DNA of 64,000 nt from an uncultured Collinsella sp. (GTDB lineage: Bacteria > Actinomycetota > Coriobacteriia > Coriobacteriales > Coriobacteriaceae). The position numbers and the translations under genes are program-made. The stretch covers positions 153,741-217,740 of the forward strand of contig CAKUNE010000002.1 of NCBI GenBank assembly GCA_934668345.1. Reading direction: 5' to 3'. This document shows positions 1-64,000 of the stretch, piece by piece. A model generated the notes under the pieces. It saw only the letters and a list, made by a program, of their open reading frames with translations. It was not told the origin of the DNA and ran no database searches. How positions within the stretch are numbered: position 1 is the first letter of the stretch; each line of letters opens with the position of its first letter.

Positions 1-31
1 CGGTAAGGGCTCTGTTAACTCAAACGCACAT

Positions 32-78
32 AAAGAAAGGGCGGCTTTACGTTGCCTAAAAGCTCAGTAAAGACGCCC
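32..78 (-). terminator. Rho-independent terminator of the secreted 3D-like protein gene
   Basis: A 12-bp stem (39-50 with 67-78, one mismatch) is followed on the minus strand by a T-rich run at 38-32. It lies 35 bases past the stop at 113. Confidence 0.75.
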
Positions 79-112
79 GCCCATCATGTGCCTATTTTGC
101 TCTGATGGCAGA

Positions 113-886
113 TTACCAACCGGTGTAGTAGTCGGTGGTTCCGGCGGCGCAGCCGGAGTCATAGACCTTGCAATCACCCTTGGAGCCCGTAAAGGTCGAG
201 CCCTGGGCCATATCGCCCGCGGCAACAACGTAATAGCCGTCGGAATCGCGCCAGAAGCCCTCAGAATCCTGAGTCCATTCGCCCGTACGATAGTGATAAA
301 GCACATTGCTGCTGTAATAGGTCTCGCGGCGCCCGTTGTAGTTATTGACACCCGCAGAGCGCGTCAGGCCCGATCCGTTCGCGTAGGACGCGGCAGACGC
401 GTAGGACGGAGTGTAACCGGCGTTGTAGTACGAAGCCTGGGCGACCTCGGCAGCCTCCGCCTCGGCGGCAGCCTCGAGCGCTTCGCGCTTGGCATCCTCA
501 AGCGCAGTGCGCAGCTCATCGAGCTCGGTCGACTTCGCGTCGACCTCCCCCATCGTCAACAGGCTACCCGCACCGTCGATACAGCCCTGCAGCACAGCGC
601 GCTCGTCATCGGTGGCATAGTCACCATACATGTTTAGAATGATCTGAGCGCGCATCTCAAGGGAATCGCGCTTGGCCTCCATCGAGGCGTTCCACTCCTG
701 CATGGAGCCATAGCCATCGCCGCGATAGTCGACGGGCTGTACCAGCGTCGCCTCGGACGGCGTAGACCCTACCGCATCGGACAGTGTTGCGGCGTGGGCA
801 TCAGTTGCGCCGGCGCCCGCCAAAAGTGCCACAGCCAGAGCGGCGGAAAGGGCGGCGGCTTTCGGTTTTCGTGAATCGATCCTCAT
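113..886 (-). CDS. Secreted coiled-coil protein with C-terminal 3D-like domain
   Basis: A 257-residue exported protein. Residues 1-33 form a signal peptide: a basic start, an Ala/Leu-rich core and an AHA-A cleavage site. Residues about 60-155 are rich in Glu, Ala, Lys and Leu and look like a coiled coil. A Tyr/Ser/Asn-rich linker follows. The last 45 residues carry three spaced aspartates (AAGDMAQG, KVYDSGC, TTDYYTGW) and two cysteines, resembling the three-Asp '3D' fold of cell-wall hydrolases. The layout recalls secreted peptidoglycan-remodelling proteins, but the enzyme role is inferred. The ATG at 886 is chosen because GGAGG lies 11 bases upstream and the signal peptide begins there; an upstream in-frame extension to 1192 has no signal peptide. 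Confidence 0.7.
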   Translation of the reverse strand: MRIDSRKPKAAALSAALAVALLAGAGATDAHAATLSDAVGSTPSEATLVQPVDYRGDGYGSMQEWNASMEAKRDSLEMRAQIILNMYGDYATDDERAVLQGCIDGAGSLLTMGEVDAKSTELDELRTALEDAKREALEAAAEAEAAEVAQASYYNAGYTPSYASAASYANGSGLTRSAGVNNYNGRRETYYSSNVLYHYRTGEWTQDSEGFWRDSDGYYVVAAGDMAQGSTFTGSKGDCKVYDSGCAAGTTDYYTGW

Positions 887-1198
887 GTAGCTGGAAACCT
901 CCGTAGTGCGTTTTTGCTGCGTTTGAGCTGCGTGTGATTCGATCGCGCTGCATAGTACCCCGAGCACATCGCGACCTGCGGTTTTTCTCAAAAGGTGCAC
1001 GTCAATTGCGTAAAACTCACATCCTCTCAACAGGAGTTTTCCACAACTCAAATGCATAAAGCCTCTCAAAAACCCTGTTTTAGTGCCCTCTCTATGCAAA
1101 AAAGGCGCCTGTGCAAACATTGTTCGCACAGGCGCCTTGAGCAGGCATTTTATGCAGTTATACCTATCGAGTCGCAAGGGGTCCTTGCACAAGTCGCC
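887..1198. other. Intergenic region upstream of the secreted protein
   Basis: It holds the metY terminator at 1097-1138 and the ribosome binding site of the secreted protein gene. I see no convincing -35/-10 pair and no gene here. Confidence 0.5.
1097..1138 (-). terminator. metY terminator
   Basis: A perfect 13-bp GC-rich stem (1102-1114 with 1126-1138) is followed by six T on the minus strand. It ends the metY transcript 60 bases past its stop. Confidence 0.9.
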
Positions 1199-2509
1199 TT
1201 ACTCGTCCAGTGCGGCGAAGGCCTGCTTCAGATCCCAAATGATGTCCTCGGCGTTCTCGGTACCGATAGAAAGACGGATCGTGGAGGGCGTGATGTTCTG
1301 CTCGGCGAGCTCCTCGGCAGAGAGTTGGGAGTGCGTGGTGGTAGCCGGGTGCACGACGAGCGACTTGACGTCGGCCACGTTGGCGAGCAGCGAGAACACC
1401 TGCAGGTGATCGATGAACTTCCAAGCAGCCTCCTGGCCGCCCTTGATCTCGAAGGTAAAGATCGAGGCGCCGCCGTTGGGGAAATACTCCGTGTAGAGCT
1501 CGTGATCGGGATGCTCAGGCAGGCTCGGGTGGTTCACCTTGGCGACATGGCTGTCGCCGTTCAGGAACTCGACGACCTTCTTGGTGTTCTCGACATGACG
1601 GTCGACGCGCAGCGACAGGGTCTCGGTGCCCTGGAGCAGGATCCAGGCGTTGAACGGGCTGATGCATGCGCCCTCGTCGCGCAGCAGGATAGCGCGGACA
1701 TAGGTTGCGAAGGCGGCAGGACCAGCAGCCTCGGCAAACGAGACGCCATGGTAGGAGGGATTGGGTTCGGCGATCTGGGCGTACTTGCCGCTTGCCTTCC
1801 AATCGAAGTTACCGCCGTCGACGATCACGCCGCCCAGCGAGGTGCCGTGGCCACCGATGAACTTGGTTGCAGAGTGGACGACGATGTTGGCACCGTGCTC
1901 CAGCGGACGGAACAGATACGGAGTGCCGAAGGTGTTGTCGACGACAACCGGCAGACCGTGCTTCTTGGCGATCTCGGAGATGGCGTCGATGTTGGGGATG
2001 TCGGAGTTGGGGTTACCGAGCGTCTCGAGGTAAATGACCGTGGTGTTGTCCTTGATGGCACCCTCGACCTCGTCCAGGTTATGGGCATCGACAAACGTGG
2101 TCTCGACGCCAAACTGGGAGAGCGTGTGCTCCAGCAGGTTGTAGGAACCACCGTAGATGGTCTTCTGGGCCACCACATGGTCACCGGCCTGGGCGAGTGC
2201 CTGCAGGGTGTAGGTGATAGCGGCAGCACCGGAAGCGACGGCGAGGCCGGCCACGCCGCCCTCGAGCGCGGCGATACGGTCCTCAAAGACGCCCTGGGTG
2301 GAGTTGGTCAGACGACCGTAGATGTTACCGGCGTCGGCAAGGCCAAAGCGGTCGGCGGCGTGCTGGGCGTTGCGGAACACGTAGCTCGTGGTCTGATAGA
2401 TAGGCACGGCGCGGGCATCGGATGCGGGATCGGCGCTCTCCTGGCCAACGTGCAGCTGCAGGGTATCGAAACCAAAGGTGTGCTCGGGGTTGTTGATGAA
2501 CTGGCTCAT
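1199..2509 (-). CDS. metY: O-acetylhomoserine sulfhydrylase
   Basis: A 436-residue fold-type I PLP enzyme of the Cys/Met metabolism family. It is predicted to make homocysteine from O-acetyl-L-homoserine and sulfide in the cytosol. The PLP lysine is Lys216 in HSATKFIGGHG, preceded by the VVDNTFGTPY strand. The start region LHVGQESADPASDARAVPIY and the length are typical of MetY; cystathionine synthases and lyases are shorter. The ATG at 2509 has AAGGAGATCATC just upstream. It is monocistronic with its own terminator, and divergent from a LysR regulator. A 17-codon leader ORF lies in its 5' region, suggesting translation-coupled control. The exact substrate (O-acetyl or O-succinyl ester) cannot be read from sequence. 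Confidence 0.92.
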   Translation of the reverse strand: MSQFINNPEHTFGFDTLQLHVGQESADPASDARAVPIYQTTSYVFRNAQHAADRFGLADAGNIYGRLTNSTQGVFEDRIAALEGGVAGLAVASGAAAITYTLQALAQAGDHVVAQKTIYGGSYNLLEHTLSQFGVETTFVDAHNLDEVEGAIKDNTTVIYLETLGNPNSDIPNIDAISEIAKKHGLPVVVDNTFGTPYLFRPLEHGANIVVHSATKFIGGHGTSLGGVIVDGGNFDWKASGKYAQIAEPNPSYHGVSFAEAAGPAAFATYVRAILLRDEGACISPFNAWILLQGTETLSLRVDRHVENTKKVVEFLNGDSHVAKVNHPSLPEHPDHELYTEYFPNGGASIFTFEIKGGQEAAWKFIDHLQVFSLLANVADVKSLVVHPATTTHSQLSAEELAEQNITPSTIRLSIGTENAEDIIWDLKQAFAALDE

Positions 2510-2571
2510 GATGATCTCCTTGATCGAACAAAAGTAAATAAATAAGAGAAAAGTAAGTCGCTGTCTCCTGA

Positions 2572-2625
2572 TCACGCCGACGGGCGCAAACAGGAGCCCG
2601 GCATTCGTCTTGGCAAGCAATTCAT
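2572..2625 (-). CDS. Short leader ORF upstream of metY
   Basis: A 17-codon ORF encodes MNCLPRRMPGSCLRPSA. It has a strong ribosome binding site (AAAGGAG, 8 bases before the ATG) and ends 62 bases before metY. Two of its 17 codons are Cys, and CTCCTG inside it can pair either with CAGGAG just after its stop or with the similar AAGGAG of metY. Cys-rich leader peptides attenuate sulfur genes in some Actinobacteria; the same role here is inferred. Confidence 0.5.
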   Translation of the reverse strand: MNCLPRRMPGSCLRPSA

Positions 2626-2757
2626 ATGCGGGTCTCCTTTCGCATCCCGGTTTCGTGGTCGGCCTAATTACCTACCGCCTTTGTGTGTTTTGAATAGTAC
2701 GAGCATTGTTTCGCTCGGTCAATCACTTAAAAGCGCTAACCTGTTATCGGTTTTATA

Positions 2758-2767
2758 GATAGCTATC
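2758..2767. promoter_or_regulatory. Candidate LysR operator between metY and lysR
   Basis: GATAGCTATC is a perfect 10-bp palindrome 16 bases before the LysR start, in the divergent intergenic region. LysR proteins usually bind such palindromes next to their own gene. The assignment rests on position and symmetry only. Confidence 0.3.
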
Positions 2768-2783
2768 GAAAGGACGGGCACCG

Positions 2784-3686
2784 ATGACCCTCCAGCAGCT
2801 TCGTTTTCTTATCGCCGTGGCAGAGTCCGGCTCAATCAACGCCGCAGCTCAGCGCCTCTATACCGCTCAGTCCAACATCTCAAACGCCGTCAAAAGCCTA
2901 GAACAAGAGCTCCATCTGGAGATCTTTACGCGCTCCAGCCGCGGCGTCACGCTCACCAACGACGGCACCGAGCTTTTGGGCTATGCGCGCCAGGTCGTAG
3001 AGCAGGCCGACATGCTCGAGGCACGCTACGAGGACGGTGGCACCCCGCAAGCCCGCCTCGCCATTTCCGCCCAGCACTACGCCTTTTCGGTCGAGGCCTT
3101 TGTCAACGTAGTCGAGCGCTGCCGCGACAGCAAGTTCGAGTTCATCATGCGCGAGACCACCACATCGCAGATCATCGATGACGTCCGTGCGTTTCGCAGC
3201 GATATCGGCATTCTGTATCTGGATGACTTTAACGCCCGCGTTCTGCAGAAGGCCTTCGCCGATACCCGCGCAAGCTTCCATCCCCTATTCGACGCGACGG
3301 TCCACGTCTTCGTTAGCGAGCGCCACCCGCTCGCACGCCGCCCTCAGCTGTCCCTTGCCGACCTCACGCCCTATACGCGCTACAGCTTTGAGCAGGGAAC
3401 CTCAAACTCCTTCTATTACGCCGAGGAACCTTTTAGCTATATCCCTTGCGACCGCAACATACGAATCTCGGACCGCGGAACACTTACTAACTTACTTATC
3501 ACGTCGAACGGTTACACCCTGTCGACCGGTGTCCTCTCCAATGAAATGCAATGGGGCATGGCATCGATCCCGCTAGCAGACGCCCCAACGATGCACGTTG
3601 GCTACATCATGCACGACGAGCGCAAGCCCTCTCCCCTCTTGCAGCAATACCTCGACGAGCTCAACCGCATCATCCATGCCAACTAA
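2784..3686 (+). CDS. LysR-family transcriptional regulator
   Basis: A 300-residue LysR-type regulator of normal length. Residues 1-60 form the winged helix-turn-helix (LQQLRFLIAVAESGSINAAA and SNISNAVKSLEQEL). Residues from about 88 form the periplasmic-binding-protein-like effector domain. It is transcribed away from metY with 274 bases between the starts, the classic arrangement in which the regulator controls itself and its neighbour. A sulfur or methionine effector is therefore plausible but unproven. The ATG at 2784 is preceded by AAAGGAC. Confidence 0.85.
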   Translation: MTLQQLRFLIAVAESGSINAAAQRLYTAQSNISNAVKSLEQELHLEIFTRSSRGVTLTNDGTELLGYARQVVEQADMLEARYEDGGTPQARLAISAQHYAFSVEAFVNVVERCRDSKFEFIMRETTTSQIIDDVRAFRSDIGILYLDDFNARVLQKAFADTRASFHPLFDATVHVFVSERHPLARRPQLSLADLTPYTRYSFEQGTSNSFYYAEEPFSYIPCDRNIRISDRGTLTNLLITSNGYTLSTGVLSNEMQWGMASIPLADAPTMHVGYIMHDERKPSPLLQQYLDELNRIIHAN

Positions 3687-3785
3687 CAGTCGGAAGACGG
3701 GGTAGAAATCGTAGATTGCTAGCCCCCGACGGGCATGGCGCTACAATGGTCACTCACATGAAATGCACTCAACGAAAGGAAGCCC

Positions 3786-4271
3786 GTGAAGGTCATCATC
3801 TACACCGACGGCTCGGCCCGATCAAATCCGGGACGCGGCGGCTACGGCGCCGTGCTCAAATACACCAACCCCGCCGGCAAGACCTTCACCTCCGAGCTTT
3901 CGCGCGGCTACGCCAAGACCACCAACAACCGCATGGAACTCATGGCGGTCATCGTGGCGCTCGAGGCGCTCAACCGCCCTTGCGAGGTCGAAGTCCATTC
4001 CGATTCGCAGTATGTCGTCAACGCCTTTAACAAGCACTGGATCGACGGCTGGAAAAAGCGCGGATGGAAAACCGCCAACAAGCAACCCGTCAAGAACCGC
4101 GACCTGTGGGAGCGCCTACTCACCGCCAAAAGCAAGCACAAGGTTGAGTTCATCTGGGTTAAGGGTCACGCCGGTCACGAGCTCAACGAGCGCTGTGATG
4201 AGCTCGCCACCACGGCGGCCGACGGCAGCAACCTCGATATCGACACCGGCTTTAACGAGAGCGACCTGTAA
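3786..4271 (+). CDS. rnhA: Ribonuclease HI
   Basis: A 161-residue RNase H that cleaves the RNA strand of RNA-DNA hybrids. The start [20 protein letters not shown] holds the first catalytic Asp. Glu in [16 protein letters not shown], Asp in [11 protein letters not shown] and His/Glu near the end ([18 protein letters not shown]) complete the active site. A basic segment ([21 protein letters not shown]) matches the handle region that binds hybrids. Start is GTG with AAAGGAAGCCC upstream. A TACAAT box about 40 bases upstream suggests its own promoter. Confidence 0.95.
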
Positions 4272-4344
4272 TAGCGTTTTCGCGCAGCTTTATATCCCCA
4301 CGCGCTACACTCATCCTGTAGACCAAACAACACAAGGGAGACGT

Positions 4345-5451
4345 ATGCTGCGCATCGCGACCATCGGTACATCCATGATCACCGACGACTTTATCCAAGT
4401 CGTCAACGCCAACGACCAAGCCGCGTTTGTGGGCACGCTCTCGCGCGATGCCGAGCGCGGCGCCGCCTTTACCGCCGAACACGGCGGCGAGCGTAACTTC
4501 ACCGCACTTGACGAGCTTGCGTCCGCCGACGACGTCGACGCCGTCTACATCGGCAGCCCCAATGCGCTTCACTACGAGCAGGCCCTTGTCTGCATCGCCG
4601 GTGGCAAGCACGTCATCGTCGAGAAGCCCTTCTGCGCCACCGAAGCGCAGGCGCTGGAAGTCTTCCGCGCTGCCGAGGCAGCAGGTGTCGTGGCCCTCGA
4701 GGCCATGCGTCCCCTCCACGACCCCGCCTTCCACGCCATCGAGGACGCCCTGGGCGAGATCGCCCCCATCCGCCGCGCCTCATTACGCTTTGGCAAATAT
4801 TCCTCGCGCTACAACGAGATTCTCGCGGGACGCGCCACCAATATCTTCGACTGCAATATGGCATCGGGTTCCCTCATGGACATTGGCGTCTACACCGTCG
4901 AGCCCATGGTCGAGATTTTCGGCATGCCCTCCGGCCTTACGAGCATGGCTACTCTGCTCGACCCCGCCACGCGACAGCTCACGCACGGCCCCATCGACGG
5001 CTGCGGTTCCATCCTCGCCAGCTACGGCGGTGGCCGTATCTCCGTCGAGCTCGCGCACTCCAAAATAACGAATGACCTGCTACCCTCGCAGATCGAAGGC
5101 GAGCGTGGCACTATCCAGATCGACCATCTGTCCACGCCCCGCAATGTCCGCATCGACTATCGCGGCGATGTCGTACGCGGCTCGGCGACCGAGGCGCCGC
5201 GCGAACAGGGCGACAACGGCCGCGTGCTCGACCTGCCCAAATCGAGCAACACTATGGAATACGAACTCACAGACTTTATCACCGCCATCGGCGGCATCGA
5301 TAACGTTAAGGAAGAGATTTGGGAGACCCCGGCGGGACGCCACGAGCTTGGCCACTACCGCGATGTCACGCTCGTCTCGCTGCGCATCATGGATGCCGTG
5401 CGCCAGCAGGCCGGCATAACCTTCCCGGCCGACGCAGGCAAGCAGGCATAG
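4345..5451 (+). CDS. Gfo/Idh/MocA-family NAD(P)-dependent oxidoreductase
   Basis: A 368-residue sugar- or polyol-dehydrogenase-like protein. Residues 1-120 form a Rossmann domain (LRIATIGTSMITDDF); residues 85-95 carry the conserved EKP (KHVIVEKPFCATEAQA). The C-terminal half is the alpha/beta substrate domain (SGSLMDIGVYTVEPM). The first glycine motif is degenerate (GTSMI in place of GxGxxG), a known variation in a sub-group of this family. Substrate unknown. Start ATG with AAGGGAGACGT. The next gene begins 3 bases after its stop, so the two are probably co-transcribed. Confidence 0.85.
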   Translation: MLRIATIGTSMITDDFIQVVNANDQAAFVGTLSRDAERGAAFTAEHGGERNFTALDELASADDVDAVYIGSPNALHYEQALVCIAGGKHVIVEKPFCATEAQALEVFRAAEAAGVVALEAMRPLHDPAFHAIEDALGEIAPIRRASLRFGKYSSRYNEILAGRATNIFDCNMASGSLMDIGVYTVEPMVEIFGMPSGLTSMATLLDPATRQLTHGPIDGCGSILASYGGGRISVELAHSKITNDLLPSQIEGERGTIQIDHLSTPRNVRIDYRGDVVRGSATEAPREQGDNGRVLDLPKSSNTMEYELTDFITAIGGIDNVKEEIWETPAGRHELGHYRDVTLVSLRIMDAVRQQAGITFPADAGKQA

Positions 5452-5453
5452 CG

Positions 5454-5864
5454 ATGGGCCTCTTCGATACGTTCTTCTCCAGCGTCACCGGCGGCAGTCG
5501 AGAGCCTCAAAAACCATCAAACGTCGAGCTCGAACTGCGCCGCAGGCTTACTGTGCTCGCAAGCGACGAGGCCACTCAAGACACTCCCCTGCGCTTTTTC
5601 CTGCGCTGGGCGGGGCAAGTCCAGGGCGTCGGTTTTCGCTTTACCAACACCAACCTCGCGCAGGCACGCGCACTCACCGGCTGGGTGCGTAACATGGAAG
5701 ACGGTTCAGTCGAGATGGAGATACAGGGAGCTCCGGCAAACATCCTATCTCATCTCGAGGCGCTTCACGCCTCCTACGAGCGCATGGGAACGCGCTTTCG
5801 CCTCGTAGAAGCCCAGGCCCAAGCCCCACTTGCCAATGAAGACGGTTTCATTCCTCGTTATTAG
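5454..5864 (+). CDS. Acylphosphatase-domain protein with N-terminal extension
   Basis: A 136-residue protein. The C-terminal 90 residues are an acylphosphatase domain, which hydrolyses carboxyl-phosphate bonds. Catalytic Arg is in GQVQGVGFRF and catalytic Asn in GWVRNMEDGSVE. Acylphosphatases are usually about 90 residues; here about 45 extra residues (charged, no recognised domain) precede the domain. It probably follows the oxidoreductase in one operon. The ATG at 5454 lies 3 bases after the previous stop; the Shine-Dalgarno is weak. Confidence 0.85.
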   Translation: MGLFDTFFSSVTGGSREPQKPSNVELELRRRLTVLASDEATQDTPLRFFLRWAGQVQGVGFRFTNTNLAQARALTGWVRNMEDGSVEMEIQGAPANILSHLEALHASYERMGTRFRLVEAQAQAPLANEDGFIPRY

Positions 5865-5893
5865 TATTGTGTGCTAAATACGGTATCATTTAC

Positions 5894-5909
5894 CTACAAC
5901 CGTTTGTAG
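5894..5909. promoter_or_regulatory. Candidate operator of the Fur-family gene
   Basis: CTACAA-N4-TTGTAG is a perfect inverted repeat 16 bases before the Fur-family start, and an overlapping TAAAT-N8-ATTTA lies just upstream. Autoregulation at such sites is usual for Fur/PerR proteins; the link is inferred from position. Confidence 0.35.
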
Positions 5910-5925
5910 AAAAGAGGCGAGGCGC

Positions 5926-6306
5926 ATGGCGGTGCAAAGAAGGAATACCAGGCAGCGAAAGCTGGTTCTTGACGCCGTGCGCCAAAGCTACAACCATCCC
6001 ACCGCCGACGAAATCTACAACGTCGTGCGCGCACAGGATGACAAAATCAGCCGCGGTACGGTCTACCGCAATCTCAATCTCTTGGCCGACGCCGGCGAGA
6101 TCCTCTCCATCAAGACGCCGGGCGGCAGCCGCTTCGATCGCACGATCGAGCCGCATGCGCATATCATCTGCACCTCATGCAGCCGCGTCATCGACGTACC
6201 GCTCCCCTTCGATGCCCAGCTCGACGCCAAGGCGTCCGAGCAAATCGGCTGGCACGTCACGTCGCACTACACCATCTTCGAGGGTCTCTGCCCCGACTGC
6301 CGGTAG
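5926..6306 (+). CDS. Fur-family metalloregulator (PerR-like)
   Basis: A 126-residue Fur-family DNA-binding regulator, slightly shorter than typical. Residues 1-80 form the winged helix (RQRKLVLDAVRQ, ISRGTVYRNLNLL). The dimer domain carries structural zinc pairs CTSC and CPDC. The regulatory-site ligands RFD, EPHAH and the Asp of PLPFD match the Asp/His set of PerR better than Zur or Fur, so peroxide sensing is a reasonable guess. ATG at 5926 is preceded by AGAGGCGAGGCGC. It converges with the HAD gene 15 bases downstream. Confidence 0.85.
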   Translation: MAVQRRNTRQRKLVLDAVRQSYNHPTADEIYNVVRAQDDKISRGTVYRNLNLLADAGEILSIKTPGGSRFDRTIEPHAHIICTSCSRVIDVPLPFDAQLDAKASEQIGWHVTSHYTIFEGLCPDCR

Positions 6307-6321
6307 ATGTTTGGGACATGC

Positions 6322-7119
6322 CTACTCAGCAAGTAGACGACGCAGCTCCTCTTCGACCGTGCGCACGTAGCGGACACGGTCATTGACACCGCGCATGCTG
6401 GGATTGCAGCTCTCCATCAGATAGGGATGGCCCACCACGTTGAGCATGTCGCGATCGTTTTCGTTATCGCCAAACGCCATCATTTCGTTAGGTGAGATCC
6501 CCAGCGCACAACCATAATCGGCAAGCGCGGACCCCTTGCCCGAATCAAAGCCGATAAAGTCGGTCCATTCGGTTCCCGACGTCATCACGTCAACACGGTC
6601 GCTAAAGAGGCGCTCGAAATACTCCAGGGCCGCCGGCTGATCCACCTCAGGCGTCTGGAAGGCAATCTTAATGACGTCCTCGTCGATGTCCTCGGGGCGG
6701 TCGACCACCGCCACATCGCAGTGGACCTCATAGCGCAGGTGGTCAACAAACGCATCGTTGCCGCTCATGGTGTAGAGGTGTCCCTCACACGAAAGGGTCA
6801 CGTCGGCATGGGGATACGCAACCACGGCATTCGCGATATCCATAGCAAGGCTACGCTCCATGGAACGCTTGACAACGGCACGTCCCTCGCTCATCACCAG
6901 GGCTCCGTTTTCGCATACATAGGCGAGCTCATCGGCCACCGGGGCAAACAGATAGCGCAAACTCGCATATTGACGGCCGCTCGCCGGCATAAACACGATA
7001 CCGTGACGATGCAGCTCATCGATGAGCTCAAAGGCCTCGGAACGCGGCTCGCGCTCCCCCGGATGCAGCAACGTGCCGTCCAAATCGCATGCAATCAGCT
7101 TGATTCCCTCAAGACCCAT
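6322..7119 (-). CDS. Cof-type HAD-superfamily phosphatase
   Basis: A 265-residue haloacid-dehalogenase-like hydrolase of the Cof/YidA type, acting on small phosphorylated metabolites in the cytosol. Motif I is ACDLDGTLL (nucleophile Asp), motif II is MPASGRQ, motif III Lys is in IGFDSGKGSALADYG, and motif IV is MAFGDNENDRDML. The cap domain lies between motifs II and III. ATG at 7119 with GGGGGAAAG upstream; an in-frame extension to 7179 lacks a ribosome binding site and overlaps a terminator. Substrate not predictable. Confidence 0.88.
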   Translation of the reverse strand: MGLEGIKLIACDLDGTLLHPGEREPRSEAFELIDELHRHGIVFMPASGRQYASLRYLFAPVADELAYVCENGALVMSEGRAVVKRSMERSLAMDIANAVVAYPHADVTLSCEGHLYTMSGNDAFVDHLRYEVHCDVAVVDRPEDIDEDVIKIAFQTPEVDQPAALEYFERLFSDRVDVMTSGTEWTDFIGFDSGKGSALADYGCALGISPNEMMAFGDNENDRDMLNVVGHPYLMESCNPSMRGVNDRVRYVRTVEEELRRLLAE

Positions 7120-7149
7120 ATGCTTTCCCCCACAGCATCTCATCAACAG

Positions 7150-7190
7150 AAAGACGGACTTTGAATAGTTGCCTCTCAAAGTCCGTCTTA
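7150..7190 (-). terminator. Terminator of the slyD-like/ureE-like operon
   Basis: A perfect stem of at least 14 bp (AAGACGGACTTTGA at 7151-7164 with its complement up to about 7189) is followed by TTTCTGTT on the minus strand. It lies just past the UreE-like stop at 7203. Confidence 0.8.
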
Positions 7191-7202
7191 CTTATACGCA
7201 CG

Positions 7203-7781
7203 TTAACCGCGCGCCTTCTTTACGATCGTAAAGTCTGGAGCCATACTCACAACGGCATCCGCCGCACACGACGCAAAGCGCCGGTCCGCATCGAGTTCAC
7301 GGGTAACCGTCGAGAGTCGAACGCCCTCGACGCCCCGGAGCATGCGGCCCAAAACAGGCTGCACCGGTGTATACATGCGCACGGTATGCTCGTCCGAATC
7401 GCCTCGGAAAAGCGGCGCATGCATATTGCCGATCTCCCAGCACGCATGCGCGAGCGCAATCGGGTCCATGCGGTCAACTTCGACCAAATAAACCTCGGCG
7501 CTGCGCAGGCGCACGACAACCGCCACGGGCACCACGCCCGAACGGTCGACGGCGAGCACGTCGCCGTCGACAAGACGACCGCCGTCGGCAGTATCCAGCC
7601 GAACATCGACCGTGCGCCCCAGCTCCGTCACGCCCACAAACGCGCATACATCAGCCTGGTCCCAATCGAGCAGCAGCTCGTCAACTTCAAAGACACCGCC
7701 CAGCTCCCGGCGAAGCAGGAGTTCATAGGACGGATCGTTGAGATTTCCCAAGCATGTCGTCGAAACCAAGCGTTCAGGCAT
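7203..7781 (-). CDS. UreE-like metallochaperone domain protein
   Basis: A 192-residue protein matching the urease accessory protein UreE over residues about 65-160. It shows GRLVDGDVLAVD, DPIALAHACWEIGNMHAPLF and VLGRMLRGVEGV, which parallel the LAxACYHLGNRHVPL and VLDDMLR blocks of UreE. The His of GNMHAPL aligns with the conserved nickel-binding interface His of UreE. The DHVL histidines and a His-rich tail are missing. No urease subunits are in the window, so a urease role is not shown. It starts 3 bases after the SlyD-like gene, implying one operon and a shared metal-handling or folding task (inference). Confidence 0.6.
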   Translation of the reverse strand: MPERLVSTTCLGNLNDPSYELLLRRELGGVFEVDELLLDWDQADVCAFVGVTELGRTVDVRLDTADGGRLVDGDVLAVDRSGVVPVAVVVRLRSAEVYLVEVDRMDPIALAHACWEIGNMHAPLFRGDSDEHTVRMYTPVQPVLGRMLRGVEGVRLSTVTRELDADRRFASCAADAVVSMAPDFTIVKKARG

Positions 7782-7784
7782 ACT

Positions 7785-8213
7785 CTAGCCCTCGACCTCG
7801 ACGAGCTCGATATCAAAGTTGAGGTCCTTGCCGGCCAACTCGTGGTTGGCGTCGAGCGTCACGGCCTCGGGCGTTACGTCGATGACCACGGCGGGGACGG
7901 GCATACCGCTCGGCGTGGACAGGAAAAGCTTCATGCCCTTCTCGATCTGCTCGATGTTGGGAACCTGTTCGGCCGGGAAGGTAATAACCATCTCGGGATT
8001 GTGCTCGCCGTAGGCATCGGCAGCAGGAATGTGCACGGTCTTCTTCTCGCCCACCTGCATGTCGACAACAGCGGCGTCGAAGCCCTTGATCATCTGGCCG
8101 GCGCCACAGGTGAACTCCAGCGGCTCGCCGCGATCGTAGGAGCTATCGAACTGCGTGCCGTCGTCGAGCGTGCCACGATAATGGGTCTTGACCTTCTTGC
8201 CCTGGTTGGACAT
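7785..8213 (-). CDS. SlyD-like FKBP-type peptidyl-prolyl isomerase
   Basis: A 142-residue cytosolic FKBP with the SlyD layout: HYRGTLDDGTQFDSSYDRGE, then MIKGFDAAVVDMQVGEKKT, an inserted chaperone flap (about residues 70-120, AYGEHNPEMVITFPAEQVPN), and the closing strand DLNFDIELVEVE. It catalyses proline isomerisation and, in the family, assists folding and nickel delivery to hydrogenase. The His/Cys-rich metal tail of E. coli SlyD is absent. ATG at 8213 with GGAGGTTTCC. It is the first gene of a two-gene operon with the UreE-like gene. Confidence 0.88.
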   Translation of the reverse strand: MSNQGKKVKTHYRGTLDDGTQFDSSYDRGEPLEFTCGAGQMIKGFDAAVVDMQVGEKKTVHIPAADAYGEHNPEMVITFPAEQVPNIEQIEKGMKLFLSTPSGMPVPAVVIDVTPEAVTLDANHELAGKDLNFDIELVEVEG

Positions 8214-8334
8214 GGAAACCTCCGTATATAAGGGCGGCGCACAACGCAAGCCGCCGTGAACATATGGCGCTAACTATACCCTAGTCATACAATTCAAAGA
8301 CAGTTTGCAAAGAAACGCTGCAACCGGAGGAACT

Positions 8335-9348
8335 ATGGCATATCCCGTATTTGACCTACACTGTGACACCGCCGACCGCATCGGCTGGGCCACGCTCGAT
8401 CTCGACCTGCGCTTTACCGCCGGCACCGACGGTTATTTCCCCGGCGACGAAACGCATCCGCAAGATTTCGACCTCATCGAGGGCAACGCCTGCGCCATCT
8501 CGCTCGCAAAGATCGGCAAAACTCCGTGGGCACAGTGCTTCGCCACGTTTGTCCCCGACGAGATTCCCACCGCCCACGCCGCGCGCTTCCAGGCGCAGAT
8601 CATGGCGCATATGAGCGGCCAGGCAATGCTCAACCACGACCGCATGGTCAACGTGCGCAGCGCCGCAGACATTCGCCCCGCGCTCAAGGACGGCAAGGTC
8701 GCTTGCATCCACACCATCGAAAACGCCACGTTCTTTGCCGAGGACCCCGCGCTGATCGAGGTACTCAAGAGCCTGGGCGTGCTCATGTCATCACTCAGCT
8801 GGAATGCGCAGGGGCCGCTCGCGAGCGGCCACGACACCCACGCCGGCCTCACCGCCGCCGGCATCGAGGCCCTTACGCAGATGGAGCACGCCGGCATGGT
8901 GCTCGACGTCTCCCACCTCAACGATGAGTGCTTTGACGAGGTTGTCGCCCACGCCACGCGCCCCTTCGTCGCCAGCCACTCCAACTCCCGCGCGGTTTGC
9001 GGCGTCAAGCGCAACCTCACCGACGACCAGTTCCGCACCATTCGCGACATGGGCGGTATCGTCGGCCTCAACTACTGCAGCGAGTTCCTTTCCAACGACG
9101 CAACCGACGAGACCGCCGCAGACGTCACCTTCGACCAGCTAGCGGCACATATCGAGCACTGGCTCGACCTGGGCGGCGAGGACGTCATCGCACTCGGTGG
9201 CGACTGGGACGGTGCCACGGTGCCCGCTTTCCTCTCCGATGCCAGCAAGATGCCCGAATTCCAGAACATGCTCTCCAAGCACTTTGGCAAGACCGTGATG
9301 CAAAAGCTCTGCAGCGATAATGCCCTTGCCTTCTTCGAGCGCTATTAA
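8335..9348 (+). CDS. M19-family membrane-dipeptidase-like peptidase
   Basis: A 337-residue zinc dipeptidase of family M19 (renal dipeptidase-like), predicted to hydrolyse dipeptides. Metal ligands are visible: FDLHCDTADR (His-x-Asp), Glu in CIHTIENATFF, His in LDVSHLNDE and in VASHSNSRA, and the Asp of ALGGDWDGA. Despite the family name there is no signal peptide, so it is probably cytosolic, fitting a bacterium that imports peptides. ATG at 8335 with CGGAGGAACT. A 13-bp hairpin follows the stop. Confidence 0.9.
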   Translation: MAYPVFDLHCDTADRIGWATLDLDLRFTAGTDGYFPGDETHPQDFDLIEGNACAISLAKIGKTPWAQCFATFVPDEIPTAHAARFQAQIMAHMSGQAMLNHDRMVNVRSAADIRPALKDGKVACIHTIENATFFAEDPALIEVLKSLGVLMSSLSWNAQGPLASGHDTHAGLTAAGIEALTQMEHAGMVLDVSHLNDECFDEVVAHATRPFVASHSNSRAVCGVKRNLTDDQFRTIRDMGGIVGLNYCSEFLSNDATDETAADVTFDQLAAHIEHWLDLGGEDVIALGGDWDGATVPAFLSDASKMPEFQNMLSKHFGKTVMQKLCSDNALAFFERY

Positions 9349-9363
9349 TTTCGCATCCCTTGA

Positions 9364-9401
9364 GCGGGTCGGCATGCCGAGCAATCGACATGCCGACCCG
9401 C
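9364..9401. repeat. 13-bp hairpin after the dipeptidase gene
   Basis: A perfect stem (9364-9376 with 9389-9401) and 12-base loop lie between the dipeptidase and the next gene. There is no T-run on either strand, so intrinsic termination is uncertain; it may shape or stabilise the mRNA. Confidence 0.6.
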
Positions 9402-9423
9402 CCCCCAATCTGAAGGATAACTT

Positions 9424-10200
9424 TTGACGCAGCAATTCACGATTTCCGTACCCCGACCGGATGGGATGCCCATCCCCGTCGTCGTTACCAAAAAGTGCGT
9501 CAAGAACTTCAACCTACGCGTCACTTCGAGCGGTGAGGTCCACGCCAGCGCACCGCTCGGAGCCACCCGCGAGCGTATCGAAGCGTTTGTGAAGCGCAAC
9601 AGCGCCTGGATTATCAGTCGACTTGCCCAGCGCGAGCAGCGTCAGGCGACGGCACGAGAGCCGCTCAGCCCCTCGTCCATCATTGCACTTTGGGGCAAGC
9701 CCATCACGGTACAGGATGCACTCGATCACAACTTTGCATCACCCGCACCGCGACCCAAACAGGCCACCTTCGCAAGTTTTATGGGTACCGATGAATCGGA
9801 CGAAGGCCCACAGGCCAAGCGGCACGCAATCCTCGACGGCCTAACGTCCGATGAGCTCCAAGCCCGTATCGACCAGCTCTATGCAACCGAGGTCACCACG
9901 GCGCTGTACGATATGGTGCACGCGTACGAAATCGCAATGGGCGTCACCGTGGCCCGCGTCTCCGTGCGCAGCATGAAAACGCGCTGGGGATCATGCACGC
10001 CCAAGACCGGCGCCATTCGCATCGCACGCGAACTTGCCGCCTATCCCATCGAATGCCTCGACATGGTTGTCGCCCACGAGCTCGTCCACTTGCTCGAGCC
10101 AAGCCACAATCAGCGATTCCACGCCCTGCTCGACACGTACTGTCCCAACAATAAAGCTCTGTCGCAGCGGCTCAAGCAGCCACCCCTCAACAAGCTCTAG
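9424..10200 (+). CDS. YgjP-like (DUF45) zinc metallopeptidase
   Basis: A 258-residue protein of the YgjP/SprT-related DUF45 family. The zinc motif is HELVH in VVAHELVHLLEPSHNQRFH, with a third His in the same block. The family signature MKTRWGSCTPKTGAIRI precedes it. A roughly 30-residue insert after residue 80 (the region ALDHNFASPAPRPKQATFAS) is unusual compared with shorter members. Substrate unknown. Start is TTG with AAGGATAACTT upstream. It converges with folB, the stops being 6 bases apart. Confidence 0.85.
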   Translation: MTQQFTISVPRPDGMPIPVVVTKKCVKNFNLRVTSSGEVHASAPLGATRERIEAFVKRNSAWIISRLAQREQRQATAREPLSPSSIIALWGKPITVQDALDHNFASPAPRPKQATFASFMGTDESDEGPQAKRHAILDGLTSDELQARIDQLYATEVTTALYDMVHAYEIAMGVTVARVSVRSMKTRWGSCTPKTGAIRIARELAAYPIECLDMVVAHELVHLLEPSHNQRFHALLDTYCPNNKALSQRLKQPPLNKL

Positions 10201-10206
10201 CGTCGA

Positions 10207-10692
10207 CTAGCGCACGCGCTCGATCTCGACGCCGCAGCTTGCCAGAGGCAGGCCAACAGGAGCCCACGGCTTATCGAGCTTTATGCGCACACCAAGCAGC
10301 GAGGGATAACGGCGCAGCAGCATCTGGGCTGTCCCCTCGGCTGCCGCCTCGATGAGCTTAAACGTATGCTCGCGCAGATAGCCATCGACATCGTGGCACA
10401 CCGAGCCGTAGTCAATCGAGGCATCCAGGTTATCGTGCTCCCCCGCCGCGCGCAGGTCGGCATAGAGCACCAGAGAAACGATGAACTTCTGACCCAGCGC
10501 ATTCTCCTCGGGATACACGCCATGGTTGGCAAAAACCTCAAGGCCGTCAATGACAATGCGATCGGCATGGCGCAGATCGTCATAGCTCACGTGGGGCACC
10601 GCCGTTGCGGTGGATATTTCGCCCCTTCCACGGCGGGCGAGCTCGGCGCCTTCAGTCTTGGTTGCATTCTCGGGCAGTTTCTTGTTACTCAT
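10207..10692 (-). CDS. folB: Dihydroneopterin aldolase
   Basis: A 161-residue FolB, which cleaves 7,8-dihydroneopterin to 6-hydroxymethyl-dihydropterin and glycolaldehyde in folate synthesis. The domain covers residues about 44-161: DRIVIDGLEVFANHGVYPEE (substrate Glu), SIDYGSVC, FKLIEAAAE and the catalytic Lys in IKLDKPWAPVG. About 40 N-terminal residues are extra and hydrophilic. ATG at 10692 with AAGGAGACGATCGCG. Last gene of folE-HD-folB. No folK or folP is adjacent, so those steps are encoded elsewhere. Confidence 0.93.
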   Translation of the reverse strand: MSNKKLPENATKTEGAELARRGRGEISTATAVPHVSYDDLRHADRIVIDGLEVFANHGVYPEENALGQKFIVSLVLYADLRAAGEHDNLDASIDYGSVCHDVDGYLREHTFKLIEAAAEGTAQMLLRRYPSLLGVRIKLDKPWAPVGLPLASCGVEIERVR

Positions 10693-10735
10693 CGCGATCG
10701 TCTCCTTCGTTTAGAACCCCGACCGCGCAAACTAA

Positions 10736-11317
10736 CTACACGCGAATCGACAGGTTCTTTTTATCATCGCTCCAGTTGCAAGCATTGCGCGCGGGGCATG
10801 CAAAGCAGGCGCGCGACGCTTTGTCGGCTGCATAGAGCAGACGCTCGAGCGGTTGGCTGTTCACGCGCAGCTTTCGATGGCCCAGAATGGCCGTCTTAAT
10901 GGCCGCGGCATCGGCCGGCTCAAACGCCACGTCATCGGGCATACCGCCGAGAATCGCATCAGCGACGCGTTCGCTTGCAACATCATGGGATATACCCGAT
11001 TCATACTGTTCATCTTTGCCGATATCGTGAAGAAGTGCCGTGGCGTAGATGACCTCGCGGTCAAATTCGAGCTGTTCCTCGAGATTCTTGATCCACATAA
11101 TGCGAGCGACATCGAGCAGATGGTCAATACCGTGGCGGCAGAAGATGCGCCCCGATTCCAACTGTGCAATGTTGCCCAGGTGCCGCCGGAACAGCCCGTT
11201 GGCACAAATGTAATCAATGCGAGGCATGGCGCCAAAGGGGGTCAGGCCCGAAGCCATAAAGCCGCGACGCGACGTCCCCTCATCGGTCTTCGATGTAAAG
11301 TCGTTGACGACTCTCAT
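10736..11317 (-). CDS. HD-domain phosphohydrolase with C-terminal Cys cluster, in folate operon
   Basis: A 193-residue HD-domain metal-dependent phosphohydrolase. Ligands are His in CRHGIDHLLDVARI, the HD pair in ATALLHDIGKDEQ and a later Asp near SHDVAS. The tail carries CFACPARNAC (Cys-x2-Cys-x5-Cys), which could bind zinc or an iron-sulfur cluster. It begins 3 bases after the folE stop and precedes folB, so it is probably co-transcribed with both. HD proteins beside folE are seen in other anaerobes. Removal of phosphate from dihydroneopterin triphosphate, the unassigned step between FolE and FolB, is an attractive but untested role. Confidence 0.75.
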   Translation of the reverse strand: MRVVNDFTSKTDEGTSRRGFMASGLTPFGAMPRIDYICANGLFRRHLGNIAQLESGRIFCRHGIDHLLDVARIMWIKNLEEQLEFDREVIYATALLHDIGKDEQYESGISHDVASERVADAILGGMPDDVAFEPADAAAIKTAILGHRKLRVNSQPLERLLYAADKASRACFACPARNACNWSDDKKNLSIRV

Positions 11318-11319
11318 GG

Positions 11320-11877
11320 TTAGCGGCCCAGCATCCTAAAGAAACGCTCCTCGAGCGCGGGATCGGTCTCAAAGACACCGCGGCGAGCGAGCGTCACGGT
11401 CTTGGTGCCGGGCTTTTGCACGCCACGCATCGTCATGCACATATGCTCAGCTTCCATGAGCACAATCGCTCCCTGGGGAGCGAGATAATCCATGAGGGCA
11501 TCGGCAACCTGTGCGCACAGTTGCTCCTGCAGCTGAAGACGGCGGGCATAAACCTCAACCGTGCGGGCGAACTTGGAAAGCCCAGCCACCCGACCGTTAG
11601 GGATATAACCAATGGCGGCCTTGCCATAAAACGGCAGCAGATGATGTTCGCACAGCGAGTAGAACGTGATGTCGCGCTCGATAACCAAATCGTTCGAAGC
11701 GACGGCAAAGGTTTTGGACAGGTGTTCCTCGGCACTCTGGTCCATGCCGCCGGCGATCTCACCATACATACGGGCAACGCGCGCCGGGGTCTCCAGCAGG
11801 CCCTCACGAGTTGGGTCCTCGCCTATGCCCTCAAGCAACAGCTTAATGGCGGCCTCGACTTTTTCCTGATCGACCAT
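11320..11877 (-). CDS. folE: GTP cyclohydrolase I
   Basis: A 185-residue GTP cyclohydrolase I of normal length, converting GTP to 7,8-dihydroneopterin triphosphate as the first step of folate synthesis. Zinc ligands are Cys and His in [14 protein letters not shown] and Cys in [33 protein letters not shown] is the family N-terminal signature. It heads the folE-HD-folB operon on the minus strand. Confidence 0.96.
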
Positions 11878-11943
11878 CTGGGCCTCACTTTTCCGATTTC
11901 ACGTTCGCGCTATGGTACCACGCCCTCCGGCATCGACCACAAG

Positions 11944-12525
11944 CTACATAGTATGGGTCGAATAGACCGGATCATCACGCCAAAGTTCAACCGCATCACA
12001 AAGCGCAACGCCCTCGCGCTCAGCACGGGCACGCGTGGCATTCATATCGATCACGCGCTGGTTACTCGAGCCCCTAAAACGCAACGAGATATCGTACAGA
12101 TCTTGAACAAACGGGCCGTCCACCAACATGTCAAGGCAGGCAAGAATGCGATCCGTCACCTCGGTATGATGACGACCGCCCGGCATAAGCTCCTCGAGCA
12201 CGTCACCGGTAAAGCACCAAATAGTCTTCCCCGACTCCACGGGGTAAGCCTCACGAACACGCTCGACAAACTCAACGAGTCCCGCCTGATTCTCAGGTTC
12301 CATAGGCTCGCCGCCCAAAATCGTCAGACCATCGATAAAGGGATGGTCGAGGCTCTCAATAATCTTGTCTTCGACGGCACGATCAAACGGCTCGCCCGCA
12401 GCAAAGTCCCACGCGACAGAATTAAAGCAGTTCTTGCACCCACGACGGCACCCACTCACAAACAGAGAAGTACGAACGCCTTCCCCATCAGCAATGTCGA
12501 AATACTTAATGTTCGCGTAGTTCAT
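11944..12525 (-). CDS. nrdG: Anaerobic ribonucleotide reductase activating enzyme
   Basis: A 193-residue radical SAM activase that installs the glycyl radical on NrdD. The cluster motif is CRRGCKNC (Cys-x3-Cys-x2-Cys), and TILGGEPMEPEN is the SAM-binding glycine motif. ATG at 12525 with AGGAAGG upstream; in-frame upstream codons to 12681 run through a large hairpin and are rejected. nrdD lies upstream on the same strand but 426 bases away, separated by two giant inverted repeats, an unusually wide gap for this gene pair. Confidence 0.94.
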   Translation of the reverse strand: MNYANIKYFDIADGEGVRTSLFVSGCRRGCKNCFNSVAWDFAAGEPFDRAVEDKIIESLDHPFIDGLTILGGEPMEPENQAGLVEFVERVREAYPVESGKTIWCFTGDVLEELMPGGRHHTEVTDRILACLDMLVDGPFVQDLYDISLRFRGSSNQRVIDMNATRARAEREGVALCDAVELWRDDPVYSTHTM

Positions 12526-12539
12526 AAGTAACCTTCCTG

Positions 12540-12625
12540 GGGGTCTGGAGTATATCATTCCGTCCTCAAACATTCTCGGCCTTTGGCCTGCGAAACTGCG
12601 GGCGGAACGATATACTCCAGACCCC
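12540..12625. repeat. Nested inverted repeat A upstream of nrdG
   Basis: Two 23-bp arms (12540-12562 and 12603-12625) match at 22 of 23 positions. The 40-base spacer contains GGCC-TTT-GGCC. The left arm ends next to the nrdG ribosome binding site, so folding could limit nrdG translation. No T-run and no target duplication. Confidence 0.85.
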
Positions 12626-12806
12626 TCGCGAGCAACACTCAATGAACGAAGCGAACATCGAGTATAGGGTTCGAGGTCCAATAAAAAATTTGTTGCAGCT
12701 CAACCGTTGCTGCAAGCAAACCGTTATTGCAAGTCGACTCATTTCCGCTAAGAACTTCGAGGAGTGAGCAGACCGCGCGCTGCATCTCAGCTAAGTCAAC
12801 TTGGCC
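12626..12806. other. Non-coding stretch between hairpins A and B
   Basis: I see no gene. A short ORF on the minus strand runs across the hairpins and has no ribosome binding site. TTGCAGC and GCTGCAA near 12694-12716 could form a small stem. Confidence 0.5.
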
Positions 12807-12936
12807 GCCCCGTAGCGAGGCCCCGGACCTTTGCTCGATATGAGTTCCGCACGAACAGGAGGCGCCAGTGGCGCCTCCGTCGTGAGCCAGGACTGTCCGA
12901 AATAGTGAGTAAAGGTCCGGGGCCTCGCTACGGGGC
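12807..12936. repeat. Nested inverted repeat B after nrdD
   Basis: Two 30-bp arms (12807-12836 and 12907-12936) match at 29 of 30 positions. Within the 70-base spacer GGAGGCGCC-AGT-GGCGCCTCC (12858-12878) forms an inner hairpin, extended by an ACGA/TCGT pair. It begins 16 bases past the nrdD stop and could terminate or stabilise the nrdD mRNA. No T-run. Confidence 0.9.
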
Positions 12937-12951
12937 AGTCTGGGATGGTTA

Positions 12952-15174
12952 TTAGAGATGCAGCACGCGGTCGCGGATCTCCTCGGTTCGACCCTGGTTC
13001 CAGAACTGGGTACCGATGTAGCCGCACGTGCGACGGGCGACATTCATCTTCTCCTGGTCACGATTGCCGCAGTTGGGGCACTCCCACACCAGCTTGCCGT
13101 CATCCTCGACAATCTTAATCTCGCCATCGTAGCCGCACACCTGGCAATAATCGCTCTTGGTGTTGAGCTCGGCGTACATGATGTTGTCGTAGATGTACTG
13201 CATCACGCGAATGACAGCCTTGAGGTTGTCCTGCATGTTGGGAACCTCGACATAGGAGATAGCACCGCCCGGCGAAAGCTGCTGGAACATGCCCTCGAAC
13301 TTGAGCTTGTCGAATGCGTCAATCTCCTCGGACACATGAACGTGGTAGCTGTTAGTAATGTAGCCCTTGTCCGTCACGCCCGGGATGATGCCAAAACGGC
13401 GCTGCAGGCACTTGGCGAACTTGTAGGTCGTCGACTCCAACGGCGTACCGTACAGCGAGAAGTCAATATCGCTTTCGGCCTTCCACTCGGCGCACTTATC
13501 GTTCATACGCTGCATGACGGCCATGGCAAAGGGCGTGCCCTCCTTCTCGGTGTGGCTGTGGCCCGTCATGTACTTGACGCACTCATACAGGCCGGCATAC
13601 CCCAGGCTGATGGTGGAATAGCCACCCACGAGCAGCTTATCGATCGTCTCGCCCTTCTTCAGACGCGCCAGGGCACCGTACTGCCAAAGAATCGGTGCGG
13701 CATCCGAAAGCGTACCCATCAGACGCTCATGACGGCACAGCAGAGCGCGGTGGCACAGCTCAAGGCGCTCGTCGAAGATCTTCCAGAACTTGTCCATGTC
13801 CTGGTGCGAGCTCAGCGCGACATCGGGCAGGTTGATGGTCACAACGCCCTGGTTAAAGCGACCGTAGTACTTGGGCTTGTTTGGGTCATAGTTCAGCGCG
13901 TTGGCCACGTTGTTAAATCCGTTACCGGAGCGGTCGGGCGTCAGGAAACTGCGGCAACCCATGCAGGTGTAGCAATCGCCGTTGCCGGCGGTCTCGCCCT
14001 TCGACAGCTTGAGCTCGCGCATCTTCTTCTCGGAGATGTAGTCGGGCACCATGCGCTTGGCAGTGCACTTGGCAGCCAGCTGGGTCAGGTAGAAGTACGG
14101 GGAATTCTCGTGAACGTTATCGTCCTCGAGTACATAGATAAGCTTGGGGAATGCCGGGGTAATCCACACACCGGCTTCGTTCTTAACGCCCTCATAGCGC
14201 TGACGAAGCGTCTCCTCCACGATCATGGCAAGGTCGTGCTTCTCCTGCGCTGAGCGAGCCTCGTTGAGATACATAAAGACCGTCACAAACGGCGCCTGGC
14301 CGTTGGTGGTCATAAGGGTCACGACCTGATACTGAATCGTCTGGACGCCGCGACGGATCTCGTCACGCAGACGGTCCTCAACGACCTCACGGACCTTTTC
14401 GGCAGATGCCGAAACACCGAGTTCCTCGAGCTCGCGGGCGACCTCGCCGCGAATCTTTTGACGGCTCACCTCAACAAAGGGGGCGAGATGGGTCAGCGAG
14501 ATGGACTGGCCGCCGTACTGGGAGGAAGCGACCTGGGCGATAATCTGCGTCGCGATGTTGCAGGCAGTCGAGAAGCTATGCGGCTTCTCGATCAGCGTGC
14601 CCGAGATAACGGTGCCGTTCTGGAGCATGTCCTCCAGGTTCACCAGGTCGCAGTTATGCATGTGCTGGGCAAAGTAGTCGGAATCGTGGAAGTGGATCAG
14701 GCCCTCATTGTGGGCATCCACGATCTCCTGAGGCAGCAGCACGCGCTGAGTCAGGTCCTTGGAAATCTCGCCGGCCATATAGTCGCGCTGGACGGAATTG
14801 ACGGTCGGGTTCTTGTTAGAGTTCTCCTGCTTGACCTCTTCGTTATTGCACTCGATCAGCGACAAAATCTTGTCGTCGGTCGTGTTCTTCTGGCGCTTCA
14901 GGCTCTGAACATAGCGATAGATGATGTAGTGGCGAGCAACCTCGTAGCAGTCGAGACGCATGATCTCGTCCTCGACCAAATCCTGGATCTCCTCGACCGA
15001 AACGGTGTGGCCCGCGTTCTCACATGCCTCGGCGACGTTTTGTGCCGCGTAAACCACCTGGCGGTCAGTTAGACGAGAGCTCTCCTCGACCTCCAAGTTG
15101 GCGGCGCGGATGGCATTGACGATCTTATCGATGTCAAAGACAACCTCGGTGCCGCTGCGCTTGATGATCTTCAT
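12952..15174 (-). CDS. nrdD: Anaerobic ribonucleoside-triphosphate reductase
   Basis: A 740-residue class III reductase making dNTPs without oxygen. Residues 1-95 form an ATP-cone (MKIIKRSGTEVVFDIDKIVN). The core spans the middle, including the Cys-rich CYTCMGCRSFL. The C-terminus has a four-Cys zinc site (CQVCG, CPNCG) and the glycyl radical loop RRTCGYIGTQFWNQGR. ATG at 15174 with GAGGCAAGAGG upstream; the alternative start at 15204 is less well placed. NrdG downstream is its activase. The leader is about 220 bases and the promoter carries an NrdR box. Confidence 0.96.
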   Translation of the reverse strand: MKIIKRSGTEVVFDIDKIVNAIRAANLEVEESSRLTDRQVVYAAQNVAEACENAGHTVSVEEIQDLVEDEIMRLDCYEVARHYIIYRYVQSLKRQKNTTDDKILSLIECNNEEVKQENSNKNPTVNSVQRDYMAGEISKDLTQRVLLPQEIVDAHNEGLIHFHDSDYFAQHMHNCDLVNLEDMLQNGTVISGTLIEKPHSFSTACNIATQIIAQVASSQYGGQSISLTHLAPFVEVSRQKIRGEVARELEELGVSASAEKVREVVEDRLRDEIRRGVQTIQYQVVTLMTTNGQAPFVTVFMYLNEARSAQEKHDLAMIVEETLRQRYEGVKNEAGVWITPAFPKLIYVLEDDNVHENSPYFYLTQLAAKCTAKRMVPDYISEKKMRELKLSKGETAGNGDCYTCMGCRSFLTPDRSGNGFNNVANALNYDPNKPKYYGRFNQGVVTINLPDVALSSHQDMDKFWKIFDERLELCHRALLCRHERLMGTLSDAAPILWQYGALARLKKGETIDKLLVGGYSTISLGYAGLYECVKYMTGHSHTEKEGTPFAMAVMQRMNDKCAEWKAESDIDFSLYGTPLESTTYKFAKCLQRRFGIIPGVTDKGYITNSYHVHVSEEIDAFDKLKFEGMFQQLSPGGAISYVEVPNMQDNLKAVIRVMQYIYDNIMYAELNTKSDYCQVCGYDGEIKIVEDDGKLVWECPNCGNRDQEKMNVARRTCGYIGTQFWNQGRTEEIRDRVLHL

Positions 15175-15401
15175 CCTCTTGCCTCTTTCGCATCGTAGCC
15201 TCATTGCGCTTCAGAGCCAAACGATGCCCGGCAGGGCCTGTCCCTGTCTTGCGGCGCCGTCGCGCAATCTGTGTTCTCGATAAACCATAAGCCTCCATGC
15301 GGACATTCCCAGAAGCCGATCAAGCGGCTCAAGGACACGTTCAAAAGAGGCAGTTAAGGTCTTCGTTCTCTGTCCGCCATCTATCATACGACAAAGAGGC
15401 A

Positions 15402-15447
15402 TCTATATCCTGTATTCTTTTTTTAGGTCAAACACAACATATAGTGT
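15402..15447 (-). promoter_or_regulatory. nrdD promoter with NrdR box
   Basis: On the minus strand ACACTATATGTTGTGT (15432-15447) matches the NrdR-box consensus ACACTATATATTGTGT at all but one position. It abuts a -35 TTGACC (15426-15431), 18 bases before a -10 TATAGA (15402-15407). A weaker half-matching box overlaps the -10. NrdR is the known repressor of ribonucleotide reductase genes. Confidence 0.85.
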
Positions 15448-15842
15448 TTCAGCAGGTCAAAGCAATTAGTCATTTTGCAGACGCATTAAAAATGAAGGGC
15501 TCTTGGCAGAGTGCTAAAACGTTATCAGCTCGACTACCTGCACGGCAGTTTTGAAACCCCCTCAACCGCGCCGCTGACAAATCCTACCAAAACCAAGCCG
15601 CTCACGCCAAAAGAATCCAAAAGATTATGCTTGACCAACATGTTGCGGTCGTGCCTTGCCGTGCCTCATGCAACCGCGGCACGAATCCTTAAAAGATATG
15701 TGTATGCAAACGGAGAAGATGAGAGTTTCCTCGGATGACTACTGAGAAGCATCCCGGAAGATCAAAAACTCGAAATTTGGCGACCCATTTGGCGACCAAA
15801 ACAAAACAGCCCAGAGGACATAGCCTCTGAGCTGCGAACATT
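15448..15842. other. Intergenic region between nrdD promoter and tRNA-Val
   Basis: About 400 bases with no gene I can support. A 75-codon plus-strand ORF at 15511-15738 has no ribosome binding site and no recognisable domain. Confidence 0.5.
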
Positions 15843-15917
15843 TGGTGGGCGTTAGAAGATTTGAACTTCTGACCTCTTCCGTGTCAGGGAAGCGCTCTCC
15901 CCCTGAGCTAAACGCCC
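15843..15917 (-). tRNA. tRNA-Val (GAC)
   Basis: A full cloverleaf with GGGCGTT acceptor, D-arm TTAGCTCAGGGGGAGAGC, anticodon loop CTGACAC (anticodon GAC), T-arm AGTTCAAAT and encoded CCA. It follows tRNA-Gly by 3 bases, in the same transcript. Confidence 0.97.
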
Positions 15918-15920
15918 AAA

Positions 15921-15996
15921 TGGAGCGGACAACGGGGCTCGAACCCGCGACCCCAACCTTGGCAAGGTTGTGCTCTACCAACTGAGCCATGTCCGC
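15921..15996 (-). tRNA. tRNA-Gly (GCC), copy 1
   Basis: A full cloverleaf with GCGGACA acceptor, anticodon loop TTGCCAA (anticodon GCC), GGTTCGAGCC T-arm and encoded CCA. Identical to copies at 18211 and 18437. First gene of the Gly-Val unit. Confidence 0.97.
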
Positions 15997-16008
15997 TTAC
16001 GAGGATTA

Positions 16009-16056
16009 ATCTTACGTGATACCCGCATCCTATGCAAGAACTTTTTTTGAAAAGTT
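16009..16056 (-). promoter_or_regulatory. Promoter of the tRNA Gly-Val unit, with A/T palindrome
   Basis: -35 TTGCAT (16032-16037), 17-base spacer, -10 TAAGAT (16009-16014). Upstream, AACTTTTTTTGAAAAGTT (16039-16056) is an A/T palindrome placed exactly as at the other two tRNA promoters in this window. Confidence 0.85.
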
Positions 16057-16137
16057 TTGCGACGCCCTCGCGAACCTCGCAAAGACATCAGCCACCACGG
16101 AAAGCGCAGGCAAGCGCAAACTCGCCGCAAGAGGCCC

Positions 16138-17871
16138 CTACAACTCAGCGAGCATGATCCAGGCAGAACTGTCCTGCGCGAGCTTGCCGTCTGCAAGCGG
16201 TGATGAGGTGAGCAGGACCCTGCCCGCCGGCAGCTCCACGGGTGCTGCACCGAAGTTCGTCACACACGCCCAGCCGTTGTCGCGGCGATAGGCGATGACG
16301 CCGCCCCCAGCGCCCTCAGCACCATCCGCAAGGCCGGTGCGCCCGTCAAGATCGAGCCACGCGAGATCGTTGGCGCACCCGCGCAGCTTGCGCCGCAGCC
16401 AGAGGGCGTCACGATAGAGCGCAAGCATCGATGTCGGGTCCGCTTCTTCCCTATCGGCAGCGTAATCGGAAAACCATGCAGGCTGCGGCAGATGGGGCGC
16501 CGCATCGGCGTCCGCCGGTGAAAACCCAAACGATCCGCCCTGCGCGGGATCGTCCGCCGCCACCCACGGCAGGGGCACACGGCAGCCGTCGCGCCCCTTC
16601 TCGCGCTTCGGTCCGTGCGTATTGGTCGCAGTAGGATCTTCGAGTGCAGCCCACGGAATGTCAGCCACCTCAAAAAGGCCGAGCTCCTCACCCTGATACA
16701 CGTATGCCGAGCCCGGAAGCGCCAGCTCGAGCAAAAGGGCCGCCCGCGCGCGGCGCTCGCCGAGTTCACGGTCCTCGTCATAAGACGACCCGTCGCGTAA
16801 GAGCCAGTCGAGCGCAATCTGGTGGTAGCGCGTCGCCTTGATCTGCGGCAGGGCATAGCGCGTCGCCACGCGCGGCACGTCGTGGTTGGAGAGCACCCAG
16901 GTCGAGGCGGAATCGGATTCTATAGCTGCCTTCAAGCCCTCCTCGATTGCAGCGTGCATGTCATCATAGGTCCAAGTGGCCTTGGCAAACTCAAAGTTGA
17001 ATGTCTGGCCAAGCTCGCTGGGACGCGCGTAGAGATACTGGCGCTCGGGCAGCACCCATGCCTCGGCAACAGCGCTGCGCGGCGGATTATAGCGGTCGAA
17101 CACGCGGCGCCACTCGCAATAGATCTCATGGACCTCGTTACGGTCCCACAGCGGATGGGTGCCGTCGTCAACCATGTCATCGCCCTCGGCGAGATGCCAC
17201 CGGTCGAGGTCATCGCGGTCGAGATCTTTGGCGAGACCGTGCGCCACATCAATGCGAAAGCCATCGACGCCTCGATCGCTCCAAAACGCCAGGACGTCGC
17301 AAAAGAACGCATGAACCTCGGGGCACGACCAGTCAAAGTCCGGCTGCTCGGGCGTAAACATGTGCAGATACCACTGACCGTCCGCGACGCGCGTCCAGGC
17401 GGGGCCGCCAAAGTTGGCATTCCAATTGGTGGGAGGCAGCTCGCCGTGCTCGCCGCGACCATCGCGGAAGATATAACGGGCGCGCTCGGGCGATCCGGGG
17501 CCGGCGGCAAGAGCGGCTTTGAACCAGGGGTGCTGGTTGGACGAATGGTTGGGCACGATGTCGACGATGACCTTGATGCCGTGCGCGTGAGCCGCAGCGA
17601 TCATGCCATCGAAATCGTCAAGCGAGCCGAGACGTGGGTCGACATCGCAGTAGTCCGCCACATCATAGCCGCCATCAACAAGAGGCGATGGGTAAAACGG
17701 GCTCAGCCAGATGGCCTCGATACCCAGCTGCTCAAGATAGTCCATCTGTTGGGTAATGCCCGCGATATCGCCCAGACCCGAACCAGTCGAATCCTTAAAC
17801 GAGCGCGGGTAGATCTGATAGATCGCGGCATCGGACATCCATGAGCGCGACGAGAACTTTTCTGTAGCCAT
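16138..17871 (-). CDS. GH13 alpha-glucosidase
   Basis: A 577-residue glycoside hydrolase of family 13, cytosolic (no signal peptide). It is predicted to hydrolyse alpha-glucosidic bonds in maltooligosaccharides or sucrose-like sugars. The barrel begins SDAAIYQIYPRSFKDSTGSG. Conserved regions: DIVPNHSS, nucleophile Asp in DGFRIDVAHG, acid/base Glu in AVAEAW and the third Asp in VLSNHD. A C-terminal beta domain follows from about residue 490. ATG at 17871 with AAGGGAG; a longer in-frame reading to 18255 would run into a tRNA. TTGCCG (17940-17945) and TATCAT (17915-17920), 19 bases apart, may be its promoter. Monocistronic. Confidence 0.9.
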   Translation of the reverse strand: MATEKFSSRSWMSDAAIYQIYPRSFKDSTGSGLGDIAGITQQMDYLEQLGIEAIWLSPFYPSPLVDGGYDVADYCDVDPRLGSLDDFDGMIAAAHAHGIKVIVDIVPNHSSNQHPWFKAALAAGPGSPERARYIFRDGRGEHGELPPTNWNANFGGPAWTRVADGQWYLHMFTPEQPDFDWSCPEVHAFFCDVLAFWSDRGVDGFRIDVAHGLAKDLDRDDLDRWHLAEGDDMVDDGTHPLWDRNEVHEIYCEWRRVFDRYNPPRSAVAEAWVLPERQYLYARPSELGQTFNFEFAKATWTYDDMHAAIEEGLKAAIESDSASTWVLSNHDVPRVATRYALPQIKATRYHQIALDWLLRDGSSYDEDRELGERRARAALLLELALPGSAYVYQGEELGLFEVADIPWAALEDPTATNTHGPKREKGRDGCRVPLPWVAADDPAQGGSFGFSPADADAAPHLPQPAWFSDYAADREEADPTSMLALYRDALWLRRKLRGCANDLAWLDLDGRTGLADGAEGAGGGVIAYRRDNGWACVTNFGAAPVELPAGRVLLTSSPLADGKLAQDSSAWIMLAEL

Positions 17872-18173
17872 GGGATGAGTCTCCCTTGCAACGAGGTTTT
17901 GCGAGATGCCCTCGATGATACGCCCAAAGCGGACATTCGCGGCAAACAACGCCCCACCCACGCCCCAAAAAATGCTCGCTCCCTCTCGGGTTCGAGCTCC
18001 CTGGGGCGGATTGACCAATGAGGCGAAAAGAATGGAAGACTCACTCCCCCGGCCACGACAGCGAGCGGGCTCCGGGTGCCCCAGGTTGCCGTGAAAGAGG
18101 AGGGAAGCGTACTTTATGTACGCGACCGACGATTGAGGGGCAAGATGGGGTGCCAGGGGCTCGCGCAGCGTCA
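17872..18173. other. Intergenic region between GH13 gene and tRNA cluster
   Basis: Apart from the weak GH13 promoter candidate near 17915-17945 I see no gene or structured RNA. Confidence 0.5.
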
Positions 18174-18202
18174 ACAAAAAACGCGGTTCGTTAGAACCGC
18201 GT
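18174..18202 (-). terminator. Terminator of the tRNA Gly-Cys-Gly unit
   Basis: ACGCGGTT (18181-18188) pairs with AACCGCGT (18195-18202) around a 6-base loop and is followed by seven T on the minus strand. Confidence 0.88.
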
Positions 18203-18210
18203 AACATAGT

Positions 18211-18286
18211 TGGAGCGGACAACGGGGCTCGAACCCGCGACCCCAACCTTGGCAAGGTTGTGCTCTACCAACTGAGCCATGTCCGC
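18211..18286 (-). tRNA. tRNA-Gly (GCC), copy 2
   Basis: Same sequence as the copy at 15921-15996, with anticodon GCC and encoded CCA. Last gene of the Gly-Cys-Gly unit. Confidence 0.97.
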
Positions 18287-18328
18287 ATATGTAAAACAAA
18301 ACGGGCGCCGGAGCGCCCGGATGTTGCC

Positions 18329-18402
18329 TGGAGGCGAAGCCCGGATTCGAACCGGGGGTAAAGGCTTTGCAGGCCTCTGCCTTACCACTTGGCCACTTCG
18401 CC
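18329..18402 (-). tRNA. tRNA-Cys (GCA)
   Basis: GGCGAAG acceptor, short D-loop, anticodon loop CTGCAAA (anticodon GCA), GGTTCGAATCC T-arm and encoded CCA. Middle gene of the unit. A GGGCGCC/GGAGCGCCC spacer hairpin (about 18303-18320) follows it. Confidence 0.97.
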
Positions 18403-18436
18403 GAAAAAGGACCGCCTAAACGGTCCGGAAATGCAA

Positions 18437-18512
18437 TGGAGCGGACAACGGGGCTCGAACCCGCGACCCCAACCTTGGCAAGGTTGTGCTCTACCAACTG
18501 AGCCATGTCCGC
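18437..18512 (-). tRNA. tRNA-Gly (GCC), copy 3
   Basis: Third identical tRNA-Gly(GCC) with encoded CCA. First gene of the Gly-Cys-Gly unit. Confidence 0.97.
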
Positions 18513-18524
18513 TTGCGGGTTATT

Positions 18525-18575
18525 AATTTACGCGAGTTGTCCAAAAGACGCAAGTACTTTTTTTCAAAAAACTTG
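18525..18575 (-). promoter_or_regulatory. Promoter of the tRNA Gly-Cys-Gly unit, with A/T palindrome
   Basis: -35 TTGCGT (18548-18553), 17-base spacer, -10 TAAATT (18525-18530). The element from 18556 reads ACTTTTTTTCAAAAAACTTG on the plus strand, two bases from the -35, as in the other two tRNA units. Confidence 0.85.
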
Positions 18576-18618
18576 TCTGCCGCATGTTCTTAGCAGCTAA
18601 ACGCGCTAAAGCGATTGG

Positions 18619-19365
18619 CTAGGCACACGATTCCAACGCTCCGCTAAACAGCTTCACCATCTGCACGCGCGTGCCGGCGCCGTCCGTACGACGAGCAACC
18701 TCCACGTTATCGACGAGCATACGCATAAGCTTGATACCACGGCCGCGCTCCTCTGATGCGACCGGTTCGCTCGTTTCATCGATAGAATAGCCGGCACCTC
18801 GATCAAGCACCTCAACCACAACGCGATCGCCATAGGCCTGAACCGTCAGGACGCACCCGATACCGCCCGCATGGTCATAGGCATTACCCAGCGCCTCCCC
18901 CGACGCCAATGCGACATCGTACCGCTCGTCACGGCGCAACGGAAGCGATTCAAGGAGTTCGGCGATGCGATGTCGGTAGTATGGAAGATTCTCGATACCC
19001 TGACGGACCTCGACGCTCTTACTCCAGCGAGGCAGCTCCCCCACCGGAATGGCGGGAATAGACTCCCGTGCCGGCCCCGCGACATGAAGAATATCGACAA
19101 GACGAGCAATCTCCAAAAAGCGAACAACTTCACCTGATGCATTGACGAGCGAAAGCAGGCCCTCTCGCCTCATGAGCTCACGAGCGCGCGTAAGCAGGAA
19201 TGCCAAGCCCGTCGAATCGATAAAGCTAACAGCCTGACAGTTGATGACGACACGACGCACGCCGCGGCCAATCAAAGCATCCAACCGCCGACGCAGCGCA
19301 GGCACCGTGGCGATGTCGATATCGCCTGGTGGCGTCAAAACCGCTATGTCATTCCACTCATTCAT
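18619..19365 (-). CDS. STAS-HATPase fusion (anti-anti-sigma plus anti-sigma kinase)
   Basis: A 248-residue fusion of two proteins that are usually separate. Residues 1-105 are a STAS domain like SpoIIAA/RsbV, with the phospho-acceptor region SFIDSTGLAFLL. Residues about 120-248 are a GHKL ATPase like SpoIIAB/RsbW (GEALGNAYDHAGG N-box, DRGAGYS G1, GRGIKLMRML G2). It probably controls a sigma factor by partner switching; no sigma gene is adjacent. ATG at 19365 is favoured, though its ribosome binding site is weak; TTG at 19383 is an alternative. The SpoIIE-type phosphatase lies immediately upstream. Confidence 0.82.
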   Translation of the reverse strand: MNEWNDIAVLTPPGDIDIATVPALRRRLDALIGRGVRRVVINCQAVSFIDSTGLAFLLTRARELMRREGLLSLVNASGEVVRFLEIARLVDILHVAGPARESIPAIPVGELPRWSKSVEVRQGIENLPYYRHRIAELLESLPLRRDERYDVALASGEALGNAYDHAGGIGCVLTVQAYGDRVVVEVLDRGAGYSIDETSEPVASEERGRGIKLMRMLVDNVEVARRTDGAGTRVQMVKLFSGALESCA

Positions 19366-19443
19366 ACGACCATGGTTCCCCAAAAAAGCCCACTCGATGC
19401 ATTCGTTTCCCCAACCGTACGGATTCAGCCCGCCCAGCGTCGT

Positions 19444-21789
19444 CTATGAACGACCCCGTAAAAACTCAAGGGACACCAATGCAATGTCATCGTCCAGCGC
19501 CGATTCGGTAAATCGGTCGAGCTCGCCCAAGACCTTGCCGCAGATTCCCGATACGCCCTCACCCGAGACAGAGAGCAGAAGGTCACGAAGGCGCTGCTCG
19601 CCAAAGAAAGCACCCGAGCGGTCACGTGCTTCGATTGTTCCGTCGGTGTACATAAATAGCATGTCACCAGGAGCGAACGTAAACACGCCTGTCTCGTACA
19701 CCATGCTCTCAAAGGCACCGATTACCCCCGATTGGCATCCAAGCAGCTCGACCTCTCCCCCACGAGCCTCGTCGCCACCCAGCGGCATCGACTCTGGCCT
19801 GATGACCATGGTCGGAGGATGGCCCGCCGAACAATACGTTGCGCGTCCGGCTTTAAGGTCAATCTTGGCGATAAAGGCCGTCACGAACGTCTCGACCCTC
19901 GAAAAGCCCATGAGCATGCTGTTAAGGGAGCGTGCCATGCGGGCCGGTCCAGCGCCCTCCCAGGCATATGCCGTCAGGGCCGTCTTGACGAGCGCGGACA
20001 TCGATGCAGCCTCAATGCCTTTGCCAGACACATCGCCCAGAATCATGACGGCGCAATCGTCGGGAAGACGGATGAGCGTATAGAAATCGCCGCCGACCAA
20101 CGCCGAGTTCGTTGCCGACAGGTACACCGAATCGGTTGCGATACCCGGAACATCCCCCAGTGAATTTCTCATGCCAATCTGAAGGGTCTGAGCGATATGG
20201 CGCTCCTCACGCTTTTGAGATTCGCCTTCATAGATCAGTTCAAAGTCATGAGCCAAGTGCACCAAGTAGTCATATTCAAGGTCATCAATCGGCTCTTGGC
20301 TACCATCACGAAGCAGCAGCGCGCGCGTCGTCGGGCTCTTTGCAACAGAAGCAGGAACAATCGCGTCGTTACTGTGCTTGCCATCACCCTCAGAGCGCGG
20401 GCGCCCCGCCTCGATGCCGGTGTCGACGTAGAGACCCTGGCAAGGCAGACCATGCGCCCTAAGCCAGCCTCCCATAGGCATCGATTCGTCAACGCGAGTT
20501 ATACGGACGTGTTTAAGGTCCTCGACACTCGTGCCGCCCAAAGCAGATGCCTCAAAGCCATCAGGGCCAGCCCCCAGACGTGCCGCTGGCGCCGTCGTGG
20601 AAAAGAAAAGCTTCTCGGGATCGTCCGGCAAGGCAACGCGACTGCCGCCTTCAAAATCTATGACATAGGAGTCCAGACTGGCGTCATACTCAACAGGGCA
20701 AAAATGGCAGTTGAGCATATTGCAGATCTCGGACGATACCGCCTGGGTAGCCGCGGCGGAATCGTCTAGAAAGGTAAACAACTCATCACGTAAGACATTG
20801 AGCGAGCGGCCAAGCTCGGCCGTGCGACGAGAGCGAAGGCTCGATGCCATGCCGACCAGCTGGATAGACAGGTAATCGCAAATGACCTCGAGTACATTAA
20901 CGTCATAGGCGAGCGGTGCCTGGGGGCGTTTCCAACCAACTTCCAGCACGCCAAGGATCTGCGTACCGTAAAAAACGGGAAGACAGATCTCGCTGCGGTA
21001 CGGAGGCATATCCTGCACGCGCAACAGGTGCTTAGAACGATTGTCCAGGTCCATGAACATACCGGAGGCGGCCCTATCGCCCTCAAGGTCCTGTTGAATC
21101 GACAAGCGACAGGCACGCGACTCGCGAAGAACATACGTCGGAATGCCAGCGCCATACGGCAAAAACTCGGGCAGGTAGCTGTCGTACAGCTCCTTGGAAA
21201 CACCGCGTAGCTTAAAACCGCCGCTCTCAGAAAAATAGATAGCGGCACCCGAAGCATCGAGCGTTCCTACAAGCTGGTTCAAAACGGTATCAAGCAGGCT
21301 GGGTAACTCATCGGAGCCCACAGTGCTCATAATGACCGAGAGCGTGCCAGAGAGACGCTTGTTCGCCACTCTAAGCTCCGATAACGCACGCTTGAGCTGG
21401 CGGTCGTGCGAATACTGCTCTTCGATGCTATGAAGCGCCACCAGAACACGCGGCGCACGGCGCCCAAAGATGCGCGGGGGCGTTACGGAGCCCGCGCGAA
21501 CCAAGACGGGGATAAAAGAGCCGTCACTCAGCTTGAGCATCAGTTCGTTCTCGGAGCCATCAGTTTCAAATGGCAGACGATGTTCCGTTGCACGTTCAAA
21601 AGCGGACGAGTACAGGACGTCTTTAACATCTCCACCGATGACGTCGACGCGTTCCTCGCACATCAAACCAAGTAAGCGATTATTTACATGCAAAATGGTT
21701 CCGTCGAGCTCGCAAATAATGACAGCATCGCTCGTGATCTCGACCAATTGGGCAACGTCTGCCCACTCGTTGCGCTCAAGCGTTTCCAT
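19444..21789 (-). CDS. PAS-GAF-SpoIIE (PP2C) serine phosphatase
   Basis: A 781-residue signalling phosphatase. Residues about 15-130 are a PAS domain (VAQLVEITSDAVIICELDGT), about 150-330 a GAF domain (LLDTVLNQLVGTLDASGAAI), and about 565-781 the SpoIIE/PP2C domain. Metal-binding Asp residues lie in GGDFYTLIRL, MILGDVSGKGIEAA and MYTDGTIEARD. No membrane segment, so it senses a cytosolic ligand. It likely dephosphorylates the STAS domain encoded next, releasing a sigma factor. ATG at 21789 has GTGAGG 6 bases upstream; GTG at 21801 is possible. Confidence 0.88.
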   Translation of the reverse strand: METLERNEWADVAQLVEITSDAVIICELDGTILHVNNRLLGLMCEERVDVIGGDVKDVLYSSAFERATEHRLPFETDGSENELMLKLSDGSFIPVLVRAGSVTPPRIFGRRAPRVLVALHSIEEQYSHDRQLKRALSELRVANKRLSGTLSVIMSTVGSDELPSLLDTVLNQLVGTLDASGAAIYFSESGGFKLRGVSKELYDSYLPEFLPYGAGIPTYVLRESRACRLSIQQDLEGDRAASGMFMDLDNRSKHLLRVQDMPPYRSEICLPVFYGTQILGVLEVGWKRPQAPLAYDVNVLEVICDYLSIQLVGMASSLRSRRTAELGRSLNVLRDELFTFLDDSAAATQAVSSEICNMLNCHFCPVEYDASLDSYVIDFEGGSRVALPDDPEKLFFSTTAPAARLGAGPDGFEASALGGTSVEDLKHVRITRVDESMPMGGWLRAHGLPCQGLYVDTGIEAGRPRSEGDGKHSNDAIVPASVAKSPTTRALLLRDGSQEPIDDLEYDYLVHLAHDFELIYEGESQKREERHIAQTLQIGMRNSLGDVPGIATDSVYLSATNSALVGGDFYTLIRLPDDCAVMILGDVSGKGIEAASMSALVKTALTAYAWEGAGPARMARSLNSMLMGFSRVETFVTAFIAKIDLKAGRATYCSAGHPPTMVIRPESMPLGGDEARGGEVELLGCQSGVIGAFESMVYETGVFTFAPGDMLFMYTDGTIEARDRSGAFFGEQRLRDLLLSVSGEGVSGICGKVLGELDRFTESALDDDIALVSLEFLRGRS

Positions 21790-21814
21790 CGTGAACCTCA
21801 CCGTCTATCGGTAA

Positions 21815-21837
21815 CAAAAAAGCCTCCGAAGAGGCTT
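21815..21837 (-). terminator. tRNA-Leu terminator
   Basis: AAGCCTC-CGAA-GAGGCTT (21820-21837) is followed by TTTTTT on the minus strand, 12 bases after tRNA-Leu. Confidence 0.88.
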
Positions 21838-21848
21838 CTCAAATGCGA

Positions 21849-21938
21849 TGGTGTCGGAGGCGGGACTTGAACCCGCATGACCAAAAAGCGGTCACTAGCA
21901 CCTCAAGCTAGCGCGTCTGCCAATTCCGCCACTCCGAC
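21849..21938 (-). tRNA. tRNA-Leu (GAG)
   Basis: A 90-base class II tRNA with GTCGGAG acceptor, anticodon loop TTGAGGT (anticodon GAG), long variable arm, GGTTCAAGTCC T-arm and encoded CCA. It is a single-gene unit with its own promoter and terminator. Confidence 0.97.
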
Positions 21939-21996
21939 ATGCTATGTTGTTGATTCGCAGTTCTTTTTGTTAGACCCGCGCGTTCAACGAGGAAGA

Positions 21997-22044
21997 TAAT
22001 AACCTATGTTTCGAGAACTGTGCAAGCACTTTTTTGAAAAAAGT
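21997..22044 (-). promoter_or_regulatory. tRNA-Leu promoter, with A/T palindrome
   Basis: -35 TTGCAC (22020-22025), 17-base spacer, -10 TTATTA (21997-22002). ACTTTTTTGAAAAAAGT (22028-22044) is a perfect palindrome two bases upstream of the -35, matching the other two tRNA promoters. The predicted leader before the tRNA is about 50 bases. Confidence 0.8.
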
Positions 22045-22082
22045 TTACGAATTTGTAAATGTGCAGGTAAACTGACCTGTTC

Positions 22083-22207
22083 GGGCAGGAATGAGGTTGC
22101 TTTCCAACGCGTCCTCGGGCATGCGGCATTATTTTGATCCGCGCTTCGCGCTACAAAATAATGCCGCCCCCTGCGGAATGCGTTGGAAAGCAACCTCATT
22201 CCTGCCC
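22083..22207. repeat. Nested inverted repeat C
   Basis: Perfect 28-bp arms (22083-22110 and 22180-22207) flank a 69-base spacer. The spacer holds perfect 14-bp arms (22123-22136 and 22154-22167) and a GC core. No T-run, ORF or flanking target duplication. Confidence 0.92.
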
Positions 22208-22267
22208 TAGGGGCACGTACTCCAGGCACCGTTCTCAAACATGTTCTGGGGCTGATATAAATTTAGT

Positions 22268-22322
22268 GGCTCGGCTTTGCCGAGCCTATATATAAGGAGG
22301 CCGGAGCTAAAGCTCCGGCCTC
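22268..22322. repeat. Two compact hairpins between repeats C and D
   Basis: GGCTCGGC-TTT-GCCGAGCC (22268-22286) and a perfect 12-bp stem with a two-base loop (22297-22308 with 22311-22322). On the minus strand the second is followed by CTTATATATAG and may terminate the peptide-transporter operon. A further small stem at 22344-22367 pairs AGTG/CGAT with ATCGCACT. Confidence 0.75.
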
Positions 22323-22387
22323 GCTCAAATTCTTATTAGATTAAGTGAGCGATCAGGGAATCGCACTCCCCCTGCCGAGCTGCCACA

Positions 22388-22519
22388 GGGCCCGTGTTGG
22401 ACTTAGTTTTCAGAACATTCCGCAGACCAGGAAACCCCCTTATCCGCAGCTCCGAAGGAGCAGGATAAGGGGGTTTCCATGGTCGAGGACGTTCTGAAAA
22501 CTAAGTCCAACACGGGCCC
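22388..22519. repeat. Nested inverted repeat D downstream of the Opp operon
   Basis: Perfect 29-bp arms (22388-22416 and 22491-22519) flank a 74-base spacer containing perfect 16-bp arms (22430-22445 and 22463-22478), a GACCA/TGGTC pair and a CTCC/GGAG core. It starts 14 bases past the last transporter gene's stop and shares the geometry, but not the sequence, of repeats B and C. Confidence 0.92.
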
Positions 22520-22533
22520 GGACAAACAACCGA

Positions 22534-23562
22534 CTACAGGTCGATGTGCGATTCCTTAATCGGGAACGGCTCCGCGAAGTGGCAGGCACAGCAGTGGCCC
22601 GGTGCGACTTCCTTAAACTCAGGCAGCTTCTCGGAGCAAATGCCCTGAGCGATCGGGCAACGCGTGTGGAAACGGCAGCCGGTCGGCGGATCCAGCGGTG
22701 ACGGCGGATCGCCGGCGAGGATGATGCGCTTACGAGTCTTCTGGATATCCGGATCGGGAACCGGCACGGCAGACAGCAGCGACTGCGTGTACGGATGGTG
22801 GGGCTCGCTGTAGAGCGTCTTCCAGTCCGAAACCTCGACCATCTTGCCCAGGTACATAACGGCAACGCGATCGGAGATGTGCTGCACGACGGACAGGTCG
22901 TGGGCAATAAACAGGTATGCGGTACCGAACTTGTCCTGGAGCTCCTTAAGAAGGTTCAGAACCTGGGCTTGAATGGAAACATCCAGAGCAGAAACCGGCT
23001 CGTCGCAGATAATCAGCTTGGGCTTCAGCGCAAATGCACGGGCGATGCCGACACGCTGACGCTGACCGCCGGAGAACTCATGAGGATAGCGGTTAATGTG
23101 CTCTGGGTTCAGTCCGACAACGTCGAGAAGCTCGCGGACACGCTCAATACGCTCCTCCTTGGTGCCCACGCCGTGAATGGTCATGGGTTCGGAAACAATC
23201 TCGCCGATGGTCATACGAGGGTTGAGCGAAGCATAAGGGTCCTGGAAGATGAACTGCATCTCGCGACGCATGTCCTTGATCTCAAGCTTACTCATTTCGG
23301 CAACGTCTTTGCCCTGGAAGAACACTTTGCCTGCCGTCGGCTTAGTCAGGCGCATGATGGTGCGGCCCGTGGTGGACTTACCGCAACCAGACTCGCCGAC
23401 CAAGCCAAAGGTCTCGCCCGGATAAATCTCGAACGAAATGTCGTTCACAGCAGAGACGACGCGTTTGGAAAAACGCTTGGCGAACATGCCGGACTCTGCG
23501 GGGAACTCCTTAGAGAGGTGCTCGACCTTCAGCAGCGGAGTACGCTCGTTGGTATCTGCCAT
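22534..23562 (-). CDS. oppF: Oligopeptide ABC transporter ATP-binding protein (OppF-like)
   Basis: A 342-residue ATPase of the peptide/nickel transporter class. Walker A is GESGCGKST, the ABC signature FSGGQRQRVGIARA and Walker B LIICDEPVSALD. The C-terminal oligopeptide-transporter extension has CRFHTRCPIAQGICSE, a Cys cluster that often holds an iron-sulfur centre in this family. It overlaps the upstream ATPase gene by one base (TAATG), showing translational coupling. Last gene of the operon SBP-B-C-D-F. Confidence 0.92.
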   Translation of the reverse strand: MADTNERTPLLKVEHLSKEFPAESGMFAKRFSKRVVSAVNDISFEIYPGETFGLVGESGCGKSTTGRTIMRLTKPTAGKVFFQGKDVAEMSKLEIKDMRREMQFIFQDPYASLNPRMTIGEIVSEPMTIHGVGTKEERIERVRELLDVVGLNPEHINRYPHEFSGGQRQRVGIARAFALKPKLIICDEPVSALDVSIQAQVLNLLKELQDKFGTAYLFIAHDLSVVQHISDRVAVMYLGKMVEVSDWKTLYSEPHHPYTQSLLSAVPVPDPDIQKTRKRIILAGDPPSPLDPPTGCRFHTRCPIAQGICSEKLPEFKEVAPGHCCACHFAEPFPIKESHIDL

Positions 23563-24653
23563 TACGCCTCGCCTCCCTTCTTGGAATCCTTGCGCGTACG
23601 GGACGTCTCAGGAGCGTTCTTGAGAAACTCGGGGTCACCGGAGTAGTGGCACGCAGAGTAATGACCAGACTCGGTGACAACGCGCTCGGGGCGCTGCTTG
23701 CGGCACTTGTCCGTCGCATAGGGGCAACGAGGAGAGAAGACGCAGCCCTCAGGCAAGTTCATGAGCGAAGGCGGGTTGCCGTGAATCGGCGTAAGCGGCT
23801 TCTTCTCTTCGATGGCCTGCTCCGGGATGGAGCGGATAAGGCCCCAGGTGTAGGGGTGGCGGCTCTCGTAGAAGATTTCCTCAGCAGTACCGAACTCGAC
23901 GGGACGGCCGGCGTACATAACCATGATCTTATCGGCCATATCGGCAACGACGCCCAGGTCATGGGTAATCATGATAATGGCGTTGCCGTTCTTCTCCTGC
24001 ATCTCCTGCATGAGCTCGATAATCTGAGCCTGAATGGTAACGTCCAGAGCCGTCGTGGGCTCGTCGGCAATCAGGATATCGGGATCGCAGGCAAGAGCCA
24101 TAGCGATCATGACGCGCTGACGCATACCGCCAGAGAACTGGTGCGGATACTCATTGACGCGCTTCTCGGGCTCGGGAATACCAACGAGGTCCAAAAGCTC
24201 GGTGGCGCGCTTGAGCGCCTCCTGCTTGGAGTAGCCACGGTGCAGACGAAGACCCTCGCCCACCTGCTTGCCGATCTTATAGACCGGGTTCAAGGAGGTC
24301 ATAGGATCCTGGAAGATCATCGCGATGTCGTTACCGCGAATGTGCTGCATCTCTTCCTCAGTCATCTCGAGGATAGAACGACCGCGATAGCGAACGTCGC
24401 CGCCCTCAATCTTTCCCGGAGGCATCGAGATAAGGCCCATGATGGTCATGGCGGTCACGGACTTACCGGAGCCGGACTCACCGACGACACCAAGGGTCTC
24501 GCCACGATCGAGCGTGTAGGACACACCATCGACAGCGCGAACGACGCCATCCTCGGTGTGGAAATACATCTTAAGGTCGTCGACCTCGAGCAGATGCTGG
24601 CCCTCGGGAACCGGCTGGTCCTTCAGGTCCACATAGTTCTTGTTCTTCTTCAT
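23562..24653 (-). CDS. oppD: Oligopeptide ABC transporter ATP-binding protein (OppD-like)
   Basis: A 363-residue ATPase that pairs with the OppF-like subunit. Walker A is GESGSGKSV, the signature FSGGMRQRVMIAMALA and Walker B ILIADEPTTALD. The C-terminal Cys cluster is CVFSPRCPYATDKCRKQ. It starts 2 bases after the permease stop. Energises peptide import at the cytoplasmic face. Confidence 0.92.
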   Translation of the reverse strand: MKKNKNYVDLKDQPVPEGQHLLEVDDLKMYFHTEDGVVRAVDGVSYTLDRGETLGVVGESGSGKSVTAMTIMGLISMPPGKIEGGDVRYRGRSILEMTEEEMQHIRGNDIAMIFQDPMTSLNPVYKIGKQVGEGLRLHRGYSKQEALKRATELLDLVGIPEPEKRVNEYPHQFSGGMRQRVMIAMALACDPDILIADEPTTALDVTIQAQIIELMQEMQEKNGNAIIMITHDLGVVADMADKIMVMYAGRPVEFGTAEEIFYESRHPYTWGLIRSIPEQAIEEKKPLTPIHGNPPSLMNLPEGCVFSPRCPYATDKCRKQRPERVVTESGHYSACHYSGDPEFLKNAPETSRTRKDSKKGGEA

Positions 24654-24655
24654 CC

Positions 24656-25591
24656 TTATGCGTCCTTCATCTTGACGTCGAGGGCGTCGCGCAGACCGTC
24701 ACCCAGCAGGGTGAAGGCGAGCACCGTCGAGAGAATTGCCAGACCGGGCATGATCATCATCCAGGGAGCAGTCAGAAGATACTGCTGACCGTCCTGAATC
24801 ATGGAGCCCCACGAAGGCGTAGGCGGAATAACGCCCATGCCGAGGAAGGACAGAGCGGACTCGGTCAGAATGGCGCCACCAATGTTCATAGTCGCGTAGA
24901 CCACGATGGAGGCAACGGAGTTCGGGAAGATATGACGCACGACGATACGAGCATCGGATGCACCCATCGCGCGCGCAGCGTCAACATAGTCGTTTTCCTT
25001 GACCGTCAGGATCGCGGATCGGAAGACGCGCGCAATAGAAGGCCAGCCGAGAATACCGATGGCGATAAAGACATTCTGAAGACCACGGCCGATAACGGCG
25101 ATCATGGCGACGACGAACAGCACGTACGGGAACGCTAGGAAGATATCCGCAAAGCGCATGATGATCGTATCCCAGATTCCGCCGTAGAAACCGGCCAGAG
25201 CACCCATGACCAGACCGATCACCGTGGAGATGGCGGTGGCCATAATGCCGACGGACAGCGAAACGCGTGCACCGTAGATAACGCGGACGAGAATGTCGCG
25301 ACCAAGGGCGTCGGTACCAAACGGATGCTCGGCACACGGAGCCAGCAGCGACGTCTCGGCCATGGTAGTCGAGTCGGAAGCCGTCGGCGACCCGAGCCAG
25401 GGCTTAGCCCACAGGTCGGCGGTCAGGGCAACCACAACGACGATGATGATCCAGCAAACACCGATAACGGCGAGCTTGTTCTTGCGAAGACGCTTAAAAG
25501 CGTCGCCCCACAGCGTGCGGGACTTAGCGGGAGCAGATGCGGCCTTAGTGGCGGTAGCCTGCCCCTGAGACTGAGAATCAGTTTCCTGCAT
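24656..25591 (-). CDS. oppC: Oligopeptide ABC transporter permease (OppC-like)
   Basis: A 311-residue inner-membrane permease. About 25 polar N-terminal residues precede the first membrane helix (KLAVIGVCWIIIVVVVALTA). The OppC N-terminal signature HPFGTDALGRDILVRVIYGA and the coupling EAA loop (DYVDAARAMGASDARIVVRH) are present. Several more helices follow. ATG at 25591 with GGGAGGTACGTCTC. Confidence 0.92.
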   Translation of the reverse strand: MQETDSQSQGQATATKAASAPAKSRTLWGDAFKRLRKNKLAVIGVCWIIIVVVVALTADLWAKPWLGSPTASDSTTMAETSLLAPCAEHPFGTDALGRDILVRVIYGARVSLSVGIMATAISTVIGLVMGALAGFYGGIWDTIIMRFADIFLAFPYVLFVVAMIAVIGRGLQNVFIAIGILGWPSIARVFRSAILTVKENDYVDAARAMGASDARIVVRHIFPNSVASIVVYATMNIGGAILTESALSFLGMGVIPPTPSWGSMIQDGQQYLLTAPWMMIMPGLAILSTVLAFTLLGDGLRDALDVKMKDA

Positions 25592-25605
25592 GAGACGTAC
25601 CTCCC

Positions 25606-26643
25606 TTAGGCCTTATCCGACGGACCGCCAAGGCGGATGCGCGGGTCGAGGAATGCATAGCTAATGTCGACGAGCAGGTTGATCACCATAACGACGACAA
25701 CGATGAGCGTAACGCCGCCCATAACGATGGGCCAGTCACGCATGCTGATGGCGCGGTAGACCTCAGAGCCGATACCGGGCCAGTTAAAGACCGTCTCGGT
25801 CAGGATGGCGCCCGAAAGCATGCCGCCAAAGTCGACACCAATATAGGTAACGACGGGGATGAGTGCATTCTTAAGCGCATGCTTGATGATGATCGCGCGA
25901 TTGGAGAGACCCTTGGCCTTTGCCGTGCGGATGTAATCCTGGTTCATGACGTCGAGCAGCTGCGAACGCATGATGCGGGCAGCATAGGCGGTCGAAACCG
26001 AAGCCAGCGTAATGGTCGGAAGCACATAGTGCATCCAATCCTGATACTGAGAGCTGGCACCGCCGGCACCCGAAATCGGCATGGAGAAAGCGCCGCCGGT
26101 GGCATCCTTAAGGATGACGCCAAAGAACAGCTGCAGCAGCATACCGAGCCAGAAGGCAGGAACGGCAACGAGGATCGACGTGGTCAGCGTTACCAAAATA
26201 TCCCAGAAGGAGTAACGCTTTACTGCCGAAATGATACCCGCACCGATACCCATGATTGCCTCGAGCACGATGGCGCACGCGGCGAGTTTAACCGTATACG
26301 GATACTTCTGAGCAAAGATTTCCGCAACCGGCAGCTTGCGCTGATACGAATTGCCCAGATCGCCATGAAGCAGACCATTCATGTAATTCAAGTATTGGTC
26401 CACAAGCGACGTTGGAACGGGATCGCCGTTCTCGTCAAGGATCGCGTTGCCGTCCTCGTCCGCCTGGACCAGGTGATAGCGCACGCGAAGTTGAAGCTCC
26501 ACCTCGGGGGACAGAGCCTTGTCTCCACCGATCAGCTTGATCGGATCTCCCGGCACGATGTTCTGGAGGGCGAACAGAATCAGCGTAACGCCCAAAAATA
26601 CCGGGATGAACTGAAGCACACGTTTAACGATGTACTTACCCAT
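25606..26643 (-). CDS. oppB: Oligopeptide ABC transporter permease (OppB-like)
   Basis: A 345-residue permease with an N-terminal helix (YIVKRVLQFIPVFLGVTLIL), the OppB start region LQNIVPGDPIKLIGG and the EAA loop DYIRTAKAKGLSNRAIIIKH. A periplasmic segment around residues 45-90 is longer than usual. ATG at 26643 with AGGGGAGTGGT. It follows the binding-protein gene after a hairpin. Confidence 0.92.
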   Translation of the reverse strand: MGKYIVKRVLQFIPVFLGVTLILFALQNIVPGDPIKLIGGDKALSPEVELQLRVRYHLVQADEDGNAILDENGDPVPTSLVDQYLNYMNGLLHGDLGNSYQRKLPVAEIFAQKYPYTVKLAACAIVLEAIMGIGAGIISAVKRYSFWDILVTLTTSILVAVPAFWLGMLLQLFFGVILKDATGGAFSMPISGAGGASSQYQDWMHYVLPTITLASVSTAYAARIMRSQLLDVMNQDYIRTAKAKGLSNRAIIIKHALKNALIPVVTYIGVDFGGMLSGAILTETVFNWPGIGSEVYRAISMRDWPIVMGGVTLIVVVVMVINLLVDISYAFLDPRIRLGGPSDKA

Positions 26644-26673
26644 ACCACTCCCCTATCTAGGGATTAACCTAAA

Positions 26674-26703
26674 TGGGATGCCGATCGCCAGACCGGCATC
26701 CCA
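26674..26703 (-). terminator. Hairpin between binding protein and permease genes
   Basis: TGGGATGCCG (26674-26683) pairs with CGGCATCCCA (26694-26703). It lacks a strong T-run. Such hairpins often let the binding protein be made in excess over the membrane subunits. Confidence 0.6.
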
Positions 26704-26799
26704 AAATTACCATCAGCCAGTTTACCCCAGGTTAGGGAGAACTGTATGTTTCCCATGAGGTCTACGTAAATACTTGACCCTCACGGAAGCTGCAAACTC

Positions 26800-28476
26800 T
26801 TAGGCGAGCTCGGCGGTACCCAGCTCGGCGTGCTTCTGCGGATCGACATAGAGGTGCTTGATGCGATCGGAGCCGGCGATGGTGTGCGTGTAGAACATCA
26901 CCGGGATGACCGGGCAGTCGGCAGCGACCATTGCGTCGGCCTCCTGCATCTTAGCGACGCGCTCTTCGTCGTCAACCGTGGTACGAGCCTCGTCGACCTT
27001 GGCGTCGAACTCGGGGTTGTTGTAACCGGAGCGGTTGTCGCCACCGAGGGAGTCGGAGTGGAACAGCGGATACAGGAAGTTGTCCATGATCGGGTAGTCG
27101 GCAATCCAGCCCAGACGACCGAACTGATAGTTGAAGTTCTGGTACTGCTCGAGCAGGGCAGACCACTCAGGGGTATCGGAAGTAGCGGTAACGCCCACCT
27201 TGGCGAGGTCACCGATGATGGACTCCATGATCTCCTTGTGGCCACCGTCCTGGTTGTAGGAAAGGGTCACGTTAATGCCACGATCGCCGTTAGCGCCAGC
27301 GGGAGCAACCTTGTCGAGGTACTCGTTGGCCTTGTCGACGTCGTAGGCGCAGAACTCCCATGCGCCCTCCTTGTAGCCATCGATGCCCGGAGGAACAATG
27401 CCGTCGGCGGGGGTACGGGTACCCTTGAAGATGGTCTTGCAGATGGCCTCACGGTTAATGGCCAGGGAGATGCCCCTACGCAGGTCGGCGTTGTTGAACG
27501 GCTCGGCCGTGTTGTTGCAGGTCAGGTAGTAGGTGGAAGGCTCGGCGCCGAGCAGCATGTGCTCGCCGTCACCCATGGTGTAGCCGTCCTTGGACACGCC
27601 GCGATCCTTCTTGGCAGCGTCGATCTGAGCAACGGGAACGTCGCAGATATCGAGGTTACCGGCCTGGAACTCCTTATAGGCGGTCTCCATGTCCTTGATG
27701 ACCTGGAAGTGGATGCCATCGATCTTGGCCTTTTCGCCATAGTAATCGTCGAACTTCTTGAGGTTGATCTCCTGACCATCCTCCCACTTGCCGTCCATCA
27801 TGAACGGGCCGTTACCGATCGGGGCAAGGTAGAAGCTCTTAACATCGGACTCGGCGCACTCGGGAACCGGGGACAGAGCCGGGTGAGAGGCGACGAAGGG
27901 GAAGTCGGCGTAAGCGGAAGACAGCTTGACGACGAGGGTCTCATCGTCGGGGCAAGTAACACCGCTGAGCTCGGTAGCGTTACCGGCAAGCAGGTCGTCA
28001 TAGCCCTCGACCATGGAAAGGTGATAGGAGACCTCGGAAGGGCCGTACTCGGTAGCGATAGCCGACTTGGTGTTGACCAGACGCTCCCAAGCGAGCTTGA
28101 AGGACTTGGAGGTAACGTCGTCACCGTTGTGGAACTTGGCCTTCTTGATCTTGAAGGTGAACTCGGTGGCGTCGTCGTTGGCCTCGAAGGACTCGCAAGC
28201 CAGCGGGACAATCTTGCCCTTCTCGGCGTCATAAGAGGTCAGAGCGTCGAACAGCTGGTAGTTAACCTGAGTGCCCTGGTCCTCCTGGACGTTGTAGGGG
28301 TCGATGCAGACCGGGTTGTTGATGTAGAAGTTCAGCGTCGAACCGGACTCAGAACCGGAAGCGTCGCCGCCCTTCTTGCCGCATGCGGCAAGAAAAGCCA
28401 TGGAGCTCGCAGCAAGGGTACCGCCGACAAAGGCGCGACGACCCATAACGGGCTGGTGGAACATAGAATCAGCCAT
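26800..28476 (-). CDS. oppA: Oligopeptide-binding lipoprotein (OppA-like)
   Basis: A 558-residue extracellular solute-binding protein of family 5. The N-terminus has a twin-Arg stretch (GRRAFVGG) and a lipobox with Cys32 (AFLAACGKK), so it is lipid-anchored outside the membrane. The family signature (NDDATEFTFKIKKAKFHNGD) is present. A Gly/Ser/Asp-rich linker follows the Cys. Captures peptides for the adjacent permeases. ATG at 28476 with GGAGGATGGC. It heads the operon. Confidence 0.92.
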   Translation of the reverse strand: MADSMFHQPVMGRRAFVGGTLAASSMAFLAACGKKGGDASGSESGSTLNFYINNPVCIDPYNVQEDQGTQVNYQLFDALTSYDAEKGKIVPLACESFEANDDATEFTFKIKKAKFHNGDDVTSKSFKLAWERLVNTKSAIATEYGPSEVSYHLSMVEGYDDLLAGNATELSGVTCPDDETLVVKLSSAYADFPFVASHPALSPVPECAESDVKSFYLAPIGNGPFMMDGKWEDGQEINLKKFDDYYGEKAKIDGIHFQVIKDMETAYKEFQAGNLDICDVPVAQIDAAKKDRGVSKDGYTMGDGEHMLLGAEPSTYYLTCNNTAEPFNNADLRRGISLAINREAICKTIFKGTRTPADGIVPPGIDGYKEGAWEFCAYDVDKANEYLDKVAPAGANGDRGINVTLSYNQDGGHKEIMESIIGDLAKVGVTATSDTPEWSALLEQYQNFNYQFGRLGWIADYPIMDNFLYPLFHSDSLGGDNRSGYNNPEFDAKVDEARTTVDDEERVAKMQEADAMVAADCPVIPVMFYTHTIAGSDRIKHLYVDPQKHAELGTAELA

Positions 28477-28717
28477 GCCATCCTCCTTATGAGATAGGAC
28501 AAAGAAATGTTCAGTCGGACATATGTCGAGACAATCCGATCCGAACCATCAAAACGCCGCCCGCTGCTATGGCTGGTTATGCACAACAGGCCAACGTTTT
28601 GCAATACAGTAGCGCATTTTATTCACGATTTGGGGCTAATTCCGGTTAACGGTCGAGAATTTCTTTAGTTGGGCGAAGTATGTGGGGATATTTTGACTCT
28701 GTTACAAGTCTGTAAAC
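28477..28717. other. Promoter region of the first Opp operon
   Basis: No gene. TTGCAA and CATAAC, 17 bases apart on the minus strand near 28573-28601, are a possible weak promoter. I see no clear operator. Confidence 0.3.
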
Positions 28718-28747
28718 AAAAAGGGCCCCGCACATGCGGGACCCCTT
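28718..28747 (-). terminator. secG terminator
   Basis: A GC-rich stem with TG loop (TCCCGCA-TG-TGCGGG plus flanking AAGGG/CCCTT) is followed by TTTTTG on the minus strand, 22 bases after the secG stop. Confidence 0.85.
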
Positions 28748-28769
28748 ACAAACGCATATACGCCGATGC

Positions 28770-29024
28770 TTAGTAGCCGACGATGCCCTGCGGGAAGAAG
28801 AACATGCACAGCACGACGCACACGGCAAACACGACAGCCATGATGACGGTCAGGCGATCGAGGTTCTGCTCCATGACGCCCGTTGCAGAGCTGGAGTTAT
28901 ACAGCGAACTAGCGATCATATCCGAAACGCCGGTACCCTTACCGGAGTGCATCAGGACGAGAATCGTCAGCGCCACGGCAGAGACAGCCCAAACGACAAA
29001 CAGAAGAATCTGGAACGGACCCAT
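28770..29024 (-). CDS. secG: Preprotein translocase subunit SecG
   Basis: An 84-residue membrane protein with two helices (LLFVVWAVSAVALTILVLMH and VIMAVVFAVCVVLCMFFF) joined by the conserved cytosolic loop GKGTGVSDMIASSLYNSSSA. It is the small subunit of SecYEG. It lies downstream of gpmI, a placement after glycolytic genes that is common in Gram-positive bacteria. ATG at 29024 with AAGGAGC. Confidence 0.93.
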   Translation of the reverse strand: MGPFQILLFVVWAVSAVALTILVLMHSGKGTGVSDMIASSLYNSSSATGVMEQNLDRLTVIMAVVFAVCVVLCMFFFPQGIVGY

Positions 29025-29127
29025 AGATAAGCTCCTTAATAGAACAATTCAAACTCCAGTACTGTACCACAACCCCCAACGCTCCCCCACCCGCCATTTG
29101 GGGACGGGGCAGAAATGGCAGAAACAC

Positions 29128-29162
29128 CAAAAGGGGGTTGTCCGATTGTGGACAACCCCCTT
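29128..29162 (-). terminator. gpmI terminator
   Basis: A perfect 13-bp stem (29131-29143 with 29150-29162) followed by TTTTGG on the minus strand. It partly separates secG from the glycolytic operon. Confidence 0.85.
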
Positions 29163-29187
29163 ACTAGAAAACGGTGCTTGTTTTCTC

Positions 29188-30741
29188 TTATGCCTCGGTG
29201 GCGAGCACGCGGCCCGTCATCTCGGCGGAAGGCTCAATACCAGCCATGGTGAGCATGGTCGGAGCGATATCGGAAAGACGGCCGTCCTCGATACCGGTGA
29301 GCTGTGCCTTCTCATCAACGATGATGAACGGCACACGGTTGGTGGTGTGAGCCGTGAACGGATGTTTGGAACCGTCGGAAGCAACGTCAAACATGTGATC
29401 GGCGTTGCCGTGATCGGCGGTAATCAGCGCAAAGCCGCCCTTGGCGAGAATCGCCGGGACAACCTTGGACAGGGCATCGTCAACAGCCTCGACGGCCTTA
29501 ACGGCAGCGTCGAAGACACCGGTGTGACCAACCATGTCGCAGTTTGCGAAGTTCACGATGTAGAAATCAGCGCGATCCTCGTTGATGGCGGCGACAAGCT
29601 TCTCAGTAACCTCGGGAGCGCTCATCTCGGGCTGCAGATCGTAGGTAGCGACCTTGGGGGAAGCGACGAGCACGCGCTCCTCGCCCTCCTTGGGCTCCTC
29701 GATGCCGCCGTTGAGGAAGAACGTCACGTGGGCGTACTTCTCGGTCTCGGCGGTATGCAGCTGCTTCAGGCCGTTGGCGGCGATGACGTCGGCCAGGACA
29801 TTCTCGGGGAACGTCTTGGGGAAGGCGACCTCGACGTCAAACGTCGGATCGTACTCGGTCATTGTCACAAAGTGCGAGAGCTTGATCTGCTCGCGCTCAA
29901 AGCCGTCGAACTCCTTGTCCGTGAACACGCGGGTCATCTGACGGGCGCGGTCGGGACGGAAGTTGAAGAAGATGGCCGCGTCGCCCTCGTGGATGCCCTC
30001 ATTGTGGGCAGCGAAGGGCTCGACGAACTCGTCGCCGCGCGGGTCCTTCTCGTAGTAGGCCTTGATACCGGCAACAGGGTCGGTATCGGCATCGGACGCA
30101 TTGACCATGACGTCGTAGGCGCGCTGGATGCGCTCCCAACGGTTGTCGCGGTCCATGGCCCAATAGCGGCCCGAGACGGTGGCAACGCGAGCATCGCAAC
30201 CGGTCTCCTCGGAGAGCTTGGCCAGGAAGGCGCAGAACTCACTCATGTAGCCGGCACCGGACTGCGGGTCGACGTCGCGGCCATCCATGAAGGCGTGGAC
30301 GCGAACGGTCTTGACGCCATGCTGGGCAGCCATCTTGACCAGAGCCTCGACGTGGTTCATGTGAGAATGAACACCGCCAGGGCTCATAAGGCCCATGAGG
30401 TGGAGAGTCTTGCCTTCGGCCTTGACATCGTCCATAGCCTTGACGAAGACCTCGTTCTTGGCGATGGAGCCGTCCTTGATGGCATTGTTGATGCGCGAAA
30501 GCTCCTGGAACACGATGCGGCCGGCACCGATGTTGAGGTGACCCACCTCGGAGTTGCCCATCTGGCCATCGGGAAGGCCCACGTCCTCGCCCGAAGCGCC
30601 GAGCGTGGTGTGGGGGTACTTCTCGTACAGGCTATCAAGGAAGGGCGTCTTGGCAGCGGCGACGGCGTTCTCGCCATCGGCCGGAGCCAGGCCACAGCCG
30701 TCCATGATGATCAGGAGTGCAGGAAGATGACGCTGTGCCAT
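29188..30741 (-). CDS. gpmI: 2,3-bisphosphoglycerate-independent phosphoglycerate mutase
   Basis: A 517-residue two-manganese mutase that interconverts 3- and 2-phosphoglycerate. The metal site opens with IIMDGCGLAP, and the catalytic Ser lies in MGNSEVGHLNIGAGR. HAFMDGRDVDP and ITADHGNADHM carry further ligands. Length is typical. It starts 5 bases after the tpiA stop, forming pgk-tpiA-gpmI. Confidence 0.97.
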   Translation of the reverse strand: MAQRHLPALLIIMDGCGLAPADGENAVAAAKTPFLDSLYEKYPHTTLGASGEDVGLPDGQMGNSEVGHLNIGAGRIVFQELSRINNAIKDGSIAKNEVFVKAMDDVKAEGKTLHLMGLMSPGGVHSHMNHVEALVKMAAQHGVKTVRVHAFMDGRDVDPQSGAGYMSEFCAFLAKLSEETGCDARVATVSGRYWAMDRDNRWERIQRAYDVMVNASDADTDPVAGIKAYYEKDPRGDEFVEPFAAHNEGIHEGDAAIFFNFRPDRARQMTRVFTDKEFDGFEREQIKLSHFVTMTEYDPTFDVEVAFPKTFPENVLADVIAANGLKQLHTAETEKYAHVTFFLNGGIEEPKEGEERVLVASPKVATYDLQPEMSAPEVTEKLVAAINEDRADFYIVNFANCDMVGHTGVFDAAVKAVEAVDDALSKVVPAILAKGGFALITADHGNADHMFDVASDGSKHPFTAHTTNRVPFIIVDEKAQLTGIEDGRLSDIAPTMLTMAGIEPSAEMTGRVLATEA

Positions 30742-30746
30742 ATGTC

Positions 30747-31514
30747 CTACTCGCCTGCCTTGACGACCATAGAGGCGAAGTCGGCAGCCTTGAGGGAAGC
30801 GCCGCCCACGAGGGCGCCGTCAACGTCAGGCTTGGCAACGAGCTCGGCAATGTTGCCGGGCTTAGCGGAACCGCCGTAGAGAACGCGGATGCCGTTAGCG
30901 AGCTCCTCGCCGAACATCTCCTTGAGGGTCTCACGGATAGCGCCGCAGACCTCCTGAGCGTCCTCGGCGGTAGCGGTCTTGCCGGTGCCGATGGCCCAGA
31001 TGGGCTCGTAGGCGACGACGACCTGCTTGGGGCAGGTGATCTCAAGACCAGCAAGGCCAGCCTTGACCTGGTTCACGACGTGCTCGACATAGGTGCCGGC
31101 CTCGCGGACCTCAAGGGACTCGCCGCAGCAGAAGACGGGAACAAGACCGGCGGCAACGAGGGCCTTGGCCTTCTTGTTCTGATCCTCGTCGGTCTCGTGG
31201 AAGTAGTCACGACGCTCGGAGTGACCGATGATGCAGTAGGTGCAGCCAGCGGACTTGAGCATGTCGCAAGAGGACTCACCGGTGAAGGCACCCTTGGCCT
31301 CCCAGTACACGTTCTGTGCACCGAGGGCGATGGGGGCAGCCTGAATGCGGTCATGAACCGTGGTGATGTCAATGGTCGGAGGGCAGACGAGCACCTCGAC
31401 GCCAGCCGGAACCTCAGGCAGAGCCTGAGCCAGCTCGTCGGCGAGCTTGGCGGCCTCGGCGACGTCGTTGTTCATCTTCCAGTTACCAGCGATAAGAAGG
31501 GTGCGATTAGGCAT
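30747..31514 (-). CDS. tpiA: Triosephosphate isomerase
   Basis: A 255-residue isomerase of dihydroxyacetone phosphate and glyceraldehyde 3-phosphate. Active-site Lys in GNWKMN, His in IIGHSERRDYF and Glu in AYEPIWAIGTGKTA; phosphate loop VLYGGSAKPGN. ATG at 31514 overlaps the end of pgk by 8 bases, so translation is coupled. Confidence 0.97.
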   Translation of the reverse strand: MPNRTLLIAGNWKMNNDVAEAAKLADELAQALPEVPAGVEVLVCPPTIDITTVHDRIQAAPIALGAQNVYWEAKGAFTGESSCDMLKSAGCTYCIIGHSERRDYFHETDEDQNKKAKALVAAGLVPVFCCGESLEVREAGTYVEHVVNQVKAGLAGLEITCPKQVVVAYEPIWAIGTGKTATAEDAQEVCGAIRETLKEMFGEELANGIRVLYGGSAKPGNIAELVAKPDVDGALVGGASLKAADFASMVVKAGE

Positions 31515-32697
31515 CGAGAAGCGCCTCCACTCCGGGCAGGGCCTTACCCTCGACGAGCTCCATGGAAGCGCCACCACCGGTGGAGATCCAGCTCATCTTG
31601 TCGGCCAGGTTGAACTTGTTGACAGCTGCGACAGAGTCGCCGCCACCGATGATCGAGGTGCAGTCGGCCTCGGCAACAGCCTCGGCGATAGCCTGGGTGC
31701 CGTGAGCGAAGTTATCGAACTCGAAGACGCCCATGGGGCCATTCCAGAACACGGTCTTGGCGCCCTTGACGGCCTCGGCGTAGAGCTCCTCGGTCTTGGG
31801 GCCGATGTCCATGCCCTCACGATCGTCGGGGATAGCGTCGGAAGCGACAACCTCGGGGACAGCGTCCTCGCCAAAGTGATCGGCAACGCGGTTGTCGATG
31901 GGGAGCAGGATCTTGACGCCCTTCTCCTCGGCCTTCTTGAGCATCTCGCCGGCGCGCTCGACCCAGTCCTCTTCCTTGAGGGACTGACCAACGGACAGGC
32001 CCTGAGCCAGGAAGAAGGTGTAGGCCATACCGCCACCGATGATCAGGGTGTCAGCGGAGTCGATAAGGTGATCGAGAACGCCGATCTTGGAGGAAACCTT
32101 GGAACCGCCGACGATGGCGACGAAGGGGCGCTCGGGCTCGGCGAAGATGCCGGTCAGCGTGTCGACCTCCTTCTCGAGCAGGAAGCCGGCGACGGCAGGC
32201 AGGTAAGCGGCGGGGCCCACGACGGAACCCTGGGCGCGGTGAGCGGTGCCGAAGGCATCGAGAACGAAGACATCACCATAGGAAGCGAGCTTCTTGGCGA
32301 TCTCGGGATCGTTCTTCTTCTCACGCTTGTCAAAACGGACGTTCTCGAGAACGAGGACCTTGCCCGGCTCGACGGCGGCGACAGCCTCAGCAGCCTTCTC
32401 GCCGTAGGTGTCGGCGACAAAGGCAACGTCAAGACCAGAGAGCTCAGCGAGCTTCTTGGCGACGGGCTCGAGGGACAGCTCGGGCTGGAAGCCGGTGCCA
32501 TCGGGACGGCCGAGGTGGCTCATGAGGATGACGCGAGCATTGTGCTCAACGAGATAGTTGATGGTGGGCAGGGCAGCCTTGATACGGGTGGTGTCGCCAA
32601 CGACGCCATCCTTGATAGGCACGTTAAAGTCAACGCGGACGAGAACGCGCTTGCCGTCGACATCGATGTCGCGGACGGTCTTCTTGGTAAAGGCCAT
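31507..32697 (-). CDS. pgk: Phosphoglycerate kinase
   Basis: A 396-residue kinase making ATP from 1,3-bisphosphoglycerate. VRVDFNVPIKDG is the N-domain signature, and ATP-domain motifs VGGSKVSSKIGVL and IGGGDSVAA are present. ATG at 32697 with GGTAGAAGCAAAC upstream. First gene of the pgk-tpiA-gpmI operon, separated from gap by a terminator. Confidence 0.97.
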   Translation of the reverse strand: MAFTKKTVRDIDVDGKRVLVRVDFNVPIKDGVVGDTTRIKAALPTINYLVEHNARVILMSHLGRPDGTGFQPELSLEPVAKKLAELSGLDVAFVADTYGEKAAEAVAAVEPGKVLVLENVRFDKREKKNDPEIAKKLASYGDVFVLDAFGTAHRAQGSVVGPAAYLPAVAGFLLEKEVDTLTGIFAEPERPFVAIVGGSKVSSKIGVLDHLIDSADTLIIGGGMAYTFFLAQGLSVGQSLKEEDWVERAGEMLKKAEEKGVKILLPIDNRVADHFGEDAVPEVVASDAIPDDREGMDIGPKTEELYAEAVKGAKTVFWNGPMGVFEFDNFAHGTQAIAEAVAEADCTSIIGGGDSVAAVNKFNLADKMSWISTGGGASMELVEGKALPGVEALLDA

Positions 32698-32752
32698 GTT
32701 TGCTTCTACCTTTCGTACGTGTCTGCCTCCCATTACGGCAGACGATTTCTTA

Positions 32753-32800
32753 TAAAAAGGGCGCGACCCTAGGGTGTAAGCCCTATAAGGCCGCGCCCTT
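32753..32800 (-). terminator. gap terminator
   Basis: AAGGGCGCG (32757-32765) pairs with CGCGCCCTT (32792-32800); the loop refolds on itself. TTTTTATAAG follows on the minus strand. It separates gap from pgk. Confidence 0.85.
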
Positions 32801-32837
32801 CTTTAGACGCTCAACGAGCTATTCGCTAAAAGCTAAA

Positions 32838-33863
32838 TTAAGCAACGAACTTCTCGAAGTACTTGATGGTGCGGACCATCTGAGAGGTGTAGGAGTTCTC
32901 GTTGTCGTACCAAGAGGTGACCTGAACGAGGGTCTGGCCGTTGCCGAGGTCAGAGCACATGGTCTGAGTGGCGTCGAAGATGGAGCCGTGGGTCTCGCCG
33001 ATGATGTCGGTGGAGACGATGTCGTCCTCGTTGTAACCGAAGGTCTCGGAGATGGTGGAAGCGTAGGCCTTCATAGCAGCGTTGACCTCGTCGACGGTGA
33101 CCTTCTTGTCAACGACAGCGTAGAGGTTGGTGATGGAGCCGGTCGGCGTCGGGACGCGCTGGGCGGCACCGATGAGCTTACCGTTGAGCTCGGGGAGAAC
33201 CAGGCCGATAGCCTTGGCAGCACCGGTGGTGTTGGGGACGATGTTGACGGCGCAGGCGCGGCTACGACGCTTGTTGCCCTTGCGCTGCGGGCCGTCGAGC
33301 GGCATCTGGTCGCCAGTCCAGGCGTGAATGGTGGTCATGATGCCGGACACGATGGGAGCGAAGTCGTTCAGACCCTTGGCCATCGGGGCGAGGCAGTTGG
33401 TGGTGCAGGAAGCAGCGGAGATGATGTTGTCCTCAGCGGTCAGCGTCTCATGGTTGACGTTGTACACGATGGTGGGCAGATCGCTGCCGGCCGGAGCGGA
33501 GATGACGACCTTCTTGGCGCCAGCGTTGATGTGGGCCTGAGCCTTAGCCTTGCTGGTGTAGAAGCCGGTGCACTCGAGAACGACGTCGACGTCGAGGTCG
33601 CCCCAAGGCAGGTTGTTGGCGTCGGCCTCCTTGTAGATCTTGATCTCCTTGCCGTCAACGGTGATGGAATCCTCGCCAGCAACGACCTCGTGATCGCGAG
33701 CGTAGTTGCCCTGCGTGGAGTCGTACTTCAGCAGGTAAGCGAGCATATCGGGAGAGGTGAGGTCGTTGATAGCGACGATCTCGGAGCCCTCGTGACCGAA
33801 CATCTGACGGAAAGCCAGACGACCGATGCGACCGAAGCCGTTAATAGCAACCTTTACTGCCAT
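32838..33863 (-). CDS. gap: Glyceraldehyde-3-phosphate dehydrogenase
   Basis: A 341-residue NAD-dependent dehydrogenase. NAD motif [13 protein letters not shown], catalytic Cys in [15 protein letters not shown] and the C-terminal [20 protein letters not shown] at 33863 with AAAGGAGACACA. It is transcribed alone, upstream of pgk, with a TATATT -10 at 33936-33941 on the minus strand and a palindrome upstream. Confidence 0.97.
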
Positions 33864-33957
33864 TGTGTCTCCTTTCGTAAGGCCCCCGCGAGCTACAGCG
33901 CCCGCCGTTGAGGCCCACAAACTAACCACTCGCCTAATATACCTTTTTTTTGACTTG

Positions 33958-33981
33958 AATTTCACGAGAATGCTCGAAATT
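33958..33981. promoter_or_regulatory. Candidate operator upstream of gap
   Basis: A 24-base imperfect palindrome: AATTTC-A-CGAG-AATG-CTCG-AAATT. It lies just upstream of the gap -10 TATATT (33936-33941), overlapping or abutting the -35 region. The regulator is unknown. Confidence 0.4.
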
Positions 33982-34056
33982 GAAAATCAAATTTACGTTA
34001 AAACGTTTTAAAGAATAAAATAGCAGCTAAATCCGTATATAAGTCGATACTTTAAA

Positions 34057-34986
34057 CTACCTGTTAGCTTCAATGAGCTTTTCAAGCCGTAAAACACGAT
34101 GGTAGAGGGCCGACTTCGACAAGGGAGGGTCAGCCATCTCCCCTAAATCACGCAGCGACAGATCGGGATAGCGCTCGCGCAGGTCGCAAAAGACCGCCAA
34201 GGCATCCGGAAGCGCATCGCGAAGGCCGCGCTGCTCGAGCTCATCGATAAGCGCAAGCTGATGTTGGGCAGCTCCGGCGCTTCTGGTCTGGTTGGCCAGC
34301 TCGGCATTCACGCGACGGTTCACATCGTTCTTAACCAACTTAACCGCGCGTGCCTCCTCAATCTCGGCAACGCTGCGCTTGGCACCAATCAGCTTTAATA
34401 GATGCTCGATTTCCTCGGCGCTCTTAATGTACACGGCATATGACCCCCGCCGTGCATTAACACGAGCATGGACCCCAATCTGCCCCAACAGGTCGCAAAG
34501 CCCCTTGGCATATTGCTCGCCCTGCACCGCGATCTCCAAATGAAAATCGCCGCGTGGATCGGCCACGAAGCCGCCCGCGATGAGCGCGCCGCGGATATAG
34601 GCAATTCTACAGCAAGGACGGGCAACGATATGTCGGGGCACGCCGGCGACAAGTCCTCCCCTACGGTCGAGAATGCCCAGCAGCACCAGAGCCTTGTCCA
34701 GGTCGGGTTGATCGGGCAGGGTAATGAGATAGTTACGGACCTTATGCAAGACCGATTTACGAACGGTGAATTCCGTTTTGAGCTTAAGGATGCGATGCGT
34801 CAGCGTGATCATCGTGCGCGCGACGGCTCCCGTCTCAGTCGCAACTGTCAAACGATACCGCCCAGAGCCGGTAAGCGAGAGCGTACCACTCACGCGCGTG
34901 AGGGCGGCAAGTGTCGACAAGTCGCAGTATTCACATTCGGGTTCGCAGCGCGCAAGCTCGTCGCGCACCTCAGCGGTAAACGACAT
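34057..34986 (-). CDS. whiA: WhiA sporulation-type regulator
   Basis: A 309-residue WhiA: an N-terminal LAGLIDADG-like domain (IAYIRGALIAGGFVADPRGD) and a C-terminal helix-turn-helix (LRDLGEMADPPLSKSALYHR). WhiA is universal in Gram-positive bacteria and, outside Streptomyces, affects cell division. It starts 6 bases after rapZ. The usual YvcK gene between the two is missing here. Confidence 0.95.
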   Translation of the reverse strand: MSFTAEVRDELARCEPECEYCDLSTLAALTRVSGTLSLTGSGRYRLTVATETGAVARTMITLTHRILKLKTEFTVRKSVLHKVRNYLITLPDQPDLDKALVLLGILDRRGGLVAGVPRHIVARPCCRIAYIRGALIAGGFVADPRGDFHLEIAVQGEQYAKGLCDLLGQIGVHARVNARRGSYAVYIKSAEEIEHLLKLIGAKRSVAEIEEARAVKLVKNDVNRRVNAELANQTRSAGAAQHQLALIDELEQRGLRDALPDALAVFCDLRERYPDLSLRDLGEMADPPLSKSALYHRVLRLEKLIEANR

Positions 34987-34992
34987 GCAGGC

Positions 34993-35895
34993 CTATGCCT
35001 TCGTGTTGGCGCGCGACAGATCGCGGTGGGAGATGCTCACGTGATACTGGGCGCCTTCCAGGTAACGGGCCGTGGCCTCGGCAATGGCGACGCTACGGTG
35101 CTGTCCGCCCGTGCAGCCGATGGCGATAGAAAGCTGCGGTTTACCCTCCGCGATATAGCCCGGCATCACTGTATCGAGCAGCTGTGTCCAAGCCTTCCAA
35201 AACTCCTGCGTCTTGGGATGGTCCAGAACAAAATCGGAAACCTTTTTATCGAGACCGGTCATCGTGCGCATCTCGGGATCGTAGAACGGATTGGGCAGGA
35301 AGCGGACGTCGATCATAATGTCCGCCTCGACGGGCATGCCGTGCTTAAAGCCAAACGAGAACACATGGACGTCCATGAGCTGTTGGTCGGACAGTTCGGA
35401 AAATGCCATACGTAGCTTGTTGCGCAGCGCAGAGGTGCGCAGACGGCTCGTGTCGATAATCATATCGGCTCGATCGCGCACGCCCTGCAGCTGAAGGCGC
35501 TCGCGCTGAATGGCATCGGCCGTAGTCTCCCCCGGCTTGGCAATGGGATGACGGCGGCGATTTTCGCTGTAGCGACGAATCAGCACCTCGTCAGAAGCCT
35601 CCAGGAACACGATGTCGCAGCTCATCTCGCGTTCTTCGAGCGCGGCGACCGCATCGAGCAACTCGTCAAACAGTCCCTGGCTACGCAAATCGCAGGTGAC
35701 GGCGAGATGCCTGCCCACGCCCGTATTGATGCCGACGAGCTCGGCAAGCTGGGCGATGAGACGCGGAGGCAGGTTATCAATGCAAAAATAGCCCATGTCC
35801 TCGAACACGTGCATGGCCTGTGTGCGGCCCGATCCGGACATTCCGGTGATGATGACGATATCAGGGATGCGCTCCGAGCGCTCCGCCGCATCCAT
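34993..35895 (-). CDS. rapZ: RapZ/YvcJ-family nucleotide-binding protein
   Basis: A 300-residue P-loop protein of the RapZ/YvcJ family. The Walker A reads GMSGSGRTQA with Arg in place of the usual Lys, as I recall for actinobacterial members. EDMGYFCIDNLPP follows. The C-terminal domain ends with IGCTGGQHRSVAIAE and HVSISHRDL. RapZ acts as an RNA-binding adaptor in E. coli; the Gram-positive role is less clear. ATG at 35895 with AAGGGAGATGCC. Co-transcribed with whiA. Confidence 0.93.
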   Translation of the reverse strand: MDAAERSERIPDIVIITGMSGSGRTQAMHVFEDMGYFCIDNLPPRLIAQLAELVGINTGVGRHLAVTCDLRSQGLFDELLDAVAALEEREMSCDIVFLEASDEVLIRRYSENRRRHPIAKPGETTADAIQRERLQLQGVRDRADMIIDTSRLRTSALRNKLRMAFSELSDQQLMDVHVFSFGFKHGMPVEADIMIDVRFLPNPFYDPEMRTMTGLDKKVSDFVLDHPKTQEFWKAWTQLLDTVMPGYIAEGKPQLSIAIGCTGGQHRSVAIAEATARYLEGAQYHVSISHRDLSRANTKA

Positions 35896-36014
35896 GGCAT
35901 CTCCCTTTTGCATGTGCTGCCTCCCGAAAACAAGCGCGGGACCCAGCAACCCGGATCCCGCGCGGTCAATTGCCTATATTGAGTATACCGCCCCGAGCGG
36001 ATACGAGGTCTGTC

Positions 36015-36701
36015 TTACGCCTCAAGCGCAGCCTTGAACCAACTTGTAATACTCGTGGGGTGCGTGATGGCGGTGCCGACGACAACGGCCCAGGCGCCAG
36101 CATCGATCGCGGCGCGAGCCTCCTCGGGCGTATGCACGCGACCCTCACAAATGATGGGAAGGCCGGGGAATTCCTCAGTCGCCTGACGCAGGAGCGGCAG
36201 GTCGGGGCCATCGGCCATGGTGCAGTCGATGGCGGCGACGCCGTGAGAAAGCGTGGTGGATACAAGGTCGAAGCCCATATCAACAGCACGGCGAATATCC
36301 TCGATGGTGGCACAATCCGCCATCAGGAGCACACCTTCCTCGTGCAGCGGACGGAAGGTATCCTCGACCGTCTTGCCATCGGGGCGCGGACGATCGGTGG
36401 CGTCGATCGCCACGATATCGGCACCGGCAGCAACGCAGGCGCGAGCGTGACGCAGCGTCGGCGTGATGTAAACGCCCTCGTGCCCATCCTTCCACAGGCC
36501 GATAACAGGAACCTCACAGCGACCCTTAATGGCGGCAATGTCGGCAAGGCCCTGGCAGCGAATGGCGGCAGCGCCGCCGAGCTCGCAAGCACGAGACATT
36601 TGAGCCATGGTCTCGGGCGTACGAAGTGGCTCACCCATATACGCCTGAACGCTCACGACGAGCTTGCCCTTCAGGGATTGAATCAAAGGATCGACGGTCA
36701 T
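36015..36701 (-). CDS. nanE: N-acetylmannosamine-6-phosphate 2-epimerase
   Basis: A 228-residue TIM-barrel epimerase converting ManNAc-6-P to GlcNAc-6-P, the third step of sialic acid use. Family motifs: KLVVSVQAYMGEPLR, GGAAAIRCQGL, VPVIGLWKDG and ADIVAIDATDRPRP. Slightly shorter than NanE-K fusions. Last gene of the nan locus. Later steps (nagA, nagB) are not in this window. Confidence 0.93.
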   Translation of the reverse strand: MTVDPLIQSLKGKLVVSVQAYMGEPLRTPETMAQMSRACELGGAAAIRCQGLADIAAIKGRCEVPVIGLWKDGHEGVYITPTLRHARACVAAGADIVAIDATDRPRPDGKTVEDTFRPLHEEGVLLMADCATIEDIRRAVDMGFDLVSTTLSHGVAAIDCTMADGPDLPLLRQATEEFPGLPIICEGRVHTPEEARAAIDAGAWAVVVGTAITHPTSITSWFKAALEA

Positions 36702-36725
36702 AAGGCTGCAACCTTTCTCAGAACA

Positions 36726-36756
36726 GCCTCCCGAGGCGTGTTGTCTCGGGAGGCTC
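36726..36756 (-). terminator. Hairpin between nanK and nanE
   Basis: A perfect 11-bp stem (36726-36736 with 36746-36756) lies between the two genes. There is no T-run, so attenuation or mRNA processing is more likely than full termination. Confidence 0.6.
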
Positions 36757-36771
36757 CTACAGCAGATACGT

Positions 36772-37737
36772 TTACTTCAACGAGGCAAGAAGATGCTCAG
36801 CGGCACCGATGAGCGGAGCATCGCCCTCCAGAGAACCGATGAGGATCGGCGTGTCCTGAAGCGGATCGAGCGCCTGGCTGGCATAGCCCTCGTGCACCGA
36901 ATCCTTCCACGTCTGCGAACGCCAATCGGGGCCTTGGTGAATCACGCCGCCCGAAAGCACGATGACCTCAGGATCCAGAATGTTAGCGAGCGAGCCCAAG
37001 CTCGCACCCAGCGCAAAGCCGGCGTCATGGATGACCTCGGTCGCCTTTGCGTCGCCTGCACGGCACAGGTCGTTCACATCGCGACCGACCGAAGGACGGC
37101 TGGGGTCGACGCGGCCAAAGCGCTCATCGTACATACGACCAATGGAAGTGCCCGAAGCAACCGACTCCAGATGGCCGGAACGCCCGCAGGCGCAGGGAAT
37201 GCCGGCGGCAGCCGAGCACTCGATGTGGCCCATATGGCCAGCAGCACCATGGAAGCCCTGCATCACGCGGCCGTTCTCGACATATGCGCCGCCGATACCC
37301 GTACCGATGCCAAGACACAAGACGGAGAACTTGCCCTTGCCGACACCCCAGTGGGCCTCGCCCAGAGCATGAGCCTGCACGTCGCCTACAACGGCAACGG
37401 GAAGACCGAGATCCTCGCGCAGACGCGGCCCCAACTGAACGCCGGACCAGCCGGGCATGATCTCATTGGCATACGCGATGGCGCCCGTCTTGGGGTCGAC
37501 GACACCGGCGGCGCCAATACCGACGCCAAGGACCTCGACATCGGGATTCGCCTCGAGAGCAGCCTTGATGGATGCCTCGATACGCTGGAAGACGGCCTCG
37601 CCGCCCTCTTGGGCCTCTGTGGGAACCTCGGCCTCAAAAACGGGATGGGGCACACTACCGTCAGCCGGGTACTCCATGATGGCAGTCGCGATCTTAGTTC
37701 CGCCGATATCGACAGAGCAGACGTACTTGTTCTCCAT
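36772..37737 (-). CDS. nanK: ROK-family kinase (probable N-acetylmannosamine kinase)
   Basis: A 321-residue ROK sugar kinase. Phosphate loop DIGGTKIATAI, catalytic region GIGTGIGGAYVENGR and zinc motif HIECSAAAGIPCACG. Alone it could be a glucokinase, but its place between nanA and nanE argues for ManNAc phosphorylation. ATG at 37737 with AAGGAGAGCGAC. Moderately sure of the substrate, very sure of the family. Confidence 0.85.
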   Translation of the reverse strand: MENKYVCSVDIGGTKIATAIMEYPADGSVPHPVFEAEVPTEAQEGGEAVFQRIEASIKAALEANPDVEVLGVGIGAAGVVDPKTGAIAYANEIMPGWSGVQLGPRLREDLGLPVAVVGDVQAHALGEAHWGVGKGKFSVLCLGIGTGIGGAYVENGRVMQGFHGAAGHMGHIECSAAAGIPCACGRSGHLESVASGTSIGRMYDERFGRVDPSRPSVGRDVNDLCRAGDAKATEVIHDAGFALGASLGSLANILDPEVIVLSGGVIHQGPDWRSQTWKDSVHEGYASQALDPLQDTPILIGSLEGDAPLIGAAEHLLASLK

Positions 37738-37805
37738 GTCGCTCTCCTTCGGAGATAAAAACAACTACAGGAAATGCGCCGTCAGGCTAGCCGTCACAGC
37801 GCGGG

Positions 37806-37912
37806 TAAAGGTTTTCCAGGTGCCCGAGATTGCCGAGAAACCGTGTGGCCATTGACCTAATAGTCATGGCCACACGGTTGAACGGCGAGGTCGGGTGCCT
37901 GGGAAAGCTTTA
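37806..37912. repeat. Large imperfect hairpin E between nanA and nanK
   Basis: About 50 bases on each side (37806-37856 with 37862-37912) pair around a short loop, with roughly six to nine mismatched or wobble positions in three blocks. The inner block is CCGTGTGGCCAT with its complement. The right arm overlaps the nanA stop codon. It is near-continuous rather than spaced like repeats B, C and D. Confidence 0.85.
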
Positions 37913-38830
37913 CAGGAGGCCGTTGTCCTGGAGGACCTTCCTAATAGCCTCGACGTTCTCGCCGGTCATGGCCTTCACCGGACGCGGCATGGTCGGGCTG
38001 TCGAAGATACCCATGAGGTTCATAGCGGTCTTGAAGGCGCCGACGCCGCCGGCATAGCCCTGAACGCCCGAGGTGACATCCCAGATGTGGGAGATCTCGT
38101 TGAGGCGATCCTGCTCGGCCTTGACGGTAGCCCAGTCGCCGGCCTGAGCGGCCTTCCACTGGCGCACGTAGCCCTCGGGCTCAACGTTGGCGAGGCCCGG
38201 GACAGAGCCGTCGGCGCCACCGAGGTAGGCGCCGTCGACAACAACCTCGTGACCGGTGAGGATGCTCATCGGATGGCCGTTCTTCTCGTTCTCCTGAACG
38301 AGGTAGCGGAACGAGATGTCATCACCCGAGGAGTCCTTGACGCCGGCCAGAACGCCCTCGGCGCCGAGCTTGGCAAGGAGCTTCCAAGGAAGCTTGGTGT
38401 GAACGCACACGGGAATGTCATAGGCAAAGATGGGCAGGTCAAGCTCCTCGTGCAGGATGCGGAAGTGCTCCTCGACCTCGGTCATGCCCTGCAGGGCATA
38501 GAACGGGCAGGTGGCGACGAGGGCATCGGCGCCCAGCTCCTGAGCGACCTTGCCGTGCTCAATCATGCGCTCGGTCTCGGTATCGATGATGCCGACCAGA
38601 ACAGGCACGCGGTGGTCGACGATGCGGACGGCCTCGGCGATGATCTGGCGACGACGCTCGTCGGTGGAGAAAACGACCTCACCCGAAGAGCCCAGGAAGA
38701 ACAGGCCATCGACGCCGGCATCGATCATGCGGTTGATGCTGCGCTCAAAGGAGGCAACATCGAGCTGGTGATCTTCGGTATCGGGAACAACGACGGGAGG
38801 GATAACGCCGGTGAATTTCTGAGTTGCCAC
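37910..38830 (-). CDS. nanA: DapA/NanA-family aldolase (probable N-acetylneuraminate lyase)
   Basis: A 306-residue class I aldolase. The Schiff-base Lys is in VLAGVKDSSGDDI, the Tyr in FAYDIPVCVH and the substrate loop in FFLGSSGEVVF. The family includes N-acetylneuraminate lyase, dihydrodipicolinate synthase and others; YDIPV is not the commonest NanA form. Neighbouring nanK and nanE support splitting of sialic acid into ManNAc and pyruvate. Start is GTG at 38830 with AAGGAGATTCTT; longer in-frame reading to 38914 lacks a ribosome binding site. Confidence 0.82.
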   Translation of the reverse strand: MATQKFTGVIPPVVVPDTEDHQLDVASFERSINRMIDAGVDGLFFLGSSGEVVFSTDERRRQIIAEAVRIVDHRVPVLVGIIDTETERMIEHGKVAQELGADALVATCPFYALQGMTEVEEHFRILHEELDLPIFAYDIPVCVHTKLPWKLLAKLGAEGVLAGVKDSSGDDISFRYLVQENEKNGHPMSILTGHEVVVDGAYLGGADGSVPGLANVEPEGYVRQWKAAQAGDWATVKAEQDRLNEISHIWDVTSGVQGYAGGVGAFKTAMNLMGIFDSPTMPRPVKAMTGENVEAIRKVLQDNGLL

Positions 38831-38898
38831 AAGAATCTCCTTAGTTGTCTGGCGGGCGGCCCTATGCCACCCACTCTTGTTGGCAGTGTCCAGGCCGT

Positions 38899-39750
38899 CT
38901 AGGCCAAAGAACACGAGTAGAACGTTTGATTAAAAAAGTCTACGACTTCGTTTTCGAACGCATTGATGCGCTCGTGAGCGTATTTTGCATAGATGATATG
39001 CCTCCGGTCACACTCAAGACCGTTGAATACGGCAAACTGATCCTTGGGATCGCTCACGGTATCCATAAGCGATGTGCCCATGAGCACCGATCCGCGCACC
39101 CGAGACGACAACGCCTCGAGGCCGCCAGGAAGCGGATTGGCAACCGCCGTGCAGGCGAGGCCCCGCTCGTCCAGAGCGGAAACCGCCAGCGCGACTCCGC
39201 CGCCAAGACCCTCGCCCCATGCAAAGATGCGGTCGGGGTCCATGCCATCAAGATTGCGCGCGACCTCCGCCAACGCGCAGCCCCAACGGACGCGCCTGAC
39301 AAAAGCAGGCGAGGTAATCCCCTGCCGCAGATCGCTGAGTCCAATCGCCTCATCGTCCAGCGCAAGCACGGCATATCCCATGGCCGCAAACCTCGTTATG
39401 TGATGCCATCCCCGCACGGGTCGGTCGATGTCGTGAAACATCAGACATAGCGGCACAAGCTCGGATGCCCGGGCGCGACCGGCAGGCTCGATCAAACGTG
39501 CGTGGACCACATCGCCACCAAGCTCAAAGGAAACCTCGGAGTAGCGGGCATACGGATTGGCGAAATCGATCGCCGTAATACTCGGCCCGCAAACCTCAAG
39601 GTCCGAAGCGGCTATCTCTAATTCGGAAACATCCGCAAAAGCATCACCGCGCCAATCCCGGAAATCAGCGAGCCTTGACGAGACCGTTCCGGGAATCCCC
39701 ACAAGGTCGGAGACAATCAGCTCATTGACATTGCTCTCGCACTTAGACAT
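38899..39750 (-). CDS. AXE1-family esterase homologue lacking the catalytic serine
   Basis: A 283-residue alpha/beta-hydrolase homologous to the gene just upstream. The nucleophile elbow reads AWGEGLGGG, where the neighbour has NGASQGGG, so the catalytic Ser is Gly (about residue 181). The oxyanion region HGYPG is HDIDR. The Asp (LMDTVSDP, about 230) and His (KYAHERI, about 259) are kept. It is probably a non-catalytic paralogue, perhaps a partner or carbohydrate-binding protein. ATG at 39750 overlaps the upstream gene by 8 bases, so the pair is translationally coupled. Confidence 0.75.
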   Translation of the reverse strand: MSKCESNVNELIVSDLVGIPGTVSSRLADFRDWRGDAFADVSELEIAASDLEVCGPSITAIDFANPYARYSEVSFELGGDVVHARLIEPAGRARASELVPLCLMFHDIDRPVRGWHHITRFAAMGYAVLALDDEAIGLSDLRQGITSPAFVRRVRWGCALAEVARNLDGMDPDRIFAWGEGLGGGVALAVSALDERGLACTAVANPLPGGLEALSSRVRGSVLMGTSLMDTVSDPKDQFAVFNGLECDRRHIIYAKYAHERINAFENEVVDFFNQTFYSCSLA

Positions 39751-40720
39751 GAGCCTCCCCTCCCTTGCAGAAAAACGGAATGATCAGATCGTCAAAATCC
39801 TGAATCTCCTCGTGGCCAAAGCCTTCAAAGAACTCATGACGCTTTTCACAAGTCAGGTTGTTATAGACCGCAAACTGCGTCGCTGGCGGACAGACGGTAT
39901 CGGCTGTGCCGGTGCCAAACAGCACGGGGCATTTGACCATAGGGGCAAAGTTCTTGGAATCGAAGTACGCCAGTTTGGCATAGGCTTCGTCGATACGAGT
40001 CGAATCCTCGTCAAACCAACGCGACCAATAGCGCAGGCCCTCATAGGCGATATCGTCGGCATTCAAATCCCAGACCAGGCGGAAATCTGACAGGAAGGGA
40101 TAGAGGATGGCGGCGCGATTGATAAGCTCGCTGTTAAGTGCACAGGTCGCAATGCCCAAACCGCCGCCCTGCGACGCGCCGTTCACAAACACACGGGCAA
40201 GATCGATGCCCTCAAGCTCGCGAACGATGCGGCACAGGATGCGAATGTCCTGGTGCAGACGGACATAGTAGAGGTTGGCCGGATCGCCGTCGATACCGGC
40301 GACAATATGGCCCGCGACCGTCGTACCCTCAAATCCGCCAATATCCTCGGAGGGACCGCCCTGACCAGGACAGTCAAGCGCGATGAGCGCCATGCCCATG
40401 CCCGCAAACGACGCCTGCTCAAACCAGCTGCGGCTTGCACCCGGATACCCATGGAACTGAAGTACCAATGGCACGGGCTCGTCCGAGACGGGTTTAAGGT
40501 ACTTGGCATGCAGGCGGGCGCCACACATGCCGGTATACCAGAGGTCGAAAAGCTGGCAGGTCACGGCATCGGTGACCGATGCCGTCTCGATCGCATAGTC
40601 AAGCCCGACGGCGTCGGCCTCGGCCATGCGGTCCTTCCAAAAGAGATCGAAATCTGATGGACGGGGCATGGCGCCTCGATATTCACCAAATTGATGTTGC
40701 AGCTCCTGAGCGCTTGGCAT
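39743..40720 (-). CDS. AXE1-family acetyl esterase (cephalosporin-C deacetylase-like)
   Basis: A 325-residue cytosolic acetyl esterase. Catalytic triad: Ser183 in NGASQGGG, Asp274 in GTADTVCPP and His303 in GFGHEEI. The oxyanion motif is QFHGYPGAS. The family removes acetyl groups from sugars; in this locus it may de-O-acetylate sialic acids before NanA (inference). ATG at 40720 has no close ribosome binding site; an upstream GTG at 40762 is possible but also weak. Confidence 0.85.
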   Translation of the reverse strand: MPSAQELQHQFGEYRGAMPRPSDFDLFWKDRMAEADAVGLDYAIETASVTDAVTCQLFDLWYTGMCGARLHAKYLKPVSDEPVPLVLQFHGYPGASRSWFEQASFAGMGMALIALDCPGQGGPSEDIGGFEGTTVAGHIVAGIDGDPANLYYVRLHQDIRILCRIVRELEGIDLARVFVNGASQGGGLGIATCALNSELINRAAILYPFLSDFRLVWDLNADDIAYEGLRYWSRWFDEDSTRIDEAYAKLAYFDSKNFAPMVKCPVLFGTGTADTVCPPATQFAVYNNLTCEKRHEFFEGFGHEEIQDFDDLIIPFFCKGGEAHV

Positions 40721-40756
40721 GGCTCGTGAACCCAACCTTTCGAAATCGCAACGGAG

Positions 40757-40784
40757 GTGCACCCGGCAAGGGAACCGGGCGCAC
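40757..40784 (-). terminator. Hairpin upstream of the esterase gene
   Basis: GTGC-A-CCCGG (40757-40766) pairs with CCGGG-C-GCAC (40775-40784), one mismatch. It sits between the transporter ATPase and the esterases, without a T-run. Confidence 0.5.
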
Positions 40785-40800
40785 GGGAGGGAAAGCGAGG

Positions 40801-41628
40801 CTACTCGCCGAGCTTGGGATGCAGCAGGGACGGCGCAGCGCCGAGCAGCATCTTGGTGTAGGGGTCCTGAGGGTGCTGGAAGACCTGCTTGGCCTCGCCC
40901 TGCTCGACGATCTTGCCGCCATTCATAACGATGATGTCGTCAGAGATATAGCGGACCGTCTGGATGTCATGGCTGATGAACACCATGGCCAGGCCGAGCT
41001 CCTTCTTAAGGTCGGTCAGCAGGTTCAGAATCTGCGCGCGGACCGAAACGTCCAGAGCCGAGGTGGGCTCGTCGGCGATGATGGCATCGGGGTTCAGCGA
41101 CAGGGCACGGGCAATTGCGACGCGCTGGCGCTGACCGCCCGAAAGCTGGCCGGGAAGAACCTCGGCGGCGGAGCTGGGCAGACCGGTGAGCTCCAAGAGC
41201 TCCTTGACGCGCTTCTCCTGCTCGGCCTCGGTACCCAGGTTGTGGACGCGCATGGGGTCGAGCAGTTGCTCGCGAACGACCATGCGGGGGTTGAGCGCCG
41301 TGGCCGGGTTCTGGAACACGACCGAGATGACGCGACCCATGTGGCGACGGTCCTCGGCGGTACGTTTGGTAACGTCCTTGCCCTTAAAGTAGACCTTGCC
41401 GCTCGTGGGGGCCTGCAGGCCGCACATGACGTTGGCGGTGGTGGACTTACCGCAACCGGACTCGCCGACGATGCCGATCGTCTGACCGGGCATGAGCTTA
41501 ATCGTTACACCCTGGACGGCGTGAACCAGGTTAGGGTGGAGAATCGAACCGGTACGGGTCCTAAAGGTGACGTGGACGTCATCAAGGAAGATGATCGGCT
41601 CGACGCCGTTGACTGCGGTCTCGCTCAT
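40801..41628 (-). CDS. Opp-type ABC transporter ATP-binding protein (OppF-like)
   Basis: A 275-residue ATPase. Walker A GESGCGKST, signature LSGGQRQRVAIARAL and Walker B AIIADEPTSALD. It lacks the long C-terminal Cys-rich tail seen in the OppF-like protein at 22534. ATG at 41628 directly abuts the previous stop. It energises import with the fused subunit upstream. Confidence 0.9.
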   Translation of the reverse strand: MSETAVNGVEPIIFLDDVHVTFRTRTGSILHPNLVHAVQGVTIKLMPGQTIGIVGESGCGKSTTANVMCGLQAPTSGKVYFKGKDVTKRTAEDRRHMGRVISVVFQNPATALNPRMVVREQLLDPMRVHNLGTEAEQEKRVKELLELTGLPSSAAEVLPGQLSGGQRQRVAIARALSLNPDAIIADEPTSALDVSVRAQILNLLTDLKKELGLAMVFISHDIQTVRYISDDIIVMNGGKIVEQGEAKQVFQHPQDPYTKMLLGAAPSLLHPKLGE

Positions 41629-43644
41629 CTACATCACCTCCGCGTGAGGGGTCAAACCATTTGCCTTGAGCACCTCGTCGGGGAGCTCGGAATAGAAGTG
41701 CTCGGTGCCAGGAACGCGCTTGAAGACCGGACGGGTGTCCAGGCCAATACGCGGATGGCTCGAGCGGGGCGCGAAGCGATCACCCTTGGGGAAATCGCGC
41801 GGGCTCGGAACGGCGCCGGGCACCTGGTGCAGGCGGCCCGAACCGCTCTCGATGGACAGAACGGAACCCAGAAGACCGCGGGTGTACTCGTGGATCGGGT
41901 TGGTGAGCAGCTCCTTGGTGGGCGCCTGCTCGATAACCTGACCGGCGTACATAACCGTGATGTTATGGGCGACCTCGGCGACCAGCGCCAGGTCGTGCGA
42001 GACGAAGATCATGGCAAAGCCGAGCTTGGCCTGAAGGTCGTTGAGCAGCTTGATGACCTGCTTCTGGACGGTAACGTCCAGAGCGGTCGTGGGCTCGTCA
42101 CAGATGACCAGCTTGGGGTCGCGGGTAAGGGCCATAGCGATCAGAACACGCTGACGCTGGCCACCGGAAAGCTCATGCGGGTAGCTCTCGAGCGTACGCT
42201 TGGGGTCGAGGCCCACGAGCTCCAGGAGTTCCTCGGCGCTGCGGGTGCCGCCGCGCTTGGTGAGCTGCTTCATCTGGGCAGAGATGAGCATGGAGGGGTT
42301 GAGCGAGGATAGGGCGTCCTGATAGACCATAGCGATATCGGTACCGCGCAGGCCGAACCACTCCTTCTTGCTCATCTTGAGCAGGTCACGGCCCTCCCAG
42401 AGGACCTCGCCGGAAAGGTGCTCGTCCTCATCGGTCAGGCCCATGATGGCCAGCGTGGTGATGGACTTACCGCAACCGGACTCGCCCACCAGGCCCATAG
42501 TCTGGCCAGGACGGACGTCAAAGTTGACATGGTCGACGACGTTGATATCGCCGTGGTGCTCAAACTGGATGCAGAAATCGCGGACCGAAAGGATCGGTTC
42601 GACAGACTCGTCGGGCACATGGCGATCGTCACGCTTGAGCTCGACATCGCGCAGGGCGCCAAGGCGAGCGGAGAGGGACTGGGCTTGCTCCTTATAGGCG
42701 CGAACGGGGTCGGAGACCAGCAGATCGGCCTCGCGACGCTTGGAGGAATCGGTCGGATCCAGGGCGGCGGAGGGAGCAGCGGCCATAGCGTCGGTAATGC
42801 CCTCGGAGAGGATATTGAGCGCCAGGCAGGTGATCATGATGGCCAGGCCTGGGAACAGCGCCTGCCACCAACGGCCGGCAAGCACGCCGCCGCGGGCGTC
42901 GGCGAGGATGTTGCCCCAGGTAGCGGTGGGCTCCTGGATACCAGCGCCGATGAAGGTCAGCGAGGCCTCGAAGATGATGGCGTCGGCGACCAGGGTAACG
43001 GTGAAGACCATGATCGGAGCGATGCAGTTACGCAGAACATGCTTGATCAAAATCCACGGAGCCTTGGCGCCGGAAACGATGACCGCGCGGACATAGTCCT
43101 CGCCGTACTCGGACACGATGTTGGCGCGCACGATACGGGCAATCTGCGGAGTGTACATAAAGCCGATGGCAAAGATGATCGACGGCACGGAGTTGCCCAG
43201 GATGGAGACGAAGACGGCCGCGAGGGCGATGCCCGGGATGGACATGATGATGTCCAAGATACGCATGATCGTCTCGGAGACGGCCTTGCGCGAAACCGCT
43301 GCAAGGGCGCCCACGACCGAGCCGCAGACCAAAGCCATGGCAGTGGCGCCAAAGCCGATAATCAGCGAGTAACGACCACCGTAGAGCATACGCGACAGAA
43401 TATCGCGACCCTTATCGTCGGTACCAAAGATAAATCCGTTGCCGGGAGCCTGGCGAGCCGTAAAGATCTCGACCGGGCTATAGGGGGCAAGAAGGGGCGC
43501 CAGAATCGCAGTCAGGGCGACCAGCACCAGCACGACGGCGGCAATCTTAGAAGACAGCGTCATCTTCTTCCAGCCACCGAGCTTGAGCCCCTTGGAGGCA
43601 GCCTTCTCGAGCTGCTCGGTTTGCTTCTCTCGAATCTTTACCAT
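41629..43644 (-). CDS. Fused Opp-type permease and ATP-binding protein (OppC-OppD)
   Basis: A 671-residue fusion. Residues about 30-300 are an OppC-like permease (FIFGTDDKGRDILSRMLYGG; EAA-like loop YVRAVIVSGAKAPWILIKHV). A charged linker of about 45 residues (SDPVRAYKEQAQSLSARLGA) leads to an OppD-like ATPase from about 345 (GESGCGKSI, LSGGQRQRVLIAMALTRDPK, LVICDEPTTALD). The reading frame is continuous. In the other Opp operon these are two genes. The permease gene before it ends 3 bases upstream. Confidence 0.92.
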   Translation of the reverse strand: MVKIREKQTEQLEKAASKGLKLGGWKKMTLSSKIAAVVLVLVALTAILAPLLAPYSPVEIFTARQAPGNGFIFGTDDKGRDILSRMLYGGRYSLIIGFGATAMALVCGSVVGALAAVSRKAVSETIMRILDIIMSIPGIALAAVFVSILGNSVPSIIFAIGFMYTPQIARIVRANIVSEYGEDYVRAVIVSGAKAPWILIKHVLRNCIAPIMVFTVTLVADAIIFEASLTFIGAGIQEPTATWGNILADARGGVLAGRWWQALFPGLAIMITCLALNILSEGITDAMAAAPSAALDPTDSSKRREADLLVSDPVRAYKEQAQSLSARLGALRDVELKRDDRHVPDESVEPILSVRDFCIQFEHHGDINVVDHVNFDVRPGQTMGLVGESGCGKSITTLAIMGLTDEDEHLSGEVLWEGRDLLKMSKKEWFGLRGTDIAMVYQDALSSLNPSMLISAQMKQLTKRGGTRSAEELLELVGLDPKRTLESYPHELSGGQRQRVLIAMALTRDPKLVICDEPTTALDVTVQKQVIKLLNDLQAKLGFAMIFVSHDLALVAEVAHNITVMYAGQVIEQAPTKELLTNPIHEYTRGLLGSVLSIESGSGRLHQVPGAVPSPRDFPKGDRFAPRSSHPRIGLDTRPVFKRVPGTEHFYSELPDEVLKANGLTPHAEVM

Positions 43645-43647
43645 AAT

Positions 43648-44604
43648 CTACACCGTCCTGATGCGCGGGTTGATGAGCAGGTAGAGCATGTCAACCACGA
43701 TGTTGATGATGATGAAGGCAAGAGCAACGACGATAACGACGCCCTGAACCAGGTTCGCCTCGTTGCCCTGAACGCCCTGCAGAATCGCGGTGCCCATGCC
43801 GGGGAGGTTGAAGATAACCTCGATGACGACGGCGCCGCCCATAAGGTAACCGATCTTAAGACCGAGGGTGGTGACCGGGGTGATCAGCGCATTGCGAAGA
43901 ACGTTGATGCCGACGACGACCTTCTCGGGAACGCCGGCGCCGCGAGCCATACGGACATAGTCCTTGTCGAGCTCCTCGACCATGGCGGTACGCACGATAC
44001 GAGTCATCTGGCCCGTCAGCGGAAATGCCAAGGCGATAGCGGGCATGATCATACGTCCCAGATAGCCAACCGGATTCGTGGTGAAGTGGGGCAGAGCACC
44101 CGATGCCGGGAGCACCTTAAGGTAGGAAGAGAACAGCAGGATCAACAGAACGGCAAGCCAGAACGACGGGGTTGCCAAGCCGGCGATGGAAAAGACGCGG
44201 ATCACTTGGTCCGGCCATTTATCGCGATACAGTGCCGCGATGACGCCGAGTAAAAACGAAACGACCGCACCGATGGCAAGACCGATGAAGGTCAGCTGCA
44301 TCGTGACGGGCAGGGCCGTGGAGATGCGCTTGGCAACGGAGTTGCGAGCAGCACCATAGGTGCCCATGTCGCCATGAATCAGATCGCCCATATAGCGCAC
44401 GTAGCGCACGGGCCAGGGGTCGTCCAGACCATACTTCTCATGGTACTCGGCAACCGCCTCGGGCGAGGCACCGTCACCCAACGCCGTGTAGGCGGGGTCG
44501 GTCTTGGAGAACGACATAAGGAAGAACACCAGGACGGTGACGCCCAATGCCATGATCGGCAGCGCCACAAGACGCCTTCCAATCAAACGTAGCAAGTTGT
44601 TCAC
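43648..44604 (-). CDS. Opp-type ABC transporter permease (OppB-like)
   Basis: A 318-residue permease. N-terminal helix LIGRRLVALPIMALGVTVLV, external loop YTALGDGASPEAVAEYHEKY and coupling loop DYVRMARGAGVPEKVVVG. Start is GTG at 44604 with AAGGGGAGAGAAC; the in-frame ATG at 44637 is less well placed. Second gene of the nan-linked transporter. Confidence 0.9.
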   Translation of the reverse strand: MNNLLRLIGRRLVALPIMALGVTVLVFFLMSFSKTDPAYTALGDGASPEAVAEYHEKYGLDDPWPVRYVRYMGDLIHGDMGTYGAARNSVAKRISTALPVTMQLTFIGLAIGAVVSFLLGVIAALYRDKWPDQVIRVFSIAGLATPSFWLAVLLILLFSSYLKVLPASGALPHFTTNPVGYLGRMIMPAIALAFPLTGQMTRIVRTAMVEELDKDYVRMARGAGVPEKVVVGINVLRNALITPVTTLGLKIGYLMGGAVVIEVIFNLPGMGTAILQGVQGNEANLVQGVVIVVALAFIIINIVVDMLYLLINPRIRTV

Positions 44605-44644
44605 GTTCTCTCCCCTTTCTTTTGTCGGTAGGACCAACTGGTAT

Positions 44645-44699
44645 ATGAGTACGGATACTCATTACAAGACCCGAGCGACATCGTTGCCGCCCGGGTCTT
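44645..44699 (-). terminator. Two hairpins between binding protein and permease genes
   Basis: ATGAGTA-CGGA-TACTCAT (44645-44662) and AAGACCCG/CGGGTCTT (44666-44673 with 44692-44699). Placement matches the hairpin in the first Opp operon and probably raises binding-protein output relative to the permease. Confidence 0.6.
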
Positions 44700-44761
44700 T
44701 GTTTCAACTATGAGGATACGGTCCCAACGACCGACATCCTGCATACAGACTCAAGCGAGTC

Positions 44762-46375
44762 TTACGCCTTGACGGTCGCAACGCCCCTGAAGGACATGCT
44801 CGTCGTGCCGATGCCCTTGAAGCCATCGAGAGCCTCGCCGTTGGGCGCAGTGGACGGATCGTCCCAGGAAGCGGAGACGGTCTTGACGTGGACAACGGGG
44901 TACAGAACGGCGTTGTCGGCAATGATGTCGAAGCACTCGTTCCACTTCTTCTGCTGCTCGTCGCCCTCGGCGGCAAGAGCCTCGTCCATGAGACTGTGGA
45001 GCTTCTGCCACTCAGCGGACTCCTTCCACGGGCAACGGGTCTGCATCCAGACGTTGTCGCCGTACCACCAGTTGAGCAGCAGGTCGGGGTCGGCGCCGAA
45101 GCAGGAAGGATCGCCAGGGGCAAGGAGGATATCGTAGGCCTCGCCGCCGTCGATGGCAGCGTAGGTGGCCGGCGAGGTATCGGTCTGGATGGTCACATCG
45201 AAGCCGAGAGCGTCGAGGTCGTTCTTGACCTGGGCGGCCATGCCCTTAATCTGCTCGTTGTCGGTGGTGCGCAGGGTGATGGCACCCGGGGTGATGCCAG
45301 ACTCCTCGATGAGCTTCTTGGCCTTCTTGGCGTCGGTCTTGTACACCGTGGAAGCCTCATGATAGTTGGTGAAGCTCTTGGGCAGGTAGCAGCTGGCAGC
45401 GGTGGCAAGGCCGGCGAAGGTGTTGCTGACCATCTTCTCGGTGTCGAGCGCATACATGACAGCCTGACGGACCTTGACGTTGTTCCAAGGCTCCTTGGCG
45501 ACGTTGAACATGATGAAGCGGGTGCCGAAACCCTGAACGTTATCGATCTTGCAGCCGGCGCTCTCGAGCTGGTCGACGGCGTCAGCGGTAACGAGCTCCA
45601 TAACGAGCGTGGAGCCCTCCTGCTGAGCGGTAACGCGAGCGGTGGGGTCGGTCAGGATGCTGTACTGGATCTTCTTATCCTCGGCAGCATACTCACCGTT
45701 GTACTCGGGGTTGGGAACCAGGGTGATCTCGGTATCGGAGATAGAGTCGTACATCCAGGGGCCGGAGCCGATCGGCTGCTTGGCGCGATCCTCCTCGGTC
45801 TGGGTGGCCGGGGTAACGCGGACGATGGCCAGACGATCCTTGAGCAGGGAGAAGTTGGGGACCTTGGTCTTGACCGTCACGGTGCTGGCGTCCTTGGCCT
45901 CGATGGACTCGAAGGGCTGGAAGAACGGAGCATAGGTAGCGGAAGCGGCGCAAGCGGTGTAGGAGGCAACGACATCGTCAGCGGTGACCTCGGTGCCATC
46001 GGAGAACTTGGCGCCCTTGCGGATGGTGACCTCGAAAGTGGTGTCGTCCACAGACTTGGGATCGTCGGTGGCGAGCTCGTTGAAGGTGCTGTAGTCGTGG
46101 TAATCGATGCCGTAGAGGCCCTCGATGACGTGCCAGTTAGCACCCAGGCCCACAGCGGAGCCGGTGCTGGCGGGATCGAAGCTGGACGGAGCGTAAGCGG
46201 AACCAGCGGTGATCACGCCGCCGCCACGGTTGGCGGAATCGGTGGAACCGGAAGCGGAACCCTCGTCGCTGGAGCTGCCACCGCAGCCGGTGAGACCAAG
46301 CCCTGCGACAGCAGCGACGCTGCCGGTGAGGCCGAGGAACGAACGCCTGGACATACCCTTGTTGATGATGGCCAT
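44762..46375 (-). CDS. Family 5 solute-binding lipoprotein of the nan-linked transporter
   Basis: A 537-residue extracellular binding protein. It has a Tat-like signal (MSRRSFLGLTG) and a lipobox with Cys31 (GLTGCGGSS), then a Ser/Gly/Glu linker. The family signature region KGAKFSDGTEVTADDVVASY is present. Although this family is known for peptides, members also bind sugars and sialosides; the adjacent nanA, nanK and nanE make a sialic acid ligand plausible. ATG at 46375 with AGGAGAAGAC. First gene of the locus. Confidence 0.88.
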   Translation of the reverse strand: MAIINKGMSRRSFLGLTGSVAAVAGLGLTGCGGSSSDEGSASGSTDSANRGGGVITAGSAYAPSSFDPASTGSAVGLGANWHVIEGLYGIDYHDYSTFNELATDDPKSVDDTTFEVTIRKGAKFSDGTEVTADDVVASYTACAASATYAPFFQPFESIEAKDASTVTVKTKVPNFSLLKDRLAIVRVTPATQTEEDRAKQPIGSGPWMYDSISDTEITLVPNPEYNGEYAAEDKKIQYSILTDPTARVTAQQEGSTLVMELVTADAVDQLESAGCKIDNVQGFGTRFIMFNVAKEPWNNVKVRQAVMYALDTEKMVSNTFAGLATAASCYLPKSFTNYHEASTVYKTDAKKAKKLIEESGITPGAITLRTTDNEQIKGMAAQVKNDLDALGFDVTIQTDTSPATYAAIDGGEAYDILLAPGDPSCFGADPDLLLNWWYGDNVWMQTRCPWKESAEWQKLHSLMDEALAAEGDEQQKKWNECFDIIADNAVLYPVVHVKTVSASWDDPSTAPNGEALDGFKGIGTTSMSFRGVATVKA

Positions 46376-46494
46376 GTCTTCTCCTATCAATAGAGAATCT
46401 TACCCGGGAGCACCTAGACGTGCCCCCGCGCAACTTGCGGACGATATATACCTTACCTACCGACGAGCCCAACTGAGGTGCCGCGCTCGGCGAC

Positions 46495-46575
46495 CGATAC
46501 ATACATACGCTTGAACGGTATTTACTACCGTTCACCGAATTCATTGACAAACGATTCGCCAGACAGTATGTATCG
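46495..46575 (-). promoter_or_regulatory. Operator/promoter region of the nan-linked operon
   Basis: TGAACGGTA-N5-TACCGTTCA (46512-46534) is a perfect 23-base palindrome and overlaps the -10 region of a possible promoter (TTGTCA, 17 bases, TAGTAA). It is flanked by CGATACATAC (46495-46504) and its complement GTATGTATCG (46566-46575). This is the most likely regulator-binding site for the locus. Confidence 0.55.
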
Positions 46576-46688
46576 ACGAGGTGAGATATCAGTCTTCGTC
46601 AACCCGCAGAATAGCAGGGTTGTTCACCATGGCTAGTCAAACGTTTTAGCGTTAATAAAACCAGAAATCGGCTGGTAATCGCCGTGAA
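46576..46688. other. Intergenic region between nan operator and uvrC
   Basis: No gene. An AAACGTTT core at 46639-46646 resembles a LacI-type half-site palindrome, without clear flanks. Confidence 0.3.
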
Positions 46689-46719
46689 ATACATGATTGA
46701 AAATCACGCAATCATGTAT
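46689..46719 (-). terminator. uvrC terminator-like hairpin
   Basis: ATACATGATTG (46689-46699) pairs perfectly with CAATCATGTAT (46709-46719). It lies 22 bases after the uvrC stop and is followed by a short T-run only. Confidence 0.6.
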
Positions 46720-46740
46720 ATCAGTTGTTTAGAGGCGTGT

Positions 46741-48687
46741 TTAGTTTTCGGATTGCTTTGCCGCCGCCTCGGCGCGCTCGGCATTCCATGCAACGAGCGC
46801 CTCGTGAACCGCTTTGGCGACATCGGCAGGAATGCCTCGAACTTCCGCGATCTCTTGCTCGCTCGCCGCGCGCAAACGCTTCATCGAGCCAAAATGGCGC
46901 ATAAGGGCACGTTTTCTGGTGGGTCCCACGCCTGGAACGTCATCGAGTACCGAAACCGTCATGGCTTTATCGCGCAATTCGCGATGGAACGTGATGGCAA
47001 AACGGTGCGATTCATCGCGCACCTGTTTAATTAGATAGAGCGACGCGGACCCGGTCGGCAGCACGACGGGAGTCTCGTCCCAAGGCACAAAAACTTCCTC
47101 ATCGGCCTTTGCCAAGCCACAAACTGGTATATCGAGCCCAAGAGCCTCAAGTTGCTTGATCGCAGCGGTCAATTGCGGCTTACCGCCATCGACAACGAGC
47201 AAATCGGGGCGCGAGCCAAAGCGCCCGTCGGCCATGCGCTCGGGAGCATAGCGTCGTCCCAAAACCTCGGACATCGACACGAAGTCGTTTGCCTCGTCCA
47301 ATTCGGCCTGGATTTTAAAACGACGATACTGGCCCTTGTCGGCGCGCCCGTTGGTAAACACCACCATCGAGGCGACCGTAAAGGTGCCATGCAGTGTAGA
47401 GATATCGAAGCACTCGATACGCAACGGCGGCGATGGCAGCGCCAACGCACTTTCGAGCTCCAGGAGCGCTTGATTGGTGCGGTCGTCAGCGTACCCCGTT
47501 CGCATCATGTAGCGCATGAGGGCATGGCGCGCATTTTTGGATGCCATATCGAGCAGACGGTGCTTTTCGCCACGCTGCGGCCTATGGAGATGGCAGGAAC
47601 GCTCACGCTTGCCCGCAAGCCACTCCCCCAGCGCCTCCGCATCCTCAAGCTCGACGGAAAGGTTGACCTCAGCTGGAATATCAGCCGTCTCGTCGTAATA
47701 GCGCTTAAGAAAGCCCGACTGGAGCTCTTCCTCGTCAACATCAAGACCCTTGTCGAGAATGAACTCGCAGGTGCGAACTGTTCGGCCCTCGCGAACGACG
47801 AAGACGCAAGCGGCGGAGATGGTCTCCTCGCGATAGAAACCGATGACATCGATATCGACACTGGAGGGAAAAACGACTTGCTGACGATCGTCCAGACCCC
47901 TGATGACCTCCAAACGACGTTTGACGCGAGCCGCGCGCTCAAAGTCGAGCGCCCCAGCGGCATCCGCCATCTCGGAGGTCAGCTCATCGACGACATCCTT
48001 GCGATGGCCCGACAAAAAGCGCTCGACACGCTTGACGTTCTTGGCATAGTCTGCCGGGGAAATCGCGCCGACACACGCACCCGGGCCGCGCCCGACATGG
48101 TAGTCGAAGCAGGGGCGCCCGTTTTGCGCGCAAATCATATTGACGATGTCTTCCTCGCCCTTGTGGGACTCGACGATACGGCGACAACGACGCCACTCCG
48201 CACAGGATGCGGAACAAATGGGGATAACCTTGCGAAGCGTATCTATCGTCTCTCGTGCCGCACGGCTATCGGTATAGGGTCCAAAATAGCGCGTTCCCGG
48301 CTTATGACGCTCACGCGTGTATTTGATAGCGGGATACAGGTCACCCTTTGTAATGGCGATAAAGGGGTAGCTCTTGTCATCCTTGAGGTCGACGTTAAAG
48401 TACGGATGGTACTGACCAATCAAATTGCGCTCGAGCACCAACGCCTCGTGCTCGGTCTCCACCACGATATAGTCAAAGCTCGCCACCAGCTGCATCATCA
48501 GCGGGATCTTCTGGCGCTCGTCCTGCAGCGTCACGTACTGACGCATACGGGCGCGCAGGTTTTTCGCCTTGCCCACGTAGATGACATCGCCCTTGGCGTC
48601 TTTCCAAAGGTAGCAGCCGGGCTGCGTGGGAACACGCGAAACCTGCTCGGCAAGCGTTGGAATGTTGTCGTGACCGGCCACGCGCAC
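46741..48687 (-). CDS. uvrC: Excinuclease ABC subunit C
   Basis: A 648-residue nuclease that makes both cuts around DNA lesions. N-terminal GIY-YIG domain (GCYLWKDAKGDVIYVGKAKN), central UVR domain and C-terminal RNase H-like part (IECFDISTLHGTFTVASMVV), ending with a helix-hairpin-helix (LRAASEQEIAEVRGIPADVA). Start is GTG at 48687, directly after the murJ stop. Third gene of ybaK-murJ-uvrC. Confidence 0.95.
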   Translation of the reverse strand: MRVAGHDNIPTLAEQVSRVPTQPGCYLWKDAKGDVIYVGKAKNLRARMRQYVTLQDERQKIPLMMQLVASFDYIVVETEHEALVLERNLIGQYHPYFNVDLKDDKSYPFIAITKGDLYPAIKYTRERHKPGTRYFGPYTDSRAARETIDTLRKVIPICSASCAEWRRCRRIVESHKGEEDIVNMICAQNGRPCFDYHVGRGPGACVGAISPADYAKNVKRVERFLSGHRKDVVDELTSEMADAAGALDFERAARVKRRLEVIRGLDDRQQVVFPSSVDIDVIGFYREETISAACVFVVREGRTVRTCEFILDKGLDVDEEELQSGFLKRYYDETADIPAEVNLSVELEDAEALGEWLAGKRERSCHLHRPQRGEKHRLLDMASKNARHALMRYMMRTGYADDRTNQALLELESALALPSPPLRIECFDISTLHGTFTVASMVVFTNGRADKGQYRRFKIQAELDEANDFVSMSEVLGRRYAPERMADGRFGSRPDLLVVDGGKPQLTAAIKQLEALGLDIPVCGLAKADEEVFVPWDETPVVLPTGSASLYLIKQVRDESHRFAITFHRELRDKAMTVSVLDDVPGVGPTRKRALMRHFGSMKRLRAASEQEIAEVRGIPADVAKAVHEALVAWNAERAEAAAKQSEN

Positions 48688-50370
48688 CTACTTGCGACGA
48701 AGCAGCGCCGAGACCTCGGGCATCTTAAGGACGACGGCAAGGCCAAAGGTAACAGCAAGCGAGACGACACCCGCAACGCAAACGTAGCCAAGAGTAATCA
48801 GAATCGAGCCGCCAAGTGCCCCGACGAAGTGCTCAAGCGCCCACATGACGGCGGCACCCGCGGCAGCGCCCAGGCCACCGAGCAAAAGGCCAAAGAAACC
48901 GCCATGCAGGATAGATTTAACCTGAAGACCACGCAGGCGACGACGCAGCCACCACAGCGAACAACCGACCAAGATCACGTAGTCGACGACATACGAAAGC
49001 GCGATTGCCGGCATACCGAAGCCCAGTACAACGCCAAACAGCAGAACCGAGCCGGCCTGGCCGATGGCGGAATACAGGCAATAGCGGCTATAGGGCTTCA
49101 TGTCGAGCAAGGCAGAGAAGCTCTTCTGCATCAACACGACCACGCCGTAGAGCGGCAGGGAAAGTGCCAGGTAGATAAGGAACTCCGACACCAGCGCCAC
49201 ACCGGACTCATCGAACTTGCCAGCGCAGTAGATCATGTTGAGCGGACGCGCGAAGACAATCAGGTACAGCGCGAACGGAATCAGGAAGAACAGCATCTGG
49301 GCGACGCCACGCGAAATGCCCGTGCGGACGCTGTCGTAATCCTTCTCCTGTGCGTCGTGAGAGAGCTCGGTATAGAGCGCCGTCGAAAGCGAGGCGGCAA
49401 TCAGCGCGTAGGGCAGCGTGTACCACAGGCGCGCATAGGCGATGACGGAAGGACCAGTCTCGGGCTGGACCACCAGCGCAGCAGCGTTGGTGATAGAAGT
49501 CGAGACAAACATGCACACCGTGGCGAGCAGCGTCGGGATACCGAGCGCAATCGTCTGGCGCAGTGCGGGGTCCTTAAAGTCGATATGGATATGGGGATGC
49601 ACGCCGTGCTTGCCAAGCGCGGGGATCTGACATGCCATCTGAACAAAGACACCGAGGGTCGTACCGGCCGCAATCAAGATGATGCCGGCACGTTCGCCAA
49701 ACTGTGCGGACACGGGCGCAAAGCCCATAAAGCTCGCAATGACGATCACATTGTTGAGGACCGGGGCAAACGTCGACCAGAAGTAGTCGCGGTGTGCGTT
49801 GAGGACGCCCGAAAACACCGAGCCCAAACCATAAAACAGAATCTGGATGGCAAAGAAACGGAACATGAACGCAGCGGTATCCATGCTGCCGCCGTCACCC
49901 GAAAGGAACGATTGCGTCCAGATAAAGCCCGGGGCGAACACGGTCCCCAGCAACGAAATGCCACCCAGCACCAATAGCAGAATACCGAGCAGGTTGCCCA
50001 CGTACTCGTTCGAGGCCTCGCGACCCTGCTCACGCCTCACGCCCATGTACACGGGCAAAAACGCCGTCACGAGCATGCCGCCCATCACGAGTTCGTAGAG
50101 CATATTGGGCAGGTTGTTGGCGACCTGATAGGAAGACGAGAGCAGCGACATGCCGATAGCGGCCGCCATTGCCCACGTGCGGATAAAACCGGTGACGCGA
50201 GACACGATGGTCAGGATGGTCATAAGCCCGGCGGAACGACCAACCGTGGAGTAGTCCGACGAGCCCATGTCGTCAGTGTCATCTCGCGACGAAGAAGCTT
50301 CGGATGAGGGTGTCTGAGGCGCAGATTCTTCTGCAAAATGAGCTCCGCGCTTCAATTCTTCCTGCGGCAT
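48688..50370 (-). CDS. murJ: Lipid II flippase MurJ
   Basis: A 560-residue MviN/MurJ-family membrane protein, predicted to flip lipid II for peptidoglycan. About 45 polar N-terminal residues precede the first helix (GLMTILTIVSRVTGFIRTWA). Conserved features: YQVANNLPNMLYELVMGGML and many hydrophobic helices. ATG at 50370, 3 bases after the ybaK stop. Confidence 0.93.
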   Translation of the reverse strand: MPQEELKRGAHFAEESAPQTPSSEASSSRDDTDDMGSSDYSTVGRSAGLMTILTIVSRVTGFIRTWAMAAAIGMSLLSSSYQVANNLPNMLYELVMGGMLVTAFLPVYMGVRREQGREASNEYVGNLLGILLLVLGGISLLGTVFAPGFIWTQSFLSGDGGSMDTAAFMFRFFAIQILFYGLGSVFSGVLNAHRDYFWSTFAPVLNNVIVIASFMGFAPVSAQFGERAGIILIAAGTTLGVFVQMACQIPALGKHGVHPHIHIDFKDPALRQTIALGIPTLLATVCMFVSTSITNAAALVVQPETGPSVIAYARLWYTLPYALIAASLSTALYTELSHDAQEKDYDSVRTGISRGVAQMLFFLIPFALYLIVFARPLNMIYCAGKFDESGVALVSEFLIYLALSLPLYGVVVLMQKSFSALLDMKPYSRYCLYSAIGQAGSVLLFGVVLGFGMPAIALSYVVDYVILVGCSLWWLRRRLRGLQVKSILHGGFFGLLLGGLGAAAGAAVMWALEHFVGALGGSILITLGYVCVAGVVSLAVTFGLAVVLKMPEVSALLRRK

Positions 50371-50373
50371 CGC

Positions 50374-50874
50374 TCAGTCCTCTCTCGTAATCGCGGCAAC
50401 TGTCGCCCCGCAAAATGCAATTAAATCATCAGGTGCAAGCTCGAGCTGATAACCACGCTTGCCTCCCGAAATAAAAATGGTATCCCAAAGGACACATGTC
50501 TCATCAATGAGCGTCCGGTAGCGTTTTTTCATACCGACCGGACTGCAGCCGCCGCGAACGTAGCCAGTCGCCGCAAGCAAATCCTTCACATGCATCATGG
50601 CCAAGGACTTCTCCCCCGCGGCACGCGCGGCGGACTTTAGATCGAGCTCGTCGGCAACAGGGATGCAGCACACGACGTGGTCGTTGGACGGCGTCACGCA
50701 GACCAAGGTCTTAAATCCTTGACCGGGCTCCTCGCCAAGCTGCTCCGAAATCGCGACCCCCAGGCCCGCCGACTCATCACCATCGTCTTCGTACGTATGT
50801 AGAACATAGGAAATGCCGGCGCTTTCCAGCTCGCGCATCGCATTGGTTTTTGGCGTCTTTACAGCCTTTGCCAT
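50374..50874 (-). CDS. ybaK: Cys-tRNA(Pro) deacylase, YbaK/EbsC type
   Basis: A 166-residue YbaK-family editing enzyme that removes mischarged Cys from tRNA-Pro. The family signature includes FKTLVCVTPSNDHVVCCIP, the catalytic Lys region VADELDLKSAARAAGEKS and TGYVRGGCSPVGMKKRY. ATG at 50874 with GGAAAGGATATGCC. First gene of an operon with murJ and uvrC. Confidence 0.92.
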   Translation of the reverse strand: MAKAVKTPKTNAMRELESAGISYVLHTYEDDGDESAGLGVAISEQLGEEPGQGFKTLVCVTPSNDHVVCCIPVADELDLKSAARAAGEKSLAMMHVKDLLAATGYVRGGCSPVGMKKRYRTLIDETCVLWDTIFISGGKRGYQLELAPDDLIAFCGATVAAITRED

Positions 50875-50955
50875 GGCATATCCTTTCCCTCGCATTCGGA
50901 CGCAAGGATTAAGTATATGTCCAATTCGGCTGCATACGTCACTTCGACACAGCAA

Positions 50956-50986
50956 GCGCCATCGAATCACAAGGAGTCGATGGCGC
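50956..50986 (-). terminator. uvrA hairpin
   Basis: GCGCCATCGA (50956-50965) pairs with TCGATGGCGC (50977-50986), 20 bases past the uvrA stop. No T-run, so intrinsic termination is uncertain. Confidence 0.55.
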
Positions 50987-51006
50987 CCATAAACTGAATC
51001 GCCTAT

Positions 51007-53886
51007 TTATTGAGCATCAAGTTGAGCCTGACGCTCCCGGTCACGCCTGAGCAACGGCGCCAAAAACTTGCCCGTATAACTCTGCGGACAGTCCGCAACC
51101 TGCTCCGGTGTGCCCGAAACCACGACGGTTCCGCCGCCGTTACCGCCCTCGGGGCCCATATCGATCAGGCGGTCGGCAACCTTGATGACATCAAGGTTGT
51201 GTTCAATCACCAGCACCGTGTTGCCCGCATCGACCAAGCGCTGCAGCACATCGAGCAGCTGGCGGACGTCCTCAAAATGAAGGCCGGTCGTCGGCTCGTC
51301 CAAAATATAGAATGTCTTGCCCGTCTGGCGTCGATGAAGCTCCTTGGCGAGCTTCACACGCTGCGCCTCGCCGCCCGAGAGCGTCGTGGCGGGCTGGCCC
51401 AGGCTCACGTAGCCCAAGCCCACATCGTACAGCGTCTGGAGCTTGCGCTTAATCTGCGGGATATTCCCAAAGAAGGCCAGCGCCTCGGTGACGCTCATGT
51501 CGAGCACGTCAGAGATGGTCTTACCACGGTAGGTGACCTCAAGCGTCTCGCGGTTATAGCGTTTGCCGCCGCAGACCTCACAGGGGACATAGATATCGGG
51601 AAGGAAGTGCATCTCGATCTTAATTTGTCCGTCGCCCTTGCATGCTTCGCAGCGACCGCCGCTCACGTTAAAGGAGAAACGTCCCGGCGAGTAGCCGCGC
51701 GCCTTCGACTCCGGCGTACTCGCAAACAGCGCGCGAAGATCATCCCACAGGCCAATGTACGTAGCAGGGTTGGAACGCGGCGTGCGGCCAATCGGCGACT
51801 GGTCGATATCGATCACCTTATCGATACACTCGATGCCCTCGAGCTTTTTGTACGGGCCCACAGGACGCGTTGAACGGTGAATGGCATTCGTAAGGGCAGG
51901 CGCGATGGTGTCGGTAACCAGGGAGCTCTTGCCCGATCCCGACACGCCGGTAACAACCGTAAGCGTACCAAACTCGATCTTGGCGGTAACGTTTTTGAGG
52001 TTGTTGGCTCGAGCGCCCGTGATCTTAAGGCAGCCGCGACCGGGCTTGCGGCGTTCATCGGGAACCCGAATCATTCGCTTGCCGGTCAGGTAGGCACCCG
52101 TCATCGAATCGGGGCACGCCATGATATCGGCAGGCGTTCCCGCGGCGACCACGTGTCCGCCGTTCACGCCCGCACCGGGGCCCATGTCGATCACATAGTC
52201 GGCAGCACGAATCGTATCCTCATCATGCTCGACGACGATGACGGTATTGCCGATATCGCGTAGGCGCTCAAGCGTCTTGATCAGGCGCTCGTTATCGCGC
52301 TGATGGAGGCCGATCGACGGCTCGTCCAAAATATACAGCACACCCATGAGGCCGGCGCCGATCTGCGTTGCCAGGCGAATGCGCTGGGCCTCGCCTCCGG
52401 AAAGCGTCGCCGAGGCACGGTCGAGGGTCAGATAGTCGAGTCCGACATCGACCAGAAAGCGCAGACGCTCCAGGATTTCCTTAACGATGCGCCCGCCGAT
52501 AAATTGTTGGCGCTCGGTAAGCTCCAAGCCCTCAAAAAACTCGAGCGACTCGCGGCACGATAGGCAGCAGACCTCGTAAATGGACTTACCGCCTACGGTA
52601 ACGGCGAGCATCTCGGGGCGCAGACGAGCACCATGGCAACTCGAGCACGGCTCCTCGCGGATGTACTTCTCCAAGCGCGCCTTGGTGTTCTCATTCGTCG
52701 TCTCGGTATAGCGCTCGTACAGGATATTGCGCACGCCCGAGAACTTGGTGTCCCACTGGCTGCGGCGCCCATCGAGCTTTTGATAGTCGACCGAAATCTT
52801 CGTGTCGCCCATGCCGTCTAAAAACGCGCGACGCACCCGCGGAGGCAGATCCTCCCACGGCGTATCGACGCTCACCTTGAAGTGCTTACAAACCGCAGCG
52901 AAAATCTGCGGATAGTAGTTAGAGTTGCCAAACAGGCTGCCAAAGACCCCGTCGGCGATCGACTTCGAGGGGTCTTCGATTAGGGCCTCGGCATCGACCG
53001 TCTTCTTAAAACCCAGGCCATCGCACTCGGGGCACGCGCCATAGGGCGCGTTGAACGAGAAATCGCGCGGCTGCAGGTCATCGATGGAGTGTCCATGCTC
53101 CGGGCACGCCAACGCCAGCGAATACTCCAGCAACTCGCCTTCGGTCCCCTCGGGAGCGTCGCGGTCGGGCAGCAAGTATACGTTCACATTGCCGTGCGCC
53201 AGCGCAGTCGCCTGTTCAACGGACTCGGCGATACGGCCCAGAGAGTTCTCACGGATCACGATGCGATCGACCACGACCTCGATATCGTGCTTGAATTTCT
53301 TATCCAAATCGATAGAGTCATCAAGCGAGCGAACCTCGCCGTCGACACGCACGCGGCTAAAGCCCTCGGCGCGAAGGTCTTCAAACAGCTTGGTGTACTC
53401 GCCTTTTCGCCCGCGCACCACCGGTGCCAGCACAAACGCGCGGCGGCCCTCCCCCGCCGCCAAGACCTTGTCGGCAACCTGGTCGGTCGTCTGGCGCTCA
53501 ATGACACGGCCGCATTCGGGACAGTGCGGGGTGCCCACACGGGCGAACAGCAGGCGCAGATAGTCATAAATCTCGGTTACGGTGCCAACCGTCGAGCGCG
53601 GGTTCTTGGATGTCGTCTTTTGATCAATTGAGACAGCCGGCGAAAGGCCGTCGATTGAATCCAAGTCGGGTTTGTCCATCTGGCCCAAGAACTGGCGCGC
53701 ATAACTCGAAAGGCTCTCGACGTATCGACGCTGGCCCTCGGCATAGATAGTGTCGAATGCCAGCGAACTCTTGCCCGAGCCAGAAAGACCGGTAATGACC
53801 ACGAGTTGGTCACGCGGAATGGAAACATCGATATCACGGAGGTTGTGCTCACGAGCGCCGCGAATAACGATAGAAGAATCAGACAT
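51007..53886 (-). CDS. uvrA: Excinuclease ABC subunit A
   Basis: A 959-residue damage-recognition ATPase with two ABC modules. First Walker [20 protein letters not shown], second [11 protein letters not shown], signatures [16 protein letters not shown] and [16 protein letters not shown]. Zinc fingers are CPECG..., CSSCHG and CEACKG/CEVCGG pairs. ATG at 53886 with AAGGAGCTTCC; the in-frame extension to 53952 has no site. Monocistronic. Confidence 0.97.
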
Positions 53887-54079
53887 GGAAGCTCCTTGCC
53901 TCCTATTGCATCGAATCATACTGCCGATGAGTTTAGCGCACTCGACGCGCACAGATGTTCGTAATACAAGATTCGCAGACCTTTAGCTTTGCGTATCGGG
54001 CGCTTTGTTTCTCGAAATGCCGTGGAAAGGTTACAGTAATCTAATACTGAACTTAATTTGCTGTACCAGAGGAACGTCC

Positions 54080-56233
54080 ATGACCGAAGATATCCCCCTT
54101 GAAATCACTTCGAGCGACATGGCCAATCTGCCCATATTCATCGCCGTCCTTATCGTGGCCGCCGTCGTCGTGCGCGTGTATTTTTCAATCAAACGCAACG
54201 AAAAGCCACCCATTGCCCGCGTCTTTTGGTGCGCGACGCTCCTCATCCCGCTCGGCGTGGTAGCTGCATGGGTTACGAATCAATTGCTCGTAAATGAGGG
54301 CAGCTCCCTATGGGTCCTTTCTTATTCGGCGCTCGGTGCTGCCGCCGTCATGCTTCTTGTCGAGCCCTTGGTTTCGGGACTTATCGACCAAACCGACCTT
54401 GCGACGGGAACGGTTGCCTGTATTTGCCGTGACATCCTTGTCATCGCCGCTGTTTCAGCGCTCTCGTTCGTTTCACTCGAAATTGCCTGCAACGAAACGT
54501 TCTATCGCATTCCCGCCAACTCATTCGGGTTTTCCGTCGGGCTGCTCGCGACGGTTCTGCTCTCCCTTTATTTGCTGGGACAGCGTCATGGAGGCGTCAT
54601 GGCCCTCGTGCCCGTCGTCTGTTGCATCCTTGGCATTGCCGAGCACTTCGTCATAACGTTTAAAGGCGAAGCCATCCTGCCAAGCGATATCTTGGCCCTT
54701 GGCACCGCAATGGAAGTGAGCGAGGGATACGAGTTTACCTTTACCGCCGGAATCGTAACCTCTCTCGCCCTGCTGGAGATTTCCCTGGGGCTTCTTTCGC
54801 TCATCCGACCGCGAAAGCTCCGTACGCCCACCCATGTCTTCCCCGCTATCGCCGCTAACCTCTGTGCTTTTCTGCTAGTGACCGTTGTGGGGCTCTCAGG
54901 CTTTTCCAACATCGACTTGGAGCAGGCGCTGGATTTTGGATTTGACCGTTGGCAGCCCATCACCACGTATGCGTCTCAGGGTTTTATCACTTCGTTCGCC
55001 GAAATGGTCAACGAGTTGCCCATTGAGAAGCCCGAAAACTATACGCCCGATGAGGCGCAGAGCATCGAGCAGGAGCTCGCCGCCGCCTACGACAGCACAT
55101 ATGGCTCGAGCGAGCAGCGCGCGGCGGCCGTTGCCCAGTTCAATGAAATCAAGCCAACGATTGTTGCCGTCATGAACGAGAGTTTTAGCGACCTTTCGTG
55201 CTTTGAGCAGCTCCAGGCGGCCGGGTACACCGGCCCCGCATTCTACAACTCGCTTCCCGACACACTTGTTCGCGGCACCATGCTCGCTTCGGTCGCCGGT
55301 GGCGGAACGGCGAACTCCGAATTCGAATTTTTGACCGGAGCGACAACGGCCTTTGTCGGATTAGGCAAAATTCCCTATCAGCTGTATCAGATGAATGGCG
55401 TCAACAGCCTGGCAAAGGACCTTAAAGAGCTTGGGTATACCGCTACCGCTATGCACCCGCAAAACCCCGTCAACTACCATCGCGATAAAATCTATCAGCA
55501 GCTTGGCTTTGGAGACTTTCTTTCAATCGGCGATTTCGAAGGTGCGCCCTATTACCATGCCGGCGTATGCGACTACGCCACCTACGACAAGATACTCGAC
55601 CTGCTTAGAACCGACGAAGCGCCGCAGTTCATCTTTGACGTCACGATGCAAAATCACGGCGGCTACGACTATGGCACCGTTCCCGCCGAAGAGCTGACAA
55701 ACTATTGGGTCGAGGGAGCCAGCGAGGGCGCCAACAGCGCGCTCAACACCTATCTCACCTGCATCAACGCATCCGACCGGGACCTCGAGTACTTTATCAA
55801 CGAGCTCCGCAATATCGGCAGACCGGTTGTTCTTGTCTTTTTTGGCGACCATCAGCCGAGCGCCGCAACGACCCTCAACGACGAGCTGTACCCTCAGGAA
55901 GATACGGCAAGCCACGCTTTCCGTATCTATCAGTCGACATATCTCGTCTGGGCTAACTATGAGATCGCCGGCAATACCGAGCTCAACGTCTACGACACCG
56001 TCGGGGCAAACGAGATTGCAGCCATTACCCTTAATAAGATCGGCGCCCCGCTCACCAATTACCAAAAGGCCCTGCTTGCGACAAGGTCAGATGTGCCCAC
56101 CATCAATGTCGCCGGCTATCTCGGTGCCGACGGGCTGCGCTACGACTTGGAATCGGAAGACAGCCCCTACGCCTCGACGATCGACAAGCTGCAGCGCATG
56201 CAATACCTCGAGTTCGCCAGCAAAGTTCAGTAA
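54080..56233 (+). CDS. LTA synthase-family sulfatase-like membrane protein
   Basis: A 717-residue envelope enzyme. Residues 20-275 hold about seven membrane helices. The extracellular catalytic domain (about 355-717) has the alkaline-phosphatase fold: metal-site Glu in AVMNESFSDL (about 367), nucleophile Thr in AGGGTANSEFEFLTG (Thr410) and FFGDHQPS. It probably transfers glycerol-phosphate or a related group to make lipoteichoic-acid-like polymers. ATG at 54080 with AGAGGAACGTCC; longer in-frame reading to 54005 rejected. Divergent from uvrA. Confidence 0.85.
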   Translation: MTEDIPLEITSSDMANLPIFIAVLIVAAVVVRVYFSIKRNEKPPIARVFWCATLLIPLGVVAAWVTNQLLVNEGSSLWVLSYSALGAAAVMLLVEPLVSGLIDQTDLATGTVACICRDILVIAAVSALSFVSLEIACNETFYRIPANSFGFSVGLLATVLLSLYLLGQRHGGVMALVPVVCCILGIAEHFVITFKGEAILPSDILALGTAMEVSEGYEFTFTAGIVTSLALLEISLGLLSLIRPRKLRTPTHVFPAIAANLCAFLLVTVVGLSGFSNIDLEQALDFGFDRWQPITTYASQGFITSFAEMVNELPIEKPENYTPDEAQSIEQELAAAYDSTYGSSEQRAAAVAQFNEIKPTIVAVMNESFSDLSCFEQLQAAGYTGPAFYNSLPDTLVRGTMLASVAGGGTANSEFEFLTGATTAFVGLGKIPYQLYQMNGVNSLAKDLKELGYTATAMHPQNPVNYHRDKIYQQLGFGDFLSIGDFEGAPYYHAGVCDYATYDKILDLLRTDEAPQFIFDVTMQNHGGYDYGTVPAEELTNYWVEGASEGANSALNTYLTCINASDRDLEYFINELRNIGRPVVLVFFGDHQPSAATTLNDELYPQEDTASHAFRIYQSTYLVWANYEIAGNTELNVYDTVGANEIAAITLNKIGAPLTNYQKALLATRSDVPTINVAGYLGADGLRYDLESEDSPYASTIDKLQRMQYLEFASKVQ

Positions 56234-56378
56234 GCCCGCCCATTCGCTTGGGCCCATCGTATTGCAAGCATGCTCGGCCCAAACGCATCGCAAATGACTC
56301 CCGCTCGCAAACGAGGGTACAATGACGCTCGTGTCACATCGCGGGGCCCCGGCCCCAGCATATACAAAGGAGTCAAAC

Positions 56379-57209
56379 ATGGGTTGCGAACACGCACAGG
56401 CCGCCGGCGGACAAACGTCGCCGTCGCAATTTGAGGAGAACACGCTGTCCGAGGTCAAGCGCGTCATCGCCGTGCTTTCCGGCAAGGGCGGTGTCGGCAA
56501 GTCATTTGTCACCGGTGCCATCGCCACCGAGCTTGCCCGTCACGGCCACAAGGTCGGCGTCCTCGATGCCGACATCACCGGTCCCTCTATCCCCAAGATG
56601 TTCGGTATGAGTGGACGCCACGTCCATGCCCTTGGCAACCTTATGCTGCCCGAAATCTCCGAGCACGGCGTCAAGGTCATGAGCTCCAACCTGCTGCTCC
56701 AAAACGAGACCGACCCCGTCCTTTGGCGCGGTCCGGTCATCGCAGGCGCCATTAGGCAGTTCTGGAGCGAGACCTCGTGGGGCCCCATCGACTACCTACT
56801 GGTCGACATGCCTCCGGGAACAGGCGACGTCGCGCTCACCGTCTTCCAGTCGCTGCCGGTCGACGGCATCGTCATCGTCACAAGTCCGCAGGATCTGGTC
56901 TCGATGATCGTCGCCAAGGCGGTCAACATGGCCGAAAAGATGAACGTCCCCATTCTGGGCATTGTCGAGAACATGAGCTATATTGAGTGCCCCGACTGCG
57001 GCAAGAAGATCGAGGTCTTCGGCAAGAGCAAGCTCCCCGAGGTCGCAGAGCGCTATAACCTCGACATCTTGGGCCAGCTTCCCATTAATCCGGCACTCGC
57101 CGAGGCCTGCGATAAGGGCGAGGTCGAGACCGCGCTGCCCGATGGCATGTTGCCCAAGGCAGTCTCTGCCGTCGAGGCTATTACCCCGCACGAGACCGAC
57201 GAGGCCTAA
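56379..57209 (+). CDS. mrp: Mrp/NBP35-family P-loop iron-sulfur carrier
   Basis: A 276-residue ATPase that carries or assembles iron-sulfur clusters. Deviant Walker A is SGKGGVGKS, switch regions VDMPPGTGDVALTV and DADITGPSIPKMF. The C-terminal CPDC pair (IECPDCGKK) binds the cluster. The N-terminal MGCEHAQ adds a Cys and His. ATG at 56379 with AAAGGAGTCAAAC. A TACAAT at 56318-56323 may be its -10. The next gene starts immediately after its stop. Confidence 0.93.
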   Translation: MGCEHAQAAGGQTSPSQFEENTLSEVKRVIAVLSGKGGVGKSFVTGAIATELARHGHKVGVLDADITGPSIPKMFGMSGRHVHALGNLMLPEISEHGVKVMSSNLLLQNETDPVLWRGPVIAGAIRQFWSETSWGPIDYLLVDMPPGTGDVALTVFQSLPVDGIVIVTSPQDLVSMIVAKAVNMAEKMNVPILGIVENMSYIECPDCGKKIEVFGKSKLPEVAERYNLDILGQLPINPALAEACDKGEVETALPDGMLPKAVSAVEAITPHETDEA

Positions 57210-58481
57210 GTGAACGCGAGCGCCCTCTATGACGTCTTGGTAATCGGCGGCGGGGCTTCAGGCCTCGCCGCCGCCATTACGGCCGCACGCGTTGGCAAAA
57301 GCGTCTGCATCGTTGAGCGCGATGTCGCCTGCGGCCTTAAGCTCCTTGCGACCGGTAACGGCCGTTGCAACCTCTCCAACGAATCGATTGATCCTCAGCG
57401 GTATAACCACCCCGCATTCGTCGAATCCGTCATGGGTCCCCAGCCCGAACAAGAGCTTATGGGTTTCTTCTCCTCGCTGGGCATCATGACAACCTCCGAG
57501 GAAGGCCGGCTGTACCCGCGCTCCCTTCGCGCCGAATCGGTGCGCGACGCGCTTCTCAGCGTTTGCGACCGCCTAGGTATCACCTTAATCTGCGGAGCCA
57601 ACGTTGCCTCGGCGCACAAAGCTTCCGAAGGCTGGGCACTCCAAATAGACCGTCCAGTGCGGCCGCTCAAGGCAAAAAAGCACGATGACCGAAAATCGGA
57701 GCTCCGCTCGCTTCGGAAAGCGCTCGCCGATGTCCCTCGCAAGAACGAGGCCCTGCAGGCACATGCCGTAATTATCGCTACGGGCGGCAACCCCACCGGT
57801 ATCGCCGATACGTTTCGCCTCCCCCTCACTTCGCTGCGCCCCATCCTCTGCCCCGTATCGGCAACGGTCGTTGGCGATCGGGCGGCACTCAAGACGTTGG
57901 ATGGCCTGCGCGTCCGTGCCCGCTTGACGCTCGCCCGCAATCATAATGAGCTCTGGCACGAAGACGGTGAAGTGCTGTTTCGAACCTTCGGTATCTCGGG
58001 CGTCGCTGTCTTCAACCTCTCTCGTCGTATCCAGCACGGCGATACGATCCTGCTCGACGTTTTCCCCGACCTCTCCAAAGACGAGTTGCTCGATATGCTC
58101 AACCGGCGCGTTGAGCTGCTCGGCGGCTTTTCGCCCCGCGATCCCCGTTGGCTCGACGGCATGCTCGCCCCGCAACTCTCCCGCGTCGTCTGCACAGCGT
58201 TCGAGCAGTGCCATCCAGGCTCCAACGATGTCATCCACCTGGTCTCGATCCTCAAACACTTTAAGCTGCTCGTCGAGGGAGCAGCCGAGGAGCGCTCAGC
58301 GCAGGTCACGCGTGGTGGCATATCTGTCGAGAGCATCTCAACACCCAGCCTACGCGCGCGCAGCGTTGTCGACGCCCCGCTTTACGTCTGCGGTGAAGCG
58401 CTCGACATCGACGCCGATTGCGGAGGCTTTAACCTTGCGTGGGCCTGGATCTCGGGCATTCGCGCTGCAAGCAGCCTGTAG
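57210..58481 (+). CDS. HI0933/BaiN-family flavoprotein
   Basis: A 423-residue FAD/NAD(P)-binding oxidoreductase. N-terminal FAD motif VIGGGASGLAAAITAARVG, family signature LLATGNGRCNLSN and C-terminal CGGFNLAWAWISGIRAA. One family member (BaiN) is linked to bile-acid 7-dehydroxylation, but most have no known substrate. Start is GTG immediately after the mrp stop, so the two are co-translated; GAGG in the mrp end may serve as the binding site. Confidence 0.87.
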   Translation: MNASALYDVLVIGGGASGLAAAITAARVGKSVCIVERDVACGLKLLATGNGRCNLSNESIDPQRYNHPAFVESVMGPQPEQELMGFFSSLGIMTTSEEGRLYPRSLRAESVRDALLSVCDRLGITLICGANVASAHKASEGWALQIDRPVRPLKAKKHDDRKSELRSLRKALADVPRKNEALQAHAVIIATGGNPTGIADTFRLPLTSLRPILCPVSATVVGDRAALKTLDGLRVRARLTLARNHNELWHEDGEVLFRTFGISGVAVFNLSRRIQHGDTILLDVFPDLSKDELLDMLNRRVELLGGFSPRDPRWLDGMLAPQLSRVVCTAFEQCHPGSNDVIHLVSILKHFKLLVEGAAEERSAQVTRGGISVESISTPSLRARSVVDAPLYVCGEALDIDADCGGFNLAWAWISGIRAASSL

Positions 58482-58510
58482 CCGCGCAGTCTATAATCAA
58501 AAACGCATTC

Positions 58511-58541
58511 GGGCCGTCTGGGATACCGGACGGCCTCTTTC
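58511..58541 (+). terminator. Terminator of mrp-flavoprotein operon
   Basis: GGCCGTC pairs with GACGGCC around a 12-base loop and is followed by TCTTTCTT on the plus strand. Confidence 0.7.
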
Positions 58542-58561
58542 TTGCCTCTAAGGAGACCTCG

Positions 58562-60202
58562 ATGATTGAAATCACCCAAGTCAACGCGTCGCTCGATGAA
58601 GCCGGCGATGAAAATGCCTGTCTCATTGTTGGCAAGCGAGTCGCCAAGCGCGTCCTACGTTGCAAGGACTCCGAGATCAAGTCCATCGAGCTCCACCGCA
58701 AGTCAATCGACGCTCGCAAAAAACGAGACGTCCATTTTATCCTGAGCTTTCGTGTCGAGCTGACTAGTCCCCACCTCGAGCGAGAAGCGGTCGACAGCGT
58801 TGCCGAGCGTGACCGCTCGCGCGTACGCGCGATAGAAGACGATGAGCCTTCATTCCCCTCCCCCGCCTCCGACGCACCTCAAGAACGCCCTGTCGTTGTC
58901 GGCGCCGGATGCGCCGGCCTTTTCGCTGCGCTTACGCTCGCCGAAGCAGGTCTTAAGCCCTTGCTCATCGAGCGCGGCGACCCGGCATTTCGCCGCTCGC
59001 GGGCGATCGACCTCTTTCTAAAGGAGCGCATCCTCGACCCCGAGAGCAATATCCAGTTTGGCCTGGGCGGCGCGGGGACTTTCTCGGACGGCAAGCTCAA
59101 TACGGGAACCAAAAATCCCGCCCATCGCCTTATCCTCGAAACCTTCGTCGAGGCGGGTGCGCCCCGCGATATTCTGTGGGATGCCAAGCCGCACATTGGC
59201 TCCGACATCCTTCCCACGGTCGTCACCGCTATATCCCAGCGCATCGAGCAGCTCGGAGGTGTCGTCCGTTATCGAACGAAGCTCGTCGACATTCGCATCG
59301 ACGCGTCTGGCGCCATCACCGGTATTGATGTCCAATCGTCCCAAGACGCCGCTTACGAGCCAATCGAGACAAAGCACCTCATCCTCGCCTGCGGGCATTC
59401 TGCTCGCGATATTTTTAAGCTCCTTAAGGACCACAACGTGGCCCTCGCACAAAAGACCTTTGCCATGGGCGTTCGCATCGAGCATCCGCAGCGCGACATC
59501 GACCGAGCCCAATATGGAGCCTCGGCGGGACATCCTGCCCTCGGAGCAGCCCCCTACAAACTTGTTGCCCATCTTTCCAACGGCCGCAGCGTGTTCTCGT
59601 TTTGTATGTGCCCCGGCGGACAGGTTGTTGCCGCCTCTTCAGAACCGTGCCATCTGTGCGTCAACGGGGCCAGTCTCAATGCCCGCGACGGACGCAACGC
59701 AAATGCCGCCCTGCTCGTTAACGTCACGCCAGAGGACCTTCCCAACGATGACCCGCTCGCCGGCATCGAGCTCCAGCGTGCCTGCGAGGCGGCCGCCTAT
59801 CGCCTGGGCGGTTCCAACTGGAACGCACCGGCACAGCTCGTCGGCGATTTCCTCGCAGGACGTGCCAGCAAGGCGCCCGGAAAGGTAAAGCCCACCTATC
59901 CGCTCGGTGTGACCTGGACGGCAATTGACGAAGCCCTGCCGCAGCATATCGTCGAGTCGCTCCGCCTGGGACTTCCCCTACTCGGAAAAAAGCTACGCGG
60001 CTACGACCGCCCCGATGCCGTTCTTACCGGCGTGGAGACTCGTTCGAGCTCACCGGTCACTGTCACCCGAGACCGAACGTGCCATGCCGTGTCGACCCCG
60101 GGCCTCTACCCTTGCGGTGAGGGAGCTGGATATGCCGGCGGCATCATGAGCGCGGCCACCGACGGCATCCGTTGTGCCGAAGCCCTGATCGCAGACCTCT
60201 AA
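58562..60202 (+). CDS. FAD-dependent oxidoreductase with N-terminal extra domain
   Basis: A 546-residue flavoprotein. The first 100 residues form a small charged domain (ACLIVGKRVAKRVLRCKDSE) often found in this COG2509-type family. The FAD motif is VVVGAGCAGLFAALTLAEAG, then RAIDLFLKERILDPESNIQF and GLGGAGTFSDGKLNTGT, and the C-terminal PCGEGAGYAGGIMSAATDG. Substrate unknown. ATG at 58562 with AAGGAGACCTCG. It converges with uvrB. Confidence 0.88.
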   Translation: MIEITQVNASLDEAGDENACLIVGKRVAKRVLRCKDSEIKSIELHRKSIDARKKRDVHFILSFRVELTSPHLEREAVDSVAERDRSRVRAIEDDEPSFPSPASDAPQERPVVVGAGCAGLFAALTLAEAGLKPLLIERGDPAFRRSRAIDLFLKERILDPESNIQFGLGGAGTFSDGKLNTGTKNPAHRLILETFVEAGAPRDILWDAKPHIGSDILPTVVTAISQRIEQLGGVVRYRTKLVDIRIDASGAITGIDVQSSQDAAYEPIETKHLILACGHSARDIFKLLKDHNVALAQKTFAMGVRIEHPQRDIDRAQYGASAGHPALGAAPYKLVAHLSNGRSVFSFCMCPGGQVVAASSEPCHLCVNGASLNARDGRNANAALLVNVTPEDLPNDDPLAGIELQRACEAAAYRLGGSNWNAPAQLVGDFLAGRASKAPGKVKPTYPLGVTWTAIDEALPQHIVESLRLGLPLLGKKLRGYDRPDAVLTGVETRSSSPVTVTRDRTCHAVSTPGLYPCGEGAGYAGGIMSAATDGIRCAEALIADL

Positions 60203-60228
60203 CGCACGAATTCCAGCGCGCAAAAGAC

Positions 60229-60264
60229 ACAGGCCCCAAGCTCCACAGGGAACTCGGGTCCTGT
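60229..60264. terminator. Bidirectional terminator between flavoprotein and uvrB
   Basis: An imperfect stem (ACAGG/CCTGT with internal mismatches, 60229-60264) lies between two converging genes. T-rich tracts follow on both strands. Confidence 0.6.
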
Positions 60265-60267
60265 TCA

Positions 60268-62508
60268 CTATTTCTTAAACCGTGCACCCTGGCGTTTTCT
60301 GCCCGATGCGAACGTGGAACCCTTGCGGGCCTGCGAACGTAAGCGCTCAATCGTCTCGTCCTCAGACGCACCCTCGAGCATCGCCCGAATCTGAACGACG
60401 GCATCGCGCAGGCGCGCCGCCTCCTCAAAGTCCATGGCGGCAGAAGCGTTACGCATATCCTCTTCCATGGTTTCGACGATCCGCACAAGCTCGTCATGCG
60501 GCAGTTCTTCCAACTGCTCCGCAAGTGTCTGCTCGGGCGCCACCGTTTCCGGCACGCCACCCTCGCCCGACTCATCGGGCGTATAGAATGCGCCATGGCC
60601 AAGAGAGTCGCCCTTCGAGCGCCCCTTGGAACCCACGGTTTTTTCGGCCTCGGCAATAAACCTTGAGATGTCGTTGATGGCCTTGCGCACCGTCTTGGGC
60701 ACAATGCCATGCTCTTCGTTATATGCCATCTGAATCTCGCGACGGCGCTGCGTCTCCTCGATGGCCTCTTTCATCGAATCGGTCACAACGTCCGCATACA
60801 TGATGACTTCGCCATCGGCGTTACGGGCCGCGCGGCCAATCGTCTGAATCAGCGAACGGCGGTTGCGCAAGAAGCCTTCCTTATCGGCATCGAGAATTGC
60901 CACCAGTGAGACCTCGGGAAGGTCTAGGCCCTCGCGAAGCAGGTTGATGCCAACGAGAACATCGATCTTGCCCTCGCGCAGCGTTCGCAGGATCTCGACA
61001 CGGTCCATCGTCGCTGTATCGGAGTGCATGTAATTGACCTTAATGCCGGCATCAAGCAGATGGTCGGTCAGGTCCTCGGCCATGCGCTTGGTGAGCGTGG
61101 TCACCAGCACGCGCTCCTTGCGGGCAACGCGCTCGCGAATCTCGTCCTCAAGATCGTCAATCTGCCCACGAACCGGACGCACATCGATCTTGGGGTCGAG
61201 CAGACCGGTCGGACGAATAATCTGCTCCACGTCGTTTTGGCTCACCCGCAGCTCGTAGTCGCCCGGCGTGGCCGAAACATAGATAAACTGGGGTATCCTT
61301 GCCTCAAACTCATCGAAACGAAGCGGGCGATTATCGAGTGCCGAGGGCAGGCGAAAACCGTGTTCCACCAGCGTTACCTTACGCGAGCGGTCACCTTCGT
61401 GCATGCCGCGAATCTGCGGCACCGTCACATGGCTCTCATCGATGATACAGAGCATGTCCTTAGGAAAGTAATCGATCAGGGTAAACGGCGGCTCACCCGG
61501 CTTGCGACCGTCCAGATGACGCGAGTAGTTCTCGATGCCGTTGCAAAAGCCCATCGTCTCGAGCATCTCAAGATCATAATCGGTGCGCTGCTGCAGACGC
61601 TGCGCCTCGAGCAACTTGTCGGTCGCCTTGAGCTCCGCCACGCGCTTCTCGCACTCTTCGCTGATCGATTTCAGAGCCGCCTTGACCTTCGGCTTCTCGG
61701 TCACGTAGTGCGATGCCGGCCATACGGGGATGGCCTCGTACTCACGAAGCATCTCTCCGGTGACCTCATCGATCTCGGCAATCAGCTCGACCTCGTCGCC
61801 AAAGAACTCAAACCGCAACGGATGCTCGGCATAAGGCGGATACACGTCGACAACATCGCCGCGCACGCGGAATGTACCGCGTGCCAGGTCATAGTCATTG
61901 CGATCATATTGAATGTCGATAAGTGCATGGATAAAGTCATCGCGCTCGAGCGGCACCTTCTTGTCGACGTTTGGAGCCAGACCCGCATAGTCCTCAGGAG
62001 AGCCAATGCCATAGATACACGAGACCGATGCGACAACGATCACATCGCGTCGAGAGAGCAGTGACGCGGTCGCCTGATGGCGCAGCATCTCGACCTCTTC
62101 GTTAATCGAGGAGTCTTTCTCGATATATGTATCGCTTTGCGGCACATACGCCTCGGGCTGATAGTAGTCGTAGTACGAGACAAAGTAGACCACAGCGTTG
62201 TTGGGAAAGAACTCTTTGAGCTCGCTCGCAAGCTGAGCGGCGAGCGTTTTATTGGGAGCCATGACCAGCGTCGGCTTCCCCAGGGCCTCAATAGTCTTGG
62301 CCATCGTGAAGGTCTTGCCCGAACCAGTCACGCCCAGCAAAACCTGATAGCGATCTCCGTCCCTCACACCCTGCACAAGCGACTCAATGGCCTTAGGCTG
62401 AGAACCTGCAGGCTCATAAGGAGATACAACCTTAAATGGCACCTCAGAGCCCTCAACGCCAAAACGTTTGAGCTCTCCTCCAACACGCTCAACTTCAAAT
62501 TCCGCCAT
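60268..62508 (-). CDS. uvrB: Excinuclease ABC subunit B
   Basis: A 746-residue DNA helicase-like repair protein. Walker [15 protein letters not shown], beta-hairpin region [20 protein letters not shown], helicase motif [19 protein letters not shown]. The C-terminal UVR motif ([19 protein letters not shown]) binds UvrC, followed by a basic tail. About 50 residues longer than common UvrB because of a linker before the UVR motif. ATG at 62508 with TAGGAGTATCC. Downstream of a lytic transglycosylase gene by 52 bases. Confidence 0.97.
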
Positions 62509-62560
62509 GGATACTCCTAACTCATAATATCTGCAGTATACGCAGGCGGCAGGCATAGTC

Positions 62561-63148
62561 CTATACGAACCGATCGGGATAGAGGGTCTTGTAGCGAACC
62601 CAGGCATTATTGACACGAATCAGATACGCCTGCGTCTCGGGAAAGGTGATTGCATTATGAAGTGACGTGTTCTGCTGCGCCCATCCGTCGACATTGCCCA
62701 TACCGGCGTTATAGGCGGCAATGGCACTATCCGTCGACCCGTTGAAATAGGTCAGAAGATACGAGAGGTATGCGCAGCCAAACTCGATGTTCGTAGCGGG
62801 ATCGTTAAGGTTGTCGGCTGAATACTCGCTACCATCGACAAGACCTTTGGCAATCATATCCTGGGCAGTCACGGGCATCAGCTGCATCAATCCCTGAGCG
62901 CCCTGATTCGATTCGGCCTTGGGATCCCAATTCGATTCCGACTTAATGACAGCGCACACCAGATACGGATCCAGATTATGCGAAATACTGGATTTTTTTA
63001 CATATGCCTCGTAGTCAATCGGATACAGCGGCTTAAAGAAAGCGGCAGGAGCACACGAGTAAACGAATGAGATAAGGCCGAAGGCAAAAACGGCAGCCAG
63101 CGGTATAAGGCGATACCACGCAAAGAAACGTGTCTTAGGCATCGGCAT
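62561..63148 (-). CDS. Lytic transglycosylase (SLT-like)
   Basis: A 195-residue membrane-anchored transglycosylase cleaving peptidoglycan. Residues about 10-32 form the N-terminal helix. The catalytic domain has Glu in [30 protein letters not shown], and [18 protein letters not shown] at 63148 overlaps the end of coaE by 14 bases, coupling the genes; ATG at 63142 is an alternative. Confidence 0.9.
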
Positions 63149-63776
63149 CCTCCTTATTCGCGGTGTCTATAAACCCATGGAATGCAAGCCAAGAGTCAAG
63201 CTGCTCAAAGAGCGAATTATCGCCTGCGGCATTATCAATCACCGTTGTAGCGAGATTGCACAGCGCAGACTCAACGGGCTGGCAAGCAGAACGGGCATCG
63301 AAATCAGATGGCTCCATACCACGTTGAATAGCGCGCTCGCGACGAACTGACAAAGGGGCGCTGATGACCAGAATTTCATCAGCCAAACCAAATGCATCCT
63401 CAAAACCAGTCGGGGCAGAAACCTCGACAACCGCAAAGGGATAACGGGGGGACGAAACCGTGCAGCAAACCGGATCAAGAATCCTCAGTGACAGCTGCTC
63501 AATGAGAACGGGGTGCACAATGCTATTGAGCCTCGCGACCGCATCAGGAGAAACAAAAGCTCGAGAAGCGAGGATGTTACGGCGAACGCCGCCCTCCTCG
63601 TCCAAAATATCCCAGCCAAATTCTTCCGCGAGGGCATTGACGATATCGGAGCCTGGCACATACAGCGATTTGGCAAGCTCGTCCAGATCGATAAGCATGG
63701 CGCCATGAGATTCGAGATAGCGGCAGGCAGTCGACTTACCCGAAGCAATATTGCCCAAGACAAAAACGGTAAACAT
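63135..63776 (-). CDS. coaE: Dephospho-CoA kinase
   Basis: A 213-residue kinase completing CoA synthesis. P-loop GNIASGKSTACRYLES, then MLIDLDELAKSLYVPGSDIV, and VNALAEEFGWDIL. The second glycine of the usual GLTGSGKS loop is replaced (GNIASGKS), still a valid Walker A. ATG at 63776 with AGGGAGGACTTG; longer reading to 63995 crosses a terminator. First gene of coaE-transglycosylase-uvrB. Confidence 0.9.
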   Translation of the reverse strand: MFTVFVLGNIASGKSTACRYLESHGAMLIDLDELAKSLYVPGSDIVNALAEEFGWDILDEEGGVRRNILASRAFVSPDAVARLNSIVHPVLIEQLSLRILDPVCCTVSSPRYPFAVVEVSAPTGFEDAFGLADEILVISAPLSVRRERAIQRGMEPSDFDARSACQPVESALCNLATTVIDNAAGDNSLFEQLDSWLAFHGFIDTANKEDADA

Positions 63777-63903
63777 CAAGTCCTCCCTAACGCCAATGGG
63801 AGTTATTATCGCGCAAATACAAAAGAAGGACTCAAAATACAGCCAAACAGTAAGACAAGCTAAAAGAAGGCGAGTTCTTGTATTACAGCTCTCTATAAAA
63901 CGC
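63777..63903. other. Upstream region of coaE
   Basis: Contains the coaE ribosome binding site and A/T-rich promoter sequence, without a -35/-10 pair I can name. Confidence 0.35.
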
Positions 63904-63935
63904 AAAAAAGGGGGAGGCCGCGAGGCCTCCCCCTT
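63904..63935 (-). terminator. Terminator of the gene entering from the right
   Basis: A perfect 12-bp stem (63908-63919 with 63924-63935, GCGA loop) followed by TTTTTTG on the minus strand. It ends a gene mostly outside the window. Confidence 0.9.
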
Positions 63936-63972
63936 CTTCGATTCAAGCGTACGGCTCGGTGCCGTCCACCGG

Positions 63973-64000
63973 TCAGCGGCGCCCTGGCCTCCCACGGGCT
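63973..64000 (-). CDS. Possible C-terminal tail of a truncated gene
   Basis: The frame from 63999 reads ARGRPGRR then TGA, 37 bases before the terminator. A basic tail followed closely by a terminator suggests the end of a real gene that starts beyond the window. The protein cannot be identified. Confidence 0.35.

Follow-up and report, generated by a model that had tools for sequence, protein, structure and literature searches.

Very long hairpins with a fixed joint and variable arms, mostly just after stop codons, in Collinsella aerofaciens and its close kin

Elements C and D, two giant hairpins in a 64,000-nucleotide stretch of DNA from an uncultured Collinsella sp. (the whole stretch analysed, hereafter the window), are members of a family of very long hairpins in C. 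aerofaciens and its close kin, located mostly just after stop codons. The family comprises 128 elements with no more than two core changes per half, from 19 genomes including the window, and flanking DNA assigns them to 18 intergenic positions; every count excludes positions 18 and 19, two finds whose cores had four mismatches. The arms are rewritten from strain to strain yet remain near-perfectly matched, which indicates that the fold is what is kept.

Elements C and D and their surroundings

The giant hairpins C and D are real and far beyond chance. A sequence-only reading had described both as nested inverted repeats, and its measurements were reproduced: perfect outer arms of 28 bp (C) and 29 bp (D), spacers of 69 and 74 bases and perfect inner arms of 14 and 16 bp. 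Each element, folded alone on either strand, gave -95 to -111 kcal/mol, whereas shuffled sequences averaged -42 to -46 kcal/mol (z = -13.0 to -17.6) and none of 200 did as well. The relevant features of the window are as follows.

22083..22207, core strand minus: element C; outer arms 22180-22207 / 22083-22110, inner arms 22154-22167 / 22123-22136
22171-22179 and 22111-22117, minus: joint of C, ATTCCGCAG and CGAGGAC, respectively
22141-22151, minus: apex of C, GCGC-GAA-GCGC
22388..22519, core strand plus: element D; outer arms 22388-22416 / 22491-22519, inner arms 22430-22445 / 22463-22478
22417-22425 and 22484-22490, plus: joint of D, ATTCCGCAG and CGAGGAC, respectively
22449-22461, plus: apex of D, GCTCC-GAA-GGAGC
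22534..23562, minus: OppF/DppF-like ABC transporter gene (oppF), stop codon 14 nt from D
22350..22366: downstream arm of S3, a third nested stem around D (17 nt, 88% complementary)
22546..22562, minus: other arm of S3, inside the last oppF codons
22297..22322, minus: short hairpin with a weak T tail, the sole terminator-like site within 250 nt downstream of D
22268..22286: small GC hairpin between C and D
21852..21938, minus: tRNA gene (Rfam tRNA match), transcribed away from C
12540..12625, minus: related hairpin A, upstream of nrdG, with CCCGCAG...GAGGAC
12740..13000, plus: related giant hairpin B, around and after the nrdD stop codon (12952), with TTCCGCA...AGGAC

C and D had been called unrelated in sequence because they were compared on one strand, whereas the joint lies on the minus strand in C and on the plus strand in D. 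Both carry ATTCCGCAG...CGAGGAC at the same place in the fold, between the outer and the inner stem, in the order outer arm, AT, TCC, GCA, G...C, GA, GGA, C, outer arm. The window holds only these two copies of ATTCCGCAG (0.8 expected). The earlier argument that mobile elements would share sequence is thus misleading, as the joint, not the arms, is the shared part. Three smaller stems had also been placed between C and D; two are clear (22268-22286 and 22297-22322) and a third could not be located. S3, which was absent from that reading, beats all cross-locus controls (0 of 34 as stable). No U tract follows the arms of C or D.

We take the tRNA gene to be a leucine tRNA gene, from its long variable arm and anticodon. 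One stem of hairpin B mirrors the final nrdD codons. A further hairpin at 37805-37913 has 48-nt arms (79% complementary) that overlap the stop codon (37910) of a dihydrodipicolinate-synthase-family gene, and a clear joint motif was not seen in it. At the gathering score only tRNAs matched Rfam in the whole window; below threshold, the C/D region matched only microRNA and sRNA models, chance-like in appearance. Collinsella-1 RNA (RF01700), described as a structured-RNA candidate of Actinobacteria and the human gut (PMC2864571), had no match in the window at the gathering score or in 21950-22600 at E values up to 5.

Distribution, position and orientation

The pattern TTCCGCAG-N(35-65)-GAGGAC matched 43 of 58 relatives, many by chance, as a reversed control pattern matched too. 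In C. aerofaciens-type genomes most of the listed matches were hairpins with the joint; visual inspection put the number at 10 of 13 in G001 and at 6 of 9 in G015. This type is defined here by an oppF 99-100% identical to that of the window (21 genomes, of which 20 were drawn). Alignment A1 contains 24 of 29 unique cores and was used to build covariance model R1; L127, L147, L169, L170 and L168 (minus) were left out as near copies. Because D of the window has the L169 core, A1 contains C and the G024 ortholog of D but not D itself.

A search of other Collinsella genomes had been proposed for such repeats. R1 gave 10-17 matches per genome in all 20 C. aerofaciens-type genomes, counts that may take both strands of one place, and few in the rest of the order. 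Across the order, 34 of 197 genomes had R1 matches. Six genomes of other Collinsella had two or three matches, nine listed ones had none under stricter filters, and eight genomes outside the genus had one to five, by model match alone. Scanning GTDB species genomes with a stricter pattern returned 77 stretches, all from Collinsella. The constancy of the core is partly built in, since most elements were retrieved via the exact core pattern or via R1, which derives from them. Shorter relatives occur in other Collinsella (L177, L184, L178, L190 and L197), with a long outer stem, ATTCCGCAG or a near version, a mini hairpin and CGAGGAC.

A viral or plasmid origin was considered and rejected: loose-pattern matches in viral contigs were numerous and chance-like, and among 150 loci arms of at least 12 nt occurred solely in those from the Collinsella search. 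Phages had no match to the element. The one plasmid match was to a 900-kb C. aerofaciens replicon, NZ_OY725717.1 ("plasmid 6" of strain TSDC17.2-1.1), on which the element positions equal those of contig C6 of G008. This replicon carries groEL and pfk and is probably a piece of chromosome.

Placement and orientation are regular. At 15 of 18 positions the element, read in core orientation, has a converging stop codon 7-33 nt to its right, counting frames of at least 100 codons and up to four elements per position; the short gene grcA3 raises this to 16 of 18. Over all 128 elements, a converging stop codon falls within 40 nt on the right in 95 and on the left in 12; with frames of at least 150 codons, the figures are 95 and 3. 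Two positions break the rule: position 0, where C neighbors the tRNA gene (a 203-nt frame next to this position in G024 did not count as a gene), and position 2, next to ftsE. Of seven positions in the annotated G008 record, four separate convergent genes. Positions are conserved across species in the same orientation while the arms are rewritten, and the flanks are conserved between genomes.

The genes ending at elements include oppF, groEL, thrB and those for class II fructose-bisphosphate aldolase (fba), phosphofructokinase (pfk), phosphoenolpyruvate carboxylase (ppc), a heavy-metal P-type ATPase, a LarD-like transporter, phosphate acetyltransferase (pta), lactaldehyde reductase, aspartate-semialdehyde dehydrogenase, branched-chain aminotransferase and pyruvate:ferredoxin oxidoreductase (PFOR). 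Position 17 lies behind thrB, the same gene as position 4, and the gene at position 16 had no family match. Element genes are more codon biased, with a median effective number of codons (ENC) of 35.3 (14 genes, from several genomes) against 44.2 for 35 long frames of the window, some of which may be false genes (one-sided P = 7e-5).

The joint, IS110-family insertions and changes in the arms

Among 52 elements from four genomes, collected with a finder that allowed only two changes per half, the right half of the joint was CGAGGAC in 51. The left half ended in CAG in 51 of the 52 and was otherwise more variable (ATTCC, TTTCC, ACTCC and others). The apex is, in the simplest reading, a C-GNA-G triloop; GAA accounted for 63 of the 118 folded apex loops, GTA for 11 and GCA for 5, while AAG (30) and TAG (3) are shifted readings and six loops were of other kinds. 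The joint is echoed at the base of the element, where G(C/T)A often precedes the arm and a run resembling G(G/A)NG(G/A)GA or GGACA often follows it. A third stem, formed by the last codons and sequence beyond the element, beat cross-locus controls at 8 of 18 positions, including D (at most 4 of 34 controls as stable, one representative each), and a universal third stem was therefore rejected.

The joint is a site of insertion for an IS110-family element (Pfam DEDD_Tnp_IS110). Of 11 strong matches to its left end, 8 were readable. In 7 of these, spread over five positions, a known outer arm and then TCCGCA precede the left end; one has an extra CA. Three of the seven copies were seen with both arms and four with the left arm alone, and the eighth left end follows ATCCGCA in other sequence. 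The element within groEL's hairpin is an IS110-family remnant (L209:1446-2229). The noncoding left end holds ACATTCCGC (L209:1533-1541), the left half of the joint, which could possibly represent a bridge-RNA target guide, by analogy with IS621, for which bridge RNA and a link to REPs have been described (PMC11208160).

Changes in the arms are compensated, two-sided sites being about as frequent as one-sided sites. In A1, 42 of 50 helix pairs had changed on both sides, with 335 compensated cells, and the covariation score was 0.685, compared with at most 0.203 when partners were slid, although the structure was derived from the same sequences and is thereby favored over the slid versions; none of 500 shuffles reached 0.685. 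Ninety-three nearest-neighbor comparisons (arms more than 30% different left out) covered 2,475 pair sites and gave 60 two-sided Watson-Crick changes, 54 one-sided changes and no two-sided change ending mispaired. Simple arithmetic predicts about three two-sided sites if the sides change independently at that rate. The one-sided changes led to G-T (22), A-C (17) or other mismatches (15). Divergence per base was 3.5% in these arms and 9.3% in the flanks.

In 118 distinct elements, 3,390 of 3,451 outer pairs were Watson-Crick, in arms delimited by a complementarity score that favors paired ends. The 25 G-T and 22 A-C pairs indicate no wobble preference for either RNA strand. At position 12, a burst of six two-sided sites was accompanied by only 4 differences in 280 flanking nucleotides. 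In G001 and G005 a perfect arm extension stands at the place of the AT/C bulge of D; the sister sequence of G013 has the bulge. Close relatives can have wholly different arms at the same position, still complementary. Furthermore, inner modules are shared between position 7 (G001 and G015) and position 14 (G012 and G024), and between positions 1 and 5.

The locus of D was readable in 17 of 31 rows (the window and 30 relatives). The window type is present in six, and in three more both the inner and the outer sequence differ from it. An IS110-family element interrupts the joint in two, and a different insertion interrupts the tip in one. One (G029) has lost D, and four from other clades have other sequence. 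The insertion at the tip, in the G064 oppF locus (L226), begins TGAACTGCACCCC and is perhaps IS3-like. At pfk, 13 of 18 readable aerofaciens-type rows have the usual element, four (G010, G011, G059 and G062) have a different giant hairpin without the joint and one (G019) has none. This second kind of giant hairpin was seen in four close relatives with arms GGACCCTCCGACCCCGCCCGACG and the like (L360, L368, L369 and L375). Both absences that were examined closely, that of D in G029 and that of the pfk element in G019, have the appearance of deletions, and no clean empty site was found at either locus.

The earlier proposal of a selected structure is supported by recurrence at 18 positions, by compensated arm changes and by retention of the joint while the arms change. 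Loss of arms and uncompensated change, named as observations that speak against such a structure, were looked for, and the structure stands despite the loss of D in G029 and its lack in the four other-clade genomes.

Function, rival explanations and comparison with known systems

U-tailed terminators were mostly not found where the elements lie. Within 150 nt of the pfk stop codon, none was found in 19 aerofaciens-type genomes, compared with three of eight other Collinsella, using a simple finder that is crude, as it gives one in only three of the eight controls. At oppF, 7 of 17 aerofaciens-type genomes had one (six being a fragment of D, at a stricter setting), compared with five of six other Collinsella, and the other-clade loci of G030 and G065 have a strong U-tailed hairpin. 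Such a hairpin occurs within 250 nt downstream of the element at 4 of 18 positions (1.6 in shuffles).

Three functions had been suggested for C and D: a two-way transcription barrier, a structured RNA and a protein-bound cruciform. The barrier appears the most likely of these, given its place after stop codons. Our best reading, held tentatively and at slightly below even odds, is that the elements are REP-like 3'-end blocks that terminate or protect messages and whose arms are perfect largely through template switching. It is favored by place and orientation at message 3' ends and by the scarcity of U-tailed terminators there. The gene transcript would fold 7-33 nt past the stop codon into an outer stem of ~28 bp, the fixed joint and an inner stem, sometimes enclosed by the third stem, which takes in the last codons. 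The stable block might stop or release RNA polymerase, replacing a U-tailed terminator, and might shield the message 3' end from exonucleases. Because it is palindromic, it would work from both sides and thus suit convergent neighbors; C would insulate the tRNA promoter behind it. With only pairing and the joint being important, the arms could vary freely; DNA template switching, by copying one arm onto the other, would keep them perfect, and whole modules would be swapped between positions.

Several observations count against a 3'-end block. Positions 0 and 2 break the stop-codon rule, the G-U steps expected under selection of an RNA hairpin were not seen, no U tract follows the arms, and at pfk four genomes have different hairpins without the joint and one has none. 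Pairing kept at the DNA level and placement at the transcript level pull apart, and a hairpin used as RNA but written as DNA would fit both. A more far-reaching version, which is possible but which we doubt, is that ordinary terminators behind the busiest genes have been replaced by a modular hairpin in which the joints alone carry sequence information, the GCAG/GAGGA joint being recognized by a dedicated factor. Template switching during replication would keep rewriting the arms as perfect copies, and genes would exchange inner modules.

The main rival, although rather unlikely, is that the hairpins are mutational by-products, built and repaired as palindromes by template switching at the ends of highly transcribed genes and persisting without a job. 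The near-perfect Watson-Crick arms without wobble preference, the bursts of up to six two-sided changes, the pairing in place of the joint bulge in two genomes and the codon bias of element genes are in keeping with such a process. According to published work, template switching can both generate hairpins and preserve them (PMC8794818), and highly transcribed DNA of yeast is reported to undergo quasi-palindrome mutation (PMC3820800). A by-product does not readily account for the asymmetric joint, kept as CGAGGAC in all but one of the surveyed elements (within the two changes per half that the finder allowed), for the orientation fixed at stop codons or for the lower divergence of arms than of flanks among arms less than 30% different.

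It is unlikely that the elements are selfish REP- or MITE-like repeats moved by a transposase in trans. Their dispersal in many intergenic copies, the shared inner modules and their use as an IS110-family target, as REPs are for insertion sequences (PMC1525189), agree with such an origin, but the same positions are occupied across species in conserved orientation, the absences at D in G029 and at pfk in G019 resemble deletions rather than clean empty sites, and no arm sequence is common to all copies. An origin from RAYT/REP systems in particular was set aside as unsupported, as Y1 transposase genes were present in 10 of 11 genomes but no link to the element was found; the eleventh, G032, has neither a Y1 gene nor an R1 match. 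RAYT-like genes do occur, but the inverted repeats listed at nine Y1 loci, at most five for some of them, do not include this element, and one scanned Y1 gene fell below the cutoff of the REP-associated transposase model (61.4 versus 80 bits). Hairpins at Y1 loci were of a TGTGACA type (G025) or a GGGACAG type (G009, G020 and G021). RAYT-like Y1 genes at L347, L349, L351 and L352 stand beside their own short hairpins of these types; intergenic sequence was read base by base at L348 and L352 only.

Less probable still is a structured RNA, regulatory or in the 3' untranslated region, with a protein that binds its joint and GNA apex. Conservation of joint and apex with free arms and a strand fixed relative to the gene at most positions would suit it, but G-U pairs are tolerated on neither strand, Rfam matched only tRNAs at the gathering score, and elements after stop codons would be transcribed from the opposite strand to those before ftsE, the tRNA gene and nrdG. 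Least probable of all is a DNA site, a cruciform or hairpin binding a nucleoid protein or gyrase and relieving supercoiling behind busy genes: pairing is kept at the DNA level without wobble, the C-GNA-G apex recalls d(GCGAAGC)-type minihairpins, which are very stable in DNA, and REP/BIME elements bind gyrase, but a fixed orientation relative to the gene is unexpected for a symmetric site and spacers of 69-74 nt make cruciform extrusion slow.

Open-licence PMC literature on Collinsella repeats or hairpins gave no description of this family in the titles and abstract starts of the matches listed, and Collinsella goes unmentioned in the main text of a survey that covered perfect inverted repeats across 118,019 genomes (PMC13155455). 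A survey of human-microbiome RNAs lists 250 palindromic candidates, 230 of them predicted to be able to form terminators (PMC8040213). The 18 positions in ~20 genomes are natural replicates for change in long perfect hairpins, so that the debated role of template switching in compensatory evolution becomes directly testable. In addition, the joint provides an IS110-family element with a clean natural target. Should the hairpins terminate or protect messages, they would represent a style of terminator without U tracts behind central-metabolism genes of a common human gut bacterium; if the modular-hairpin reading were true, what is inherited in this genetic element would be its shape and not its sequence.

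Known systems resemble the family in part. Integron attC sites, which combine variable sequence with a conserved fold and a fixed orientation 3' of genes, are alike in all three respects and are reportedly targeted by IS1111-family elements. Unlike attC sites, the Collinsella elements lie at constant positions behind core chromosomal genes (groEL, pfk, fba, ppc, pta and PFOR) without cassettes, and to our knowledge their joint is unlike attC core sites.

Intrinsic (Rho-independent) terminators, among them U-less and clustered ones, are likewise hairpins with a GC-rich base within ~30 nt of the stop codon, the placement found here at most positions. In Bacillus cereus terminators, compensated stem changes are reported with G-U as the most frequent intermediate (PMC5381666), and poly-U is reported not always to be needed (PMC8355165). 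Unlike intrinsic terminators, the Collinsella elements are several times longer and nested, with a fixed joint, no U tract and no G-U intermediates.

REP, BIME and REPIN repeats of Enterobacteria and Pseudomonas are dispersed intergenic palindromes, often found 3' of genes. They are also reported to be targets of insertion sequences (PMC1525189, PMC11208160). The present family shares the dispersal and the targeting, in its many elements at scattered intergenic positions and in the IS110-family left ends at its joint. Unlike REP/BIME, the Collinsella elements are ~120-155 bp long, with arms of ~28 bp and an orientation fixed after stop codons, and unlike REP/BIME palindromes, whose sequence is held in common, their copies share only the joint and the apex, while the arms are free.
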